64,000 nt of DNA from assembly GCF_009649785.1 (NCBI RefSeq), contig NZ_WJOK01000014.1, forward strand, positions 62,001 through 126,000, written 5' to 3'. Below the pieces are notes generated by a model. It was not told where the DNA came from. It ran no database searches and saw nothing but the letters and a program-made list of their open reading frames with translations. The DNA comes from Agrobacterium tumefaciens (GTDB lineage: Bacteria; Pseudomonadota; Alphaproteobacteria; Rhizobiales; Rhizobiaceae). Positions within the stretch are counted from its first letter, which is position 1; each line of letters opens with the position of its first letter. Shown here piece after piece: positions 1 to 64,000 of this stretch. The translations under genes and the position numbers were made by a program.

Positions 1-318
1 GGTTATATCAGGCGGGGTGCTGCACAAAGCTGCATGATAGGATATTGGGTGGGCGAACGCTACGCCGCGCAAGGCCATATGTCTGCCGCATTAAAATTGG
101 TAATACCCTATATCTTCAACGGACTTCAGTTGCACCGTATCGAGGCAGCCTGTATTCCGGAAAACTTCAAAAGCATCCGGCTTCTCGAAAATGCCGGGTT
201 CCAGCGGGAAGGCCTCTTGCGGGAATATCTGAAAATCAACGGCCAATGGCGGGATCATACGATGTTTTCCCTTCTTGCCGACAAGCAAAGCTCCAGTGGA
301 ACGAAGTACGATACATGA
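1..318 (+). CDS. rimJ: RimJ-type GNAT N-acetyltransferase, C-terminal part (partial at window edge)
   Basis: The frame is open from the first base and ends in TGA at 316-318, so the N-terminus lies outside the window. The visible 105 residues carry the GNAT acetyl-CoA core: the IGYWVGERYAAQGHM segment matches the family's Q/RxxGxG/A loop region, and NFKSIRLLENAGFQREG followed by a C-terminal GQWRDHTMFSLL matches the RimJ/RimL group that acetylates N-terminal amino groups of ribosomal proteins. The stop overlaps the start of the downstream GGDEF/EAL gene as ATGA, so the two are probably translationally coupled. The substrate cannot be told from this part; rimJ is a family-level symbol. Confidence 0.85.
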   Translation, partial: GYIRRGAAQSCMIGYWVGERYAAQGHMSAALKLVIPYIFNGLQLHRIEAACIPENFKSIRLLENAGFQREGLLREYLKINGQWRDHTMFSLLADKQSSSGTKYDT

Positions 319-3230
319 CTTACACTCACTCTGCGCCGTGCCTGTCGAAACGTCTGGCGGCAATTGCACTGGCTGCGCCGTTCTTCCTGTTTTTCCTGCT
401 TTTTTCGTCTCTTTCCTACGCCTTCGAGCCGGTGAAGATTTCCCGTGACGATACGGCGCTCGATCTCACCGCGACAACCGATATCTATGCCAATCAGGGC
501 GAAGCCTTTCAGGTCTCGACCGCGCCCGGTCCGGATGGCATCCGCCGCCGTATCGAGGTGCGCGCCAGCTCCACCGACCATCAGGGCGACTGGGCCGTCT
601 TCGCGCTCGCCAACGTCTCCGAAGAGCAGCTGGAGCGCGTTATCGTCGCACCGCATTTCCGTCTGGTGAACTCCAAGCTGTTCTGGCCCGATCTCGGCTC
701 GCAGCGCATCATCGCGATCACGCCGAGCGAAGGCTTTGCGCTTGACCGGCAGCCGAGCCCGGATGCCGACGTGTTCCGCATCACGCTCAATCCCGGCTCC
801 GTCATCACCTTCGTCGCCGAGCTGTCGACACCGCAATTGCCGCAGATCTATCTGTGGGAACCGGAAGCCTACAAGGATACGATCAACGCCTTCACGCTCT
901 ATCGCGGCATCGTTCTCGGCATTGCCGGCCTGCTGGCAGTGCTCCTGACCATCCTGTTCGTCGTCAAGGGAACCTCGGTTCTGCCCGCGTCGGCCGCGCT
1001 CGCCTGGGCGGTGCTCGCTTATATCTGCGTCGATTTCGGCTTCCTTGAAAAACTCATCACCGTCACATCCAGCGATCAGCGAATATGGAGGGCGGGCGCC
1101 GAAGTGGCTCTCGCCTCCAGCTTCGTGGTCTTCCTGTTCACCTATCTCAATCTCAACCGCTGGCACGCGCATCTGGGTTATGCGACCTTTGCCTGGGTGG
1201 TGGGGCTGGCGCTGCTGTTCGGCGTCGCGATTTACGATCCTTCGGTCGCCTCCGGTATCGCGCGCGTCTCCTTCGCGCTGACGGCGACGGCCGGCATCGC
1301 ACTCATCATCTATCTTGGCTTCAACCGTTACGACCGGGCGATTTTGCTCGTTCCGTCATGGGCGCTCATCCTCGTCTGGCTGTTCGGCAGCTGGCTGACG
1401 GTGACCGGACAATTGGACAACGACATCGTTCAGCCGGCGCTTGGCGGCGGGCTGGTGCTGATCGTGCTTCTGATCGGCTTCACAGTCATCCAGCACGCCT
1501 TTGCCGGCAGCGCCTATCAGCAGGGCCTGTTTTCCGATCTCGAACGGCAATCTCTCGCACTGACGGGCAGCGGCGATACCGTGTGGGACTGGGACGTGAC
1601 GCGCGACCGCATCGTCACCACACCTGATATTTCCAACCGTCTGGGGCTGGAGCCCGGCACGATGCATGGTGCTGCGCGCAACTGGCTGCCGCGCCTGCAT
1701 CCTGACGATCGCGACCGGTTCAAGGCAACGCTCGACGTGCTGCTCGACCATCGCAAGGGCCGCCTCAATCACGAATTCCGCATTCGCGCTGAAGACGGAC
1801 ATTTCCATTGGCTGCAAATCCGCGCCCGCCCGGTTCTGGGCTCCAACGGCGAAATCATCCGCTGCGTCGGCACCATCACCGACATCACCGAGCAGAAGAA
1901 CTCGGTGGAGCGGCTGTTGCAGGATGCGATGAATGACAATCTGACCGGGCTACCAAACCGGCAGGTCTTCCTCGACCGCCTGCAATCGATCCTCAACCTC
2001 TCTCCTGAAAGCGACGGCGTGCGCCCGACGGTGATGGCGATCGATATCGACCGTTACAAGCTGGTCAACGATACGCTCGGCATTGCTGCAGGCGACAATA
2101 TCCTCATCGCGCTGACACGGCGTCTGCGCCGCCTGTTGAAACCGCAGGATACGCTGGCGCGTCTCGGCGGCGATGAATTCGGCCTGATCCTGACCTCGGA
2201 GCGCGATCCGCAGCGGGTGGCCGATTTCGCCGATGCGGTGAACAAGGCAATCATGGTGCCGATCAATTTCGCCAATCGCGAAATCATCCTCACCGCCTCC
2301 ATCGGCCTCGTTTCATGGATCGACCAGCAGGAAAGTGCCGCAGGTCTCTTGAGCGATGCGGAACTGGCGATGTACCGCGCCAAGCGCGCTGGCGGAAACC
2401 GCGTCGAGCCTTTCCGTCCCGCTTTCCGCACGTCCGGCACCGACCGCCTGCAAATGGAAAGCGATCTTCGCCGCGCCATCGAGCGCAAGGAGCTGTCGCT
2501 CGCCTATCAGCCCATCGTCAAGCTTGACGATGGCGCGCTGGCCGGTTTCGAGGCGCTGATGCGGTGGGAACACCCCAAGCGCGGCAACATTCCGCCAAGC
2601 GAATTCATACCCATCGCGGAAGCCTCCGGTCTGATCGAACCGCTCGGCATGTTCGCGCTGGAAAGGGCAGCGACCGACCTGATGGACTGGCAGCATTCCA
2701 TCGAGAAGATGCCGATCTTCATCTCCGTCAATATTTCCAGCGCGCAATTGCTGAATAACGAACTGTATAACGACGTGCGCGGCATGCTGACGCGAACGCG
2801 CTGTAATCCGCAGCAGCTGAAGCTGGAGCTGACGGAATCCGTGGTGATGGAAAACCCGGAACAGGCGCGGCTGGTGCTTTCCAAGCTGAAGGAAACGGGC
2901 ATCAGCCTCGCCATGGACGATTTCGGCACCGGCTATTCGTCACTTGCCTATCTCACCCGCTTCCCCTTCGACACGATCAAGCTCGACAAGGCACTGGTGG
3001 CCAATACCAGCGACAAGCGCAACGTGCTGCTGCGCTCCGTTATCGCCATGGCGCGCGCTCTCGATATGCAGGTGGTGGCGGAAGGCATTGAAACGCCTGA
3101 GGATGCGGCGGAACTCTCACGCATGAACTGCCATTTCGGCCAGAGCTTCCTGTTCGGCACACCGGTTTCCGGCGATGCGGCGCTGAAGCTTCTGCGGGAG
3201 CGGTTCCAGCCGACGAAGCGAGCTTCGTAA
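315..3230 (+). CDS. Membrane-anchored PAS-GGDEF-EAL cyclic-di-GMP enzyme
   Basis: This 971-residue protein should make and/or degrade cyclic-di-GMP. It starts at ATG 315, overlapping the upstream stop. An N-terminal hydrophobic segment (about residues 15-37) and a roughly 170-residue predicted extracytoplasmic domain are followed by about seven membrane segments (about 200-400), a 7TMR-like layout. Next come a PAS domain with PAC tail (HFHWLQIRARPVLG), a GGDEF domain with intact GGDEF at 618-622, and an EAL domain with intact EAL at 746-748 and the metal-binding DDFGTG motif at 868-873. The usual RxxD inhibitory site before GGDEF reads KPQD, so product inhibition may be lost. Both catalytic motifs are intact, so direction cannot be predicted. 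The N-terminal sensor ligand is unknown. Confidence 0.93.
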   Translation: MTYTHSAPCLSKRLAAIALAAPFFLFFLLFSSLSYAFEPVKISRDDTALDLTATTDIYANQGEAFQVSTAPGPDGIRRRIEVRASSTDHQGDWAVFALANVSEEQLERVIVAPHFRLVNSKLFWPDLGSQRIIAITPSEGFALDRQPSPDADVFRITLNPGSVITFVAELSTPQLPQIYLWEPEAYKDTINAFTLYRGIVLGIAGLLAVLLTILFVVKGTSVLPASAALAWAVLAYICVDFGFLEKLITVTSSDQRIWRAGAEVALASSFVVFLFTYLNLNRWHAHLGYATFAWVVGLALLFGVAIYDPSVASGIARVSFALTATAGIALIIYLGFNRYDRAILLVPSWALILVWLFGSWLTVTGQLDNDIVQPALGGGLVLIVLLIGFTVIQHAFAGSAYQQGLFSDLERQSLALTGSGDTVWDWDVTRDRIVTTPDISNRLGLEPGTMHGAARNWLPRLHPDDRDRFKATLDVLLDHRKGRLNHEFRIRAEDGHFHWLQIRARPVLGSNGEIIRCVGTITDITEQKNSVERLLQDAMNDNLTGLPNRQVFLDRLQSILNLSPESDGVRPTVMAIDIDRYKLVNDTLGIAAGDNILIALTRRLRRLLKPQDTLARLGGDEFGLILTSERDPQRVADFADAVNKAIMVPINFANREIILTASIGLVSWIDQQESAAGLLSDAELAMYRAKRAGGNRVEPFRPAFRTSGTDRLQMESDLRRAIERKELSLAYQPIVKLDDGALAGFEALMRWEHPKRGNIPPSEFIPIAEASGLIEPLGMFALERAATDLMDWQHSIEKMPIFISVNISSAQLLNNELYNDVRGMLTRTRCNPQQLKLELTESVVMENPEQARLVLSKLKETGISLAMDDFGTGYSSLAYLTRFPFDTIKLDKALVANTSDKRNVLLRSVIAMARALDMQVVAEGIETPEDAAELSRMNCHFGQSFLFGTPVSGDAALKLLRERFQPTKRAS

Positions 3231-3275
3231 GAGGAATTGGAATATGGGGTGGTAAAGGGCTACTCCATCCACCGC

Positions 3276-3304
3276 CGTCATTCCGGCATTGAGCCGGAAT
3301 GACG
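3276..3304. repeat. Palindromic intergenic repeat (CGTCATTCCGGC stem)
   Basis: A perfect 12-bp inverted repeat (CGTCATTCCGGC / GCCGGAATGACG, 5-bp loop) sits between two converging genes. The same core, TTCCGGCxTxGAGCCGGAA, recurs at about 20000 and 26968. It is a RIME-like element of the kind scattered in rhizobial genomes and could also act as a bidirectional terminator or 3' stabiliser. Confidence 0.75.
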
Positions 3305-3353
3305 GGAGAAGGAAACGACGCGTTTCCTGACTATGACTTCTCGTGTCTCGTAT

Positions 3354-4460
3354 TCACTGCGCCATCGAGAACTGCTGCATCTGCTGTTGAGGCATCGCGT
3401 CGATCCTGCCGTGTAGCAGGTCGTGGATGAATTCCATCTTGCTCACAACAGGCGGGGCCAGCACGAAGGGATAAAGGTCCGCCTCCCCCATGCTGCGCTG
3501 GATCGAGTTGATGGCGACGCTGAGCGGAATCCAGGCCTTGACCAGTTGTGCGGCGCTACGGGCATTATAGGGATCGAAAGTGACCTCCGCCGCCATTTCC
3601 TCATGTCCATCGGGGTCTATCGCCACACCAAAGGCGCGCGCGGTTTCCAGCGTATCGACAATGTGAAGATAATGCGCGAAACACTCGGCAAAATCCTCCC
3701 AGGGATGCACGGAGGCATAGGCGCTTATGAAGGTTTCCTGCCAGTTGGGGCGCGGCCCCTGCTCGTAATTGCGCTGTAGCGCCGCGGCATAGTCTTCGCG
3801 CTCATCGCCGAATACCGCGCGGCAGGCCTCCAGTCGGTTCTCATCACGAACCAGCTTGTTCCAGATGAAATGCCCAACCTCATGGCGGAAATGGCCAAGC
3901 ATGGTGCGATAGGGCTCGTTCATGTTGGCGCGCACCTGCTCGCGCGTCGCATCATCCACCTCTGCCGCGCGAATGGCGATCAGGCCCTCGTCGTGGCCGG
4001 TCATGGCGGGAATGACGGAACCGTCAGGCGCGACCTCATCAACCAGAAAGTCGAAGACTAGCCCGCCGACAGGATCGGCATCGCGGTTGGGATGCGGCAG
4101 GCCGAGACGCAATATCGAATAGAACAAATGCCGCTGTGCTTGGCTGATGCCGCGCCATTGTTCGATGCCCTTATCCGTCGCGATATTTGGCACGAGACGG
4201 TTATGGCTGCAGGCCGGGCAAAAGGCGTTTTGGCTTTCCGCCGGCACAGACCAGTTGCAGATGTCGTTCACCTCATTGGCGCAGAACCGCACCTGTCTTT
4301 CCGGCTGGGCTACGAGTTGCCAATTCGGCTCACCCGCAGGCGCCAGCGCTTCCATGGAAAGGCGCTCCGGCACGAAGGCCAGACGATGGCCGCAAGAGAC
4401 GCAGAAACGATTGTCGAAGTGGACCGGCTGGCCACAGGAAGCGCAGGAAAAAAGCTTCAT
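3354..4460 (-). CDS. Zinc-ribbon plus putative zinc metallopeptidase (COG4307-like)
   Basis: The 368-residue protein begins with a zinc ribbon (CASCGQPVHFDNRFCVSCG, two CxxC pairs) and a second Cys cluster (FCPACSHNR at about residue 79). The remainder resembles the putative zinc-binding metallopeptidase family: HEVGHFIWNK gives an HExxH site, and DFAECFAHYLHI downstream could supply the third ligand. The start ATG has AAGGG eight bases upstream. No signal peptide is seen, so it is probably cytosolic. Substrate and role are unknown; the family name rests on motif recognition. The gene converges on the GGDEF/EAL gene. Confidence 0.85.
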   Translation of the reverse strand: MKLFSCASCGQPVHFDNRFCVSCGHRLAFVPERLSMEALAPAGEPNWQLVAQPERQVRFCANEVNDICNWSVPAESQNAFCPACSHNRLVPNIATDKGIEQWRGISQAQRHLFYSILRLGLPHPNRDADPVGGLVFDFLVDEVAPDGSVIPAMTGHDEGLIAIRAAEVDDATREQVRANMNEPYRTMLGHFRHEVGHFIWNKLVRDENRLEACRAVFGDEREDYAAALQRNYEQGPRPNWQETFISAYASVHPWEDFAECFAHYLHIVDTLETARAFGVAIDPDGHEEMAAEVTFDPYNARSAAQLVKAWIPLSVAINSIQRSMGEADLYPFVLAPPVVSKMEFIHDLLHGRIDAMPQQQMQQFSMAQ

Positions 4461-4558
4461 TCATGAAACCCTTGCGGTGGATGAATTGGGTGAAGGCGAA
4501 TATAAGAGACAAAGGTGAAAGGCGTCACAAACCCGCCCTTCAGGCCCCCAGACGACAA

Positions 4559-4586
4559 GAGCGCATGTGCGATAACACATGCGCTC
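4559..4586 (-). terminator. Hairpin downstream of csbD-like gene
   Basis: An 11-bp perfect stem (GAGCGCATGTG / CACATGCGCTC, 6-base loop) lies 41 bases past the CsbD-like stop. On the minus strand it is followed by TTGTCGTC rather than a clean T-run, so it is either a weak intrinsic terminator or an mRNA 3' stabiliser. Confidence 0.55.
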
Positions 4587-4627
4587 CAAAGCACCGCATC
4601 AAAGACACGGGAGCCCGTCAGGCGGCA

Positions 4628-4819
4628 TTACATACGATCAACGACACCCTTGACCGCATCCTTGGCCTTGCCGACGTTCTTCTGTACCTTGCCTTCGGTT
4701 TCCTGAGCGGCACCCTTGGCGCGCAGCTCGTTGTTGCCGGTTGCTTCGCCGACGTTTTTCTTGACCTTGCCAGCAACTTCCTTGGCTGTACCGGCGATCT
4801 TGTCTGATGTGCTACCCAT
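4628..4819 (-). CDS. CsbD-family small stress protein
   Basis: A 63-residue hydrophilic protein rich in Lys, Ala and Gly, starting [20 protein letters not shown]. The internal duplication ([22 protein letters not shown] repeated as [20 protein letters not shown], compared in part) is typical of the CsbD family, which is induced by general stress in many bacteria and has no established biochemical function. The gene is monocistronic, between two minus-strand genes. Complete length supports a functional copy. Confidence 0.9.
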
Positions 4820-4926
4820 GTTACTGCTCCCTAGTTGAGCCGTACTGTCTGTGCGGCTTTCGGGACTGTTAACGTCAGGGATTGGGATTGGTTCCAGCAG
4901 TCGACAAAAGGAGCATCACGAAAAAA

Positions 4927-5532
4927 TCAGGCGTGGCCGGCTTCCGCAGAAAGCATGCGAGCATCCACACCCATAAGCGCAAGCGCCCGCTCGTATTTGT
5001 TGTCCAGTCCGCGGTCGAAAATCAGCTCTTCCGCCGCCGGGCAATTCAGCCATCCATTATTGGCGATCTCGTTTTCCAGCTGGCCCGGACCCCAGCCGGC
5101 ATAACCGAGCATCATGGTGGCCTTTTGCGGGCCGCGACCATTGGAAATGGCGCGCACGATATCCAGCGTTGCCGTCAAGGAAATGTCGTCGCTGACCGGA
5201 ATGCTCGATTCACTTAAATAATCATCGGAATGCAGCACGAAACCCCGGCCGGATTCGACCGGGCCGCCGCATTGGATCGGAAATTCCCGGGTGCGGTTGG
5301 GAAGCATGATGGCGTCGTTGCTGTCCACCAGCTTCAGATGCAGCAGAATATCCGTGAAGGTGATCTGCTGCGGCCGGTTGATGATGAAACCCATGGCTCC
5401 GGCATCCGAATGGGCGCAGATATAGACCACCGAACGGGCAAAATTGCCATTGTCCAGCCCCGGCATCGCAATGAGGAACTGGCTGTCAAAAAAGCCACGT
5501 TCGCGTTTGTCCATCAGGGTTGAAAAGCTCAC
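4927..5532 (-). CDS. YqgE/AlgH family protein (UPF0301), GTG start
   Basis: A 201-residue member of the YqgE/AlgH family. Diagnostic stretches are [50 protein letters not shown] and [12 protein letters not shown]. The molecular function of the family is not settled. The reading frame stays open upstream to 5667, but the GTG at 5532 is preceded by GGAGG with a five-base spacer. Neither the ATG at 5562 nor the ATG at 5514 has a Shine-Dalgarno sequence, so I place the start at 5532. The gene is divergent from the DsbD-like gene at 5695. Confidence 0.9.
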
Positions 5533-5694
5533 CGGCGCCTCCAGCTTGCCGAATTCCACCATTGAACGGGAAAGCGGCGTTCGCACTTCGACAAAGCACA
5601 GGATGCGGCATCGCGCCCGATCAATCAACCGAAAATGATGAACCGCACGAATTCGTAACTGGTCCATCAGGCGATGTTGGGTTAGACGGAAAGA

Positions 5695-6543
5695 ATGAGC
5701 GTCAGGACATTCTTTCGATTTTCACATCTTCGCCTCGCCGTTGCCTTCGCCGCCCTTCTCGGTAGCTGGCAACTAGCGCAGGCCGAAATTACCGACTGGG
5801 CGAGAAGTGAAGGCGGCCAGATGCGTGTGGCAAGCCTTGCCATGGATGCGGACGGCGTGGTGCGCGGCGTGTTGCAGATCGAGCCGAAAGACGGCTGGAT
5901 AACCTATTGGCGCGAACCGGGCGAAGCTGGAATACCGCCCAAGATCACGCTTGATCCGGCAAGCGGTATAAGCCTGACATCGATGGCCTATCCCGTTCCC
6001 AAACTCATCGAGAACGGCGATATCACCGATATCGGCTACGATCACGCCGTCAGCATTCCCTTTCAGTTGAAAGCCGTGGACGCCAAAGCGGGAGGCAATA
6101 TCGACCTCACCGCCTTCATCGGCGTCTGCCAGAATATCTGCATTCCCTTTGAGGCGACGTTTTCGATCAGCCGCGGCAATGCGGGCGATGACGACCACGA
6201 AGAGCGGCGATTGCTGGAAGAGGCGCGCGAGACGCTGCCAGAGGCTGCGTCCGACGATTTCAAGGTTGTCGATTTCCACATCACGCCCGACAAGACCATG
6301 CTTGGCGTGCAATTGCAGCTGCCGGAAAACGCGCCGAAGGAGACCGAGATATTCATCGCCGGCCCCTCCGGTTTTGCCTATTATGAGCCGCAGAACCTGG
6401 TGCGAGACAAGCGCAAGCTCTCCTTCTACATGAACATCAAGGGCTTGCCAAAAACCTATCAGGTGCAGGGCAACAGCTGGCCCATTCTGGTCAAATCCGG
6501 CGATCGGACCATGGAGACCATGCTCAATTTTCCAAAGCCCTGA
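5695..6543 (+). CDS. Periplasmic DsbD N-terminal-domain-like protein
   Basis: A 282-residue protein with a clear signal peptide (hydrophobic run ending LAQA-E at about residue 30). Much of the mature part resembles the periplasmic alpha domain of the DsbD/ScsB thiol:disulfide interchange proteins, including [16 protein letters not shown] and the Cys pair in [14 protein letters not shown] (CxxxC), where DsbD-alpha carries its redox cysteines. The membrane and thioredoxin-like domains of full DsbD are absent, so it must work with partners or as a stand-alone reductant acceptor. It reads divergently from yqgE and is followed by a peroxiredoxin gene with its own RBS. Confidence 0.82.
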
Positions 6544-6665
6544 CGGTTCAGGCGGCATATCCCGAACGGGTGTCTCAGCCATGTAATTTCCCGCGAAAAC
6601 CGTATGACAGTTTTCTTTTCCTTGCTCTATAGTCGCGCGAACCAAACGGCCATAGGAGCATGGAC

Positions 6666-7151
6666 ATGACTATCAAGATCGGCGAAAAACTGCCTTCCGC
6701 AACCTTCAAGGAAAAGACCGCCGATGGCCCGGTGGAAACCACCACCGATGCGCTTTTTGGCGGCAAGACGGTGGTTCTTTTCGCCGTACCCGGCGCTTTC
6801 ACTCCCACCTGCTCGCTGAACCACCTGCCGGGCTACCTCGAAAACCGCGACGCCATTCTCGCAAAGGGCGTGGATGACATCGCCGTCGTTTCCGTCAACG
6901 ACTGGCACGTCATGGGCGCATGGGCACAATCGTCCGGCGGCCAGGGCAAAATTCACTTCCTCGCCGACTGGGACGCCGCCTTCACCAAGGCGCTCGGCCT
7001 CGATGCCGACCTTTCCGGCGGTGGCCTCGGCGTGCGCTCCAAGCGCTATTCGATGCTGGTGAAAGACGGCGTGGTTACATCGCTCAACGTGGAAGAAAAT
7101 CCCGGCCAGGCGACGGTCTCGGCCGCTGCAGCGATGATCGAGCAGCTTTAA
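6666..7151 (+). CDS. Peroxiredoxin, Prx5/AhpE-like
   Basis: A 161-residue peroxiredoxin of the Prx5 group, which reduces hydroperoxides with a thiol donor. The peroxidatic Cys is C49 in VPGAFTPTCS, the canonical PxxxTxxC setting, followed by HLPGYLENRD. Two ATGs compete: 6660 has only one base between it and AGGAG, while 6666 has seven, so 6666 is chosen and gives the usual family length. It follows a thiol-redox protein gene and ends just before a bidirectional terminator at 7192. Confidence 0.94.
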   Translation: MTIKIGEKLPSATFKEKTADGPVETTTDALFGGKTVVLFAVPGAFTPTCSLNHLPGYLENRDAILAKGVDDIAVVSVNDWHVMGAWAQSSGGQGKIHFLADWDAAFTKALGLDADLSGGGLGVRSKRYSMLVKDGVVTSLNVEENPGQATVSAAAAMIEQL

Positions 7152-7191
7152 GCCACCTCTCTGTCGTCGCGAATGAAGTACAGTATCCATT

Positions 7192-7214
7192 AAAGGGCGG
7201 TCAAACCGCCCTTT
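7192..7214. terminator. Bidirectional intrinsic terminator
   Basis: A 9-bp stem AAAGGGCGG / CCGCCCTTT with a five-base loop TCAAA is followed on the plus strand by TT, and on the minus strand the pairing A-run gives T residues. It lies between the peroxiredoxin gene and the converging Dabb gene (stop at 7216) and should end both transcripts. Confidence 0.85.
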
Positions 7215-7215
7215 T

Positions 7216-7524
7216 TCACACATTCATATCAAACACCAGAAGCCCGGCCAGACCGCCATCGGTCAGCGAGACCAGACGTTGACCGACTTCCATGTGTTGC
7301 GGGTGCGCCAGATATTCGTCGCGGGCTTCCGGGCTGTCCAGCGTCACGATGAAGCCATCGACGAAACCGCCATTCAGGCCTTCCGGCGAAACGTTCTGGC
7401 CGTATTTCACGTCGATTATGCCGGGTATCACGTCCTTGAGGGCCGCAATTGCTTCAAACACCGCGTGTTTTTCAGAGGATGCCGTTGCAGCCTTGAACCG
7501 TAGAAATACACAATGCAGGATCAT
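7216..7524 (-). CDS. Dabb-family (stress-responsive alpha/beta barrel) protein
   Basis: A 102-residue protein opening MILHCVFLRF with GFIVTLDSPEARDEYLAHP and a C-terminal LLVFDMNV, matching the Dabb (dimeric alpha/beta barrel) family. These small cytosolic proteins usually dimerise; some bind or cyclise aromatic polyketides, most are unassigned. The frame extends upstream, but the ATG at 7524 is preceded by GGAGGAG ten bases away. Function here is not predictable. It may be co-directional with, but unlinked to, rnhA upstream. Confidence 0.88.
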   Translation of the reverse strand: MILHCVFLRFKAATASSEKHAVFEAIAALKDVIPGIIDVKYGQNVSPEGLNGGFVDGFIVTLDSPEARDEYLAHPQHMEVGQRLVSLTDGGLAGLLVFDMNV

Positions 7525-7652
7525 CTGAATGTCTCTCCTCCGCTGGAACATCGTCCAACTGTTTGACGACAAGATAGATCGGGTTTCAGTTTTCACAATC
7601 CCTTATCACGGTTGGGCCGGATCAGGGCCGAATGGAAGAAATCAGTCTTCCG

Positions 7653-8093
7653 TTACCGGCGTTTGAAAGGCTCCATGCCCTTGCGTGCCAATTCGTCGGC
7701 GCGCTCGTTTTCCGGGTGGCCGGCATGGCCCTTGACCCAGTGCAGCGTCACTTTATGGCGCTCCTGCGCAGCGTCCAGCGCCTGCCACAGCTCCACATTC
7801 TTGACCGGTTTGTTATCGGCGGTTTTCCAGCCCTTCTTTTTCCAGCCGAAAATCCACTTGGTGATGCCATCCTTGACATAGGCGCTGTCGGTATAGAGAT
7901 CGACTTCGCAGGGACTTTTCAGCGCGTTGAGCGCCGAGATGGCCGCCAGCAGTTCCATGCGGTTGTTGGTGGTATCAGCCTCGCCGCCGGACAATTCCTT
8001 TTCGGTCTCGCCATATCGCAGCACGGCACCCCAGCCGCCCGGACCGGGATTGCCGGAGCAGGCGCCGTCGGTAAAGATATCGACATGTTTCAT
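7653..8093 (-). CDS. rnhA: Ribonuclease HI
   Basis: A 146-residue RNase HI, which cleaves RNA in RNA:DNA hybrids. All four catalytic carboxylates are visible: D in [19 protein letters not shown] in [11 protein letters not shown] in [10 protein letters not shown] and D in [15 protein letters not shown], together with the conserved His of GHAGHPEN. The ATG overlaps the thrB stop as ATGA, so it is translated from the ispH-thrB transcript. Length is standard for the family. The window also carries rnhB, so both RNase H classes are present. Confidence 0.98.
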
Positions 8094-9058
8094 TCGCCAA
8101 CCAGCCCGTATTCGGCGACATGGCTGATGGAGCGGTGGAACCGCAGCTTGCGCAGATATTCCAGCGGGTCTTTCTTCACCACCAGCGCGCCCGCTGGCGT
8201 CGTCAGCCAGTCATAGAGGCGGGTCAGGAAGAAGCGCAGCGCCGAGCCGCGTGCCAGAAGCGGCAAGGCATCCAGTTCCGCCTCGCTCAACGGGCGCACC
8301 GACTGGTAACCTTCCAGCAGCGCCTTGCCCTTGGTGACGTTGTACGCACCATCCTTCTCGAAGCACCAGGCATTGAGGCAGATCGACACGTCATAGGCGA
8401 GCAGGTCGTTGCAGGCGAAGTAAAAATCGATGAGCCCGGAAAGCTCGTCACCGAGGAAGAACACGTTGTCCTGAAACAGGTCCGCATGGATGACGCCCGC
8501 GGGCAAATCCTTCGGCCAATGGGCGGCGAGATAATCGATTTCCGGGCGGATCTCTTGCTTCAGGCCCTTTTCCACCTCGTCGGCGCGGTCTTCAGACTTG
8601 TCCCACAGCACCTTCCAGCCATCGACGGAGAGTGCATTGGGGCGCTTGATCTCGAACCCCTCACCGGCCAGATGCATGGCGGCCAGCGCCTTGCCGACTT
8701 CCCGGCAATGTTTCGCTTCCGGTTTTCGCAGCCACATGCCTTCAAGGAAGGAGATCAGCGCCGCTGGGCGACCGGACAATTCGCCCAGCAGTTCCCCGTC
8801 CTTGCGCGGCAGCGGCAAGGGGCAGGACAGACCCTTGGCGGCCAGATGCTGCATGAGACCGAGGAAGAACGGCAGATCGGATTTTTCCACTCGCTTTTCG
8901 TAAAGCGTCAGAATCAGCGGATCCTTCGTCGTATGCAGCAGGAAATTGGAGTTTTCGACGCCTTCGGCAATGCCCTTATAGGATGTAAGGCTGCCAACGT
9001 CGTATTGTATGAGGAAATTCCTCAGATCATCTTCGGTGATGTCCGTATAAACTGCCAA
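8090..9058 (-). CDS. thrB: Homoserine kinase (APH-like type II), TTG start
   Basis: This 322-residue kinase phosphorylates L-homoserine in threonine biosynthesis. It belongs to the aminoglycoside-phosphotransferase-like homoserine kinases, with the catalytic loop [14 protein letters not shown] and metal-binding [10 protein letters not shown]. Two TTG codons, at 9064 and 9058, could start it; AAGAG lies eight bases before 9058 but only two before 9064, favouring the shorter form ([10 protein letters not shown]). It is followed directly by rnhA with an ATGA overlap and preceded by ispH on the same strand. Confidence 0.96.
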
Positions 9059-9150
9059 TTTCAAATCTCTTGATGAAGGATGGAGTGAAAATCTGAAGAG
9101 GGGATGACATATGCGCGGTGGGAACCACTCACATATCTCGCCATCCCGGT

Positions 9151-10197
9151 CTAGGCGCCAGTGGCGGCTTTCGGTGGCAGGGCATTGCTGGCATTGCCGT
9201 TCACGAAAGCCATGTCGTCCGTCGTCAGCTCGATGCTGCGCAGTTCGCGGTTGACGAGGAAATGTTCCGTTTCCTCCACCGTGACGGCCAGATCGAGCGT
9301 CGTATCGAAACGCGCCTTGAAGGCTTCGATGATCTCATCAACGATGACCTCCGGCGCAGAAGCGCCCGCCGAAAGACCGACGGTGCGGATATCGCCGATC
9401 GCATCCCAGTCGATTTCCGCCGCACGCTGCACCAGAACCGAATGTTTGGCGCCAGCGCGCAGCGCCACTTCCACCAGCCGCTTCGAGTTTGACGAATTGG
9501 GCGCGCCGACCACGATGAAGAGATCGCAGCCGGGGGCCGCCTGCTTCACCGCATCCTGACGGTTGGTGGTGGCGTAACAAATGCTGTCGGCGGCGGGCGC
9601 CTGAATGGCCGGAAAACGTTCCTGCAACCGGGCAATAACGCCTGCGGTATCATCGACAGACAGCGTTGTCTGGGTAACGAAACCGAGGTTTTCTCGGTCC
9701 ACCGGTTCATAGGTGCCGGCATCCTCCACCGTCTCGATGAGCGAAACGGTACCTTCGGGCAGCTGGCCCATGGTGCCGATGACCTCAGGGTGACCGGCAT
9801 GGCCGATCAACACGACATGGCGGCCGAGGCGCTGGTGGCGCATGGCCTGCTTATGGACCTTGGAGACGAGCGGGCATGTGGCATCGAGATAAAACAGGTT
9901 GCGCGCCTGCGCATCCTCCGGCACGGATTTGGGCACACCATGGGCGGAAAAGACCACCGGCTGCTCGCGATGCTCGGCGGGGATTTCGTGCAGTTCCTCG
10001 ACGAAAATAGCGCCCTTGGCTTCCAGCCCCTCGACCACGTATCGGTTATGGACGATTTCGTGGCGGACATAGACCGGCGCGCCATAGGCTTTCAGCGCCA
10101 GCACGACGATCTGGATCGCCCGGTCCACGCCCGCGCAAAAGCCGCGCGGTCCGCACAGCCTTATCGTCAAAGGGGGTTTGGAAACGGCGATGTTCAT
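9151..10197 (-). CDS. ispH: 4-hydroxy-3-methylbut-2-enyl diphosphate reductase
   Basis: A 348-residue IspH (LytB), the last enzyme of the MEP isoprenoid pathway, making IPP and DMAPP with a [4Fe-4S] cluster. The three cluster cysteines lie in [23 protein letters not shown] and the [18 protein letters not shown] region, with conserved AHGVP and IGHAGHPEV. The C-terminus is somewhat extended. The first MEP enzyme gene, dxs, is about 26 kb away in this window. ispH sits downstream of the SURF1 gene on the same strand with a 63-bp gap. Confidence 0.98.
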
Positions 10198-10260
10198 TCG
10201 TGCTCCTTGGCGTGCTCCTTGCCCTTGCCCGGTAGCCAGCCTTACCGGACAGGGCGCGCG

Positions 10261-10995
10261 TTATTCACCTTGCGCCTTACCGTTCCGGAAATAGGCAAAA
10301 CCGGCGACGATGACAAGGGCCGCCGCCAGACCATACCACGTTATCGCATATTGCAGGTGATTGTTGGGCAAATCTATCAGCGTCACGCCGCCCTGTGGCC
10401 AGCCGCCGGGGTTCGGCGCATCGTCGGCATCCACGAACAGGTTGACCAGCTTGTTGGGCGGGATATCGGTGCTCGACGCCATGGCCGCCAGATCCTTCCA
10501 GTAGAAGATGTTCTTGGCGATATCGTTATCCGGCAGCAGGGAAGACGGTTTTGCAACGAGAGGCGCGCGCGCCAGCCCCTTGATCTGCACCTCGCCAGCG
10601 ACCTGCCCTTCAGGCCGCTTCGTCGCCTCCTTCATCTCAAACGGCACGAAGCCGCGATTGACGAAGAGGATGCGGCCATCGGCAAGCGACAGCGGAGTAT
10701 AGATGTAATAGCCGGTTCTGCCCTGGTGGGTGGCGAAGAAATGCCGCTCGCGGGCATGATCGAAAACGCCGGAAACGTTGACCCTGCGATATTCAATTTC
10801 GCCGCCGCTTTTGGCAATGGCTTCGATCTGCGAGAGCGTGGCCGGACTTGCGTTGCGCCGCGCCTCGATATCGGCAATCAGCGCTTCTTTCCAGTAAAGC
10901 CGCTTCACCTGCCATGTGCCTAGCCCGAGAAGGATGGCAAGTGCCAAAAGGACGAGCGGCGCGGCAAACCAGATGCGTCTTTCCGCCGCCTTCAT
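10261..10995 (-). CDS. SURF1-family cytochrome oxidase assembly protein
   Basis: A 244-residue inner-membrane protein with one membrane helix near the N-terminus (residues about 8-27) and one at the C-terminus (LVIVAGFAYFR), the SURF1 topology. GRTGYYIYTPL, ILFVNRGFVP and GGVTLIDLPNNHLQYAITWYG are family signatures; SURF1 assists heme a insertion into aa3 oxidase subunit I. ATG 10995 is preceded by GAGG with eight bases and is preferred over the longer open frame. It is the last cox-related gene before ispH. Confidence 0.94.
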   Translation of the reverse strand: MKAAERRIWFAAPLVLLALAILLGLGTWQVKRLYWKEALIADIEARRNASPATLSQIEAIAKSGGEIEYRRVNVSGVFDHARERHFFATHQGRTGYYIYTPLSLADGRILFVNRGFVPFEMKEATKRPEGQVAGEVQIKGLARAPLVAKPSSLLPDNDIAKNIFYWKDLAAMASSTDIPPNKLVNLFVDADDAPNPGGWPQGGVTLIDLPNNHLQYAITWYGLAAALVIVAGFAYFRNGKAQGE

Positions 10996-11005
10996 GTGGG
11001 AAACC

Positions 11006-11392
11006 TCATTCACGATCAAGCCTGCCTTCGCTTGCATTGTTGCGGTATTGCAGCGCAATCATGATGCCCTTCATCTTGCGCAGCAGCACGAGGGAGACGA
11101 TCACCGCGAAAGGCAACCAGAGCATGGCATGCACCCAGACGGGTGGCGCAAAACGCTGATCGAACCAAAGCGCCAGCCTGACGACAAGGAAACCGACGAT
11201 CAGCATGACAAAGACGGCCGGGCCTTCGCCCGCATCGGCAAAGCCATAATCCAGCCCGCAGGCGCTGCATGCGGGTTTCGGGGTCAGGAAGCCGTCGAAC
11301 AGCCTGCCATTGCCGCAACGCGGGCAGCAGCCCTTCAGCCCGACTTTTATTGGGTCCACCGGCGCAAAGCCGCCGTTTCCGGGTTCAGACAT
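11006..11392 (-). CDS. DUF983 family membrane protein with zinc ribbon
   Basis: This 128-residue protein has an N-terminal four-Cys ribbon (CCPRCGNGRLFDGF and ACSACGLDYG) and two hydrophobic helices, the DUF983 layout. Members are found regularly in cytochrome oxidase clusters of alphaproteobacteria, and a role in oxidase biogenesis is inferred from that linkage only. It ends 11 bases upstream of the SURF1 start and follows ctaE, from which it is separated by a terminator-like hairpin. Confidence 0.9.
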   Translation of the reverse strand: MSEPGNGGFAPVDPIKVGLKGCCPRCGNGRLFDGFLTPKPACSACGLDYGFADAGEGPAVFVMLIVGFLVVRLALWFDQRFAPPVWVHAMLWLPFAVIVSLVLLRKMKGIMIALQYRNNASEGRLDRE

Positions 11393-11451
11393 GATGGCCT
11401 CCCGCCTTGGGCCGGTTAAACCTCCGTCCGGCCCGCCTGTTTAAACACAAA

Positions 11452-11469
11452 GGGCGGCAGATGCCGCCC
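11452..11469 (-). terminator. Hairpin between ctaE and the DUF983 gene
   Basis: A perfect 8-bp stem GGGCGGCA / TGCCGCCC with a two-base centre is followed on the minus strand by TTTGTGTTTAAAC. It lies 24 bases past the ctaE stop, so it could attenuate transcription from the oxidase genes into DUF983-SURF1-ispH. Confidence 0.65.
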
Positions 11470-11492
11470 TCCGAGTCAGAAAACAAACCGCA

Positions 11493-12368
11493 TCACTCCG
11501 CCAGCGGCGCGCCCCAGCCGCCCCAGATGTAGATCGCGAAGAACAGGAACAGCCAGACGACGTCAACGAAGTGCCAGTACCAGGCAGCCGCTTCGAAGCC
11601 GAAATGCTGTTTCGGCGTGAAACCGCCGGCAATGGCGCGCAGCAGGCAGACCAGCAGGAAAACCGTGCCGACGAAAACGTGGAAACCGTGGAAGCCGGTC
11701 GCCATGAAGAAGGTCGCACCATAGATCGAGTTCTTGAAGTCGAACGGGGCGTGCATGTATTCGTAAACCTGCACGGTCGAGAACAGGACGCCGAGGGCAA
11801 CGGTGAGGACGAGACCGGTGATCAGCCCCTTGCGGTCATTGTGCAGCAGGGCATGGTGTGCCCATGTCACGCAGGTGCCCGACAAAAGCAGGATGACGGT
11901 GTTGTAGAGTGGCAGGTGCCAGGGATCGATGACCTCGATGCCCTTTGGCGGCCACTGACCGCCGGTATATTCGAGGCGGGACGCCTGAATGGCCTCGTGC
12001 GGATAAAGGCTGGCATCGAAATAGGCCCAGAACCACGCGACGAAGAACATCACCTCAGAGGCGATGAACATGATCATGCCGTAACGCAGGTGAAGCGAAA
12101 CGACGCGGGTGTGGCTACCCTCATTGGCTTCCTTGATCGTGTCTGCCCACCATGCGTACATGGTGTAAAGCACGATGACGAGACCGATATAAAACAGCCA
12201 GGGATTGGCCAGTTCCATGCCGAACAGCTTGAAGGAGCCAGCCGACAGGTAACGCATGTAACAGACGCCGCCAAAGGTCAGAATGAAGGCGCCGATCGAG
12301 GCCAGAAGCGGCCAGGGGCTTGGATCTATGATGTGGTAGTCGTGGTTCTTCTGATGCGTATCTGCCAT
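11493..12368 (-). CDS. ctaE: Cytochrome c oxidase subunit III
   Basis: A 291-residue subunit III of aa3 oxidase. It has seven predicted membrane helices and conserved segments such as SEVMFFVAWFWAYF, with the lipid-associated Glu, and FFMATGFHGFHVFVGTVFLL and AAWYWHFVDVVWLFLF. An in-frame TTG at 12377 is possible but sits too close to the AGGGG Shine-Dalgarno, so ATG 12368 is used. It stabilises subunit I and is encoded 63 bp downstream of ctaG. Confidence 0.97.
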   Translation of the reverse strand: MADTHQKNHDYHIIDPSPWPLLASIGAFILTFGGVCYMRYLSAGSFKLFGMELANPWLFYIGLVIVLYTMYAWWADTIKEANEGSHTRVVSLHLRYGMIMFIASEVMFFVAWFWAYFDASLYPHEAIQASRLEYTGGQWPPKGIEVIDPWHLPLYNTVILLLSGTCVTWAHHALLHNDRKGLITGLVLTVALGVLFSTVQVYEYMHAPFDFKNSIYGATFFMATGFHGFHVFVGTVFLLVCLLRAIAGGFTPKQHFGFEAAAWYWHFVDVVWLFLFFAIYIWGGWGAPLAE

Positions 12369-12431
12369 GTGTGACAATCCCCTGGTATCTCTTCCCAGAC
12401 CCGGCCCTACTCAAAAGGCCCAAGTCTCCTC

Positions 12432-13061
12432 TCACAATTTGCTTTCGCCAGATTCAGTCTTTACCGGCAAGGACGCAACCGGTTTTTCGGTTTTGGCCGG
12501 ATAAAACGTATAGGACAGCGTCAAAGTATGAATGTTCTTCGTTTCGCGCGCCGTGGCGATATCCGGATCGATGAAAAACACCACCGGCATTTCGAGCGTT
12601 TCGCCCGGCTGAAGCGTCGTTTCAGTGAAGCAGAAACACTCCACCTTGTTGAAATAAGCGCCTGCTTCCATGGGCGTGACGTTAAAGACCGCCGTGCCCG
12701 TGGTTGCCACCGCTGAGCGGTTCGTCGCCTTGAAATTGATCTGCACCGTCTCGCCGATTTTCGGCGTGACCAGCTTGTCGACCGGGCGGAAATCCCAGTT
12801 GAGGCCATTCGACGTATTGGCGTCGAAGGTGACGTTGATGGTCTTGTCGAGAATGACGTCGGAATATTGCTCGACGCGCTGGGTCGTGCCGTTATAGCCA
12901 GTGACGCGGCAGAACAGGCTGTAGAGCGGAACGGCGGCATAGGCCATGCCGATCATAGCGCAGAAAAAGACGAGACAGAGCACGAGGATGGAGCGATTGC
13001 TCACCCGCTGCGTGCCGGCCGTTGCCTTGTCTGCCCCGATATTTGCCCCAGTATTCGCCAT
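12432..13061 (-). CDS. ctaG: Cytochrome c oxidase copper-assembly protein CtaG
   Basis: This 209-residue CtaG/Cox11 protein delivers copper to the CuB site of oxidase subunit I. It has one N-terminal membrane helix ([20 protein letters not shown]), the conserved [12 protein letters not shown] next to it, and the copper-binding CFCF in [16 protein letters not shown], then a periplasmic Ig-like domain ending in LSYTFY. ATG 13061 has a strong GGAGGG five to seven bases upstream; the longer frame lacks support. It follows the small coxF-like gene by 42 bp. Confidence 0.97.
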
Positions 13062-13103
13062 GTCCCCCTCCTCTCCTCCGATCATGCCCTCACTGTCAGG
13101 CCG

Positions 13104-13235
13104 TCAATGCGAGCCGATCTTGATGATGGTGATGACGTAAAACAGCACCACCAGACCGGCGAGCAAGACGCCGAGCGCGACGTTGCGCCCGCGCCTCGAT
13201 TTTTTCTGCGCCGCGCTCAGTTCCACGGTTTCCAT
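13104..13235 (-). CDS. CoxF-like small single-pass membrane protein
   Basis: A 43-residue gene short enough to be missed by default ORF cut-offs. It starts [18 protein letters not shown], continues with one hydrophobic helix (VALGVLLAGLVVLFYVITII) and ends KIGSH. Its ATG overlaps the ctaB stop as TGATG, so it is translationally coupled to ctaB, and it ends 42 bp before ctaG. Position and pattern match the tiny CoxF-type proteins found between heme O synthase and CtaG in alphaproteobacterial oxidase operons. Their role is not well defined. Confidence 0.85.
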   Translation of the reverse strand: METVELSAAQKKSRRGRNVALGVLLAGLVVLFYVITIIKIGSH

Positions 13236-14188
13236 CAAAAAACTCCCGAAATCACGGCTTTCAGGGCCGGAGCGAAATGATCGGCCAAAAGGCCGGAGAA
13301 GACGGCGAAGAGGTAAAGCACCGAATAGGCGAACATCTTCTTGGCGGGCAGCATTTTTTCGTCACCGTCAGGCATGCGCCGGACATCGAGCGAACAGTAC
13401 ACAAAGATCGCGCTCAGCACGGCGGCGAAAATGCCATAACCGAGGCTCGCCAGACCGGTGAAATACGGCGCGACCGCAACTGCAGCCGTCAGCACGGCGT
13501 AAACGATCATCTGGTTCTTGGTGGAGCGCTCGCCCGCCACGTTCGGCATCATCGGAATGCCGACGGAGCCGTAGTCGCGCATCTTGAACAGCGCCAGCGC
13601 CCAGAAATGGGCTGGTGTCCACAAGAAGATGATGAGGAAGAGGATGACGCTATCAAGCGAAACGCCGCCGGTGACGCAGGCCCAGCCAAGCATGGGCGGG
13701 AAAGCGCCGGCAGCACCACCAATGACGATGTTCTGCGGTGTCGAGCGTTTCAGCCACATCGTATAAACGACGGCGTAGAAGAAAATGGTGAAGGCGAGCA
13801 ATCCGGCGGAGAACCAGTTGACCGCAAGCCCGAGGATGACCACCGAAAAGGCCGAGAGCGTCAGTCCGAAGGCCAGCGCCTCGCCAGGTGCTACGCGGCC
13901 GGACGGGATCGGCCGCTTGGCGGTGCGGCTCATCACGGCGTCGATATCTGCATCGTACCACATGTTGAGCGCGCCGGATGCGCCGGCACCGACGGCAATA
14001 CAGAGAATGGCGATGAGGCCGAGGACCGGGTTGATGTGGCCCGGCGCCAGCACGAGGCCCGCAAACGCCGTGAAGACGACGAGCGACATGACGCGCGGTT
14101 TCAGCAACTCGAAATAATCGCGCGCGCCGGCTTCCGAAAGTTCGGAGCTTTCCAGGCCAAGCATTTCGCGATTGTCGATGACGGTCAT
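13235..14188 (-). CDS. ctaB: Protoheme IX farnesyltransferase (heme O synthase)
   Basis: A 317-residue UbiA-superfamily prenyltransferase that converts heme B to heme O, precursor of heme A for aa3 oxidase. The prenyl-diphosphate-binding Asp motif is [15 protein letters not shown] followed by KRPIPSG, with about nine membrane helices. SD AGGA lies six bases before the ATG. It lies downstream of ctaD after a 381-bp leader containing two hairpins and is coupled to the coxF-like gene. Confidence 0.97.
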
Positions 14189-14210
14189 TTCGTATCCTGT
14201 TTTTCTTCAG

Positions 14211-14266
14211 ATGCCGCTTGTCGCGGCATCCCTTGCACCAGCCCGAAAACAGAGTGTCGTTTTCGG
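14211..14266 (-). promoter_or_regulatory. Two hairpins in the ctaB leader
   Basis: The ctaD-ctaB gap (14189-14569, 381 bp) holds no convincing gene. Close to ctaB it carries two perfect inverted repeats: ATGCCGC / GCGGCAT (14211-14229, five-base loop) and CCGAAAAC / GTTTTCGG (14243-14266, eight-base loop). They could block RNA decay or act as a leader control element for ctaB; neither is followed by a T-run on the minus strand. Confidence 0.5.
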
Positions 14267-14569
14267 CGTGCACGGTGCGTCAATTCATTGGTCCGAACGT
14301 TCCGGCACGGGCAGCACCGGGGTCAAAGACCCGATGCCATGCGCCTGGCATATCGCCACGCCCGTTCCGTCGCCCTGCTGCGTCTGCCCATTCATAGTGG
14401 CAGTACTTGGCTTTTATCATGTCGCACGAAAAGCTTCGCTTGGACAAAATGCCTCACGCAGCAGCAGACTCCGTCCGCCTCAAGGGAAACGGCGCGGATA
14501 AGCCCGCACCATCCCCTCTTTTCAGCTTCCGGAGTTCGCAAGCCCTGCCCGCGCACTCCGGTCCGGCAT

Positions 14570-17193
<2,624 letters not shown>

Positions 17194-17214
17194 GGTACCC
17201 TCTCCCTCACGCGT

Positions 17215-17228
17215 CTGATCTTGATCAA
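17215..17228 (-). promoter_or_regulatory. FNR/FixK-type binding site upstream of ctaC
   Basis: On the minus strand the sequence TTGATCAAGATCAG matches the FNR/FixK consensus TTGAT-N4-ATCAA at nine of ten positions (last A is G). It lies between the probable promoter and the GTG start of ctaC, a position more consistent with repression than activation. The rest of the 408-bp gap (17194-17601) contains no supportable gene. Confidence 0.5.
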
Positions 17229-17601
17229 TTACAGACGCAGAATCCATGCTTATGGTACTAACTTCAAACCACAGTTTGTCCTCTGCCGCAATATGCGTAA
17301 GGACACGGATGTCAGCCAATTTCACCATTGTTCGTCGCAGCCGAGTTTCCCATGTCCCGTATCCTGCAAGATATTTCAGGCGCGCTTGGCAATGGTCAAA
17401 ATCCGGCGCAGCCCCTGCTGGCAGCGCTTTTGCAGCAGGCTTCAGCCAACAGGCACCGGCTGCCGCACGGTCAAATCAGGCGCCTGCACCCGGCAACAGG
17501 TCCTATTTCCGCCCAACTCGGCTGGAATTGAGGTACCAAGGCTTTTTTTTCCGGATTATGGCGTCAAAATAGCCGCACTGATTCGAATCCCAGAGGTATC
17601 C

Positions 17602-18126
17602 ATGCGTCTTTCCCCGCTCGCGCGCACTTTTCTTGCCGCCGCCGGTCTTGCCATCATCGCTCCCGCCGCAGCGGCGCTGGCGCAACAGCAGCCGCCCGGA
17701 ACGCCGAAGTCGACGCATGGAGCATGGTCGGTGATCTGCGACAAGCCGGCAGGCGCATCCGAAGATCAATGCGCCCTGATGCAGAACGTGATTGCCGACG
17801 ACCGCCCGGAAGTGGGGCTTTCGGTGGTGGTCCTGAAAACCGCGGACCGCAAGTCGCGCATCCTGCGTATCCTCGCACCGCTTGGCGTGCTTCTGAAGGA
17901 CGGCATGGAGCTTTATATCGACAACAACAATATTGGCCGCGCCTATTTCACCCGCTGCTTCTCCGAAGGCTGCTATGTCGAGGTCGATATTGACGACGAG
18001 CTGCTGAAGGTTCTGCGCGCCGGCAAGAACGCGGTTTTCGCGCTGCGTGAATCCGTCGATCAGGATCGTGTCGGTATTCCGATCGAGCTCACCGGCTTTG
18101 CCGAAGGCTACGACGCGCTTCCTTAA
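17602..18126 (+). CDS. Invasion-associated locus B (IalB) family periplasmic protein
   Basis: A 174-residue exported protein with a clean signal peptide (LAIIAPAAAALA, cleavage near residue 29). The mature part has WSVICDKPAGASEDQCALMQ, two further Cys in TRCFSEGCYVEV, and the GIPIELTGFAEGYDAL C-terminus of the IalB family, named for a Bartonella invasion locus but common in free-living rhizobia. The four cysteines probably form disulfides. ATG 17602 follows AGAGG by five bases. Divergent from ctaC. Function is not known. Confidence 0.9.
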   Translation: MRLSPLARTFLAAAGLAIIAPAAAALAQQQPPGTPKSTHGAWSVICDKPAGASEDQCALMQNVIADDRPEVGLSVVVLKTADRKSRILRILAPLGVLLKDGMELYIDNNNIGRAYFTRCFSEGCYVEVDIDDELLKVLRAGKNAVFALRESVDQDRVGIPIELTGFAEGYDALP

Positions 18127-18195
18127 ACAATAAGGTTGAATCCGAGAGACTAAAACTCTACCATGAAAGTATTGTTTTAACTATTTTCGGATATC

Positions 18196-18504
18196 ATGAA
18201 ATATAGAAAACCGGTAACCCTCCGTCAGTTTCGCGGCGTTTTTCTGGTACTTCTACTATTTGCTTTTGCGGTGAGCTTTGCTCATGAAAGTGGCCTCTTG
18301 CCCGATTTCATGGTAGGAAACGCGCAGCCGCAAATGCTGATTATGATTGTCACTGGGAATATTCTGTCGCAGTTCCACTGGGAACGCGTCGTGCCGAATC
18401 CGCCTGAGCACTGGGGACGTCTGACGTTGCTGGTTCTTCTCCATAGCGTCCCTGTCTATGTGGCCATGGCTTTTTTCGTGCACCTCATATTCAAGCTGAC
18501 TTGA
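18196..18504 (+). CDS. Small hypothetical membrane protein
   Basis: A 102-residue protein I do not recognise. It has two clear hydrophobic helices (GVFLVLLLFAFAVSFAH and LTLLVLLHSVPVYVAMAFFV) and a moderately hydrophobic segment between them (QPQMLIMIVTGNIL). The region, including the A/T-rich 70 bp before it, is visibly lower in GC than its neighbours, and the Shine-Dalgarno is poor (GGA four bases from the ATG). It may be a recently gained or fast-evolving gene. No function can be assigned. Confidence 0.6.
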   Translation: MKYRKPVTLRQFRGVFLVLLLFAFAVSFAHESGLLPDFMVGNAQPQMLIMIVTGNILSQFHWERVVPNPPEHWGRLTLLVLLHSVPVYVAMAFFVHLIFKLT

Positions 18505-18583
18505 GCCAAATCACGCTTTGGCTTGCCACCGACGCCCCACAATCCTACATGCTTGCCAGACACTATTCAGTTTGGAGCCTCCC

Positions 18584-19999
18584 ATGACCAACGACCTTGT
18601 AAATCTCTTCGATTGCGACGAGACGCAGTTGCGCAAGCTGGTCGCGGAAGCGCTCACCGGCGCAGACGATGGCGAGTTGTTCATCGAACATGCGCAGGCC
18701 GAATCGCTGACCTTCGATAACGGCCGCCTCAAGGGCGGCTCCTTCAATACCGACCAGGGTTTTGGCCTGCGCGCCGTTGCCGGCGAGACCGTCGGCTACG
18801 CCCATGCGGGCGAGCTGTCGCAGGCTGCGCTGAAGCGGGCGTCGGATGCTGTCGGCGCCGTGACCAGAGGTTATTCCGGTTCCTATGCCGCAGCCCCACA
18901 ACGCACTAACAAAAAGCTCTACGGCGACGAAAACCCGATCGGCAGCCCGAGCTTCGAGGAGAAGGTGAAACTTCTCACCGATATCGACGCCTATTTGCGC
19001 GACAAAGACGCGAATGTCCGGCAGGTGACGGCGACGATTTCCGCAAGCTGGCAGGTAGTGGATATTCTGCGCGCCGATGGCCATCGCGTCAGCGATGTCA
19101 GGCCCATGACCCGTATCAATATTTCCGTGGTCGCAGGTGAAGGCGACCGGCAGGAAAGCGGCTCCTACGGCATTGGCGGCCGCGTCGGCTTTGGCGATTT
19201 CATCACCACGGAGAACTGGCAGCGCGGTGCCGACGAGGCGCTGCGCCAGGCGCTCGTCAACCTGACCGCCGTCGATGCGCCGGCCGGCACCATGGATGTG
19301 GTTCTCGGCTCCGGCTGGCCCGGCGTCATGCTGCATGAGGCTGTAGGCCATGGCCTCGAGGGCGATTTCAACCGCAAGAAAACCTCGGCCTTTGCCGGCC
19401 TGATGGGCGAGATGGTGGCAGCCCCGGGTGTGACTGTGGTGGATGACGGCACCATCGACAGCCGCCGTGGTTCGCTCACCGTCGACGACGAGGGAACACC
19501 GTCGGCCCATAATGTGCTGATCGAGAACGGCAGGCTGGTGGGATATATGCAGGACCGCCAGAACGCCCGGCTGATGGGTGCGAAGGCGACAGGCAATGGC
19601 CGCCGGCAGGGGTATGCCTATGTGCCGATGCCGCGCATGACCAACACCTACATGCTGTCAGGCGACAAGACGCCCGAGGAGATCATCTCCTCCGTCAAGA
19701 AGGGCATCTATGCCGTTTCCTTCGGTGGCGGTCAGGTGGATATCACATCAGGCAAGTTCGTGTTCGGCTGCACCGAGGCTTATCTCATCGAGAACGGCAA
19801 GATCGGCGCGCCGGTGAAGGGTGCAATGCTGATCGGCAACGGGCCGGACGCAATGAAGCGCGTCTCGATGATCGGCAACGATTCGAAACTGGACACCGGC
19901 ATCGGCAATTGCGGCAAGGCCGGGCAATGGGTGCCGGTTGGCGTCGGCCAGCCGCATCTGCGCATGGACCAGATCACCGTCGGCGGCACGAAGGCGTAG
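18584..19999 (+). CDS. tldD: Metallopeptidase TldD
   Basis: The 471-residue TldD subunit of the TldD/TldE (PmbA) metalloprotease, which in enterobacteria degrades unfolded peptides and matures microcins. The zinc motif HEAVGHGLEGDF (HExxxH) and GTPSAHNVLIENG, TGNGRRQGYAY and VFGCTEAYLIENG are characteristic. ATG 18584 has TTGGAG seven bases upstream; the frame is open to 18518 but without an RBS. No tldE is present in this window, so the partner must be elsewhere. A RIME-like repeat begins right at its stop. Confidence 0.97.
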   Translation: MTNDLVNLFDCDETQLRKLVAEALTGADDGELFIEHAQAESLTFDNGRLKGGSFNTDQGFGLRAVAGETVGYAHAGELSQAALKRASDAVGAVTRGYSGSYAAAPQRTNKKLYGDENPIGSPSFEEKVKLLTDIDAYLRDKDANVRQVTATISASWQVVDILRADGHRVSDVRPMTRINISVVAGEGDRQESGSYGIGGRVGFGDFITTENWQRGADEALRQALVNLTAVDAPAGTMDVVLGSGWPGVMLHEAVGHGLEGDFNRKKTSAFAGLMGEMVAAPGVTVVDDGTIDSRRGSLTVDDEGTPSAHNVLIENGRLVGYMQDRQNARLMGAKATGNGRRQGYAYVPMPRMTNTYMLSGDKTPEEIISSVKKGIYAVSFGGGQVDITSGKFVFGCTEAYLIENGKIGAPVKGAMLIGNGPDAMKRVSMIGNDSKLDTGIGNCGKAGQWVPVGVGQPHLRMDQITVGGTKA

Positions 20000-20105
20000 T
20001 TCCGGCCTCGAGCCGGAATCCAGCCTACCCGCGTCCGTTTGGCGAGATGAGCCGTTTCAGCCCAAGGACTTGGGCTGACTGTGTGCCGGATCATGCCCGG
20101 CATGA
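20000..20105. repeat. RIME-like intergenic palindromic element
   Basis: The element begins with TTCCGGCCTCGAGCCGGAA immediately after the tldD stop and ends with GTGCCGGATCATGCCCGGCA. Inside is a second stem, CAGCCCAAGGACTTGGGCTG. The element at 26963-27078 has the same order of parts. The remainder of this gap up to 20274 shows no gene. It is a member of a dispersed repeat family. Confidence 0.75.
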
Positions 20106-20274
20106 GGTGAGAAAGGCTGTGGTAGGCCGAAAAGTTGAACCTGCTTCAGCCCACAACTCCGCACATGGCTGCCATGATGAGGATTCCTCTGGCAAGTCAC
20201 CCGGAAGACGATAATATCGCCCCATTACCGCAGGCCACGCCTCCCATAGCCGGGCCTGCGCGGCAAAGGAGACC

Positions 20275-20712
20275 ATGACCATCATACGAAATGCCCTCGT
20301 CCCGGAACTAGCCGTCAGCGACTGGCAGAAAAGCCGCGCTTTTTATTGCGACCTGATCGGTTTTCATGTGGTTTATGAGCGCGCCGAAGAGGGCTTTGCC
20401 TATCTGGCGCTGGGTGATGCGCAGCTGATGATCGACCAGATCGGTGCGACCCGGACCTTCGTGGCGGAAAATGCAGCGCTTGAATTTCCGCTGGGCCGCG
20501 GCATGAATCTGCAACTTGCCGTTCCTTCCCTGCTGCCAATCCTCGCGCGGCTTGAGCGGGCCTCGATCGATCTTGTCCTGCCGTCAGAGGAAAAATGGTA
20601 CAGGCGCGGCACAGTCGAGGTCGGCAACCGGCAATTCATCGTTGCCGATCCGGACGGTTACCTGCTCCGCCCGTTCGAAAGCCTCGGCGAACGCCCCTTC
20701 CGGTTCGGTTGA
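20275..20712 (+). CDS. VOC-superfamily (glyoxalase/bleomycin-resistance-like) protein
   Basis: A 145-residue single-module vicinal-oxygen-chelate protein. It starts NALVPELAVSDWQKSRAFYC, with the typical first beta strand and helix, contains GFAYLALGDAQLMI, and ends with the metal-site region RQFIVADPDGYLLRPFESLG (candidate Glu ligand). These proteins often act as drug-binding resistance proteins or small isomerases/dioxygenases; the specific role is not readable. A strong AAAGGAGACC precedes the ATG. It is seven bases upstream of the HAD gene, so the two are likely an operon. Confidence 0.88.
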   Translation: MTIIRNALVPELAVSDWQKSRAFYCDLIGFHVVYERAEEGFAYLALGDAQLMIDQIGATRTFVAENAALEFPLGRGMNLQLAVPSLLPILARLERASIDLVLPSEEKWYRRGTVEVGNRQFIVADPDGYLLRPFESLGERPFRFG

Positions 20713-20718
20713 GCCGCC

Positions 20719-21393
20719 ATGCTGCCTTTTCTCCCGCATGCTGTCGTTTTCGACATGGACGGATTGCTGATCGAAAGCGAGACGCTTTATCGCGATTCCT
20801 TTCTGGCCGCGTCAGATGAGGGCGGCCACGGAATGCGGGTAGAGACCTATCAGAAGGTCTGCGGCAGCCCGTGGGATGTCATTACCGGCACCATTTTCGC
20901 CGATTATGGCGCGGATTTTCCGATCGACAGCTTCCGTGACGCCTGGCTCCGGCATCTTGCCGTGATGATGGCGGAAGGCGTGGCGCTGAAACCCGGCGTC
21001 GTCGAAATCCTCGATCTTCTCGACAGGCTCGATATACGCCGCGCCATCGCCACCTCCTCGCGGCACGATTCCGTCACACGTCATCTCGGCCCCTATGACC
21101 TGCTCAAACGTTTCGATACCATTGTCGCCCGCGGCGACTATTCGGAGCCGAAGCCGTCGCCCATGCCATATCTTACTGCCGCAAAACGTCTCGGCATCGA
21201 TCCGGGCCGTTGCCTGGCGCTGGAGGATTCCTGGCACGGCGTGCGCTCCGCCTCCTCGGCGGGCATGATGACGATCATGGTGCCGGATGTCGCGCCGCCG
21301 ACCGAGGAAATGCGGGAAAAATGCATTGCCGTTTCAACCGACCTTCATGCGGTTGCCGGCCTCCTGCAACAGGCGCCGTTATCAGAGGCATGA
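20719..21393 (+). CDS. HAD-superfamily hydrolase (beta-phosphoglucomutase/phosphatase type)
   Basis: A 224-residue haloacid-dehalogenase phosphatase. Motif I is VFDMDGLLIESETL (nucleophile Asp and acid/base Asp), motif II is AIATSSRH, the motif III Lys lies in SEPKPSPMPYL, and motif IV is LALEDSWHGVRSA. The helical cap between motifs I and II is that of the PGMB-like subclass I enzymes. The substrate is a small phosphorylated metabolite but not predictable. The Shine-Dalgarno is weak, so translation may depend on the upstream VOC gene. Confidence 0.92.
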   Translation: MLPFLPHAVVFDMDGLLIESETLYRDSFLAASDEGGHGMRVETYQKVCGSPWDVITGTIFADYGADFPIDSFRDAWLRHLAVMMAEGVALKPGVVEILDLLDRLDIRRAIATSSRHDSVTRHLGPYDLLKRFDTIVARGDYSEPKPSPMPYLTAAKRLGIDPGRCLALEDSWHGVRSASSAGMMTIMVPDVAPPTEEMREKCIAVSTDLHAVAGLLQQAPLSEA

Positions 21394-21426
21394 AGGCGCG
21401 TCACATGCCTTTAGCCATTGGTCTTT

Positions 21427-21603
21427 ATGGAGCCATATAGGCTGACAGGACGATCCTGCCCGAATTCATTTGTCGGCACATCCATAAACGGAGCGGCGCT
21501 GATATTGCTCGCTCTTTCCGCATTTGAGATTACCCTGCGGCAGGTCATGACGCCGGTGGCCGCCATTCTAGCAGCTATGCTCTCTATCGTTTTGCTCTCA
21601 TAA
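21427..21603 (+). CDS. Possible small membrane peptide (weak)
   Basis: A 58-codon frame whose product has two hydrophobic stretches (AALILLALSAFEI and VAAILAAMLSIVLLS). There is no good Shine-Dalgarno and no family resemblance, so this may be chance. The rest of the 21394-21656 gap contains only GC-rich imperfect hairpins after 21604. Confidence 0.3.
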   Translation: MEPYRLTGRSCPNSFVGTSINGAALILLALSAFEITLRQVMTPVAAILAAMLSIVLLS

Positions 21604-21656
21604 TCGCGGCAGCGGCAGAGCCGCAGCGGTAGGGCCGCGTCCCTCCCCGCAAACTG

Positions 21657-21962
21657 TCAAACCGACGGTTTAAAACGCCACTTGCGCTCTATCGATGCTT
21701 CGATGTCGAGACCGTTATAATGGGCGAGCAGCAAAACGTGGCCGAGGAGATCGGCGGTTTCGTCGGCAAGATCGAGTTTCATCTCCTCTTCGCTTCTGCC
21801 TTTGCTGCGCCCACGCCCCGTCAGCCGGTTCCAGGCCTGCGTGACCTCACCAACCTCCTCTTGGAGCTTCAGCATATACCAGTCGGGATCGCGGACGATC
21901 CCATTTTCCTCAGCGTATTTCTGTGAGGCAGCTTCAAACTGGCGCATCAAGACAGCAAGCAT
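21657..21962 (-). CDS. MazG-like nucleotide pyrophosphohydrolase
   Basis: A 101-residue all-alpha NTP pyrophosphohydrolase of the MazG-like type, which hydrolyses (d)NTPs to monophosphates and can cleanse the nucleotide pool. The Mg-binding residues are visible in LKLQEEVGEVTQAW (ExxE) and LADETADLLGHVL (ExxD). It is a single-domain form, much shorter than MazG proper. The ATG has AAAGGA eight bases upstream, and that Shine-Dalgarno lies inside a perfect LexA-type box (21965-21979). Function in nucleotide sanitation is an inference. Confidence 0.88.
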   Translation of the reverse strand: MLAVLMRQFEAASQKYAEENGIVRDPDWYMLKLQEEVGEVTQAWNRLTGRGRSKGRSEEEMKLDLADETADLLGHVLLLAHYNGLDIEASIERKWRFKPSV

Positions 21963-21964
21963 TT

Positions 21965-21979
21965 GTTCATCCTTTGTTC
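21965..21979 (-). promoter_or_regulatory. LexA/SOS box before the MazG-like gene
   Basis: GTTC-ATCCTTT-GTTC is a perfect match to the alphaproteobacterial SOS box GTTC-N7-GTTC. It ends two bases before the start codon of the minus-strand pyrophosphohydrolase gene and overlaps its RBS, so bound LexA would block transcription at or just past the start site. Confidence 0.55.
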
Positions 21980-22100
21980 GTGAGATACAACTCTGATCAC
22001 GATTCTCCGGCGGCGTCGATTCGAAAGCGTATCGTGCGATAATCAGCTGAAATTTCCGCGACAGGTGCCTGCATGCGGGATAAAGAGGTATTCGAAACCC

Positions 22101-22892
22101 ATGCAGTCACCCATGCCTCTCCTCGATTTTTTCTCGGCTCTCATCACCGCGCATAGTCCGACGCTGCTCGCCATGTTTGCGGGCGCCGCCTTTCTCGCCG
22201 GACTTGCCCGCGGCTTTTCCGGCTTTGGTGCGGCCCTCATCTTCATTCCGCTGGCAAGCGCCATTGTCGGCCCGCGCATCGCCTCGGTGGTTCTTCTTGT
22301 GGTGGACGGCGTTTTGACGCTCGGCATGATACCGCCGGCCTGGCGCATGGCCGACCGGCGTGAAGTCTTCACCATGGCAGCCGGTGCGCTTGTCGGCGTC
22401 CCGCTTGGAACGCTGCTGCTTTCCGGTGGGGATCCGCTCACCCTGCGCTGGATCATTTCCATCGTGGTTGTCGTGCTGCTGTTATTTCTCGTTTCCGGCT
22501 GGCGTTACAGCGGCCGGCCGAAAACACCGCTCACCCTGTTCACCGGGCTTGTTGCCGGGCTGTTTTCGGGTGCGGCGCAACTGGGCGGTCCACCCATCGT
22601 CGCCTATTGGCTTGGCGGCGCCCTCAAGGGCGCTTTCGTGCGCGCCAATGTCATTCTCTATTTCGCGATTTCGACCGTGATCTCGGCCACCAGCTATTTT
22701 TTTGGTGGCCTGTTCACCGCTGACGTCTTTGTTTTTTTCCTGCTGGCCCTGCCGTTTTACGGGGCGGGTCTTTATGCCGGTGCGCGGCTGCACGGGCTTG
22801 CCGACGAGGCGGCGTTCAGGCGCATCTGCTACGGCCTGATCGCAATTTCCGCCGTCATCGGCCTGCCGCTATTTGATTCGCTGCTGAAATAG
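22101..22892 (+). CDS. TSUP-family (TauE/SafE) membrane permease
   Basis: A 263-residue sulfite-exporter-type permease with about eight hydrophobic helices. The two family repeats are recognisable: FLAGLARGFSGFGAALIFIP near the N-terminus and GLVAGLFSGAAQLGGPPIVAYW in the second half. TSUP proteins move sulfite, sulfoacetate, taurine-derived or other small anions; the substrate here is unknown. The chosen ATG 22101 has GAGG twelve bases upstream, and ATG 22113 is an alternative. It converges with pdxH. Confidence 0.9.
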   Translation: MQSPMPLLDFFSALITAHSPTLLAMFAGAAFLAGLARGFSGFGAALIFIPLASAIVGPRIASVVLLVVDGVLTLGMIPPAWRMADRREVFTMAAGALVGVPLGTLLLSGGDPLTLRWIISIVVVVLLLFLVSGWRYSGRPKTPLTLFTGLVAGLFSGAAQLGGPPIVAYWLGGALKGAFVRANVILYFAISTVISATSYFFGGLFTADVFVFFLLALPFYGAGLYAGARLHGLADEAAFRRICYGLIAISAVIGLPLFDSLLK

Positions 22893-22923
22893 GCAGGCAA
22901 GGACGGCCTGCCTCCTGCAGCTT

Positions 22924-23544
22924 TCAAGGATACATGCGGACCTTGGACCACGGTTCATCCGGCGTCTCGCGGCGGAATTCGACACGGTCGTGCAGGCGGA
23001 ACTTGCGGTCGTGCCAGAACTCGATGCTGACCGGGCGAATGCGGAAACCGGACCAGTAGGAGGGGCGCGGAATATCGCCGATCGCATATTTCGCGGTGTA
23101 TTCGGCAACCGCCTTTTCCAGCGCAAACCGGCCTTCCAGCGGCCGCGACTGCTTCGACGCCCAGGCGCCGATGCGGCTTCCGCGCGGACGCGAGGCGTAA
23201 TAGCTATCCGCTTCCGCGTCGGTAACGATCTCCACCTTGCCGCGCAGACGCACCTGCCGGCGCAGGCTTTTCCAGTGGAAACACATGGCCGCTTTTTTCT
23301 GGCCCAGGATCTCGCGCCCCTTCTGGCTTTCGAAATTCGTATAGAAAACGAAGCCGCGATCGTCGACGTCCTTCAGCAGCACCATGCGCACATTCGGCAG
23401 GCCGTTTTCATCGACGGTTGCGAGTGCTACCGCGTTCGGATCGTTGATTTCGGAGGCCGTCGCGTCCTTCAGCCATTCGGCAAAAAGCGTGAACGGTTCA
23501 TTTTCTTCAGTGAAGTCACTGGATGTTAACCCCGTTTCCGACAT
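22924..23544 (-). CDS. pdxH: Pyridoxamine 5'-phosphate oxidase
   Basis: A 206-residue FMN enzyme that oxidises pyridoxamine or pyridoxine 5'-phosphate to PLP, the final step of vitamin B6 synthesis. FMN- and substrate-binding motifs are present: [56 protein letters not shown] and the C-terminal [10 protein letters not shown] ending VRMYP. Length is standard. It reads divergently from the lipoprotein gene at 23601. Confidence 0.97.
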
Positions 23545-23600
23545 ATTGACTAAAATGCTCCCGAGCTGATTTGGACCCCAGAGATGATCTCTGGCGAAAG

Positions 23601-24050
23601 ATGGTGACCGTCATAGCAAAGTCGAACAGTCGAACAAAGGGCCTCCTTTCATCGATAGCGGAAGTTTCCGCCATCGTGTCAATGCTTGTGGTGCTGAGCG
23701 GATGCGTCAGCCTTGACCTGTTCGGCGGCGACAAGGTCGATCGCTCGCTTTCCACCGCCTCCGTTCCCAACCAGCCCAATAATAACCCGCAGACCGACGA
23801 CGCGACCATCCGCAATGCGGTCACATCGGCGGATCTCACCAAACTCGCGGAACAGCCCCTGCCCTGGGCCAATGCCGCAACCGGCAGCGCTGGTGTCGTC
23901 ACCACCATTCACGAAGACAAGTCCAGCGGTTTCGTCTGCCGCGATTTCAAGACGACGCGCCACTCTTTCGAAGGTGTGGCGAGTTATGCCGGACAGGCCT
24001 GCCTGTCGGAAACCGGCGAATGGTTACTCACCCGCTTCGAACAGAAATAA
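23601..24050 (+). CDS. RT0821/Lpp0805-type surface lipoprotein
   Basis: A 149-residue predicted lipoprotein. The signal peptide ends in the lipobox VLSGC (Cys about residue 34). The C-terminal domain, [25 protein letters not shown] (quoted in two overlapping parts: [11 protein letters not shown] and [17 protein letters not shown]), matches the RT0821/Lpp0805 family of surface antigens related to the 17-kDa rickettsial antigen. The glycine-zipper segment usual in the 17-kDa antigen is missing. Start ATG 23601 is chosen over an upstream TTG; its SD is weak. Role in envelope structure is inferred. Confidence 0.82.
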
Positions 24051-24262
24051 ACTGTTTACCCTGGCGCGCGGAATTAATCCGGCCGCATGGCGGCGCGCAT
24101 TCCCCGTAAACAACTGCTTAGCAACTTATTGCCACAGTCGACGTTGTTTGAACCGAGGGCATGCATGCGAATGATCGCAGGCATCCCTTTTCGGAGGGGT
24201 TTGTTTCAGGATTGCGCCATGAGCGGCTGCACGTGCCTGAGCCAACGTAACTGGTGTTTCGC

Positions 24263-25372
24263 ATGCGCGATCCGTATTCTATCCTCGGCTTAAAACGTGA
24301 CGCTCGTCACGAAGACATCAAGGCTGCCTGGCGCACGAAGGCGAAAACCGTCCATCCGGACGCCAATCGCGATGACCCTGACGCGTCGGCGCGATTCGCC
24401 GAGGTCGGGCAGGCCTACGATCTTCTGAAAGACCCCAAAAAGCGCGATCTTTACGACCAGGCCCGCAAGGCGGCCGAGAAAAAGCAGCGCGGCGAAACAA
24501 TCATGCAGCAGCGGGAGGCGGCGCGCGAGGCCGCCGAGCGCGCCAGGGCCGCTGAGAAGCTGATGGAGGAACTGGCCCGTGCGGATGCCCGCAACAGGGC
24601 GCAAACCGGCCAGAAAGCCGATGCAAAACCCGAAACGGCCGAAGATATCGTCGAGCGGATTTTCGGCGCAGACGCGCAGAACGACCCCAAGGTGCAGCAG
24701 GCAGCCGAAGCGGCGAAAGCCGCAGCCACGGGCGTTAAAGGCGATGCGCCCGGTGCTGGCGAGACCACGCAGACGTCTGCAAGCGAAACCGCAGCCGCCT
24801 CGCTCGCCGCCAATCTCTTCAGCGCTCTCGTGCGTCGCTTCCGCCCCCCGCAGACGCCGCCGGAAAAGGCACCTGACATCACGGCGGAAGCCACCGTTAC
24901 GGTCACCGAACTTCTGGAGCGCAAATGGATCACCGTATCCCTTGCCGACGAACGCGAGGTACGCTTCCAGCTTGAACCCGGCATGACGGACGGTCATGTG
25001 GTGCGACTAAAGGGCCAGGGGCTGAAGCTGCCGAACATTGCGCGTGGCGATCTGGCCGTCACGTTGCTGGCGGCACGCGACGACGCCTTTTCCCTTCGCG
25101 GCTTCGATATTCATACGACGCTGCCAATCTCTCTCAGTGACGCGGTTCTGGGTTGCGAGACGAGTATCCGGACGCCGCTTGGCGAGGAAACCGTCACCAT
25201 TCCTGCTTGGTCCGGCTCCGATCGCGAGCTGCGGCTTGCCGAAAAGGGGCTTGCGGACGGCAAGGGCGGATATGGCGATCTCGTCATCGAATTGCGCATC
25301 ATCCTGCTCGAAAAGCCGGACGAGAAGGTAACCGACCTCATGCGCCACATGCGCGAAGGCCTTTATTTGTAA
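24263..25372 (+). CDS. J-domain co-chaperone (CbpA/DnaJ-like, no zinc finger)
   Basis: A 369-residue protein with an N-terminal J domain (DPYSILGLKRDARHEDIKAA, HPD in KTVHPDANRD) that should stimulate an Hsp70 partner. A charged Ala/Glu/Lys-rich linker occupies about residues 70-200 and two DnaJ-type C-terminal substrate-binding domains follow (VRFQLEPGMTDGHVVRLKGQ, PLGEETVTIPAWSGSDRELRL). The Cys-rich zinc finger of DnaJ is absent and the G/F region is replaced by the long linker, which makes it unlike classic CbpA. It lies about 130 bp upstream of fabI. Confidence 0.92.
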   Translation: MRDPYSILGLKRDARHEDIKAAWRTKAKTVHPDANRDDPDASARFAEVGQAYDLLKDPKKRDLYDQARKAAEKKQRGETIMQQREAAREAAERARAAEKLMEELARADARNRAQTGQKADAKPETAEDIVERIFGADAQNDPKVQQAAEAAKAAATGVKGDAPGAGETTQTSASETAAASLAANLFSALVRRFRPPQTPPEKAPDITAEATVTVTELLERKWITVSLADEREVRFQLEPGMTDGHVVRLKGQGLKLPNIARGDLAVTLLAARDDAFSLRGFDIHTTLPISLSDAVLGCETSIRTPLGEETVTIPAWSGSDRELRLAEKGLADGKGGYGDLVIELRIILLEKPDEKVTDLMRHMREGLYL

Positions 25373-25503
25373 AAGTTTTGCGAATAGGCGGGACAACGCA
25401 CCCTTTGTTACGTTCCCTAACAGTAGATGATCCTCGGCAATCTTGAACAGGATTGCAGCCTATGCCATAGGCAGGATCAATCGAAAGTATCAGGGAGCAT
25501 ACA

Positions 25504-26322
25504 ATGGCTCAGGCATCCGGCCTTATGGCTGGCAAACGCGGCATCATCTTGGGTGTCGCCAATAATCGTTCAATCGCTTGGGGCATTGCCAAGGCTTGCG
25601 CGGACGCGGGCGCGGAAATCGCGCTCACCTGGCAGGGCGACGCGCTGAAGAAGCGTGTTGAACCGCTGGCGCAGGAACTGGGCGCCTTCATGGCCGGCCA
25701 CTGTGACGTGACCGACCTCGAGACGATCGATGCGGTTTTTGCCGGGCTGGAAAAGCATTGGGGCAAGATCGATTTCGTCGTGCACGCCATCGCCTTTTCC
25801 GACAAGGACGAGCTGACCGGCCGTTATCTCGACACCAGCCGCGACAACTTCAACCGCACCATGGACATTTCCGTCTTCTCGCTGGCCGCCGTTGCCAAGC
25901 GGGCAGAGCCGATCATGAATGATGGCGGTTCGATCATCACGCTCACCTATTACGGTGCCGAGAAGGTCATGCCGAACTACAACGTCATGGGCGTGGCCAA
26001 GGCTGCACTCGAGGCCAGCGTGCGTTATCTCGCGGTAGACCTCGGCAGTCGCGGCATCCGCGTCAACGCGGTTTCCGCTGGCCCGATCAAGACGCTTGCG
26101 GCTTCCGGTATCGGCGATTTCCGTTACATTCTGAAATGGAACGAATACAACGCGCCGCTGAAGCGCACCGTTTCCATCGAAGAAGTCGGCAAGTCGGCGC
26201 TTTACCTGCTGTCCGACCTTTCGACGGCTGTCACCGGCGAAATCCACCACGTGGATTCCGGTTATCACACCATCGGCATGAAGGCCGTTGACGCGCCGGA
26301 TATCTCGGTGGTCAAGGACTGA
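25504..26322 (+). CDS. fabI: Enoyl-[acyl-carrier-protein] reductase (NADH), FabI
   Basis: A 272-residue short-chain dehydrogenase completing each fatty-acid elongation cycle. The FabI nucleotide motif is GIILGVANNRSIAWGIAKA. The catalytic Tyr-x6-Lys occurs in PNYNVMGVAKAALE, and the preceding ITLTYYGAEK and following SAGPIKTLAASGIGDF are typical. The SD GGGAG is six to seven bases from the ATG. The 131-bp upstream gap holds a palindrome, GCCTATGCCATAGGC, of unknown function. It is followed by a phosphatase gene 31 bp on. Confidence 0.97.
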   Translation: MAQASGLMAGKRGIILGVANNRSIAWGIAKACADAGAEIALTWQGDALKKRVEPLAQELGAFMAGHCDVTDLETIDAVFAGLEKHWGKIDFVVHAIAFSDKDELTGRYLDTSRDNFNRTMDISVFSLAAVAKRAEPIMNDGGSIITLTYYGAEKVMPNYNVMGVAKAALEASVRYLAVDLGSRGIRVNAVSAGPIKTLAASGIGDFRYILKWNEYNAPLKRTVSIEEVGKSALYLLSDLSTAVTGEIHHVDSGYHTIGMKAVDAPDISVVKD

Positions 26323-26353
26323 GCCGACCGAACTTTGAAACAGGGGTATCGCC

Positions 26354-26947
26354 TTGCTCGTCTATGTGATCCGGCACGGACAAACGGACTGGAATGCGAT
26401 ACGCCGGCTTCAGGGCCAGAAAGACATTCCGCTCAATGATTTCGGCCGCGCGCAAGCGGTCGGCAACGGCAAGGTTCTGGCGCAAATTCTCGGCGACTCC
26501 GCGCGTGATTTCGATTACGTGGCAAGCCCGCTCGGGCGCACGCGCGAGACCATGGAGCTGATGCGCGGAGCGATGGGGCTCGATCCCCACGCATACCGTA
26601 CCGATGACCGCCTCGTCGAAGTTTCCTTCGGCGACTGGGAAGGCCTGACACTGCCGGAACTGAAAAAAGAATTTCCCGACCGGGTAAAGGCGCGCAAGGC
26701 CAACAAGTGGGACTTCATTCCCCCCGGCCAGCATGCCGAAAGCTATGAAATCCTGTCCTGGCGTATTGGCGCATGGCTTTCCTCAGTCGAGGTGCCGACG
26801 GTATGTGTCTGCCACGGCGGCGTGATCCGCTCGATCTTCCGCCTGGTTTCCGGCATGGACAAGGATGAAGCCTCTACGACGCAGATCCCGCAGGACCGGA
26901 TTTTGAAGGTCGAGATCGACAGGAACAGTGCTGAGTGGATTTCGTGA
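26354..26947 (+). CDS. Histidine-phosphatase (phosphoglycerate-mutase-like) family protein, TTG start
   Basis: A 197-residue histidine phosphatase. The phospho-accepting His lies in VIRHGQTDWN, with the second catalytic region at VCVCHGGVIRSIFR and Arg/Glu residues in ASPLGRTRETM and VSFGDWEGLTLPE. It could be a broad-specificity phosphatase or a cobalamin/alpha-ribazole-type phosphatase; nothing nearby decides. The TTG start has AGGGG seven bases upstream. It probably shares the fabI transcript and is followed by a RIME-like repeat. Confidence 0.9.
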   Translation: MLVYVIRHGQTDWNAIRRLQGQKDIPLNDFGRAQAVGNGKVLAQILGDSARDFDYVASPLGRTRETMELMRGAMGLDPHAYRTDDRLVEVSFGDWEGLTLPELKKEFPDRVKARKANKWDFIPPGQHAESYEILSWRIGAWLSSVEVPTVCVCHGGVIRSIFRLVSGMDKDEASTTQIPQDRILKVEIDRNSAEWIS

Positions 26948-26962
26948 GGGTATCGATCCTGC

Positions 26963-27078
26963 TCCGTCATTCCGGCCTCGAGCCGGAACCCGGCCAGCCC
27001 AAATCTTTAGGCTGAAAAAACCAATCCCGCCACGCAGACGCTCGTCGGCTGGATGTCGGATCAAGTCCGGCATAATGG
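26963..27078. repeat. RIME-like intergenic palindromic element (second copy)
   Basis: The element starts CCGTCATTCCGGCCTCGAGC and ends GGATCAAGTCCGGCATAATG, with AGCCCAAATCTTTAGGCTG inside. It parallels the 20000-20105 element part by part and fills the gap between the converging phosphatase and DUF1344 genes. Confidence 0.75.
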
Positions 27079-27147
27079 AAATTCTGGAGCTTCCCGACCG
27101 GGATTAGAGAGGTCTGCCTCGACAACAGGCAGAGCAGAAACCGCAGT

Positions 27148-27408
27148 TTACTGCACGACCTCGAGATCGTCGACCACGCGTTTTCCGTCCACTTCCGTGT
27201 AGAAAACAACGACCTTCACGCCTGCCTTCAGGCCTTCGAAATTGAACTCTTCCGGCACACGGTAATTCTTGCCGTCGTTCAAAGTAATGGTCAGCGCATT
27301 CACGTCGATCTTGCTGATCGTTCCCTCGACATCGACGCTCTGGGCGTAGCTGTTGATAGGCATAAGCAAGTTGGCGGTGGCCAGAAGGGCGGCAATCATC
27401 ATACGCAT
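27148..27408 (-). CDS. DUF1344 family small secreted protein
   Basis: An 86-residue protein with a signal peptide (MRMMIAALLATANLLMPINS, cleavage near AYAQ-S) and a small beta-rich mature domain, VEGTISKIDVNALTITLNDG and VVVFYTEVDGKRVVDDLEVV. This resembles DUF1344, a family of small OB-fold-like periplasmic proteins in rhizobia with no assigned role. Start ATG 27408 was chosen because it begins the signal peptide; ATG 27402 is also possible. Confidence 0.82.
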   Translation of the reverse strand: MRMMIAALLATANLLMPINSYAQSVDVEGTISKIDVNALTITLNDGKNYRVPEEFNFEGLKAGVKVVVFYTEVDGKRVVDDLEVVQ

Positions 27409-27861
27409 CGATCTAGCTTTCGTGAATTTGCGTGAAAACCTTACATGCATGAAGAATTGCCTTTCGAATGTGGCGGAAATTGCCCGCAACCATGACATTT
27501 TCGGCCCAATTGATGAACGGATTTTGGATCACGTTCAAGTCGTTAGTGATTTTTACACCGCATTTCCCGGCAATATTGGAAAACCGCGAAACAGCGTGGA
27601 AAACACCAGCACCTTTACACTTTTGTCATCTGGAAAACCCTGCGCCGTTTCCGCCGAATCATTCATCCGGCCAGTCGTCAGCCATCGTCACGCCTGTCGT
27701 TTTCCGGGCTGCTCGGCGTCGTGAACGGTGCGTCACCTTCTTATCGGACTTGCGATGAAAGAAAGGCTTTTGCCTTGGTCCGATTTTCTACTATGACAAA
27801 TCCGCTTGTTTTAAACGGCCCCTGTCCGCAGGCGCGCCCTCGTTTTCCGGTCTAGAGAAAT
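27409..27861. other. Divergent intergenic region, no gene supported
   Basis: These 453 bp separate the divergent DUF1344 and aroC genes. Base composition is lower in GC than coding DNA. Short frames exist on both strands, but none has a Shine-Dalgarno or family resemblance. No confident -35/-10 pair was found; promoters for both genes must lie here. Confidence 0.6.
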
Positions 27862-28959
27862 ATGTCGCATAACAGCTTCGGTCATCTTTTTCGCGTTACC
27901 ACCTGGGGCGAAAGCCATGGGCCCGCTTTGGGCTGTGTGGTGGACGGCTGCCCGCCCGGTATTCGCTTCACGCTTGCCGAGGTGCAGCACTGGATGGACA
28001 AGCGCAAGCCCGGCCAAAGCCGCTTCGTCACCCAGCGCCGTGAAGATGACATCGTCAAAGTCCTGTCCGGCGTGATGCTGGATGAGGACAGCGAGACGAT
28101 GATAACCACCGGCACGCCGATCTCCATGCTGATCGAAAATACCGACCAGCGTTCCAAGGATTACGGCGAGATTGCCCGCAGCTTCCGCCCCGGCCATGCC
28201 GACTTCACCTATGATCTGAAATACGGCATTCGCGACTATCGCGGCGGCGGACGCTCTTCCGCCCGCGAGACGGCGGCGCGTGTTGCCGCAGGCGCAATCG
28301 CCCGCAAGGTGGTACCGAGCCTCAACGTGCGCGGTGCGCTGGTGCAGATCGGCAAACACAAGATCAACCGCGACAATTGGGATTGGGACCAGGTCGATCA
28401 GAACCCGTTCTTCTGCCCCGATCCGGCTATGGTGCCGGTGTGGGAAGAATATCTTGACGGCATCCGCAAGGCGGGATCGTCGATCGGCGCGGTCGTCGAA
28501 GTCGTGGCGGAAGGTGTTCCGGCCGGCATCGGCGCGCCGATCTACGCCAAGCTCGATCAGGATATTGCCTCCAGCCTGATGTCGATCAACGCCGTCAAGG
28601 GCGTGGAGATTGGCGAGGGATTTGCCTCGGCCGAGCTTTCCGGCGAGGAGAATGCCGACGAGATGCGTATGGGCAATGACGGCAAATCGATTTTCCTGTC
28701 GAACCATGCCGGCGGCATTCTGGGCGGCATCGCGACTGGCGAGCCCGTCATCGCCCGCTTCGCCATCAAGCCTACCTCCTCCATTCTGACGGAGCGCCAG
28801 TCCATCGACACCGACGGCCGCAACGTGGATGTGCGCACCAAGGGCCGCCACGACCCCTGCGTCGGCATCCGCGCCGTGCCGATCGGCGAGGCGATGGTGG
28901 CCTGCACCGTTGCCGACCATTATTTGAGAGATCGTGGCCAGACCGGCCGGTTGAAGTGA
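27862..28959 (+). CDS. aroC: Chorismate synthase
   Basis: A 365-residue chorismate synthase, which converts EPSP to chorismate with reduced FMN as the last shared step of aromatic biosynthesis. All three signatures are present: [20 protein letters not shown] near the N-terminus, [20 protein letters not shown] in the middle and [18 protein letters not shown] near the C-terminus. The SD is weak (AGAGAAAT). It is 12 bp upstream of the ribB-type gene and likely cotranscribed. Confidence 0.98.
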
Positions 28960-28971
28960 GGTAAATCCGAA

Positions 28972-30072
28972 ATGGCCTATGATCAGAAACGTGTCGTCGA
29001 CGCTATCCGCGCTTTCGAAGCTGGCGAGATCGTTGTCGTGACCGACGACGACGACCGTGAAAACGAAGGCGATCTGATTATTTCGGCGGTTCATTGCACG
29101 CCGGAAAAAATGGCGCTTATCGTGCGCCACACATCCGGCATCGTTTGCGCGCCCATGCCGCGTGATGAGGCAAAGAGGCTGAACCTCAACGCCATGGTGG
29201 CGGAAAACGACAGCGCCCACACGACCGCCTTCACCGTCAGCGTCGATTTCAAGCATGGCACCACGACCGGTATCTCCGCGGATGACCGCACCTTGACAGT
29301 GCGCAACCTCGCCAACCCGAATGTCGGCGCGTCGGATTTCACCCGGCCAGGCCACATTTTCCCGCTGATTTCCCGCGAAGGCGGCGTGCTGATGCGTTCC
29401 GGCCATACCGAAGCGGCCGTCGATCTCTGCCGGCTCGCCGGCCTGCCGCCCATAGGCGTCATCAGCGAGTTGGTCAATGACGATGGCACCGTGATGCGTG
29501 GGCCGCAGGTCCTGGATTTCGCCGAAAAACACGGCATGAAGCATGTTTCGGTCGCCGATCTGATCGCCTATCGCCAGCGCAAGGAAACGCTGGTGGAGAT
29601 GGAATCCTCCTTCACCATCCAAACCCCGTTCGGACCGGCCAAGGCGCATACCTATTCCCTGCCATGGGACCGGATGCAGCATATGGCGGTGATTTTCGGC
29701 GATATCCGCGATGGCGTCGATATTCCCGTCCGCCTGCACCCTGAAAACGTTGCTGACGACGTGTTCGGCGACCGCCAGCCGGTGCAGCACTATATGCAGA
29801 AGATCGCCGAAGAAGGCCGCGGCGTCATCGTCTATCTGCGCGAAGGTTCTGTCGGCGTCGGCCAGGTGGACGGACGGCGCAAGGCGCGTGATCCCGACGA
29901 AGCGCACGCACAGGCCCGCTCCCGCGAAAATGAGTGGCTGGAAATCGGCCTCGGCGCGCAGATTCTCAAAGATCTCGGCATCAGCTCGATCAAGCTGATG
30001 ACGACCCGCGAGCGCCACTATGTCGGGCTGGAAGGCTTCGGGATCAAGATTTCGGCAACGGATATCGGGTGA
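28972..30072 (+). CDS. ribB: 3,4-dihydroxy-2-butanone-4-phosphate synthase with degenerate GTP cyclohydrolase II-like domain
   Basis: A 366-residue riboflavin-pathway protein in the RibBA arrangement. The N-terminal ~200 residues are a complete DHBP synthase, with acidic active site VTDDDDRENEGDLI, HTSGIVCAPM and RPGHIFPL. The C-terminal ~160 residues keep the fold outline of GTP cyclohydrolase II (VRLHPENVADDVFGDRQPV), but the three zinc-binding Cys of RibA are absent, so this half should be catalytically dead. Such fusions are common in alphaproteobacteria. It makes L-3,4-dihydroxy-2-butanone 4-phosphate from ribulose 5-phosphate. Confidence 0.93.
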   Translation: MAYDQKRVVDAIRAFEAGEIVVVTDDDDRENEGDLIISAVHCTPEKMALIVRHTSGIVCAPMPRDEAKRLNLNAMVAENDSAHTTAFTVSVDFKHGTTTGISADDRTLTVRNLANPNVGASDFTRPGHIFPLISREGGVLMRSGHTEAAVDLCRLAGLPPIGVISELVNDDGTVMRGPQVLDFAEKHGMKHVSVADLIAYRQRKETLVEMESSFTIQTPFGPAKAHTYSLPWDRMQHMAVIFGDIRDGVDIPVRLHPENVADDVFGDRQPVQHYMQKIAEEGRGVIVYLREGSVGVGQVDGRRKARDPDEAHAQARSRENEWLEIGLGAQILKDLGISSIKLMTTRERHYVGLEGFGIKISATDIG

Positions 30073-30125
30073 TTTAGGGACGTCGCGAGGGCGCTTCGAT
30101 TTGGCGTCCTCTCCGCCCGTCCGGC

Positions 30126-30212
30126 GTCATCCTCGGTCTTGTGCCGAGGATCTGCAGACGCATCCTATACATTTTTCGTTGCAGATGCTCGGGACGGGCC
30201 CGAGCATGACGG
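30126..30212. repeat. RIME-like palindromic repeat, CCTCGG type
   Basis: A composite of two stems, ATCCTCGGTCTTGTGCCGAGGAT and ATGCTCGGGACGGGCCCGAGCAT, bounded by GTCAT and ATGAC. It has a different core from the TTCCGGC elements in this window but the same two-stem architecture, and it lies between converging ribB and the glycosylase gene. Confidence 0.75.
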
Positions 30213-30240
30213 AAGAGGCAGTCGCCGGCTCAAGGCGCAA

Positions 30241-31434
30241 TTACACTTCCCGCCACCCCTCTAGATAATTCACACTCTCCACCCCCGTAAACTTCGCAAG
30301 CCGCGACAATTCCGCGTCTAGTTTCTCGAGCCTTCCTGCTGAGGCGCGCACGTCCGGTTCCAGCCACAGGCGGCGCACATCCAGCGTGCTGCGCTTGCGG
30401 TCTGCCTTCATGTCGATACGGCCGATCAGCCGGTCGCCTTCCAGAAGCGGGAAGACGTAATAGCCATATTGCCGTTTCGGCTCGGGTACGAAGACCTCGA
30501 TACGGTAATAGAAGCCAAACAGCCGCTCCGTGCGGTTGCGGTCGCGCAACAGCGGATCGAAGGGGCTCAGCACACGGACGCGGGACGACGGCTCCGGCAG
30601 GTTGGCGACATCGGCGCTGAAATCCGCAAAAGCATAGGACGGACGGGCAGCACCGCCATCGCTTGCGAGAAGCGAGACCTCGCACAGTTCGTCACGGTGG
30701 CTCTTGACCCAGTCCCTCGCCTCCTGCGGGGTAACGAGATCAAAAAAGGCGGCGATTTCGCCATGGGTGGCAAAACCCAGCCGGGTGAGCGCCTGCCGGC
30801 AGGCCCAGTCGACGAATTGCGTATGCTCCACTTCGCTTTCGTGGTGCTCGCCGGGAATGACCCGCTCCGCCAGATCATAGACCTTCTGGAAATTCACGCG
30901 GCCGGATATGGCAAGCTTGCCGGTGTGCCACAGATATTCGAGTGCGGTCTTGGAAGGATGCCAGTTCCACCAGCCGCCGGACTGATGCCCCTCCTCCTTC
31001 AACTCACGCGCCAGAACAGGACCCGTGGCGGCGATGCGCTCCAGCGTCTCGGCGAAAGCCGCATCGAACCCCTCACCATGCCATTTGCGCCAGCGCTCCT
31101 GAATGATCGGCTCGCGGCGGCGGAAGCGGTGCTTCCAATAGGGGTAAAATTCGGTCGGCACGATGGAGGCATCATGCGTCCAGTGCTCGAACAGCGCGCG
31201 GTCCTTTTCCAGCAGTGCTGTCAGATGTTCGCGCCTGTAGGTCTGGTTTCGGGAGAATATTATCTGGTGATGGGCGCGCTCCACCGTGCCGATACTGTCC
31301 ACCTGCACGAAACCGATATCGGTAATGAGCTGCAGCAGTCCATCCTTGGAAAGCGCCTTTCCGGGCGGAGAGCAAAGCCCCTGCCGCGCCAAAAAAATCC
31401 GCCTTGCCGCTTCGTTTGAAACCTTGATCGTCAT
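30241..31434 (-). CDS. YcaQ/AlkX-type DNA glycosylase (winged-helix, crosslink repair)
   Basis: A 397-residue member of the HTH_42/AlkZ-like superfamily, with tandem winged-helix domains that excise bulky alkylated bases and unhook interstrand crosslinks. The catalytic Q-phi-D motif typical of the YcaQ/AlkX branch appears as DIGFVQVDSIGTVERAHHQI (about residue 43). WTHDASIVPTEFYPYWKHR and PFDPLLRDRNRTERLFGFYY are further family signatures. A perfect LexA-type box is located 38 bp upstream of the ATG, which supports DNA-damage induction. It is divergent from bioM. Confidence 0.92.
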   Translation of the reverse strand: MTIKVSNEAARRIFLARQGLCSPPGKALSKDGLLQLITDIGFVQVDSIGTVERAHHQIIFSRNQTYRREHLTALLEKDRALFEHWTHDASIVPTEFYPYWKHRFRRREPIIQERWRKWHGEGFDAAFAETLERIAATGPVLARELKEEGHQSGGWWNWHPSKTALEYLWHTGKLAISGRVNFQKVYDLAERVIPGEHHESEVEHTQFVDWACRQALTRLGFATHGEIAAFFDLVTPQEARDWVKSHRDELCEVSLLASDGGAARPSYAFADFSADVANLPEPSSRVRVLSPFDPLLRDRNRTERLFGFYYRIEVFVPEPKRQYGYYVFPLLEGDRLIGRIDMKADRKRSTLDVRRLWLEPDVRASAGRLEKLDAELSRLAKFTGVESVNYLEGWREV

Positions 31435-31471
31435 AAAGCAGAAGGTATGACGGCTTTTTCAGGATTGCAAT

Positions 31472-31486
31472 GTTCTTTTTTTGTTC
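31472..31486 (-). promoter_or_regulatory. LexA/SOS box before the YcaQ/AlkX-like gene
   Basis: GTTC-TTTTTTT-GTTC is a perfect alphaproteobacterial SOS box (on the minus strand GAAC-A7-GAAC). It lies 38 bp upstream of the glycosylase start and 64 bp from the divergent bioM start. The T-rich spacer resembles well-conserved rhizobial LexA sites. Confidence 0.7.
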
Positions 31487-31549
31487 TTTGTTTCACTTCT
31501 GTTGATGACACGATATAGAACCGGAAAGCGATAGAGGGATGCATCAATC

Positions 31550-32230
31550 TTGGAAATCCGTTTCGACACCGCAGGCGTCGCCTTCGAGGGCAGGCAGGCT
31601 TTACAGCCCGTGTCCCTGACATTGACTGAACGGCGTATCGGCGTGATCGGCCTCAACGGCTCGGGCAAGACCACCTTTGCGCGGCTGATTAATGGTCTGA
31701 CAAAGCCGACGCGCGGCAAGGTGTCGGTGAACGGTCTCGACACCGTCAAAGATGCGAGAGCGGTATTGCAGGCAGTCGGTTTCATCTTCCAGAATCCGCA
31801 GAACCAGATCATCCTGCCGATCATACGCGACGATGTCGCCTTCGGCCTCAAGCGACTCGGTATCGGCAAGACGGAGACAGAAACGCGGGTCAAGGCCGTG
31901 CTTGCCCGGCTCGGTATCGCTCATCTGGAAGAACGGCGCGCGCACGAGCTTTCCGGCGGCGAATTGCAGCTGGCGGCGCTGGCCGCCCTGCTGGTCACTG
32001 AACCGCAAATCCTCATTCTCGATGAACCGACCAATCAGCTCGACCTCAAAAACCGCGCGATCGTTGAAAAGACAATGGCTGCGCTGTCGCAGGCGCTTGT
32101 CGTCATCACCCACGATCTGCCGCTGCTTTCCGGCTTCGATCGCGTACTGGTTTTTCACGAAGGCGAGCTTGTTGCAGACGCCAACCCCGAAGAGGCGGTG
32201 GCACGTTATCTGGAGGTTGCGTCGCGATGA
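31550..32230 (+). CDS. bioM: Biotin ECF transporter ATP-binding protein BioM, TTG start
   Basis: This 226-residue EcfA-type ATPase energises biotin uptake with BioN and BioY. Walker A is GLNGSGKTT, the signature motif is HELSGGELQLA, Walker B is ILILDEPTN, and the switch His is in VVITHDLPLL. The TTG start is preceded by GAGGG; an ATG 11 bases earlier is out of frame. The stop overlaps the bioN ATG (ATGA), showing tight coupling. I did not see a convincing BioR operator (TTATMKATAA) upstream. Confidence 0.96.
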   Translation: MEIRFDTAGVAFEGRQALQPVSLTLTERRIGVIGLNGSGKTTFARLINGLTKPTRGKVSVNGLDTVKDARAVLQAVGFIFQNPQNQIILPIIRDDVAFGLKRLGIGKTETETRVKAVLARLGIAHLEERRAHELSGGELQLAALAALLVTEPQILILDEPTNQLDLKNRAIVEKTMAALSQALVVITHDLPLLSGFDRVLVFHEGELVADANPEEAVARYLEVASR

Positions 32231-32832
32231 AGTCGCTGCATGTCGAAGGCACGGGCTGGCTCTACCGCGTCTCTCCGCGCCTCAAGCTCGTGACGCTAAT
32301 GGTTTTCAGCATTGCGCTGTTTCTCACCCGCGATCTGCTTTTGCTGGGATGCGCCGTCGTTGTCGCCGCCGCCATTCTGCGCGAGACGCGGCTGCAATTC
32401 CGCGAGATCGGCCTGCGGCTACGCCCGGTGATGCTGACCATTCTCCTCGTTGCCGCCTTCAGCTATCTGCTGCTTCCGGTACACGATGCGAGTGTCAATC
32501 TTTTGCGGCTGACTGCACTGGCGCTTCTCGCCACCGCCGTCACCATCACCGTCAGCATTTCGCAATTCATGGACGAAATCTCGCTTGCCGCCGCCCCGCT
32601 GGAAAGGCTGGGGCTGGTCAAGGCGGCCGATATCGGGCTCGCGGTCGGGCTCGTCGTGCGGTTCGTGCCGGAGATCGTCAATCGTTACCATGCGGTGCGC
32701 GATGCGCACCGCGCGCGCGGCCTCCCCGTTCGGCTGGCCACGATCATCGTGCCGCTCGTCATTATGACGTTGAAGGATGCGGATGCCATCGCCGACGCCA
32801 TTGACGCGCGCGGTTTCAGAGGCCAAAGCTGA
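32227..32832 (+). CDS. bioN: Biotin ECF transporter transmembrane protein BioN (EcfT)
   Basis: The 201-residue EcfT component couples ATPase motion to the substrate-binding subunit. It has four to five hydrophobic helices and the two Ala-Arg-Gly coupling motifs of EcfT proteins: HRARGLPVRL (about residues 158-167) and DARGFRGQ at the extreme C-terminus. It overlaps bioM by four bases and precedes bioY by 31 bp. Confidence 0.95.
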   Translation: MKSLHVEGTGWLYRVSPRLKLVTLMVFSIALFLTRDLLLLGCAVVVAAAILRETRLQFREIGLRLRPVMLTILLVAAFSYLLLPVHDASVNLLRLTALALLATAVTITVSISQFMDEISLAAAPLERLGLVKAADIGLAVGLVVRFVPEIVNRYHAVRDAHRARGLPVRLATIIVPLVIMTLKDADAIADAIDARGFRGQS

Positions 32833-32863
32833 CGGCAAAACAACCATCCGGAGTTCCCGAGCC

Positions 32864-33427
32864 ATGACGACCCGCGACCTTGTGCTGATCTCGCTGTTTT
32901 CCGCCATCATCATCGCACTCGGACTTTTGCCGCCGATCACGCTTGGTTTCATTCCGGTGCCCATCACCGCGCAGTCGCTTGGCGTCATGCTGGCCGGTGT
33001 CGTGCTGGGGGCGAAACGCGGCACGCTCGCGGTTCTTCTGACCATCCTCATCGCCGCCATCGGCCTGCCAGTCCTCTCAGGCGGACGCGGCGGCCTTTCC
33101 ATCTTCACCACGCCGACCACGGGCTTCCTGATCGGCTGGATTGCTGCCGCTTTCGTCACCGGCACGCTCTCGGAAAAACTCGTCAATCGCGGCCAGTCGG
33201 CTCTGACGCAGGGTATCGGTTTCCTCATCGCCAGCCTCGCCGGCGGCGTGGTCGTGCTTTATGCCTTCGGCATCTCCTATCTGGCGCTGGTGGTCGGGCT
33301 CGGGTTTGAAAAGGCGTTCATGGGTTCGCTCGCCTTCATTCCCGGCGATGCGTTGAAGGCCGTGCTTGCCGCCCTTGCCGGCCGCGCTGTGATGGTCGGT
33401 TATCCGCTTTTGCCGCAGCGCGCTTGA
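32864..33427 (+). CDS. bioY: Biotin transporter BioY (S component)
   Basis: The 187-residue substrate-binding subunit of the biotin ECF transporter, with six predicted helices. Family marks include GFIPVPITAQSLGVMLAGVV, LGAKRGTLAVLL, LPVLSGGRGGLSIFTTPTTG (in part) and GFLIGWIAAAF. The ATG at 32864 has CCGGAG ten bases upstream; the frame extends into bioN but without an RBS. With bioM and bioN it forms a complete three-gene transporter. Confidence 0.96.
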   Translation: MTTRDLVLISLFSAIIIALGLLPPITLGFIPVPITAQSLGVMLAGVVLGAKRGTLAVLLTILIAAIGLPVLSGGRGGLSIFTTPTTGFLIGWIAAAFVTGTLSEKLVNRGQSALTQGIGFLIASLAGGVVVLYAFGISYLALVVGLGFEKAFMGSLAFIPGDALKAVLAALAGRAVMVGYPLLPQRA

Positions 33428-33453
33428 TCAGCTTATTTCGGGAGGATTAGAGA

Positions 33454-34389
33454 ATGGCGACCCGTCTTTACGAACATCCGATCTTCCTTGAACACATCAC
33501 GCCGGAAGGCCATCCCGAGCGGCCGGATCGGCTGCGATCTCTGAACATTGCGCTCGAACATCCGAATTTCGAGCGACTGGTCCGCAAGCAAGCACCGCAG
33601 GCCAACGAGGATGCCGTGCTTCTGGCGCATCCGGAGGAGCATCTGCTGTCCGTCATGCGCCAGATTCCCGAGGAAGATGGCGAGATCAACCGCGTCGAGG
33701 CCGACACCTATGTCTCGCCGAAAAGCCTGCAAGCGGCGCTGACCGGTATTGGCGCTGCGATGGTGGCGGTAGATGACGTGTTTACGGGTGCCGCCGACAA
33801 CGTCTTCGTTGCGTCCCGCCCGCCCGGCCACCATGCGGAAACCGCAAAGGCCATGGGGTTCTGTCTCTTCAACAATGCAGCAATCGCCGCCCGTCACGCC
33901 CAGAAGGTGCACGGCGCAGAGCGCGTCGCCATCATCGACTGGGACGTGCATCACGGCAACGGTACGCAGGATATCTTCTGGAACGACACGTCAGTGCTGT
34001 TCTGTTCCACCCACCAGATGCCGCTTTACCCGTGGAGCGGCGATAAAAACGAAACTGGCGTGAAGAACAATGTCGTCAACGCGCCACTTTCCCCCAATAC
34101 CGGCAGCGAGTATTTTCGCGAGGCGTTCAAATCCCGAGTCCTGCCGGCGATTGCCGATTTTTCGCCCGATCTCATTATCATCTCCGCCGGTTTCGACGCG
34201 CATCACCGCGATCCGCTTGCGCAGATCAATCTGGTGGGCGAGGATTTCGACTGGGCGACGGGGCGGCTGCTGGAAATGGCGGACAAATACGCCTCGAACC
34301 GGGTCGTCAGCCTGCTTGAAGGCGGTTATGATCTGGAAGGGCTGGCGGAATCGGCGGCCATGCATATTTTGAGAATGATGAAGGGTTGA
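33454..34389 (+). CDS. Histone-deacetylase-family amidohydrolase
   Basis: A 311-residue zinc deacetylase of the arginase/HDAC fold. The zinc site and catalytic His pair are seen in [33 protein letters not shown] and [14 protein letters not shown], with [12 protein letters not shown] at the end. Bacterial members act on acetylpolyamines, acetoin-pathway or acyl-lysine substrates; which one is not clear. GGAGG lies before the ATG. Its end overlaps the RBS region of xseB, so the two are cotranslated. Confidence 0.94.
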
Positions 34390-34391
34390 AA

Positions 34392-34646
34392 ATGACGGAA
34401 AATGCCAACACAGCCGATGTCAGCGGTTATTCCTTCGAAAAGGCCGTCGCCGAGCTGGAAAGCATTGTCGCACGCCTGGAGCGCGGAGACGTGGCGCTGG
34501 ACGAGTCGATCGCCATCTACGAGCGCGGCGAAGCCCTGAAAAAACATTGCGAGACGCTGTTGAACGCCGCCGAAAAGCGTATCGAGAAGATCCGTCTCGA
34601 CCGCGCCGGAAAACCGCAGGGCGTGGAGCCGCTGGACGGGGAATAA
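34392..34646 (+). CDS. xseB: Exodeoxyribonuclease VII small subunit
   Basis: An 84-residue XseB, small subunit of exonuclease VII, which degrades single-stranded DNA in mismatch and recombination pathways. [20 protein letters not shown], the [12 protein letters not shown] segment and [14 protein letters not shown] are typical. ATG 34392 follows AAGGG by six bases and begins two bases after the deacetylase stop. The large subunit xseA is not in the window. Confidence 0.95.
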
Positions 34647-34700
34647 ACACGTCCTGTTGAACGGGGGCGACACAGCGTTCAACATTACGGCGCTCCCACG

Positions 34701-34738
34701 TCGTATCGTTCGTGGTAAGCTTGCGTGTAACGATACGA
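34701..34738 (+). promoter_or_regulatory. 10-bp inverted repeat upstream of the pirin gene
   Basis: TCGTATCGTT and AACGATACGA form a perfect 10-bp inverted repeat with an 18-bp spacer. The right arm abuts the GAGGAG Shine-Dalgarno of the pirin gene (34749). It could be a dimeric regulator's operator, or an mRNA hairpin that hides the RBS. Confidence 0.55.
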
Positions 34739-34748
34739 GGAGCTTCGG

Positions 34749-35672
34749 ATGTCCTTCTTTCCCGGCAACGATCCTGTCGCGGGTGATGCTTTCGCCTGCG
34801 ACGCCATCGAAAACCTCATCATTCCGCGCACCAGCGATATTGGCGGCTTCGCCGTGCGGCGGGCGCTGCCGACGCGGCAGCGGCGGCTGGTCGGCCCATT
34901 CATCTTTTTCGACCGCATGGGTCCGGCCATCCTGAAGGCGGGCGAGGCGCTGGATGTCAAGCCGCATCCGCATATCGGGCTTTCCACCGTTACCTATCTG
35001 TTTGACGGCGAAATCAAGCATCGCGACAGCCTCGGCACCGAACTGGTCATCCGGCCCGGCGACATCAACCTGATGACGGCGGGGCGCGGAATCGTGCATT
35101 CGGAGCGCACGCCGGAAAACCTGCGCGGCCATCCGCTTTCCATGTCCGGCCTGCAGACCTGGCTTGCCCTCCCCGATCATATGGAGGAAATCGCTCCGGC
35201 TTTTTCCCATACCGCCCGGGAAGACATGCCTCTGATCGATATCAAGGGCGCATCCGGCCGGGTCGTTATCGGTGATTTCGAAGGCCTCACTTCCCCCGTT
35301 TCGGCTTTTACCGACACGCTTTACGTTGACCTGACGCTGGAACCGGGTGTGAAATTTCCGTTCTCTGCCGACCATGAGGAACGGGCGATCTACATTCTTT
35401 CCGGCTCTCTGGATGTCGCAGGTGACGTTTTTGCCGCCGACCAGTTGCTCGTCTTCCGGCCCGGCGACGACATCACATTGCAGAGCGGCAGCGGCGGCTG
35501 TCACATCATGATCTTCGGCGGTGCGGCACTCAACCAGCGCCGTTACATCTGGTGGAACTTCGTTTCGTCATCAAAAGAACGCATAGAGCAGGCCAAACAG
35601 GAGTGGAGAACCGGACGCTTCGATATCGTTCCCGGCGACGAAGAAGAGTTTGTCCCTTTGCCGGAGGGTTGA
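34749..35672 (+). CDS. Pirin family protein
   Basis: A 307-residue bicupin of the pirin family. Metal-binding His and Glu lie in KPHPHIGLSTVTYLFDGEI and the GRGIVHSERTPENL segment, followed by the second cupin, DVFAADQLLVFRPGDDITL. Bacterial pirins include quercetin 2,3-dioxygenases and metabolic regulators; activity here is unassigned. The gene has its own spacer with a perfect inverted repeat, suggesting dedicated regulation. It sits between xseB and dxs, which are usually adjacent in relatives. Confidence 0.93.
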   Translation: MSFFPGNDPVAGDAFACDAIENLIIPRTSDIGGFAVRRALPTRQRRLVGPFIFFDRMGPAILKAGEALDVKPHPHIGLSTVTYLFDGEIKHRDSLGTELVIRPGDINLMTAGRGIVHSERTPENLRGHPLSMSGLQTWLALPDHMEEIAPAFSHTAREDMPLIDIKGASGRVVIGDFEGLTSPVSAFTDTLYVDLTLEPGVKFPFSADHEERAIYILSGSLDVAGDVFAADQLLVFRPGDDITLQSGSGGCHIMIFGGAALNQRRYIWWNFVSSSKERIEQAKQEWRTGRFDIVPGDEEEFVPLPEG

Positions 35673-35770
35673 AATTCTATAGAAGTGAACGACATGCAGG
35701 GCTCAACTGCCGGCTTTCCATATGAAAGACGCACTGGTGCCCACCGCTGACACGAGAAAAGGCCGAACGA

Positions 35771-37690
35771 TTGACCGGAATGCCACAGACCCCATTGCTT
35801 GACCGGGTGAATTTTCCATCCGATCTCAAGGAGATCGACGATCGCGACCTGCCGGAACTGGCAAGGGAGTTGCGCGACGAGATGATCGACGCGGTGTCGA
35901 GCACCGGCGGGCATCTGGGTGCCGGTCTGGGCGTGGTGGAGCTGACGATTGCCATCCACAAGGTGTTCAACACGCCTGAAGACCGGCTGATCTTCGATGT
36001 CGGCCACCAATGTTATCCGCACAAGATCCTGACCGGCCGTCGCGAGCGCATCCGCACGCTGCGCCAGGAAGGCGGGCTTTCCGGTTTCACGCGTCGGGCC
36101 GAGAGCGAATATGACGATTTCGGCGCCGGCCATTCCTCCACCTCCATTTCCGCCGGTCTCGGCATGGCGGTGGCGGCGGGGCTGGATCAGAGCGACCGCA
36201 AGGTTATCGCCGTCATCGGTGATGGCTCCATGTCTGCGGGCATGGCGTTTGAGGCGCTCAACAATGCCGGTGCGCTCGACGCGCGGCTGATCGTCATCCT
36301 CAACGACAACGACATGTCAATTGCGCCGCCGACGGGCGCGATGAGCGCTTATCTCGCGCGGCTTGCCTCCGGCCGCACCTATATGGGCTTTCGCGATTTC
36401 GGCAAGAAACTCACCGCCTATCTCGGCAAGACCATCGACCGCGCCATTACCCGCGCCGTGACCCATGCGCGCGGTTACGTGACCGGTGGCACGCTGTTCG
36501 AGGAGCTTGGCTTCTATCACATCGGCCCGATCGACGGTCATTCCTTCGATCACCTGCTGCCGGTGCTGCGCAATGTGCGCGACAACCAGAAAGGCCCTGT
36601 TCTCATCCATGTGGTGACGCAGAAGGGCAAGGGTTATGCGCCAGCAGAAGCGGCAGCGGACAAATATCACGGCGTCAACAAGTTCGATGTCATTACCGGC
36701 GCACAGGCGAAAGCCAAGCCGAATGCGCCGAGCTATACCAGCGTGTTTGCCGAAGCGCTTATCCAGGAAGCGACCCTCGACGACAAGATCATCGGCGTCA
36801 CCGCCGCCATGCCTAATGGTACCGGGCTGGACAAGATGGCCGAGCTTTTCCCGGCCCGCACCTTCGATGTCGGCATTGCCGAGCAGCACGCCGTCACCTT
36901 CGCGGCGGGGCTTGCGGCGGATGGCTACAAGCCGTTCTGCGCGCTTTATTCCACCTTCCTGCAACGCGGTTACGACCAGCTGGTGCATGATGTGGCGATC
37001 CAGAGCTTGCCCGTGCGCTTCCCCATCGACCGCGCCGGTTTCGTCGGCGCAGACGGACCGACCCATGCCGGCTCTTTCGACACCACATTCCTTGCCACCC
37101 TGCCCGGCATGGTGGTTATGGCGGCGTCCGACGAGGCCGAGTTGAAACATATGGTTCGCACAGCCGCAGCCTATGATGAAGGCCCGATTTCCTTCCGTTA
37201 TCCGCGCGGCGAAGGCGTGGGCGTCGAGATGCCCGCACGCGGCCAGATTCTTGAGATCGGCAAGGGCCGCATCATCAAGGAGGGTACCAAGGTCGCACTA
37301 CTTTCCTTCGGCACACGCCTTGCCGAATGCCTGGCGGCTGCCGAAGACCTCGATGCCGCCGGACTTTCGACCACGGTTGCCGATGCGCGCTTCGCCAAGC
37401 CGCTCGACCTCGACCTCATCCGCCAGCTTGCCGCTCATCATGAGGTTCTGGTGACAATCGAGGAAGGCTCTGTCGGCGGTTTCGGTGCACATGTGCTGCA
37501 TTTCATGGCAAGCGCAGGCTTGCTCGACCATGGCCCGAAGGTCCGGACCCTGACGCTGCCCGACCATTGGGTGGAGCAGGCCAAGCCCGAGACCATGTAT
37601 GCCAATGCCGGCCTCGACCGCGCCGGCATCGTTTCCACCGTGTTCAATGCGCTCGGCCAGCGTCAGGCCGGCGTCGGTTTCGCCGGCTGA
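35771..37690 (+). CDS. dxs: 1-deoxy-D-xylulose-5-phosphate synthase, TTG start
   Basis: A 639-residue thiamine-diphosphate enzyme that condenses pyruvate and glyceraldehyde 3-phosphate, the entry step of the MEP isoprenoid pathway. The ThDP motif is [20 protein letters not shown], with [32 protein letters not shown] and [17 protein letters not shown]. The TTG start has AAAGG eight bases upstream, while ATG 35780 is 17 bases away. ispH in this window catalyses the last step of the same pathway. Confidence 0.97.
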
Positions 37691-37731
37691 CAGCATTACC
37701 GGGACTGAAGGCGGGACGACCCGCCTCTGCC

Positions 37732-38094
37732 TCAGGATGCGGCGCCATCGAGAAAACCGACGACATTTTCAATCTGCCCCTCGGCATTTAGGCTGACGAC
37801 ATCGGTTCCGCCGGCAACATCTTCTCCGTCAGGCGAAATGAGACGCCATGAAAAACGGGTGAAGTTGCCGTGGCCATCCGGGGTGCCTGTGAGCACAAAG
37901 CGATATCCCGGAAATTTCTGCCGCGCCGCCTCGATCATCGCGGCAATCCCCTGCTGCCCCTCACCCTGCATCAAAGGATCTGTATAGCACGCCATTTCAG
38001 CCCAGCCTTGGCTGACGAGGCGCTGGCGGCGTTCATCGCTCTCCTCGTTCCAGACAGCGAGGTAGGTTTCGGCGATTTTGAGATGTTGCGTCAT
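37732..38094 (-). CDS. SnoaL/NTF2-like protein
   Basis: A 120-residue NTF2-fold protein (MTQHLKIAETYLAVWNEESD; GEGQQGIAAMIEAARQKFPG; VSLNAEGQIENVVGFLDG) of the SnoaL-like ester-cyclase/limonene-epoxide-hydrolase superfamily. Small-molecule binding is likely; the catalytic role is unknown. AAGGAG lies seven bases before the ATG. It is transcribed divergently from an XRE regulator, with a perfect palindrome between them, so it is probably that regulator's target. Confidence 0.88.
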   Translation of the reverse strand: MTQHLKIAETYLAVWNEESDERRQRLVSQGWAEMACYTDPLMQGEGQQGIAAMIEAARQKFPGYRFVLTGTPDGHGNFTRFSWRLISPDGEDVAGGTDVVSLNAEGQIENVVGFLDGAAS

Positions 38095-38150
38095 GATTGC
38101 GCTCCTTTTGGTTGACGGCCTGAGCATGCCGGCGGCTGTGACGCAGAACA

Positions 38151-38167
38151 ATTACCTGCGAGGTAAT
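38151..38167. promoter_or_regulatory. Perfect palindromic operator between SnoaL-like gene and XRE regulator
   Basis: ATTACCT-GCG-AGGTAAT is a perfect 7-bp inverted repeat with a 3-bp centre. It lies 57 bp upstream of the SnoaL-like start and 35 bp upstream of the regulator start, the right place for coordinated control of both. Confidence 0.65.
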
Positions 38168-38201
38168 CGCATTGCCGATATCTTCTGCTAGGCTGCGGGG
38201 C

Positions 38202-38996
38202 ATGACACATCATCAAGAACATGTCGGCCAGGTGCTTAAGGAATGGCGGGCGCGCCGCAGATTGAGCCAGCTCGATCTGGCGTCCGATGCCGAGATATCG
38301 GCGCGCCATCTGAGTTTTGTGGAAAGCGGGCGATCTTCGCCCAGCCGTGAAATGCTGGCGAGGCTGGCAGAGCAGCTTTCCATGCCAGCCCGCGCCGCCA
38401 ACCGGCTGATGCTGGCGGCAGGCTATGCGCCGATCCATTCCGAACGATCACTGGATGCGCCTGATATGACGGCCGTTCGTAAGGCCGTCGAAACCGTGGT
38501 GCAGGGCCACATGCCCTTCCCGGCACTTGCCGTCGACCGCCACTGGAATCTGGTTCTTGCCAATGATGCGATCAAATCGCTTCTCGCCGGCATATCCGAA
38601 GACCTGCTTCACCCGCCCCTCAATGTATTGCGGCTGAGCCTGCATCCTGATGGCTTGAGTTCACGCATCGTCAATCTTGCCGAATGGCGGCATCACCTGC
38701 TGGATCGCCTACGCCGCCAAGTCGAAGATACCGGAGACGAGACGCTTTCCCGGCTGCATGCGGAACTTTCCGCCTATCCCGCGCCTGCAGCTCCACGGCA
38801 TTCCGCCGGGGCCGATCCGCTGGCGATACCGCTCGAACTACGCGATCCGTTGTCCGGAGGCGTGCTGCGCTTCATTTCGACCACCACGGTTTTCGGAACC
38901 GCCACGGATGTGACGTTGTCCGAGCTGGTGCTGGAATGTTTCTACCCGGCCGACGCCGAGACCCGCGCCGCCCTGATGAACGGTACAAAGGAGTAA
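38202..38996 (+). CDS. XRE-family transcriptional regulator with MmyB-like ligand-binding domain
   Basis: A 264-residue regulator. The N-terminal XRE helix-turn-helix (about residues 8-63: LKEWRARRRLSQLDLASDAE, SARHLSFVESGRSSPS) is followed by a C-terminal PAS-like MmyB domain (PFPALAVDRHWNLVLANDAI; ELRDPLSGGVLRFISTTTVF). Such regulators control nearby oxidoreductase or hydrolase genes in response to small ligands. The SD is weak. The stop overlaps the RBS of the monooxygenase gene downstream, so they form an operon. Confidence 0.92.
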   Translation: MTHHQEHVGQVLKEWRARRRLSQLDLASDAEISARHLSFVESGRSSPSREMLARLAEQLSMPARAANRLMLAAGYAPIHSERSLDAPDMTAVRKAVETVVQGHMPFPALAVDRHWNLVLANDAIKSLLAGISEDLLHPPLNVLRLSLHPDGLSSRIVNLAEWRHHLLDRLRRQVEDTGDETLSRLHAELSAYPAPAAPRHSAGADPLAIPLELRDPLSGGVLRFISTTTVFGTATDVTLSELVLECFYPADAETRAALMNGTKE

Positions 38997-39002
38997 CTAT
39001 CC

Positions 39003-39311
39003 ATGCACACCACCTATCTCATCGGCTTCAAGGTCCGTGCCGATCAGCGCGAACGTTTTCTAGGATTGCTGAATGATCTGCTCGACGCCATGCGACACGA
39101 GAACACCTTTGTGAACGCAACCCTGCATCGGGACGGCGAAAACGAAAACCACTTCCTGCTGCATGAGACCTGGAGCGACCATCAGGATGTCCTAGACGTT
39201 CAGGTTCATCGTCCCTATCGGCAGGCTTGGCACGATGCCTTGCCCGAGCTTCTGGATGCCCCGCGCGATATCTCCGTATGGCACCCCATGCGGGCTGATC
39301 ATGCCGCGTGA
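39003..39311 (+). CDS. ABM-domain putative quinol monooxygenase
   Basis: A 102-residue antibiotic-biosynthesis-monooxygenase-fold protein (TYLIGFKVRADQRERFLGLL; NENHFLLHETWSDHQDVLDV). These ferredoxin-like dimers are cofactor-free monooxygenases of quinols, or ligand binders. AAGGAG lies nine bases upstream and within the end of the regulator gene, so it is cotranscribed with it. Together with the divergent SnoaL-like gene it makes a small detoxification-type module. Confidence 0.87.
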   Translation: MHTTYLIGFKVRADQRERFLGLLNDLLDAMRHENTFVNATLHRDGENENHFLLHETWSDHQDVLDVQVHRPYRQAWHDALPELLDAPRDISVWHPMRADHAA

Positions 39312-39365
39312 GACTATCATCGTCCCACCAACGCATAGTGCATCAGTGTCGCTGCGAAATGGATA

Positions 39366-39749
39366 TTAGATGAGCGAATGCCCTGCATTTTTCAGCAGAA
39401 CGAAAGCTTTTTCCAGATCGTTCGATTTCACAAGCAGGTGGTCGCCATCGAAAGTCGAAACCACGAATATACCGATCTCATTGGTCGAGAGCGGCTCGAT
39501 AACGGACAAGACGATGCCCGTTTCATCGAAGGCAAATGGCCCCTGTAGCTTTAGACAGGACCAACCCGTATCAGATCTGACATGCCCAGGTATACGATCT
39601 TCCCGGCAGACGATGGAAAGCTCATCATCGGTCCGGGTGATACTGACGAAGCCACCGCCATCGGCCCAGGCCGGAATGGCTTCAGATGCCTCAAGTCGGG
39701 CCACCCCATATGCACCATCCAGAACTTTCAACTTGATCCTAGGTGCCAT
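39366..39749 (-). CDS. ACT-domain protein
   Basis: A 127-residue protein with paired ACT-like folds (VARLEASEAIPAWADGGGFV; GIVLSVIEPLSTNEIGIFVV; DHLLVKSNDLEKAFVLLKNA), similar to the ACT_7/CASTOR-like amino-acid-sensing proteins of bacteria. It should bind an amino acid or other small ligand; no partner enzyme is adjacent. AAAGGTG lies eight bases before the ATG. A terminator-like hairpin for the upstream chemoreceptor lies behind it. Confidence 0.83.
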   Translation of the reverse strand: MAPRIKLKVLDGAYGVARLEASEAIPAWADGGGFVSITRTDDELSIVCREDRIPGHVRSDTGWSCLKLQGPFAFDETGIVLSVIEPLSTNEIGIFVVSTFDGDHLLVKSNDLEKAFVLLKNAGHSLI

Positions 39750-39820
39750 CTCGAAATCACCTTTGTTGGGAAACTGCGACAGAAAGCGTGGTTGAGTGCT
39801 CGCGCCGTAAATCTAGCAAC

Positions 39821-39843
39821 AAAAAGGGGGCTTCACAGCCCCC
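39821..39843 (-). terminator. Intrinsic terminator of the chemoreceptor gene
   Basis: GGGGGC / GCCCCC stem with a six-base loop followed on the minus strand by TTTTTGTTGC. It is 33 bases past the chemoreceptor stop and before the ACT gene on the same strand. Confidence 0.88.
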
Positions 39844-39875
39844 TGATTCACGCTTGATGATCGTGACCGTCAGGC

Positions 39876-41897
39876 TCAGAACTCCGTCCAGTCCTGATCC
39901 TTGGCAGCCGGCGCTTCCGCTTTGCCGCCAAAGGCGCGGGCGAGGCTTTGGCCAAGGGCGCGGGCGGGTGAAGCGACCGGCCTTGCGGTTGTGGAGGCAG
40001 GCTTCACTGCGGCTTTTCTGACTGGTGCGGCGGGTGCGGACTGGTAGACAGGCTTCACCGAGGACTGGCGAGGAGCAGAATATCCGCCGGCGCCGGCAAC
40101 GGCACCGCGAACGCCGCCCACCTTGAACTGGCCGAGCAGGCTATTGAGCGCTTCCGCTTCACGGGCGAGCGAATGGCTGGCGGCGGTCTGCTGCTCAACC
40201 ATTGCGGCATTCTGCTGCGTGCCCTGATCCATGGTGTTCACGGCCGTGTTGATTTCCTGCAGACCAGTCGCCTGTTCGCGGGCAGCGACGACGATGGCGC
40301 TGACATGGGCGTTGATCTCCTCGACTTCTGCCACGATGAGTTCGAGCGCCTTGCCAGTCTCGTCGACGAGGTTGACGCCGTTTTCCACCTGCTGGCTGGA
40401 AGCGCCGATCAGCGTCTTGATTTCCTTTGCGGCATTGGCGGAACGCTGGGCGAGTTCACGCACTTCCTGCGCGACGACGGCAAAGCCCTTGCCCGCATCA
40501 CCCGCACGGGCGGCTTCGACGCCTGCGTTCAGCGCAAGCAGGTTGGTCTGGAAAGCGATATCGTCGATGACGCCGATGATATTGCCGATTTCGCCTGATG
40601 ATTTTTCGATCTCGCGCATGGCGGCAACCGCCTTGCGGACCACGATGCCGGATTTTTCCGCTCCGCTGCGGGCGCGCTGAACCAGATTGCCAGCGTCCTC
40701 AGCACCCCTTGCGCTGTCACGCACCGTGGTGGTGACTTCTTCCAGTGCTGCGGCGGTTTCCTCGATGGAAGCGGCCTGCTGTTCGGTGCGGCGCGACAGG
40801 TCGTCGGCAGCAGAGAGCATTTCCGAAGCCCCGGCATTGATTGCAGCGGCATTCTCGCCAACTGCGCGCATGGCCTGCTGCAGCTTTTCGACAGCGCTGT
40901 TGAAGTCGATACGGATGGGGTCGATGTAGGAGGCGAACGGCGTTTCGATACGGTAGGCGAGATCGCCTTCCGCCAGAGCCGCAAGACCCTTGCCAAGCTC
41001 GTCACGCGCAAGGGCGTTGGCGGCTTCGTCCTGGGCCTTCTCTTCTTCGTTGCGGCGGCGCTCGGTCTCGGTTGCGGAGCGCATGCGCTCGGTTTCGCCG
41101 GCAAGGCGGGATTTTTCCAACCCGGCTTCCTTGAAGACGAGAACGGCTTTCGCCATTTTGCCGACTTCATCCTTGCGGTCGAGAGCCGGAACTTCCGTGG
41201 TCATATCGCCGTCGGCAAGCCTGCTCATAGCCGCCGTCATACCGACGATCGGCGTGACGATGGAGCGCGACAGGGCCCAGATGAGGGCCACGGCCAGAAG
41301 ACCGGCAACCGCGCCGCCACCCAGAAGTGCGAGCTTGAGGTTGAGTGCGGCAGCGTCCTGCTGTGCGGCGTAGCTTGCCGACAAGCCGTTCAGCTGGTCC
41401 TTGATCTTGGCGGCGGAGGCGCGGAAACCGTCGAGCTGACCCTTGGCCTGATTGCGACCGATCTCGATGATTTCGGAAATCGGTGCTTCGGTCGTCTTGC
41501 GGGCGGCAAGCTGCGGTTCCGCCAGTTCCTTGAAGAACACGGTGGCGGATGCCTGCATGTCATCGATGGATTTCAGAATGTCCGGCTGGCCGGCGGCAAG
41601 CGCACGGGCTTCACCAAGCTTCTTCAGCATCAGATCGCGCTGGGCGAAAACATCGTTGTAGGTGCTGTCGCTGCGAAACAGCAGAAAGCCGCGCTGGTTG
41701 ACGGCCTGTTCCAGCATTGCGGCCGTCGCACCGTCAACCGCATGCAGGATGTTGTTGGCCTTGTTGTTCTGGACCGTGACGTGCTCGCTCCCCAGCGTCT
41801 GCCAGAAGACCACCGCCGAGGCGAGCAGGCAAACGCCCATCAAGACGCAGAAGGTGACAATGAGCTTAATGTTGATGGGGAAATTTTTTAGCGACAT
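39876..41897 (-). CDS. Methyl-accepting chemotaxis protein with DWTEF tail
   Basis: A 673-residue chemoreceptor. Membrane helix 1 is KLIVTFCVLMGVCLLASAVV, followed by a ~160-residue helical periplasmic region of the four-helix-bundle type, helix 2 (LALLGGGAVAGLLAVALIWA), HAMP segments (TAAMSRLADGDMTTEVPALD) and the cytoplasmic signalling hairpin (AVVAQEVRELAQRSANAAKE). A Pro/Ala-rich linker leads to a C-terminal DWTEF, fitting the aromatic pentapeptide that tethers CheR/CheB. The ligand is unknown. ATG 41897 chosen; the frame is open to 41957. Confidence 0.95.
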   Translation of the reverse strand: MSLKNFPINIKLIVTFCVLMGVCLLASAVVFWQTLGSEHVTVQNNKANNILHAVDGATAAMLEQAVNQRGFLLFRSDSTYNDVFAQRDLMLKKLGEARALAAGQPDILKSIDDMQASATVFFKELAEPQLAARKTTEAPISEIIEIGRNQAKGQLDGFRASAAKIKDQLNGLSASYAAQQDAAALNLKLALLGGGAVAGLLAVALIWALSRSIVTPIVGMTAAMSRLADGDMTTEVPALDRKDEVGKMAKAVLVFKEAGLEKSRLAGETERMRSATETERRRNEEEKAQDEAANALARDELGKGLAALAEGDLAYRIETPFASYIDPIRIDFNSAVEKLQQAMRAVGENAAAINAGASEMLSAADDLSRRTEQQAASIEETAAALEEVTTTVRDSARGAEDAGNLVQRARSGAEKSGIVVRKAVAAMREIEKSSGEIGNIIGVIDDIAFQTNLLALNAGVEAARAGDAGKGFAVVAQEVRELAQRSANAAKEIKTLIGASSQQVENGVNLVDETGKALELIVAEVEEINAHVSAIVVAAREQATGLQEINTAVNTMDQGTQQNAAMVEQQTAASHSLAREAEALNSLLGQFKVGGVRGAVAGAGGYSAPRQSSVKPVYQSAPAAPVRKAAVKPASTTARPVASPARALGQSLARAFGGKAEAPAAKDQDWTEF

Positions 41898-42173
41898 CGC
41901 AAACTCTCTCGGCGACCTGATGCCACGGAGCAAGCGTCTGCGCTGCAACGGTCGCAATTTTGGAAATGGGAGGAGATGCCGTCATGGCAGGTTCCGACTG
42001 GCCGCACGGGCCTTGCAGACAAAGTGCAATACAAGCCTTTATATTGGATTAATCGCATATGCTGTTAAAGACCACGAAACGACCCTGCGCTGCGGCAAAT
42101 GGTGCCGTTGCGAAGCCTTGCGCGCGATAAATCGCTTGCATCTGCGGGGTTTGGCGGTCATTGACACGGGACC

Positions 42174-42926
42174 ATGTCCAAAACACCTGAAAATGAACGG
42201 CTTGACCAGCTTCTTGTTTCGCTCGGCCACTTTGCCAGCCGCTCGCGTGCGCGCGATGCGATTGCGCGCGGCACCGTGAGCGTCAACGGGAAAACGGCCA
42301 CAAAGCCCAGCCAAACCGTTGCCGGAAACGTCAAGATCGCCATTACCGATCCGGCGCAGGCCTATGTTTCCCGCGCCGCCCTCAAGCTCACCGCCGCGCT
42401 CGAACACTTCGGGCTCGATCCGAAGGGCCATGAATGCCTCGACGTCGGCGCCTCCACCGGCGGCTTCACCGAGGTATTGCTTCATCGCGGCGCAAAACAC
42501 GTCACCTCCATCGATGTCGGCCACGGGCAAATGCATCCACGGATCGAGAACGATCCGCGCGTGACCAATCTGGAAGGGCTGAATGCGCGCTTCCTGACAA
42601 CCGACGACATTGATGACCGGTCCGTGGACTTCATCGTCTCCGACGTGTCTTTCATCTCCATAAAGCTCGCCCTTGCCCCGGCACTCGCGCTTGCCGCCTC
42701 CGGCGCGCAAGCGGTTCTGCTGGTCAAGCCGCAATTCGAGGCAGGCCGTGATGCCATCAGCAAGGCCGGGCTGTTGAAAGAGCCGGAAACGGCGCCTGCC
42801 GTTGCTGCCGAACTGGAACGCTGGCTCGTTGAAGACATGGGCTGGAAGAGCCTCGGCCTCATCCCCTCGCCGATTTCCGGCGGCGATGGCAATATCGAAT
42901 TTCTTCTCGGAGGCGAAAAGCCATGA
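42174..42926 (+). CDS. tlyA: TlyA-family rRNA 2'-O-methyltransferase
   Basis: A 250-residue protein with an N-terminal S4 RNA-binding domain (RLDQLLVSLGHFASRSRARD, RGTVSVNGK) and an FtsJ-like methyltransferase domain: CLDVGASTGGFTEVLLHRGA, SIDVGHGQ and LLVKPQFEAGRD. TlyA enzymes methylate cytidines of 16S/23S rRNA; the hemolysin label in older annotations is misleading. The 276-bp upstream gap from the chemoreceptor holds no gene. The stop overlaps the next gene's ATG (ATGA). Confidence 0.93.
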   Translation: MSKTPENERLDQLLVSLGHFASRSRARDAIARGTVSVNGKTATKPSQTVAGNVKIAITDPAQAYVSRAALKLTAALEHFGLDPKGHECLDVGASTGGFTEVLLHRGAKHVTSIDVGHGQMHPRIENDPRVTNLEGLNARFLTTDDIDDRSVDFIVSDVSFISIKLALAPALALAASGAQAVLLVKPQFEAGRDAISKAGLLKEPETAPAVAAELERWLVEDMGWKSLGLIPSPISGGDGNIEFLLGGEKP

Positions 42927-44173
42927 GCACGCAGACCGTCAGCATCAAGAGCCTTGGCGCCCAGGGCGACGGCATTGCGCACTGTCCCGACGGCCCGGTC
43001 TATGTGCCCTTCGCCCTGCCCGGCGAAACGGTGGCGATCGCCAAGGTCAAGGATACCGGCACCATCATCTCGATTGCGGAAGCCTCCGCGGATCGCCGCG
43101 AACCCGTGTGCCGCCACTTCGGCCCCGAGGGCGTTAACGGCACCTGCGGCGGCTGTTCGCTGCAGCACTTTGCCGACCAGCCCTACCACGCCTTCAAGCG
43201 GGAGCTGGTGGTTTCGGCGCTGAGATCGAAAGGCCTGACGCCGCCAGTAGACGATCTCGTCATCTGTCGCCCCGGCGAGCGCCGCCGCGCGGTGTTTGCC
43301 GCCCGCAAGACGGAAAAGGGCCTGCTGCTCGGCTTCAACCAGGCAAACAGCCATCACATCGTCGCCATCGAGGAATGTCCCGTCACCTCGCCTGGTATCG
43401 TCGCGCGGCTGGACGCCGTGCGCGCAATCGGCCTTTCCCTTGCGTCGAATGCCGAACCGTTCCGCATGACCGTTCTTGAAACGCTTTCGGGCCTCGACAT
43501 TTCCGTCGAAGGCATCAAATCCGTCGGCGACAAACAGCGGCGTACATTGACGGAAACGGTGCTGGCCATGCGTGGCATCGCCCGTGTCGCGCTATCAGGC
43601 GAAATCCTGATCGAACCGCAAAAGCCGATCATCGAATTCGGCGGCATTCCGGTTTCCCCACCGGCCGGCGGTTTCACGCAGGCAACCAAACAGGCCGAAG
43701 ACGCCATGGCGGAACTGGTGCTTGCCCATGTTGGCAAATCCAAACGCATCGCCGATCTCTTCTGCGGTTCCGGCACGTTTGCGCTGCGGCTTGCGCGCGT
43801 CGGCCGCGTGCATGCGGTTGAGGCAGAGGACAAGCCGCTGAAAGCGCTCGATTTCGCCGCGCGCAACACGCAGGGCCTGAAACCCGTCAGCATCGAAAAG
43901 CGTGATCTTTTCCGCCGGCCGTTGATGACGAGCGAAATGAAGAATTACGATGCCGTGGTGTTCGATCCGCCGCGCGCCGGTGCGGAAGTCCAGTGCAAGG
44001 AACTTGCGCGCAGCGCGGTGAAGAAAATCGTCGCCGTCAGCTGCAATCCGCTGACGCTTGCGCGCGACCTCGCCATTCTGGTGGAGGGCGGCTATCGCGT
44101 CACGCGCGTCACGCCGGTCGACCAGTTCTTGTGGTCGCCGCATGTGGAAGCGGTGGCGACGCTGGAGAAATAA
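42923..44173 (+). CDS. TrmA/RlmD-family RNA m5U methyltransferase
   Basis: A 416-residue class I methyltransferase with a degenerate TRAM-like N-terminus, an Fe-S cysteine cluster (CRHFG plus TCGGCSLQHF) as in RlmD, the SAM site IADLFCGSGTFALRLA, and the catalytic Cys of AVSCNPLTLARDLAIL. It methylates a uridine C5 in rRNA or tRNA; the exact target is not readable. Coupled to tlyA by a four-base overlap, making a two-gene RNA-modification operon. It converges with the small secreted protein gene immediately after its stop. Confidence 0.93.
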   Translation: MSTQTVSIKSLGAQGDGIAHCPDGPVYVPFALPGETVAIAKVKDTGTIISIAEASADRREPVCRHFGPEGVNGTCGGCSLQHFADQPYHAFKRELVVSALRSKGLTPPVDDLVICRPGERRRAVFAARKTEKGLLLGFNQANSHHIVAIEECPVTSPGIVARLDAVRAIGLSLASNAEPFRMTVLETLSGLDISVEGIKSVGDKQRRTLTETVLAMRGIARVALSGEILIEPQKPIIEFGGIPVSPPAGGFTQATKQAEDAMAELVLAHVGKSKRIADLFCGSGTFALRLARVGRVHAVEAEDKPLKALDFAARNTQGLKPVSIEKRDLFRRPLMTSEMKNYDAVVFDPPRAGAEVQCKELARSAVKKIVAVSCNPLTLARDLAILVEGGYRVTRVTPVDQFLWSPHVEAVATLEK

Positions 44174-44488
44174 TCACCAGGCGGTGTCGACCGTGCCGTT
44201 GCCGACCACGCCCGAGCAACGGCAGGCGCCGCCAACGCGGCCCTGCTCGATGGGGCAGACATAGGGCCGACGACGATTGGCGCTGTCCGGTGGAGTGATG
44301 ACGCAAACGAAACGCGCGCGGCGCTGGCGATCGCGGGAATTGCCGGAGTAATAATTCGGGCTGTCCTCTTGCGTGGACTGCGCCAGAATGACGTTATTGC
44401 TCGAACCCGGCAAAGGCACGGTCGCCGCCGCCTCTGCGACAGTCGCAGCGGAGAGGAGGACGGTCAGGGCGAAAACAAAGTGACGCAT
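44174..44488 (-). CDS. Small secreted protein with four cysteines
   Basis: A 104-residue protein with a signal peptide (FALTVLLSAATVAEA-A, cleavage near residue 20). The mature part is polar and Arg-rich with four Cys (FVCVITPP, PYVCPIEQGR, GACRCSGVVG) that could form two disulfides. I do not recognise the family. The stop codon abuts the converging methyltransferase stop. Function unknown. Confidence 0.75.
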   Translation of the reverse strand: MRHFVFALTVLLSAATVAEAAATVPLPGSSNNVILAQSTQEDSPNYYSGNSRDRQRRARFVCVITPPDSANRRRPYVCPIEQGRVGGACRCSGVVGNGTVDTAW

Positions 44489-44578
44489 GGCGGGTGGCCT
44501 TCGAAGGATGACGTTGCGTTATCTAACCCAAGCCATATTACCCGGTTCCTTAACCGCAAGGAATTCCTGCCGGAACGC

Positions 44579-45337
44579 TTAACGCCGCATGAATGCCTCG
44601 AAAGCGGCCCGCGCCTCGGCACTCTGCAATTGCGCGGTGAAATGGCGGGCTTCCTCATCGATGCGGGCCAGCACATCTGCCGGATTGCCGCGCACGAGAT
44701 CGCGGGCAATCTTCAACGCCTGCTGCGGCTTGGCGGCAAGCCGCGTGGCAAGCGCCAGCGTTTCGCTTTCGACATGTTCCGGCGCCACGACTTTCCAGAT
44801 CATTCCGGCCTGCAAGGCCTGTTCGGCGGTAAAACCTTCGCCCATGGCCAGCAGGGCAAAGGCGCGCTGATGGCCGATGAGCTTTGGCGCAAGCAGGCTG
44901 GACGCGGCTTCCGGCACCAGCGCCAGATCCACAAACGGCGTCTTGAACAGGCTGCGGTTGGAGGCAACGGTCAGATCGCAATGCAGGTTCAGCGTCGTGC
45001 CGATGCCGATGGCCAACCCATCGACGCCCGAAACCAGCGGCTTTTCGAAGGTTGCCAGCGCCTTCAGAAGATCGAGCACCGCGAGCTTGCCCTTTGCGCC
45101 AGACATGGCGAAGGCAAGAAAATCGGCCATATCATTGCCGGCGGAAAAGCAACCTTCCGTACCCAGAAACGCGACGACACGGATATCCGGGTCTGCATTG
45201 GCGGCCTTCAGAGCCTCTGCCATGCGCATATACATTGCATCGGTGATGGCATTTTTCTTTTCCGGCCGGTTGAAGCGAATGGTCAGAACCTCAGGCGCAT
45301 GACTGACCCGCTCGACTAAAATATGGTCGTCCGACAT
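44579..45337 (-). CDS. Enoyl-CoA hydratase/isomerase family protein
   Basis: A 252-residue crotonase-fold enzyme. The CoA-binding start is ILTIRFNRPEKKNAITDAMY-like (VLTIRFNRPEKKNAITDAMY), the oxyanion-hole loops are CFSAGNDMADFL and SGVDGLAIGIGTTLNLHCDL. The usual second catalytic Glu is replaced near LALVPEAASSLLAP, where an acidic residue is present. It lies 10 bp downstream of the acyl-CoA dehydrogenase gene, so the pair likely carries out consecutive beta-oxidation steps. Confidence 0.92.
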   Translation of the reverse strand: MSDDHILVERVSHAPEVLTIRFNRPEKKNAITDAMYMRMAEALKAANADPDIRVVAFLGTEGCFSAGNDMADFLAFAMSGAKGKLAVLDLLKALATFEKPLVSGVDGLAIGIGTTLNLHCDLTVASNRSLFKTPFVDLALVPEAASSLLAPKLIGHQRAFALLAMGEGFTAEQALQAGMIWKVVAPEHVESETLALATRLAAKPQQALKIARDLVRGNPADVLARIDEEARHFTAQLQSAEARAAFEAFMRR

Positions 45338-45347
45338 GGTTTTCTCC

Positions 45348-47132
45348 TTAACCCAGCACGGCGCGGGCGGCGGCAAGGCTTGCTGCACCGGCAATGACGC
45401 GATCCCTCAGCGCTGCCGTTTCCGCCAGCAGGTTTTCCGCCGCAAACCGGCAGAGCGATGCGCGAGGCGCTCCCCTGCCGTCATCCACCTGGGCCAGGGC
45501 GCCCTTGGCAAGATAGGCTCCGGTGAGCGCCAGCCCGAAGAGGCGCTGATAGGGCGTGGCACCGGCGAGCGCGGTTTCGGTTTCCCCCGCTTTCAGGCGT
45601 TCCAGCAACCAGTCGGTCGCCGTTTCGAGATCGGTGAGACTCGTTTCGAGATAACGGGCAGTCTCGCCGAGATCGGTGCGGTTCGAGGCAGCAGTTCGGG
45701 CGACGATTTCGCGCAATTCTGCGATGAAACCGCGCACCTGTGCGCCATTGGAAAGCGGCAGCTTGCGCACCACCAGGTCGATCGCCTGAATGCCGTTGGT
45801 GCCTTCGTAGATCGGCGCGATGCGGGCATCGCGCAGGTAACGCGCCGCACCTGTTTCCTCGATGAAGCCCATGCCGCCATGCACCTGAATGCCCATGGAA
45901 GCGACATCGACACCGGCATCGGTGGAGAAGGACTTTGCGATTGGCGTTAAAAGAGCTGCGCGCTCCTGCCAGTGGGCGCGTTCAGCCCCGTCCTCGGCGG
46001 CATGCGCCATATCGATGGCGTGGGCGCAGTTGAAGGAGATGGCGCGCGCACCTTGTGTCAGCGCTTTCATCGTCAACAGCGTGCGGGCGATATCGGGATG
46101 CTCGATGATAGGGCTCATGCCCGAACCCTGCCAGCCGGGCGCCTTGCCCTGCGTGCGTTCCCTGGCGTATTCGATTGCCTTCTGTGTCGCCGCCTCGCAG
46201 ATTGCCACGCCCTGCATGCCAACGGCAAGGCGGGCGTTGTTCATCATGGTGAACATGCAGGCGAGACCCTTGTTCTCCTCGCCGATCAGCCAGCCCAAGG
46301 CACCCTTCTCTTCGCCAAACTTTCCGTCCCCGAAGATCATCGTGCAGGTGGGCGAACCGTGAATGCCGAGCTTGTGCTCCAGCGAATGGCAGAAGACGTC
46401 GTTGCGACTGCCCGGCGTGCCATCGTCTTCGGGCAGGAATTTCGGCACGAGGAACAGCGAAATTCCGCGCGTGCCGGCCGGCGCATCCGGCAGGCGGGCA
46501 AGAACGAGGTGGATGATATTGTCCGCGGCGTCATGTTCGCCCCAGGTGATGAAAATCTTCTGCCCGAAAATGCGGTAGGTGCCGTCACCATTACGCTCGG
46601 CACGGGTTTTCAGCACGCCAAGGTCCGATCCCGCATGCGGTTCGGTGAGGTTCATCGTGCCGGTCCATTCGCCGGAGACGAGTTTGGGAAGATAGATGCG
46701 CTTCAGGTCCTTGCTACCGTGGGCAACGAGAGCTTCCACCGCGCCCATGGTGAGCGTCGGCGCAAGCGCGAAAGCCATGGAACCGGAATTCCACATTTCG
46801 AGTGCGGCGACATTCAGCATATGCGGCAGGTTCTGGCCGCCGAATTCTTCCGGTGCGGTGAGGCTGTTCCAGCCGGCCTCAGCCCAGCGCCGGTAAAGAT
46901 CGGCCCAGCCGTCCGGCGTTGAGACCTTGCCGTCGCTCAGCCGCGCGCCCTGTCGGTCGCCTATATCGGCAAGCGGCGCGACCTGCTCGGTGGCGAAACG
47001 GCCGGCCTCCTGTAATATGGCATCGACCACATCTTCACCGAGGTCTCTCAGAGCACCCCTGGACAACGCGTCTTGCAGACCCGCCACATGTTTGAGTGTA
47101 AAGGCGATATCATCCACCGGCGCGGTATACAT
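45348..47132 (-). CDS. Acyl-CoA dehydrogenase (long form with C-terminal extension)
   Basis: A 594-residue flavoenzyme that dehydrogenates acyl-CoA at C2-C3. TMNLTEPHAGSDLGVLKTRA is the FAD/substrate motif, KIFITWGEHDAADN follows, and the catalytic base Glu is in RIAPIYEGTNGIQAIDLVVR. At about 200 residues longer than short-chain enzymes it belongs to the group with a C-terminal extra helical domain. GGAGGAGG precedes the ATG. It is the first gene of a two-gene operon with the hydratase. Confidence 0.95.
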   Translation of the reverse strand: MYTAPVDDIAFTLKHVAGLQDALSRGALRDLGEDVVDAILQEAGRFATEQVAPLADIGDRQGARLSDGKVSTPDGWADLYRRWAEAGWNSLTAPEEFGGQNLPHMLNVAALEMWNSGSMAFALAPTLTMGAVEALVAHGSKDLKRIYLPKLVSGEWTGTMNLTEPHAGSDLGVLKTRAERNGDGTYRIFGQKIFITWGEHDAADNIIHLVLARLPDAPAGTRGISLFLVPKFLPEDDGTPGSRNDVFCHSLEHKLGIHGSPTCTMIFGDGKFGEEKGALGWLIGEENKGLACMFTMMNNARLAVGMQGVAICEAATQKAIEYARERTQGKAPGWQGSGMSPIIEHPDIARTLLTMKALTQGARAISFNCAHAIDMAHAAEDGAERAHWQERAALLTPIAKSFSTDAGVDVASMGIQVHGGMGFIEETGAARYLRDARIAPIYEGTNGIQAIDLVVRKLPLSNGAQVRGFIAELREIVARTAASNRTDLGETARYLETSLTDLETATDWLLERLKAGETETALAGATPYQRLFGLALTGAYLAKGALAQVDDGRGAPRASLCRFAAENLLAETAALRDRVIAGAASLAAARAVLG

Positions 47133-47355
47133 GCTGCCTCCTCCCGAAGCTCTTGCCTATCGTGCTGTTGCTTTCGGGCTAAATGATTTTTACGTAAACG
47201 TCAATTTGAAAATTCCCGCCTTTTCAGCGGGATTGTTATAAAACTGTCATATGAATTTGCTCAGCATGCGCTGACAGGTGCCGTGCCACCGCTGCCGTTT
47301 CCGTCTTGGGGCGACGGACGCCTCCCCTCCCATTCCGCCGGTCAGGACTGCCACG

Positions 47356-48351
47356 ATGGATCTCATAACGCCCGCTATCCCCGGCCTTGTCTGGGCCTAT
47401 CAATTCCACCCCGGAACGGCGCCATGCAGGCGGCTTGCGCCCGATGCGGGCTTTAGCGAGATGGCGCAATGCGAGGGCTTCTTCTGGCTGCACCTCAATC
47501 TCGCGGATCAGCGGGTGGCGGGCTTTCTCGAAACGATCGATGGTCTCGATCCGGCAGCGCTGGCAAGCCTCACCACCCATGAAACCCATCCGTCCATCAC
47601 GGTGGATGAAAAGTCACTTTATGGAACGCTGGTCGATTTCCAGCGCGAGTTCGATCAGGAAACGCGTGATTTCGGTTGGCTGCATTTCGCGGTCAGCGAC
47701 CGTTTCATCATTACCACCCGTCTGCAACCGTTGCGCTCAGTGGACCGGCTGAAAGCGGCAGTCGACAAGAATTCCAACCGCTACCTCACGCCGGCCCATG
47801 TCTTCGAAGGCCTCGTCGCGGAGTTCCAGCGTTCGCTGATCAGCCTGGTGATGGAAACGACCGAAGAGCTGAATGCCATCGAGGATCTGGTCTATGACAG
47901 CGAAAACCGCGACGAGCGGCGGCGGCTTGCGCCGCTCAGGCGCACGGTCGTTCGCCTCCACCGGCATCTGCGCACGGTGCTCACCCTGATGCGGCGGGCG
48001 TCTGCCGCCGATGAGGACGAGATGCCTGACGGTTTCGAGGATGTCGCCTCGCGGCTGATGGGCCGCCTCGAGGCCGTCGATCACGATGTCTACGCCCTTC
48101 AGGAACGCGCAAGGCTGCTGCACGAGGAAATCGATTCCAAGCTCTCGTCCGAAACCAACCGGCATCTTTATATCCTGTCGCTGATGACGGCATTCCTGCT
48201 GCCGCCATCGCTGGTCACTGGCTTCTTCGGCATGAACACGGATGAGTTGCCATTTACGGTCGGCACCGGCGGCACGATGGCGGCCAGCATCTTCATCGTG
48301 ATTTCGGTTATGCTTGCCTGGTTCGTGCTGAAGCGGGCGCGCATTCTGTGA
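47356..48351 (+). CDS. CorA/ZntB-family divalent cation transporter
   Basis: A 331-residue metal channel protein with a long cytosolic N-terminal domain and two C-terminal membrane helices (LYILSLMTAFLLPPSLVTGF and AASIFIVISVMLAWFVL). The signature GMN occurs in GFFGMNTDELPF in the loop between them. The LPF after GMN and overall divergence suggest ZntB-like Zn2+ transport rather than classic Mg2+ CorA, but this cannot be decided by sequence. A terminator follows ten bases after the stop. Confidence 0.93.
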   Translation: MDLITPAIPGLVWAYQFHPGTAPCRRLAPDAGFSEMAQCEGFFWLHLNLADQRVAGFLETIDGLDPAALASLTTHETHPSITVDEKSLYGTLVDFQREFDQETRDFGWLHFAVSDRFIITTRLQPLRSVDRLKAAVDKNSNRYLTPAHVFEGLVAEFQRSLISLVMETTEELNAIEDLVYDSENRDERRRLAPLRRTVVRLHRHLRTVLTLMRRASAADEDEMPDGFEDVASRLMGRLEAVDHDVYALQERARLLHEEIDSKLSSETNRHLYILSLMTAFLLPPSLVTGFFGMNTDELPFTVGTGGTMAASIFIVISVMLAWFVLKRARIL

Positions 48352-48360
48352 AAACAAAAA

Positions 48361-48380
48361 GCCGCCCGTATCCGGGCGGC
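48361..48380 (+). terminator. Intrinsic terminator after the CorA-family gene
   Basis: A perfect 8-bp stem GCCGCCCG / CGGGCGGC with loop TATC follows the stop by ten bases, with an A-rich tract before it and only TCGTAAT after, so it is moderately convincing and may also serve the converging BA14K gene. Confidence 0.7.
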
Positions 48381-48408
48381 TCGTAATAACTATCAGGCTG
48401 GTCAATCG

Positions 48409-48449
48409 CTACTCCGTCTTGCCGGATGAAGGCCGGAGTGACGGAGTAG
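48409..48449. repeat. Palindromic intergenic repeat (ACTCCGTC type)
   Basis: Outer stem CTACTCCGTC / GACGGAGTAG encloses TTGCCGGATGAAGGCCGGAG, which has a smaller GCCGG/CCGG stem. It resembles a shortened member of the dispersed palindromic repeats seen elsewhere in this window. Confidence 0.6.
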
Positions 48450-48454
48450 TGCTA

Positions 48455-48979
48455 TCAGCTGTAAGGCGAATAGCAGGGCTGGCGTGGGCCATTGTAGGGC
48501 TGGAACGTGTTGCTATAGGCATCGTAGGACCGATACCGGCCATAGCACCAGTTCACATGCGCCTGGCTCATGCCGGCACGACGGACCGGACGATATTCGC
48601 GGTAGACCGGACGCGGGCGATATTCCGGAACCGGACGGTAGACTTCGCGCGGCTGCGACAGTGCGCCGCCGATGATCGCGCCCGTCGCAAAGGCTGCGAG
48701 CGGGAACCAGTAACCGTCGTGGTGACGATAACCCGGGCGGTAGTCGCGATAACCGCGATGGCCGCCGTACCAGCCGCGGCGTTCGCCGCCCCAGCCGCCA
48801 CGATTGTCACGATCGCGCCAGTATTGCACATTGACGACATTCTTGCCGGCATCGTTACCCAGGGTCTCGACACTCTTCGGCGCCATCAGCAATGGCATTG
48901 CCTCAGCGGGAACAATCGCTCCTGCAACCACGATTGCAGAAAGACCGACAGCCAGGATATTCTTCACATAGCTTCTCAT
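48455..48979 (-). CDS. BA14K-family secreted protein (paralogue 1)
   Basis: A 174-residue exported protein with a signal peptide ([20 protein letters not shown]), then a Gly/Arg/Tyr-rich region ([20 protein letters not shown]), a conserved hydrophobic core ([20 protein letters not shown]), an Arg/Pro/Tyr repeat tract and a C-terminal [20 protein letters not shown] ending PYS. The last segment is the BA14K motif, named for a Brucella immunoreactive protein with lectin-like behaviour. GGAGGA precedes the ATG. A paralogue lies upstream on the same strand. Confidence 0.88.
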
Positions 48980-49167
48980 CTGACTTCCTCCATTCACGAC
49001 GGTCGACAGGCCGTTGCACGTGAATAATTACACCTTTTTCTTTTTATCCAGCCAGTTTGTCGGTGCTGGCTGGAACATCACAGGTTGCAGGCTAGGCGCT
49101 TTCGCCTGAACCCAGCATTAACGGCGTTGTCACGCTTCGGTTACCGAAACTCGCCACCCGAAAACAA

Positions 49168-49190
49168 AAGCCCGGATCCGATCCGGGCTT
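49168..49190 (-). terminator. Intrinsic terminator after BA14K paralogue 2
   Basis: A 10-bp perfect stem AAGCCCGGAT / ATCCGGGCTT with a three-base loop lies 14 bases past the stop; on the minus strand it is followed by TTGTTTTC. Confidence 0.85.
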
Positions 49191-49203
49191 TCGAAAGGCG
49201 TGC

Positions 49204-49668
49204 TTAACGGCTGTATGGAGATACGCATACACGACGCGGACCGCTGTTCGGCTGGTAGCTGTTATCGTAGGCGCGGTAAGAGCGCCAACGATTCTGGCAC
49301 CAGGCAACATGGCTGCCGCCATAAGCCGGTCTCGGCTGCGCCATGGCACCGCCAATGATTGCGCCAGTGGCGAATGCCGCCAGCGGGAACCACATTCCGT
49401 TGTGATAGCGGTAGCCCGGACGGCGGTCGCGATAGCCGCGATGGCCGTTATAATATCCGTCCCGCGACGGGCGCGGACGATACATGCGGTCGCCGTATCT
49501 ACGGTCACCTCGGCGGTCCCATTCACGATACTGCACCGGCACTACATTCTCGGTTGAGATTGCCGGTTTCGCCATCGGAACAGGTGCCTGGAACGCCTGC
49601 GACGGCGTGAAGCTTGTCAGGAACAGGACAACCGCCGTAGCGACGCTCGTCGTGCGGAAATTCATCAT
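49204..49668 (-). CDS. BA14K-family secreted protein (paralogue 2)
   Basis: A 154-residue paralogue of the preceding gene with the same plan: signal peptide (ATAVVLFLTSFTPSQA), Arg/Tyr-rich YNGHRGYRDRRPGYRYHNGM, core [20 protein letters not shown] and C-terminal HVAWCQNRWRSYRAYDNSYQ ending PYSR. GGAGGA lies six bases before the first of two adjacent ATGs. It has its own terminator, so the two are separate units from one duplication. The Cys and the repeated aromatic/Arg residues suggest envelope or glycan binding, which is inference. Confidence 0.88.
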   Translation of the reverse strand: MMNFRTTSVATAVVLFLTSFTPSQAFQAPVPMAKPAISTENVVPVQYREWDRRGDRRYGDRMYRPRPSRDGYYNGHRGYRDRRPGYRYHNGMWFPLAAFATGAIIGGAMAQPRPAYGGSHVAWCQNRWRSYRAYDNSYQPNSGPRRVCVSPYSR

Positions 49669-49849
49669 GATCTTTCCTCCGTTTGCTGTAGCGCGTTGAA
49701 CCGCGCTTTCTAACTACTCGGTCTTGTCGGAGGTAGGGGCAGCCCCATTGAAACACCCGAAAAGAATTCGATGACGTGCAAACGAGTTTTAAGACCTTTG
49801 GTTCCGGTTCAAAAATAGATTCCCGCATAAGACGCAGGATTTCGTGCGC

Positions 49850-50932
49850 TCAGGCTTCCACCTTCACGTCGGTCAACGGCCGCGAGCAGCAGGCGAGAAT
49901 ATAGCCTTCATCGATTTCGTCATCGAGAATGCCGCCATTGTGGTTCATCTCCACCTCGCCGGAGAGCTTCAGCACCCGGCAGGTGCCGCATATCCCCGAT
50001 TCGCAGGCGGCACCGATGCGCACACCGGCGGCGCGCGCCGTCATCAGAACGGTCTGGCCGGGCTGGCACGGCACCTCCTTGCCGGAAAGCGTAAACCCCA
50101 CCATCGAGAGTGCTTCGCCATCCGCCACGGTGTGAATACTCTCGCCCACAGCAACCGGGGCGGCTGGCGAAAAGCTTTCCTGGTGGTAACGGCTCATGTC
50201 GAAGCCGGAAGCATCCAGCATGGAGCGGATGGCGGCCATGAAAGGCTCCGGTCCACAACAGAACACCGTGCGATCCATGAAATCAGGCGACAGAAGCGCA
50301 ATCTTGGCCTTGTCGACCATGCCCTTCAAGCCGGACCAGAGATCAGTGCGGCCGCAATTTTCCACGATGAAACCGAGCGACAGTTTCGGCATGAAGCGGG
50401 CAAGATATTCCAGCTCGTGACGGAACACGATATCGGATGGCGAGCGCGAGCAATTGATGAAGGCGATGTCACTCTGCGGCGCGCGGTCGCTCATGTCGCG
50501 CACCATCGACATCATCGGCGTCACGCCGGAGCCGGCCGAGATGAACAGGTATTTGTCGCCGGGATGCCGTACATAAGAGAAATCGCCGAGCGGGCCGAGC
50601 GCCCGGATTTTCATGCCGGGCTTCAGATTGTCGAACATCCAGCGCGTGCCGATGCTGGTGGCCTGCGCCTTGACCGTGACCGACAGCGCATAGGGCCGCG
50701 ACGGGCTGGAGGACAATGTGTAGGTGCGGTAGAGCGGCTCCTTGCCTACCGGCAATTCCAGCGTCACGAACTGGCCCGGCAGATAACGGAACCAGTTCTG
50801 ATCCTCCGACCGGAACAGGAATGTCATCACGTCAGGCGTCTCGGGCGTCACCGAAATGCATTCCAGCAGGTGGAGCTTGTCGCTCCACGGCTTCATCTCG
50901 TCTATGTGCTTGTAGGTCACAGCCATATTCAT
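49850..50932 (-). CDS. GbcB-like flavin/ferredoxin reductase of a Rieske demethylase
   Basis: A 360-residue reductase with an FAD domain (YLPGQFVTLELPVGKEPLYR, TYTLSSSPS), an NAD(P) domain (FISAGSGVTPMMSMVRDM, VFCCGPEPFM) and a C-terminal plant-type [2Fe-2S] ferredoxin domain (ACESGICGTCRVLKLSGEV and ILACCSRP, CxxxxCxxC...C). It passes electrons from NAD(P)H to the Rieske oxygenase encoded seven bp upstream. GbcB of the glycine-betaine demethylase is the closest type I recognise; carnitine or stachydrine demethylases are alternatives. Confidence 0.88.
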   Translation of the reverse strand: MNMAVTYKHIDEMKPWSDKLHLLECISVTPETPDVMTFLFRSEDQNWFRYLPGQFVTLELPVGKEPLYRTYTLSSSPSRPYALSVTVKAQATSIGTRWMFDNLKPGMKIRALGPLGDFSYVRHPGDKYLFISAGSGVTPMMSMVRDMSDRAPQSDIAFINCSRSPSDIVFRHELEYLARFMPKLSLGFIVENCGRTDLWSGLKGMVDKAKIALLSPDFMDRTVFCCGPEPFMAAIRSMLDASGFDMSRYHQESFSPAAPVAVGESIHTVADGEALSMVGFTLSGKEVPCQPGQTVLMTARAAGVRIGAACESGICGTCRVLKLSGEVEMNHNGGILDDEIDEGYILACCSRPLTDVKVEA

Positions 50933-50939
50933 CTTCGCG

Positions 50940-52184
50940 TTACGCTACTGCCGAAAGGCGGGCCTTGTCGCCCGACAGCCGGTCAACCATGAAATCGGCA
51001 TACCAGTTGACGAACTGCATCACGCCGCCCTCGTCTTCCATGGAATAGGGGCCGGGCTGGTAAGCGGGCGAACGGATGCCGAAGGCGTTTTCCTCGACGA
51101 TGCGGCGGTCCTGATCGTTGGTTTCGTTCCAGACGTGCGTGAGATCCTCGAGATCGTAATCCACGCCTTCAACCGCATCCTTGTGCACCAGCCATTTGGT
51201 AGTGACCATGGTCTCATTGGCGTTGAGCGGCAGCACGCGGAAGGAAATGGTGTGGTCGCCGAGGAAGTGGTTCCAGGTCGTCGGATAATGGAACAGAAGC
51301 AGCGCGCCGATATGGCTGATGCTGACATCATCCGAAAGCGGCCGGCGCACGGCGCGTTTTCCCGACATGGTGTAGCTTTCCGCCTCGCCGATCAGCGGCA
51401 TGCGGGCAACACGGAACTGGCCTTTCGGATCGATCTTGAAGCGGCTCGGCAGGCCGGCAGCCTCGCAGCGTGCCCAGTGGCCACCGATCTCGGGATCGCT
51501 TGCACCACCGTCCGTACCCGTAACGCTCGGGTTTTCAGGATAGGTGCGGCAGAGTTCCGGATGGTTGGCGGCGCAATGGTAGCACTCGCGGTTGTTTTCC
51601 CAGACGAGCTTCCAGTTACCCTTTTCGATGATCGTGCTTTCATGCGCGACCTTGGCTTCCCAGATGCGATGCGGCGCCATGTAGCTTTCGACCTCGGCGC
51701 GCATCGGCGCGAAATCGGCGGGCTGGTCTGCCAAGCAGATGAAGACGTAACCGGCAACGGTTTCGCAGTGGACCGGCTTCAGGCCGAATTCAGCCTTGTC
51801 GAAATCATCGCCCATATGGCGGGCAAACAGCAGCTTGCCGTCCAGATCGTAGGTCCACTGGTGATAGGGACAGACGAGGCGTGCGGACTGGCCCTTATGA
51901 GAAGAGCAGACGCGGGAACCGCGATGGCGACAGGAATTATGGAGGGCGCGAATCTGTCCGTCGCGACCGCGAATGATGACGACGGAATAGGCGCCGACCT
52001 GAACTGTGATGTAGTTGCCGGCCTTCGGCACTTCGCAATCATGGCCGACAAACAGCCAGTCGCGGTACCAGATGGTTTCCATGTCCAGATTGAAATAATC
52101 CGGGTCCGTGTAGAAAGACTGTTCCAGGCTGAAGCCTTCGCGGCGGTTCTTCAGCTGACGCAGTACGGTATCACGCAATTCCAT
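50940..52184 (-). CDS. GbcA-like Rieske oxygenase (quaternary-amine demethylase alpha subunit)
   Basis: A 414-residue Rieske non-heme iron oxygenase. The [2Fe-2S] ligands are in SCRHRGSRVC and RLVCPYHQWTYD (CxH and CxxH), and the mononuclear iron region starts at WKLVWENNRECYHCAANHPE. The order oxygenase-reductase and overall similarity point to GbcAB, which converts glycine betaine to dimethylglycine plus formaldehyde. ATG 52184 has GAGGA seven bases upstream. Upstream lies a repeat-rich control region. Confidence 0.88.
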   Translation of the reverse strand: MELRDTVLRQLKNRREGFSLEQSFYTDPDYFNLDMETIWYRDWLFVGHDCEVPKAGNYITVQVGAYSVVIIRGRDGQIRALHNSCRHRGSRVCSSHKGQSARLVCPYHQWTYDLDGKLLFARHMGDDFDKAEFGLKPVHCETVAGYVFICLADQPADFAPMRAEVESYMAPHRIWEAKVAHESTIIEKGNWKLVWENNRECYHCAANHPELCRTYPENPSVTGTDGGASDPEIGGHWARCEAAGLPSRFKIDPKGQFRVARMPLIGEAESYTMSGKRAVRRPLSDDVSISHIGALLLFHYPTTWNHFLGDHTISFRVLPLNANETMVTTKWLVHKDAVEGVDYDLEDLTHVWNETNDQDRRIVEENAFGIRSPAYQPGPYSMEDEGGVMQFVNWYADFMVDRLSGDKARLSAVA

Positions 52185-52285
52185 GGCCAAATCCTCGATC
52201 AAACCGCCCTGCCCCACACCATTTATCGGACTGCGGAAGTGTGATCCCATCTAAACATCAGCGTTCATTTGCGGTAGCGCAGACA

Positions 52286-52331
52286 GCGACATCGGCTTCC
52301 GCATTGGCGACAAATTGCGACATGCGCCAAT
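52286..52331 (-). promoter_or_regulatory. Phased GCGACA repeats and ATTGGCG palindrome upstream of the Rieske gene
   Basis: Three direct GCGACA repeats start at 52286, 52307 and 52317 (spacings 21 and 10 bp, about two and one helical turns). The last two sit inside a perfect inverted repeat ATTGGCG-N15-CGCCAAT (52303-52331). An inverted copy, TGTCGC, is at 52408. The remainder of the 332-bp gap (52185-52516) shows no gene. Confidence 0.45.
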
Positions 52332-52516
52332 GGCCGTTGCACGCCATTCCGCTGCGAAATCCGGCAGCTATTCCCCGCCGGAAACCACGTCGCAATATGA
52401 CGCATGATGTCGCGCAGCTCCCTCTCTACCCGTTAAAAAACGGGGGGTGTGGCGCAACGGAGTTTTAACATGCCCTAAACTATATTGCCTGATCGACAAC
52501 AACGAGGGCGTTCCAG

Positions 52517-53125
52517 GTGGAGAAGGCGACACGCATACGTTATTTCGATGCCGGCAAACATTCGGTCACGCCGATACGTTCAAAGACCGCGCATTCGGAT
52601 TTCCTGCGAACCGGGCGCATCAGCCGCTACGAAGAACGCTGGCTGCCGAGGGAACGCGTCTATTACAGCCATGAAGAAGTGGCGGCGATGACCGGACGCA
52701 AGCTCGAGGCTGCTGCCGACGCCACCCATAGCCGTCTCAATGGCTTTCACCAGTCCATCCGTTTTCCCAAGATGGTTTTCCACCATCTGCTGGATGAGCG
52801 GCCGCATCTCGGCTATTGCCATGTCACGGCAGCGAAAACCAGTTTCGACGCCGAGCGTCATGTGCTCTGGTCATTCTATTTCGCGAATTTCTTCGCCGAG
52901 TTGAGCGGGGCCGAGAACTTCTTCGAAAACATCGATGCGCGCTATTCGCGGATGTATTTCGCAGTCGCCATCAACGCGCTTCCAAACAAGAACGTCGCCA
53001 TCGATACCTCCTTCCATCGCGGCGGCCTGCTGTTCCAGACCCACGACCCACGCGTTGCGCTCAAAAACGTGCTTATGCTCGGCGCCCGCTCGGACGAGAT
53101 GCGCAAGATCATCAAGGCAATATAA
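52517..53125 (+). CDS. Conserved hypothetical protein (DUF6656-like)
   Basis: A 202-residue soluble protein without signal peptide or membrane helix. Features are a basic N-terminus (ATRIRYFDAGKHSVTPIRSK), LNGFHQSIRFPKMVFHHLLD, an aromatic-rich stretch (VLWSFYFANFFAELSGAENF) and FHRGGLLFQTHDPRVALKNV. I believe this matches a rhizobial family of unknown function (DUF6656), but the assignment is from memory. The GTG start has GAGGG about eight bases upstream. It is divergent from the Rieske operon and 64 bp upstream of the Sua5-type gene. Confidence 0.8.
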   Translation: MEKATRIRYFDAGKHSVTPIRSKTAHSDFLRTGRISRYEERWLPRERVYYSHEEVAAMTGRKLEAAADATHSRLNGFHQSIRFPKMVFHHLLDERPHLGYCHVTAAKTSFDAERHVLWSFYFANFFAELSGAENFFENIDARYSRMYFAVAINALPNKNVAIDTSFHRGGLLFQTHDPRVALKNVLMLGARSDEMRKIIKAI

Positions 53126-53189
53126 AAGCCACGATAGCGCTTTCCATAAGGCCCTGAAATACGCTATTGACGCCCTGAAAGGCAGCATC

Positions 53190-54167
53190 ATGGCGCGTCA
53201 TATCGATATCGAAAACGAGCGGGAAACCGCCTTGCAGGCGGCCGTCGAGGAGCTTTCCCGCGGCCAGCCAATCGCCCTGCCCACGGAAACCGTCTACGGC
53301 CTTGCTGCGGACGCAACCGATCCGGCGGCCATTGCCCGCATTTACGAAACGAAAGGCAGGCCGCAGTTTAATCCGCTGATCTGCCATATGGCCGATATCG
53401 CCATGGCCGAACGTTATGCGGTTTTCGATCCCGTGTCGCGACGCCTCGCCGAAGCCTTCTGGCCCGGCCCGTTGACGCTGGTTCTGCCGCTGAAACCGGC
53501 AAGCGGCATTCACTCACTTGCAACGGCCGGGCTCGATACCGTCGGCATTCGCGTTCCGCAGGGTTTCGCCGGTGATCTGATCCGCCGGTTCGACAAACCT
53601 CTTGCTGCGCCCAGTGCCAATAGTTCAGGCAAGATCAGCCCCACCAGTGCCGCCCATGTCGAGGCTGATCTCGGTAACAGGATCAACCTCATTCTTGATG
53701 GCGGTGCTGCCTCCGTCGGTGTCGAATCCACCATCGTCAAAGTGGAAGACGACGGGCGGGTGCGGCTGCTTCGTCCCGGCGGCATCGTCACCGAGGAGAT
53801 CGAGCGCATCACCGGCACCCAGCTCGAACGGCCGGAAAAGGCATCAGCTGCCATCGAGGCACCCGGAATGCTCGCCTCGCATTATGCGCCCGGTGCAGCT
53901 GTTCGCCTCGACGCGACGTCCGTTTCTTCCGACGAGGCACTGATCCGGTTCGGCGGCATCGCGGTTGAGGGACAAGAGACGGCCCGTACCGTTCTCGACC
54001 TCAGCCCTTCCGGCGACCTTGCCGAGGCGGCCGCCAATCTGTTCGATTATCTCAAAGCGGCCGACGCGAGCGGTGCCGCGACAATCGCGGTCACAACCAT
54101 TCCCGCCCACGGTCTTGGAGAGGCGATCAATGACCGCCTTTCCCGCGCCGCCGCGCCGCGAGGCTGA
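53190..54167 (+). CDS. L-threonylcarbamoyladenylate synthase (Sua5/YrdC)
   Basis: A 325-residue enzyme that makes threonylcarbamoyl-AMP for the universal tRNA modification t6A37. The YrdC domain has PIALPTETVYGLAADATD, YETKGRPQFNPLI, FWPGPLTLVLP and APSANSSGKISPTSAAHV. The C-terminal Sua5 domain follows the linker PGMLASHYAPGAAVRLD. It is therefore the two-domain Sua5 form rather than single-domain TsaC. AAGG lies before the ATG. A FAD-linked oxidase gene follows 48 bp later. Confidence 0.95.
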   Translation: MARHIDIENERETALQAAVEELSRGQPIALPTETVYGLAADATDPAAIARIYETKGRPQFNPLICHMADIAMAERYAVFDPVSRRLAEAFWPGPLTLVLPLKPASGIHSLATAGLDTVGIRVPQGFAGDLIRRFDKPLAAPSANSSGKISPTSAAHVEADLGNRINLILDGGAASVGVESTIVKVEDDGRVRLLRPGGIVTEEIERITGTQLERPEKASAAIEAPGMLASHYAPGAAVRLDATSVSSDEALIRFGGIAVEGQETARTVLDLSPSGDLAEAAANLFDYLKAADASGAATIAVTTIPAHGLGEAINDRLSRAAAPRG

Positions 54168-54215
54168 CGGCACTTCACCATTTCGCCCACCGTTTCAAAT
54201 GACAGCGAGACGCCA

Positions 54216-55649
54216 ATGACAATCGCAGCCCCCTCCTCCGACATCCTCGACCGCTTCACTGCCATTGTCGGCGAAAAAAACGCGGTGCGCGACGCTGTGG
54301 AAATGGCGCCGCGTCTTGTGGAAAATCGCGGGCTTTACCATGGTGCGTCACCGCTGCTGCTCAAGCCCGGCACTGTCGAGGAGGTTGCAGCCATCCTGAA
54401 GCTCGCCAGCGAGACCGGCACGCCCATCGTGCCGCAGACCGGCAATACTGGCCTTGTGGGTGGCCAGACGCCGCGTGCTGACGGAACCGACATCATCCTC
54501 TCGCTCGAGCGCATGAACCGTATCCGCGACATCGATCCGGTCGCCAACACCATCGTTGCGGATGCCGGTTGCATTCTCGACGACATTCACAAGGCCGCAT
54601 CGACCGTGGAGCGGATGTTCCCGCTGTCGCTCGGTTCGCAGGGCTCGTGCCGCATCGGCGGTAATCTGGCCACCAATGCCGGCGGCACGGCAGTTCTCGC
54701 TTATGGCAATATGCGCCAGCTTTGCCTGGGGCTTGAAGTGGTGCTGCCAACAGGTGAAATCTGGGACGGGCTTCGCCGGCTGAAAAAGGACAATACGGGT
54801 TACGATCTGCGCGATCTCTTCATCGGTTCGGAAGGCACGCTCGGCGTTATCACCGGTGCGGTGCTGAAGCTTTTCCCCGTGCCGCTCGGCCATCAGGTGG
54901 GTTTTGCCGGTCTTCGATCCACTGAGGACGCGTTGAAGCTGTTCGAAATGGCCTCAAACCTCTGCGGCACGGCGCTGACCGGTTTTGAGCTGATGCCGCG
55001 CATCGGCGTGGAATTCACCGCCAAACATATTCCCGGCGTGCGCGATCCGCTACAAACGCCGCATGACTGGTACGCGCTCATCGATATCTCCACCTCCGAT
55101 TCGGCTGAGACGGCTGAAACAATGATGCAATCGCTGTTGGACCGCGGTTTTTCCGCTGGGCTCGTCGAGGATGCGGTGATCGCTTCATCGGAAGCGCAGC
55201 GTCAGGCGCTCTGGCATATGCGCGAAAGCATGTCGGATGCGCAAAAGCCGGAAGGCGGCTCTATCAAACACGACGTTTCCGTTCCGGTGTCGAAGATACC
55301 GGAATTCATGGCAACGGCGGAAAAGGCCGTTCTTGCCGCCATTCCCGGCGCCCGCGTCTGCGCCTTCGGCCATCTGGGCGATGGCAACATCCACTACAAT
55401 ATTTCCCAGCCGGTTGGTGCGGACAAAGCTGAATTCATCGGTCGCTGGCGGGATATGAACGAGATCGTGCACGGCATCGTACTGTCGCTCGGCGGCTCGA
55501 TTTCGGCCGAACATGGCATCGGCCAGTTGAAGCGCGACGAACTGGCCGCGATCAGGCCTGGCATTGAAATGGACCTGATGCGACGCATCAAACACGCCTT
55601 TGACCCCGCGGGCATCATGAACCCCGGCAAGGTGATCACCGCCCGCTAG
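54216..55649 (+). CDS. FAD-linked 2-hydroxyacid dehydrogenase (GlcD/D2HGDH type)
   Basis: A 477-residue vanillyl-alcohol-oxidase-fold flavoprotein. The PP-loop binding FAD is PIVPQTGNTGLVGGQTPRAD, with GSQGSCRIGGNLATNAGGTA and the C-terminal cap motifs FGHLGDGNIHYNIS and SISAEHGIGQLKRDEL (His ligands). This pattern fits D-2-hydroxyglutarate dehydrogenase or D-lactate/glycolate oxidase subunits; no partner glcE/glcF is adjacent, favouring a stand-alone dehydrogenase. It likely shares a transcript with the Sua5 gene. Confidence 0.92.
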   Translation: MTIAAPSSDILDRFTAIVGEKNAVRDAVEMAPRLVENRGLYHGASPLLLKPGTVEEVAAILKLASETGTPIVPQTGNTGLVGGQTPRADGTDIILSLERMNRIRDIDPVANTIVADAGCILDDIHKAASTVERMFPLSLGSQGSCRIGGNLATNAGGTAVLAYGNMRQLCLGLEVVLPTGEIWDGLRRLKKDNTGYDLRDLFIGSEGTLGVITGAVLKLFPVPLGHQVGFAGLRSTEDALKLFEMASNLCGTALTGFELMPRIGVEFTAKHIPGVRDPLQTPHDWYALIDISTSDSAETAETMMQSLLDRGFSAGLVEDAVIASSEAQRQALWHMRESMSDAQKPEGGSIKHDVSVPVSKIPEFMATAEKAVLAAIPGARVCAFGHLGDGNIHYNISQPVGADKAEFIGRWRDMNEIVHGIVLSLGGSISAEHGIGQLKRDELAAIRPGIEMDLMRRIKHAFDPAGIMNPGKVITAR

Positions 55650-55676
55650 GGACAGCAGCTTCATCATCGTTGCATG

Positions 55677-56195
55677 TTAGTTGGAAGTTCTCGCCGTCCA
55701 GGCGGGAACCAGTTCCGCATTCAGGCGGCGCGGCTTTTGCGCGTGCACGAGCTGTGTCAGGCCCATGCCGGATTTTGCGATCGCCACCGCATGTTTCTTC
55801 GGCATCAGGTAGCCGCATTCCAAGGGAGGACGGCGGCGCACTATCCGGCTGAAAAAGGGCCGCTTGTGATACCGGGACGGCGAGAAACGCGCGGGCTCGG
55901 CACAGACAGCCACATATTCGAGAATCTCTTCGATCCAGCCGCTCTGCGGACGCGCACCCGGTTCGACCAGCAGGATCCAATGCCCGCGCGCCGAGCGCAT
56001 GACATCCTCAATATCCCACTGCGCATAAAAACGGCAGCCAGCGGCATCGGCGACGCGCGACGATCCATCGCGCGAACCGTGATCGAGGATCACAACGTCG
56101 CTTACCAGCCCTTCCACGGCCCCGGTTACAAGCGCAGACAGCGTATGCGCCAGTTCCGGTTCCTGATCCCGGCATTCCATTATGACTGTCAACAT
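55677..56195 (-). CDS. Short glycosyltransferase family 2-like protein
   Basis: About 172 residues (start at 56195; 56201 is the alternative) with the opening of a GT-A fold: TVIMECRDQEPELAHTLSAL, VVILDHGSRDGSSRVADAAG and GHWILLVEPGARPQSGWIEE. It lacks a clear DxD and the acceptor-binding half of typical GT2 enzymes, so it may be a reduced or inactive relative. AGAG lies about eight bases before the chosen ATG. It reads away from the radical SAM gene, with a regulatory region between. Confidence 0.78.
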   Translation of the reverse strand: MLTVIMECRDQEPELAHTLSALVTGAVEGLVSDVVILDHGSRDGSSRVADAAGCRFYAQWDIEDVMRSARGHWILLVEPGARPQSGWIEEILEYVAVCAEPARFSPSRYHKRPFFSRIVRRRPPLECGYLMPKKHAVAIAKSGMGLTQLVHAQKPRRLNAELVPAWTARTSN

Positions 56196-56278
56196 ATGCA
56201 TAGCTCTAACGCATCGCACAATAAATTGCCACTGCGCTGGATGTCAGAAAATCCGCGACCGTTCAGGCTTAACTCTAA

Positions 56279-56294
56279 CCCACCTTCAGGTGGG
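56279..56294. repeat. Small perfect hairpin in divergent region
   Basis: CCCACC-TTCA-GGTGGG, a 6-bp stem with tetraloop, lies between the glycosyltransferase-like and radical SAM genes, 58 bp from the LexA-type box. Its role is unknown. Confidence 0.45.
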
Positions 56295-56351
56295 ATTGAC
56301 ACAAACAGGACCCCGGCCGCGGGTCGGCCAGCTATCGATTTTGCATTTTTT

Positions 56352-56366
56352 GTTCTTGTAATGTTC
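56352..56366 (+). promoter_or_regulatory. LexA/SOS box before the radical SAM gene
   Basis: GTTC-TTGTAAT-GTTC is a perfect alphaproteobacterial SOS box in an A/T-rich tract, 118 bp upstream of the PA0069/SplB-like start codon. It is one of three such boxes in front of candidate repair genes in this window. Confidence 0.7.
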
Positions 56367-56483
56367 TCATTTTTGCGGTAGGAATTTAATCATTCGAAGA
56401 GGCAATGAAACGCCGGTTCGAGTGGAAACGGTTTAGGGCGTTGGCTTGCCTTGAGAGGCGTGCGGCACCCTGGGAGCATCCAG

Positions 56484-57641
56484 ATGAGAGACCATACGCT
56501 TTCGGGGCAGGCTGCTTTCCAGCCGAGCCATACGCCTGACATTGCCAATGCGTTGGCCGATGCGTCGGGCCTGCGCATCGAGATCGACCGTCGTCGCGGG
56601 CGTGGTGCCGGACTTAACCCGGGTGGGCGCTTTGAGGCCCTGCAGCGGGAGGTTTTCGACGATGGCTGGCAGACCCTCGAGGAGCTGCCGGAGTTCCGCA
56701 CCGAAGTGCAGGTGGAAAAGCCGCGCAGCATCATCAGCCGCAACGAATCGCCTGACATCCCTTTCGACCGTTCCATCAATCCCTATCGCGGCTGCGAACA
56801 TGGCTGCATCTACTGTTTCGCCCGTCCGACGCACAGCTATATGGGGCTCTCTGCGGGGCTGGATTTCGAGGCGAAGCTTTTCGCCAAGCCGGATGCGGCA
56901 AAGCTGCTCGAAAGGGAGCTGGCGAAGCCCGGCTACAAGCCGCGCGTCATTGCCATCGGCACCAATACCGACCCCTACCAGCCGATCGAGCGCGAATGGC
57001 GGATCATGCGGCAGATACTGGAAGTGCTGGCAAAGGCCGACCATCCCGTCGCCATCGTCACCAAATCGGCCCTGATCAAGCGGGATATCGATATTCTCGC
57101 GCCCATGGCCAAGAAAGGTCTCGTCAAGGTTGGTATTTCCGTGACGACGCTGGACCGCAAGCTGGCACGCAGCATGGAACCGCGCGCCGCCACGCCCGAA
57201 AAGCGGCTGGAAGCGGTCAAGGCGCTGACGGATGCCGGCATTCCCGTGGCGGTGATGATGGCACCTGTCATTCCCGCACTCAACGATCATGAGATCGAAC
57301 GCATTCTCGAAGCCGGCAAGGCCGCTGGCGCAACGGAGGCCTCCTATGTGCTGCTGCGCCTGCCGCTGGAGGTCAGCCCCCTCTTCCGCGACTGGCTGCT
57401 GCGCAACTATCCGGACCGCTACCGGCATGTCATGTCGCTGGTGCGCTCCATGCGCGACGGCAAGGATTACGATGCGGAATTCGGAAAACGCATGAAGGGT
57501 GCTGGTCCCTATGCATGGCAGATCGGCAGGCGTTTCGAAATGGCGACGAAACGGCTTGGCCTCATCCGCCGCGGCATTAACCTGCGCGACGATATCTTCG
57601 TGCCGCCGGGAGGTGCCGGCGTGCAATTGTCGCTGCTTTGA
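56484..57641 (+). CDS. PA0069-family radical SAM protein (SplB-like, COG1533)
   Basis: A 385-residue radical SAM protein. The [4Fe-4S] motif CEHGCIYC (CxxxCxxC) is preceded by NPYRGC and followed by FARPTHSYMGLSAGLDFEAK; other conserved parts are IGTNTDPYQPIERE and LVKVGISVTTLDRKLARSME. The group is related to spore-photoproduct lyase (SplB) and often called a DNA-repair photolyase, though its reaction is unproven. ATG 56484 follows GGGAG by seven bases. A perfect LexA box lies in its promoter region. Confidence 0.92.
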   Translation: MRDHTLSGQAAFQPSHTPDIANALADASGLRIEIDRRRGRGAGLNPGGRFEALQREVFDDGWQTLEELPEFRTEVQVEKPRSIISRNESPDIPFDRSINPYRGCEHGCIYCFARPTHSYMGLSAGLDFEAKLFAKPDAAKLLERELAKPGYKPRVIAIGTNTDPYQPIEREWRIMRQILEVLAKADHPVAIVTKSALIKRDIDILAPMAKKGLVKVGISVTTLDRKLARSMEPRAATPEKRLEAVKALTDAGIPVAVMMAPVIPALNDHEIERILEAGKAAGATEASYVLLRLPLEVSPLFRDWLLRNYPDRYRHVMSLVRSMRDGKDYDAEFGKRMKGAGPYAWQIGRRFEMATKRLGLIRRGINLRDDIFVPPGGAGVQLSLL

Positions 57642-57977
57642 AAATATGAGGCCCGCTTGGCCGATCGAAGGCGCATTACGATGCGCGCAACGATACCCAG
57701 CGGTGCAGACACATAAGGAGTGGCAGCCCTTTCCTGTTGACGGGGCCATGCTCTTGACGAAATGCCCGGCGGGTTTCCCTGGCCCGTCGGACATCACCCC
57801 CGGAACCCGCCGCCTCGCGTGCGATCGTTTTTCCTCCGCCGCCCCGTTGGAGGATCAAAGGTCATGACGACCTAAGGGGCACGGTTGGCCACGCCCCTTG
57901 ACCCGGCTGGCCGCGCCCGTCATCGCCCGCTTCCGGGGGCTTGCAGGAGATCGGGTGTGTGTGCAAGTTTCTGCCGC
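57642..57977. other. Intergenic region with hairpin, no gene supported
   Basis: These 336 bp contain the stem AAGGGGC / GCCCCTT (57874-57899), with a loop of 12 bases, and the short palindrome GTCATGAC. The frame of rnhB stays open upstream to 57885 but without a Shine-Dalgarno. No coding or tRNA-like feature is seen. Confidence 0.5.
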
Positions 57978-58631
57978 ATGAAACGCCGCACCACACCCGA
58001 TTCTCCTGCCCTCTTTGATCTCGCCGATACGGGCCCCGATTTCTCCTTCGAACTTGAAGCGAGGAAGAAGGGGCTTTGGCCCGTGGCCGGCACGGATGAG
58101 GCAGGCCGGGGGCCTCTCGCGGGACCAGTGGTTGCGGCAGCTGTCATTCTCGATCCCGACAATATTCCTGGTGGTCTTGACGATTCCAAGAAACTGACCA
58201 AGCTGAAACGGGAAAGCCTGTTTCTGCAAATCATGGAAACATCGATCGTTTCCGTCGCCTCCTCCGGCCCCGGCCTTATCGACACCATGAATATCCTGCG
58301 CGCCAGCCTCGACGCGATGCGTCGCGCCGTACTCGGCCTCGAAATTTCCCCAGCCCTCGTGCTGGCAGATGGCCGCGACAAGCCGCCGGGCATCACCTGC
58401 GAGTCGAAGGCCGTCATCAAGGGCGATTCCCGCTCCCTCTCAATCGCCGCCGCTTCGATCATCGCCAAGGTGACCCGTGACCGGATGATGGAACGGGCCG
58501 GTGTAGTGCACAGCTCCTATGGTTTCGAAGGCCATGCGGGTTACGGCACACCAGCCCACCTGCGCGCTATAGAAAGCCATGGGCCCTGCCCGCTGCACCG
58601 GATGAGTTTCAGGCCGCTGAAGCAGGACTGA
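57978..58631 (+). CDS. rnhB: Ribonuclease HII
   Basis: A 217-residue RNase HII, which removes ribonucleotides misincorporated into DNA. Catalytic acids are in [20 protein letters not shown] (DE), [11 protein letters not shown] (D) and the later [18 protein letters not shown]; the [20 protein letters not shown] end is typical. The N-terminal ~35 residues before the catalytic core are an extension common in rhizobia. ATG 57978 was chosen for the lack of any upstream RBS. Confidence 0.96.
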
Positions 58632-58777
58632 TCGAAAACCACGATCCTGAAGCGGAGAATGCGGTCTCGCCCGGGATTTCAGCGCCCTGCCATGAGGTGA
58701 CGATCTCCGTCTCCACTGGTAGAATTCTATCTCAATGCGTGGACTTGACGGGCTTTGGGAGAAGAGATTTGGATTTC

Positions 58778-59458
58778 ATGAAACTGTTGAAGTCGCTCGA
58801 AGAACTTCTCTACGAGCTGGTTTCATGGCTCCTCTTCTATCCGCTGACAATGTGGCGATCGGTCGTCGCACCGCTCAGCATGATGCGCTACGCCGATAGC
58901 GAACTCGCGGATCGGCTTGAGGACCAGTATGACGACACACTGAGTCCGCCCCTCTTCCTCCTGATCACTCTGCTATTTTCGCAGGGGCTCTCCGCTTCCC
59001 TTCCGACCATTTACGATCCCGCATTGGCCGCCCGGGAGCTTGGTTCGGGTTCGAACCTGCTCATAGCGCGTGGCGTTATATTCGGGATTTATCCGCTGTG
59101 TATGGCCGTCACGCTTCTGCGGTGGAAACGGGTGAGGATCACGCGAAACTCCCTGCGTCCGCCGTTCTTCAGCCAATGTTACGTGGCTGCGCCGTTTACA
59201 TTTGTCCTGGTTCTGGGTTTCGATTTTGCATCCATGCCTCTGGAACATGGCCTTACGTTAGGGCTCGCCATTATCGCGCTCGCCACGATCTGGTATGCGC
59301 AGGCTCAGATAAGATGGCTGATGCAGGATCTCGGCTTGGGCATCGCGAAAGCAGGCCTGGCTTTCAGTGGCGCATTTCTGGTTGCCACCGCGGCAGCTTT
59401 TGTACTGGCGGTGCTGATAGCGCTCGAGGCCAAGACAATCTATCCCGCGATCACTTAA
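58778..59458 (+). CDS. Conserved hypothetical membrane protein
   Basis: A 226-residue protein with an amphipathic N-terminus (LLKSLEELLYELVSWLLFYP), a cytosolic acidic loop (YADSELADRLEDQYDDTLSP) and about four to five membrane helices ending IALEAKTIYPAIT. It resembles rhizobial membrane proteins described only as permease-like. GGA lies four bases before ATG 58778, preceded by GGGAGAAGAG. No function can be assigned; it is the last plus-strand gene before the F0 operon terminator. Confidence 0.75.
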   Translation: MKLLKSLEELLYELVSWLLFYPLTMWRSVVAPLSMMRYADSELADRLEDQYDDTLSPPLFLLITLLFSQGLSASLPTIYDPALAARELGSGSNLLIARGVIFGIYPLCMAVTLLRWKRVRITRNSLRPPFFSQCYVAAPFTFVLVLGFDFASMPLEHGLTLGLAIIALATIWYAQAQIRWLMQDLGLGIAKAGLAFSGAFLVATAAAFVLAVLIALEAKTIYPAIT

Positions 59459-59625
59459 CAAGCCTCGACAAATTGGCAGCCACGAATTGCCGGCCAGCAT
59501 CCAGTCCACAAAGCCGATGCTTTTTCTCCAAAGGTCGACAGACATCGATAGACACGCTGCAAGCCGGCACCACAGTGTGCAACCGCGAGCTTGCCAACAC
59601 CGCCCGTGGTTGAGGCATAAAACAA

Positions 59626-59658
59626 AAAACCCCTCGCGGCGGGTGCCGGAGGGGTTTT
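59626..59658. terminator. Bidirectional terminator between membrane-protein gene and atpF
   Basis: AAAACCCCTC / GAGGGGTTTT stem with a 13-base loop, flanked by A-run on the left and T-run on the right. It ends the F0 operon on the minus strand and can end the converging plus-strand transcript. Confidence 0.9.
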
Positions 59659-59676
59659 GAATAGCCCGAGATGAAC

Positions 59677-60162
59677 TTAGTTCAGCTTCGACTTCACTTC
59701 GCCAATGGTGTTGGCGAAAAGTTTGGCCTTTGCGGCAGCGGTGGTCTTTTCGGCAATGAGCTTCTCGGAAGCTGCAATGGCGATGTCCACGGCGGCGGCA
59801 CGAACGGCGCCGATGGCGTCTTCTTCGGCCTGCTTGATCTTCTGTTCCGACAGGGCCGTGCGGCGGACGACGAATTCTTCCGTCTTCTGCTTGGCTTCGG
59901 CGGTCAGGGCGGCCGCTTCGCGTTCGGCAGCGGCAACGATGCCGGCTGCTTCAGCTTCGGCTTCCTTGCGCTTGCGCTGGTATTCGGCCAGCAGGTGCTG
60001 TGCCTCTTCGCGCAGACGCTTGGCTTCGGCCAGTTCGTCCTGAATGTTCTGTGCGCGCTCGTCCAGGGACTTGGAGAGCATGCCCGGAACCTTGAGATAG
60101 GCGATCAGGACGAAGAAAAGGACAAGACCGACAAGAGCGAAAAATGATGCATCAAACGCCAT
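59677..60162 (-). CDS. atpF: ATP synthase F0 subunit b
   Basis: The 161-residue b subunit of the peripheral stalk: one N-terminal membrane helix (FFALVGLVLFFVLIAYLKVP), then a long coiled coil rich in Ala/Glu/Lys (EEAQHLLAEYQRKRKEAEAE). It lies two bases downstream of the b' gene and is the last gene of the operon. With b' it forms the heterodimeric stalk typical of alphaproteobacteria and chloroplasts. Confidence 0.97.
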   Translation of the reverse strand: MAFDASFFALVGLVLFFVLIAYLKVPGMLSKSLDERAQNIQDELAEAKRLREEAQHLLAEYQRKRKEAEAEAAGIVAAAEREAAALTAEAKQKTEEFVVRRTALSEQKIKQAEEDAIGAVRAAAVDIAIAASEKLIAEKTTAAAKAKLFANTIGEVKSKLN

Positions 60163-60163
60163 A

Positions 60164-60805
60164 TCAGGCTCCCTTCACAGTCGAAGCGGCTGCAATGGCG
60201 GCCTTGACGTCGGCATCCTTGACCTTGGCGCCAACCAGCTGGTCAACGATTGCGGTCGCGGTTTCCTCGGCAATGGCGCCGACATCCGCGAATGCCTGAT
60301 CCCTGATACCCGCAATGCGCTTTTCGGCGGCGGCAAGCTTCTCGGCAAGTCCGGCTTCGATAGCGACGCGGTCGGCATCGGCTTTCGCCTTGGCGGCGTC
60401 ACGTGCCGCGGAGCCTATCGAGCTTGCCTTGGCGCGGGCTGCCGCGAGTTCTTTTTCATAGGTTTCGACGGCTGCGTCGGCTTCGCTTTTCAGCCGTGCC
60501 GCTTCATCGAGATCCTGTGCAATGCGCCCATGACGGTTTTCAAGAATGCCGCCGACGCGAGGAACGATGACCTTCTGCATGAGCAGGTAGAAAAGGCCGA
60601 ACGTGATCGCCAGCCACAGGACCTGCGATGCATAAGTAGACTGGTCGAACGGCGGGAAAACGCCGGAAGCACCGTGTTCGGCGCCGTGCGCTACACCGGT
60701 TTCCGTGTGCGTGGCTTCCGGTTGCGGCTGGCCGACAGCCGGAGTTTCCGTATGCGTTTCACCTACGGTCGGTGCTGACTGGGCATAAGCCTCGGTCACG
60801 AACAT
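60164..60805 (-). CDS. atpF2: ATP synthase F0 subunit b' (b2)
   Basis: The 213-residue second stalk subunit. A polar, Thr/Glu/His-rich N-terminal segment (about 50 residues, [20 protein letters not shown]) precedes the helix [20 protein letters not shown] and an Ala/Lys/Glu coiled coil. ATG 60805 has GGAGG five bases upstream; an in-frame GTG at 60811 overlaps that SD. It is preceded by a strong hairpin after atpE and followed at one base by atpF. The naming of b' varies (atpG in some rhizobia). Confidence 0.95.
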
Positions 60806-60835
60806 GCTCACCTCCAGGGGGACTGCAAATGCGAA

Positions 60836-60870
60836 GGATCACGGCACGCAATTTGCGCGAGCCGTGATCC
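60836..60870 (-). repeat. Strong hairpin in the atpE-atpF2 gap
   Basis: GGATCACGGC / GCCGTGATCC is a perfect 10-bp inverted repeat with a 15-base interior that itself contains GCAA...TTGC complementarity. No T-run follows, so it is more likely an RNA processing or stability element than a terminator. Confidence 0.75.
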
Positions 60871-60886
60871 AGACCTGATGCCGTTA

Positions 60887-61114
60887 TTAGACAGCGAACA
60901 GGAGAAGGAGAGCTACGAGCAGCGAGAAGATGCCCAGAGCTTCCGTAACGGCGAAGCCGAATACCAGACGGCCGAACTGGCTGTCGGCAGCAGAGGGGTT
61001 GCGCAGTGCGCCGGAGAGGTAATCACCGAAGATACGGCCGAGTGCGAGGGACGTACCAGCCATGCCGAGGCATGCGAGACCTGCGCCGATGTACTTTGCT
61101 GCTTCCGCTTCCAT
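60887..61114 (-). CDS. atpE: ATP synthase F0 subunit c
   Basis: The 75-residue proteolipid forming the rotor ring. Two helices are present: YIGAGLACLGMAGTSLALGR and FAVTEALGIFSLLVALLLLF. The polar loop is LRNPSA and the proton-carrying carboxylate is Glu in TEALGIF. Gly-rich packing (GAGLACLGMAG) is as expected. A hairpin immediately downstream may help it be made in excess of a, b and b'. Confidence 0.97.
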   Translation of the reverse strand: MEAEAAKYIGAGLACLGMAGTSLALGRIFGDYLSGALRNPSAADSQFGRLVFGFAVTEALGIFSLLVALLLLFAV

Positions 61115-61187
61115 GTGAGACTCCTTGAGATATTGGTTGTTGCGGCTATCTTTTGGCGCCCGTTGCCGGGGCCAGCGACTTTACTTC

Positions 61188-61937
61188 TCAGTGACCACCA
61201 TGCACGGCGTCGTTCAGGTACATGCAAGTCAGTACCGCGAACACATAAGCCTGCAGGAAGGCAACGAGAAATTCGAGAGCGGTCATTGCGACCGTCATGA
61301 TGAGAGGCAGGACTGCACCGCCGATACCGAGCGCGCCGAGCGCACCCATGGAGGCGACGAAGCCTGCGAAAACCTTGAGCGTGATGTGGCCAGCCAGCAT
61401 GTTCGCGAAGAGACGAACGGAAAGGCTGATCGGACGCGACAGGAACGAAATCATTTCAATTGACGCGACAAGCGGCAAAAGCGCCTTCGGCACGCCAGAA
61501 GGTGCGAAGATGCCGAAGAAATGCAGACCGTGCTTGTAGAAACCGTAAACGACGACCGTGCCGATGACGAGGCAGGCAAGCGCGAAGGTGACGATGATCT
61601 GGCTGGTGACCGTGAAGAAATACGGGAACATGCCGAGAAGGTTCGCAGTCAGCACGAACATGAACAGCGAGAATACGAATGGGAAGAACACCATGCCCTT
61701 TTTGCCGGCGCCTTCGCGCAGCATGGAGGCGATGAATTCATAGGACATTTCAGCAACGGACTGCATGCGGGTCGGGATCAGACCGCGGCTCGACGTTGCG
61801 AAATAAAGGAAACCGGAAGCGGCGGCCACGGTCGCGACCATGAAAAGCGACGCATTGGTGAAGGAAAAATCGACGCCGCCAATTTCGATCGGAATGATCG
61901 GCTGCACCAAGAACTGATGGGTCGGATCGTTTGCCAC
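61188..61937 (-). CDS. atpB: ATP synthase F0 subunit a, GTG start
   Basis: The 249-residue proton-channel subunit with five to six membrane helices. Conserved parts are [36 protein letters not shown], the essential Arg in [13 protein letters not shown] and the C-terminal [23 protein letters not shown] 61937 has GAGGG six bases upstream. It lies 60 bp downstream of atpI and 73 bp upstream of atpE. Confidence 0.97.
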
Positions 61938-61997
61938 CGGCTGCCCTCTTTACCTGTCGCCGCTCACGGCGGCATCTCAACTGCAAGAAAAAACAGC

Positions 61998-62363
61998 TTA
62001 AACGCCGTCTTTTCCACCCTCGTCTCGCTTGTCGGCTCTCTCAAGCAGCGGCGGCTTTGCCACCGCGCCCGTGGAGCGCAACACATTCAATACGCCTGCG
62101 CAGAAACCGAGAAGAAGAAGAACGATCATCCCCCACGGCGTCGTGCCGACAAAATAGTCCAGAAGATAACCCAGCATAGCGCCGACCACGATGGCCGAAA
62201 TGAACTCCGATGAGAGCTTCACCGCCATCGCAAAGCCTTTCCGGCTTTCCGCGGCATTGGTCTCCGCCCTCACTTCCGCCTCATCCTCCGCCTTCACCTT
62301 TGCCAACTCTTCGGCAAGGCGCTTGCGACGCTCGTCCAGACTATCGTCACGGTTGCCAGTCAT
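61998..62363 (-). CDS. atpI: AtpI/AtpZ-type F0 assembly protein
   Basis: A 121-residue protein whose basic/acidic N-terminus (LDERRKRLAEELAKVKAEDE) is followed by two membrane helices (LSSEFISAIVVGAMLGYLLD and GMIVLLLLGFCAGVLNVLRS). It is the usual first gene of F0 operons and assists c-ring assembly or Mg2+ handling. Transcription should start at the TTGACT/TATGTT promoter about 95 bp upstream. Confidence 0.92.
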   Translation of the reverse strand: MTGNRDDSLDERRKRLAEELAKVKAEDEAEVRAETNAAESRKGFAMAVKLSSEFISAIVVGAMLGYLLDYFVGTTPWGMIVLLLLGFCAGVLNVLRSTGAVAKPPLLERADKRDEGGKDGV

Positions 62364-62465
62364 CTTAAAATCCCACCCATTTTCTCCGTTCCAGCCATGC
62401 CAGAACCCTTTGGAGTTGTAAACGGTGACGGATTAAGCCTGTTCCAGCCCGCTCTGAAGTCGCGC

Positions 62466-62494
62466 GCAACATAGTTTTAGGGGCTTCGCTAGTC
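62466..62494 (-). promoter_or_regulatory. Sigma-70-type promoter of the F0 operon
   Basis: On the minus strand TTGACT (62494-62489) and TATGTT (62471-62466) are separated by exactly 17 bases, a good housekeeping promoter directed at atpI. Transcription would begin near 62458, leaving a leader of about 95 nt. Confidence 0.65.
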
Positions 62495-62633
62495 AAGGCA
62501 CTGGCGAAGCTTGTTTTTTGACAAATTAAATATTTAAAAACAAAGGCTTAACGCCAAATCGCCGTTTGTCGACGATGTTTCCCCCGGGAATCGGCATTTT
62601 TGACACGCAAATTGCGACAAATTGGCGGTGGTA

Positions 62634-63785
62634 TCAGCTCCAGCCGCCACCATAGGTTCGATAAAAGACGTGCAAGCCAATCCTGCCGACCTTCTTCATG
62701 GATTTTCCCCAGGCGGGACGAACATAGACGGCATGATAGTGAGTCGCCGAGCCCACTTCCGTCAGCCAGATTTTGCCGGCGGTGGTTGCCATGGCCACTT
62801 CGCGCGCCATTTTCCAGTGACGTTCGGAATTCACCCGGTCCTTTATATTGTCGCAGGCGAAGGAGAACTGGCAGCGGTTGCGCCAGTCCTTGTTCTGATA
62901 AACCACACCGCAGATGGTTTTCGGATAAGCGGGGTTGCGTACGCGGTTAAGGATCACCTGTGCCACCGCCGCCTGTCCCTTGACCGATTCACCGCGCGCC
63001 TCGAAATAGATGCCGGATGCGAGGCATTGCTGTTCGGCTGCGGAAAACACGGCAGCGGGCAGCGGCGTTGCCGCCCATGCGTGATCGTCCGCGCCGATCA
63101 ACGGCACGAAGCGGCCGGCCTCCGGCTTTTTCAGAATGGCGTCGAACGGCGATTCACGGGCGAAATCCGGTTCGGCCGGCGCGTAAGCCGTGGCGAGAAT
63201 ATCGGGAGTCCTGTTGGTGACGAGTTCCGCCAGCATCGGAGAGACGCTTTTGTCCGCCTTCTTTTCATCACGGCGGAAATAGAAGGAGGCAAGTTTGACG
63301 TCGCTGCCGCGTTTCGGTTTCACAAAAGCCGTGCGGTCCTTGCGCTTCAGCGGCTCTATATCCAGCATGCTGGTGCGTTCCAGCACGGAACCGGCGGTGA
63401 AGGCCTTTGGCGGCTGCATGATTTCGGTTGCGACGATGCGACCCTTCTTGGCGGCACGGTTGACGCGCTCGCTGTCGGGTGTCGTCTCGTCACCCTTCTT
63501 GTTGGTAACGAAAGCCACCTTGCGGCCATCGGGCAGGGTCATGCCGCTGCCATGCAACGCCGCCTCCCCTTCCGCATCGTTAAAGGTGAGCGAGGCATTA
63601 TGGACAGAGCCTGCCGGAGACGCGGTCAGCACCATGCGCCATTGCTCGCCGCCATTGTCCAGCCCTGCCAGCAGGGAGGCCAAATCCGCGCGTGCGGCAA
63701 TGGAAGGAAAGACGAGCCAGGCAGCTAGGCCGAAGACAATGGGTGAGGTCCATGCCTGAAGGGACGCAAAGGACCGACGACGCAT
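62634..63785 (-). CDS. SleB/CwlJ-type cell-wall hydrolase
   Basis: A 383-residue exported protein. The signal region (SPIVFGLAAWLVFPSIAARA) is followed by a ~230-residue variable N-terminal part, then the Hydrolase_2 domain at the C-terminus: CLASGIYFEARGESVKGQAA, VILNRVRNPAYPKTICGVVY, CQFSFACDNIKDRVN and ATHYHAVYVRPAWGKSMKKV. SleB-type enzymes are lytic transglycosylases acting on peptidoglycan; in non-sporing rhizobia they serve growth or division. ATG 63785 is used, though its SD is close and an upstream GTG (63821) is possible. Confidence 0.92.
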   Translation of the reverse strand: MRRRSFASLQAWTSPIVFGLAAWLVFPSIAARADLASLLAGLDNGGEQWRMVLTASPAGSVHNASLTFNDAEGEAALHGSGMTLPDGRKVAFVTNKKGDETTPDSERVNRAAKKGRIVATEIMQPPKAFTAGSVLERTSMLDIEPLKRKDRTAFVKPKRGSDVKLASFYFRRDEKKADKSVSPMLAELVTNRTPDILATAYAPAEPDFARESPFDAILKKPEAGRFVPLIGADDHAWAATPLPAAVFSAAEQQCLASGIYFEARGESVKGQAAVAQVILNRVRNPAYPKTICGVVYQNKDWRNRCQFSFACDNIKDRVNSERHWKMAREVAMATTAGKIWLTEVGSATHYHAVYVRPAWGKSMKKVGRIGLHVFYRTYGGGWS

Positions 63786-63860
63786 TACTCTTTTCGAACG
63801 CAAAACCAGCACTCCGAACACCAGGAACCATATTTGTTACAGGTGTTCGAGAATCTCTTA

Positions 63861-63881
63861 TTAACCTTGATGCTTGGTTAA
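63861..63881. promoter_or_regulatory. Inverted repeat TTAACC-N9-GGTTAA upstream of the hydrolase gene
   Basis: A perfect 6-bp inverted repeat lies 76 bp upstream of the SleB-type start, between the two minus-strand genes. It could be a regulator site; the spacing does not match the CtrA consensus. Confidence 0.4.
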
Positions 63882-63931
63882 CGCCGCGCGCGGGCGCGGC
63901 TTCACGTTAATGTGTAACCACCTTCTAATAA

Positions 63932-64000
63932 TCAGACGACGACGTGAGACCCGAGTTCCACCACGCGGTTGGCCGGAAGGCGGAAGTAGTCCGAGGGATC
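63932..64000 (-). CDS. Kup-type potassium transporter, C-terminal end (partial)
   Basis: The window ends inside a minus-strand gene, of which only the last 22 codons and stop are visible. The peptide DPSDYFRLPANRVVELGSHV followed by VV is the C-terminal signature of Kup/KUP potassium uptake proteins (FxLPxNRVVELG). The call depends on this short segment alone. Its stop is 146 bp upstream of the SleB-type start. Confidence 0.72.
   Translation of the reverse strand, partial: DPSDYFRLPANRVVELGSHVVV

Follow-up and report, generated by a model that had tools for sequence, protein, structure and literature searches.

A GTTC-N7-GTTC box (GTTCTTGTAATGTTC) upstream of a radical SAM gene of the PA0069 family (referred to as the rSAM gene) is, with high confidence, a LexA operator lying over the predicted core promoter of this gene, which LexA would block until DNA is damaged and the enzyme is made. 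The gene is very likely an SOS gene and its product probably repairs DNA, a DNA substrate being what we infer for it. Positions refer to the window, i.e. the whole 64-kb stretch of DNA that was analysed.

56352..56366, + strand: LexA-box candidate GTTC-N7-GTTC (GTTCTTGTAATGTTC), a sequence match conserved in 77 of 80 orthologues
56472..56476, + strand: Shine-Dalgarno-like GGGAG, from the sequence
56484..57641, + strand: PA0069-family radical SAM protein, 385 aa (NF033668, 582 bits; Radical_SAM PF04055; CxxxCxxC at residues 104-111)

The box and its place upstream of a PA0069 gene, as claimed in the sequence-only reading, were confirmed by the letters and by the NF033668 (rSAM_PA0069) score, which was 582.4 bits over residues 49-396 of the 396-aa frame (family cut-off 360). 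PF04055 scored 85.2 bits, assigning the protein to the radical SAM superfamily. The ATG at 56484, where the matches of many orthologues begin, was used as start codon; 117 bases lie between box and ATG, which stands 132 bases after the box start. Among named genomes, Agrobacterium and Rhizobium gave the closest orthologues, with up to 97% identity. As in an alphaproteobacterial LexA regulon, GTTC-N7-GTTC precedes the rSAM gene and lexA has its own box of the same type: the lexA gene of this genome scored over its family cut-off and carries a perfect upstream box (GTTCCATATGTGTTC) in opposite orientation. The recA box has one mismatch.

The letters of GTTCTTGTAATGTTC alone were rejected as proof of an operator. 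Three perfect GTTC-N7-GTTC sites were found in the window vs 2.06 expected, a number reached in 35 of 100 shuffles, and 195 in the whole genome vs 124 for the backward pattern. A tighter form, GTTCNNNNNWTGTTC, gave 27 genome sites vs 10 backward. By profile, ten of the 27 precede genes of DNA repair or replication or genes known from the SOS response, namely those for YifB/ComM, UvrA (with Ssb on the other side), DNA polymerase IV, a UvrD/PcrA-like helicase, DnaE (two overlapping sites), TIGR03916, an AlkZ-like protein, a DNA_alkylation protein and PA0069. For UvrA, the helicase and DnaE, the matching pieces are clipped by the locus end and score below family cut-offs. No repair-type gene was found by profile at the other 17 sites, some of which sit inside long reading frames. 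Genes behind three boxes (L111, L119 and L123) were named imuA-like by eye only, gave no NCBIfam match at 1e-20 and stand outside the count of ten.

Another perfect box of the window was also followed in relatives.

31472..31486: perfect box (GTTCTTTTTTTGTTC), separated by 37 bases from the AlkZ-like gene that it precedes
30241..31434, - strand: AlkZ-like DNA glycosylase gene (PF06224, 241 bits)

The sample for this gene held 30 loci, the window's own (L299, box present) and 29 relatives. With two short loci (L304 and L314) left out of the 29, the box was found in one of 27 usefully tested relatives (L312); six lower-ranking genomes with a match lay outside the 30 loci. The AlkZ-like gene was therefore rejected as an additional conserved SOS gene, and its box would be either chance or a local SOS acquisition. 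The earlier description of the rSAM box as a "perfect LexA box" thus holds for the match itself but is weak evidence alone, since the equally perfect box of the AlkZ-like gene is kept in one of 27 relatives. The same observations speak for a chance match at the rSAM gene, which would then lie outside SOS control: a perfect site is expected about twice per window, and the comparable box of the AlkZ-like gene lacks conservation. Such a coincidence is nevertheless very improbable, as it is contradicted by the conservation at fixed spacing, the change of box type by class and the promoter geometry described below.

For conservation analysis, 80 alphaproteobacterial orthologue loci from the nearest relatives were searched. 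A perfect GTTC-N7-GTTC was present within 450 bp upstream in 77 of them, and one-mismatch forms in the remaining three. Control spacings from 3 to 13 (other than N7) were each found in 1 to 3 of the 80 loci and the reversed pattern in none; the background in the same loci was 8 sites in 432,963 bp, or about 0.9% per 480 bp. A phylum-wide draw comprised 398 genomes, with a PA0069 match in 177, over the cut-off in 171. Upstream sequence was examined at 150 gene places among the matches listed (120 regions and 30 loci, about 660 bp each). Among these, the perfect box preceded 96 of 103 alphaproteobacterial genes, i.e. 30/30 of the nearest (this genome included), 12/14 of further members of the order and 54/59 of other alphaproteobacteria; five of the seven misses have a one-mismatch form. 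The two sets overlap in species and, through kinship, their counts are not independent events. The association of box and gene is nonetheless far beyond chance as judged from these counts, though related sequences share ancestry. The box is thus conserved upstream of alphaproteobacterial PA0069 orthologues, contrary to one half of the outcome that the sequence-only reading had named as its refutation.

Outside the alphaproteobacteria the box type changes. GTTC-N7-GTTC was absent upstream of the 47 non-alphaproteobacterial genes among the phylum-sample matches listed, 30 of which are instead preceded by CTGT-N8-ACAG, the LexA box of E. coli; 17 are not. This second box was absent from all 73 alphaproteobacteria tested for it. 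In the other classes it lies close before the start codon, the ATG commonly following the box start by 30 to 38 bases. Two of the remaining 17 genes have TTAG-N8-CTAA upstream, which we take to resemble the Xanthomonadales LexA operator and treat as a lead. By sequence match, LexA-type boxes are thus retained at the PA0069 gene even as their type shifts between lineages. Two PA0069 genes without a known LexA box (L176 and L253) have long palindromes upstream (TCTGATCAATATAG...CTATATTGATCAGA and GATTATGATTAGTGTACATTAATCATAATT, respectively), which may be operators for some other repressor or for a LexA that has diverged.

Promoter anatomy was derived from an alignment of 78 sequences (the window and 77 loci), most from near relatives.

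56356..56361, + strand: predicted -35 TTGTAA inside the box, from the conservation of TTG
56379..56384, + strand: predicted -10 TAGGAA, 17 nt after the -35, a weak match to TATAAT
56391..56392, + strand: predicted transcription start, from the -10 and from orthologues with a start codon at the same point

Box positions 5-7 are T, T and G in 95, 92 and 88% of the aligned promoters, position 11 is T in 99%, and positions 28-30 are T, A and G in 82, 85 and 71%. T also reaches 78 to 87% at some places immediately ahead of the box and at positions 16 and 19, and the flank further upstream is near random. The other 26 tight-form boxes found in this genome all lack TTG at positions 5-7; a LexA box therefore does not need it, and the simplest reading is that TTG inside the box forms a -35 separated by a 17-nt spacer from the -10. 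A generic promoter scan of the window did not report this predicted promoter.

Start codon positions were classed on those 66 of the 73 phylum-sample alphaproteobacteria beyond the 30 nearest loci that have a perfect box. Counted from the box start, in-frame start codons cluster at +39 (19 genomes) and +27 (17 genomes). In a first geometry, seen in 24 of the 66, the start codon lies at +38 to +40, and TTG is inside the box in 21; in a second, seen in 20, it lies at +26 to +28, with TTG in the box in two and at -7 to -5 in 16, while in 14 the predicted -10 that directly follows the box has A as its second base and T as its sixth. The other 22 fit neither. The box would contain the predicted -35 in the first geometry, as in this genome and its relatives, and would lie between the predicted -35 and -10 in the second. 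The -10 of the first geometry is poorly conserved in the phylum sample, T at position 33 being the sole base to reach 60% of the 24. Eighteen of the 20 genes with the second geometry come from one family (f17), which was taken for Rhodobacteraceae because the ATG lies at +26 to +28 in the promoter alignment in L102, L107 and L108 (Yoonia, Loktanella and a Rhodobacteraceae bacterium). Among the 77 nearest loci with a box, 29 have a start codon at +37 to +41.

In both geometries about six bases separate the predicted -10 from the start codon, so that the messenger would be leaderless, with the start codon at the predicted transcription start, in many alphaproteobacteria. In this genome the promoter part is kept and a leader of about 92 nt would result, with GGGAG before the ATG. 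LexA seated over such a promoter would shut out RNA polymerase. Its cleavage would be triggered by RecA filaments formed on damaged DNA, after which the radical SAM enzyme would be made. The intergenic region that holds the box is shared with a divergent gene (55677..56219, - strand), to which the operator could belong by position. This assignment is hardly credible, since the orientation of the box is kept and its distance to the rSAM start is kept in 44 of the 66 alphaproteobacteria.

Downstream of the rSAM gene lies a second gene that might share its induction, as judged from the arrangement of the two.

57885..58631, + strand: rnhB, ribonuclease HII (PF01351), given from the first start codon in frame, although translation may begin at the ATG at 57978

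By motif search, rnhB was found downstream on the same strand within 1.2 kb of the rSAM gene in 61 of 80 loci (five of the 80 hold less than 1.2 kb beyond the gene); in some loci at most tens of bases separate the rSAM stop from possible rnhB starts. A scan of the window gave no terminator-like site on the + strand between the two genes. These observations would also suit an operator that serves the rSAM-rnhB pair with RNase HII as its main SOS function and the rSAM protein as passenger or partner. We consider this improbable, as the box is also present in loci without a nearby rnhB motif (e.g. L076, L080 and L081) and it is to the rSAM start codon that its spacing is linked. An operator for the rSAM gene itself is preferred.

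For the protein, 42 PA0069 sequences were compared. The three cluster cysteines (C104, C108 and C111) and the tyrosine before the third cysteine are invariant in 42/42, and the predicted fold is closest to spore photoproduct lyase by structure match. Apart from these three cluster positions, no alignment column is at least half Cys, and a fourth conserved cysteine, the H-atom donor in the lyase, is thus absent from the 42 sequences. The tyrosine after the third cysteine, a relay residue of the lyase, is F in 32 of the 42. PF20903, the lyase profile, had no match at E 0.001 for the rSAM protein and none elsewhere in its genome. Sequence searches of the PDB with the rSAM protein returned no spore photoproduct lyase, and the profile search missed it at E 1. 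When PA0069 was compared profile to profile with three lyase-type proteins, the alignment covered residues 205-304 only, with probability 75. No PA0069 residue was named as equivalent to the lyase's fourth cysteine, as its placement in a joint MAFFT alignment disagreed with the order of strands and helices; the claim of a missing cysteine is based on no fourth cysteine being conserved at any position and not on this alignment.

Compared with spore photoproduct lyase (PDB 4FHC and mutants; PF20903), the PA0069 protein therefore differs in having no fourth conserved cysteine and no PF20903 match in this genome. In excerpts of PMC3742179, the lyase is described as needing its fourth cysteine, C141 in B. 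subtilis. A true, SOS-controlled spore photoproduct lyase reversing 5-thyminyl-5,6-dihydrothymine after UV, which is the reading of PMC3323433, would fit the best structural match and the invariant cluster cysteines and tyrosine, as well as a faint PF20903 match (E 3e-4, below the cut-off) of one PA0069 gene of the phylum sample (G213). It is unlikely in view of the missing cysteine, the substituted relay tyrosine and the failure of the rSAM protein to match PF20903 or to retrieve the lyase from the PDB. In addition, three genomes carry PA0069 together with a separate lyase-type gene scoring more than 240 bits to PF20903, and the two are therefore not simply interchangeable. Judged by these residues, repair of spore photoproduct by the known relay is unlikely, and since PA0069 lacks this relay, its lesion or chemistry is likely other than that of the lyase. 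The label "SplB-like" given earlier thus fits the predicted fold but not the catalytic residues, and the argument that an SOS box supports DNA repair carries over, with the box conserved, to a role in DNA damage but not to spore-photoproduct repair.

Under the preferred LexA-operator reading, the enzyme with its predicted lyase fold would act on a DNA lesion using a SAM-derived radical and without the lyase's cysteine relay. Somewhat speculatively, and with less than even confidence, PA0069 may represent an unrecognised class of SOS-induced lesion reversal that has the lyase fold without the fourth cysteine, acts on a lesion other than spore photoproduct, stays LexA-controlled despite the change of operator, is made from a leaderless mRNA in many alphaproteobacteria and works alongside RNase HII. 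The family, present in 177 of the 398 sampled phylum genomes, is tied to the SOS response by boxes that change with lineage. Because these boxes change type while the gene keeps one, a damaged-DNA substrate is directly testable, and because the fourth cysteine is missing, a substrate assay should look past the spore photoproduct.

The next nearest NCBIfam family was the Rv2578c family radical SAM (NF038135) with 242.6 bits, below its 430-bit cut-off. In M. tuberculosis, Rv2578c belongs to the genes linked to LexA; a literature search for Rv2578c with LexA found no paper. Searches found no paper naming both PA0069 and "radical SAM" (in one paper, PA0069 occurred as a place name in a strain construct), and nothing relevant on LexA with leaderless messengers or ribonuclease HII. 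The LexA link of a PA0069-type gene is itself not new: in the excerpts of PMC3323433, LexA control of "splB" was predicted in 2012 for alpha- and betaproteobacteria, Agrobacterium species included, and the idea of an SOS-linked repair gene in the sequence-only reading, right in direction given the conserved box, had thus been anticipated. This LexA-regulated "splB" (COG1533 in PMC8565304, in excerpt) likewise has LexA-type boxes before the gene of a spore-photoproduct-lyase homologue and is very probably the same orthologue group as PA0069, an identity we infer, as no locus tag or family accompanies the name in those excerpts. It is called a photoreactivation enzyme or photolyase there, a label not favoured by the missing cysteine of PA0069. 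Excerpts of PMC3765255 link SplB-like proteins to SOS gene neighbourhoods, and a regulon table in excerpts of PMC9380542 lists the S. venezuelae radical SAM protein vnz_31145 with a LexA site and mitomycin response, a likeness by description only. The present analysis adds the family-wide counts with the operator swap, the promoter geometry, the missing fourth cysteine and the frequent rnhB neighbour.

Several other boxes of this genome were recorded. In the window, a perfect box (GTTCATCCTTTGTTC, 21965..21979) lies directly before a MazG-like pyrophosphohydrolase gene (21657..21962, - strand; weak Pfam match). Elsewhere in the same genome, GTTC-N7-GTTC also precedes another radical SAM protein (L122:1510-2754; TIGR03916 rSAM_link_UDG, 564 bits), which starts right at its box (GTTCACTATATGTTC); it belongs to a separate family, presumably linked to uracil-DNA glycosylase by its name. 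Tight-form boxes also precede a DNA_alkylation-domain protein (L130:1529-2626) and a DUF188 (YaiI/YqxD) protein (L131:1642-2103), both possible SOS genes. Two overlapping boxes (GTTCTAACTTTGTTCTCATTTTGTTC; L132 and L133, C61:200218-200243 of this genome) lie about 210 bases before a dnaE-type polymerase gene.
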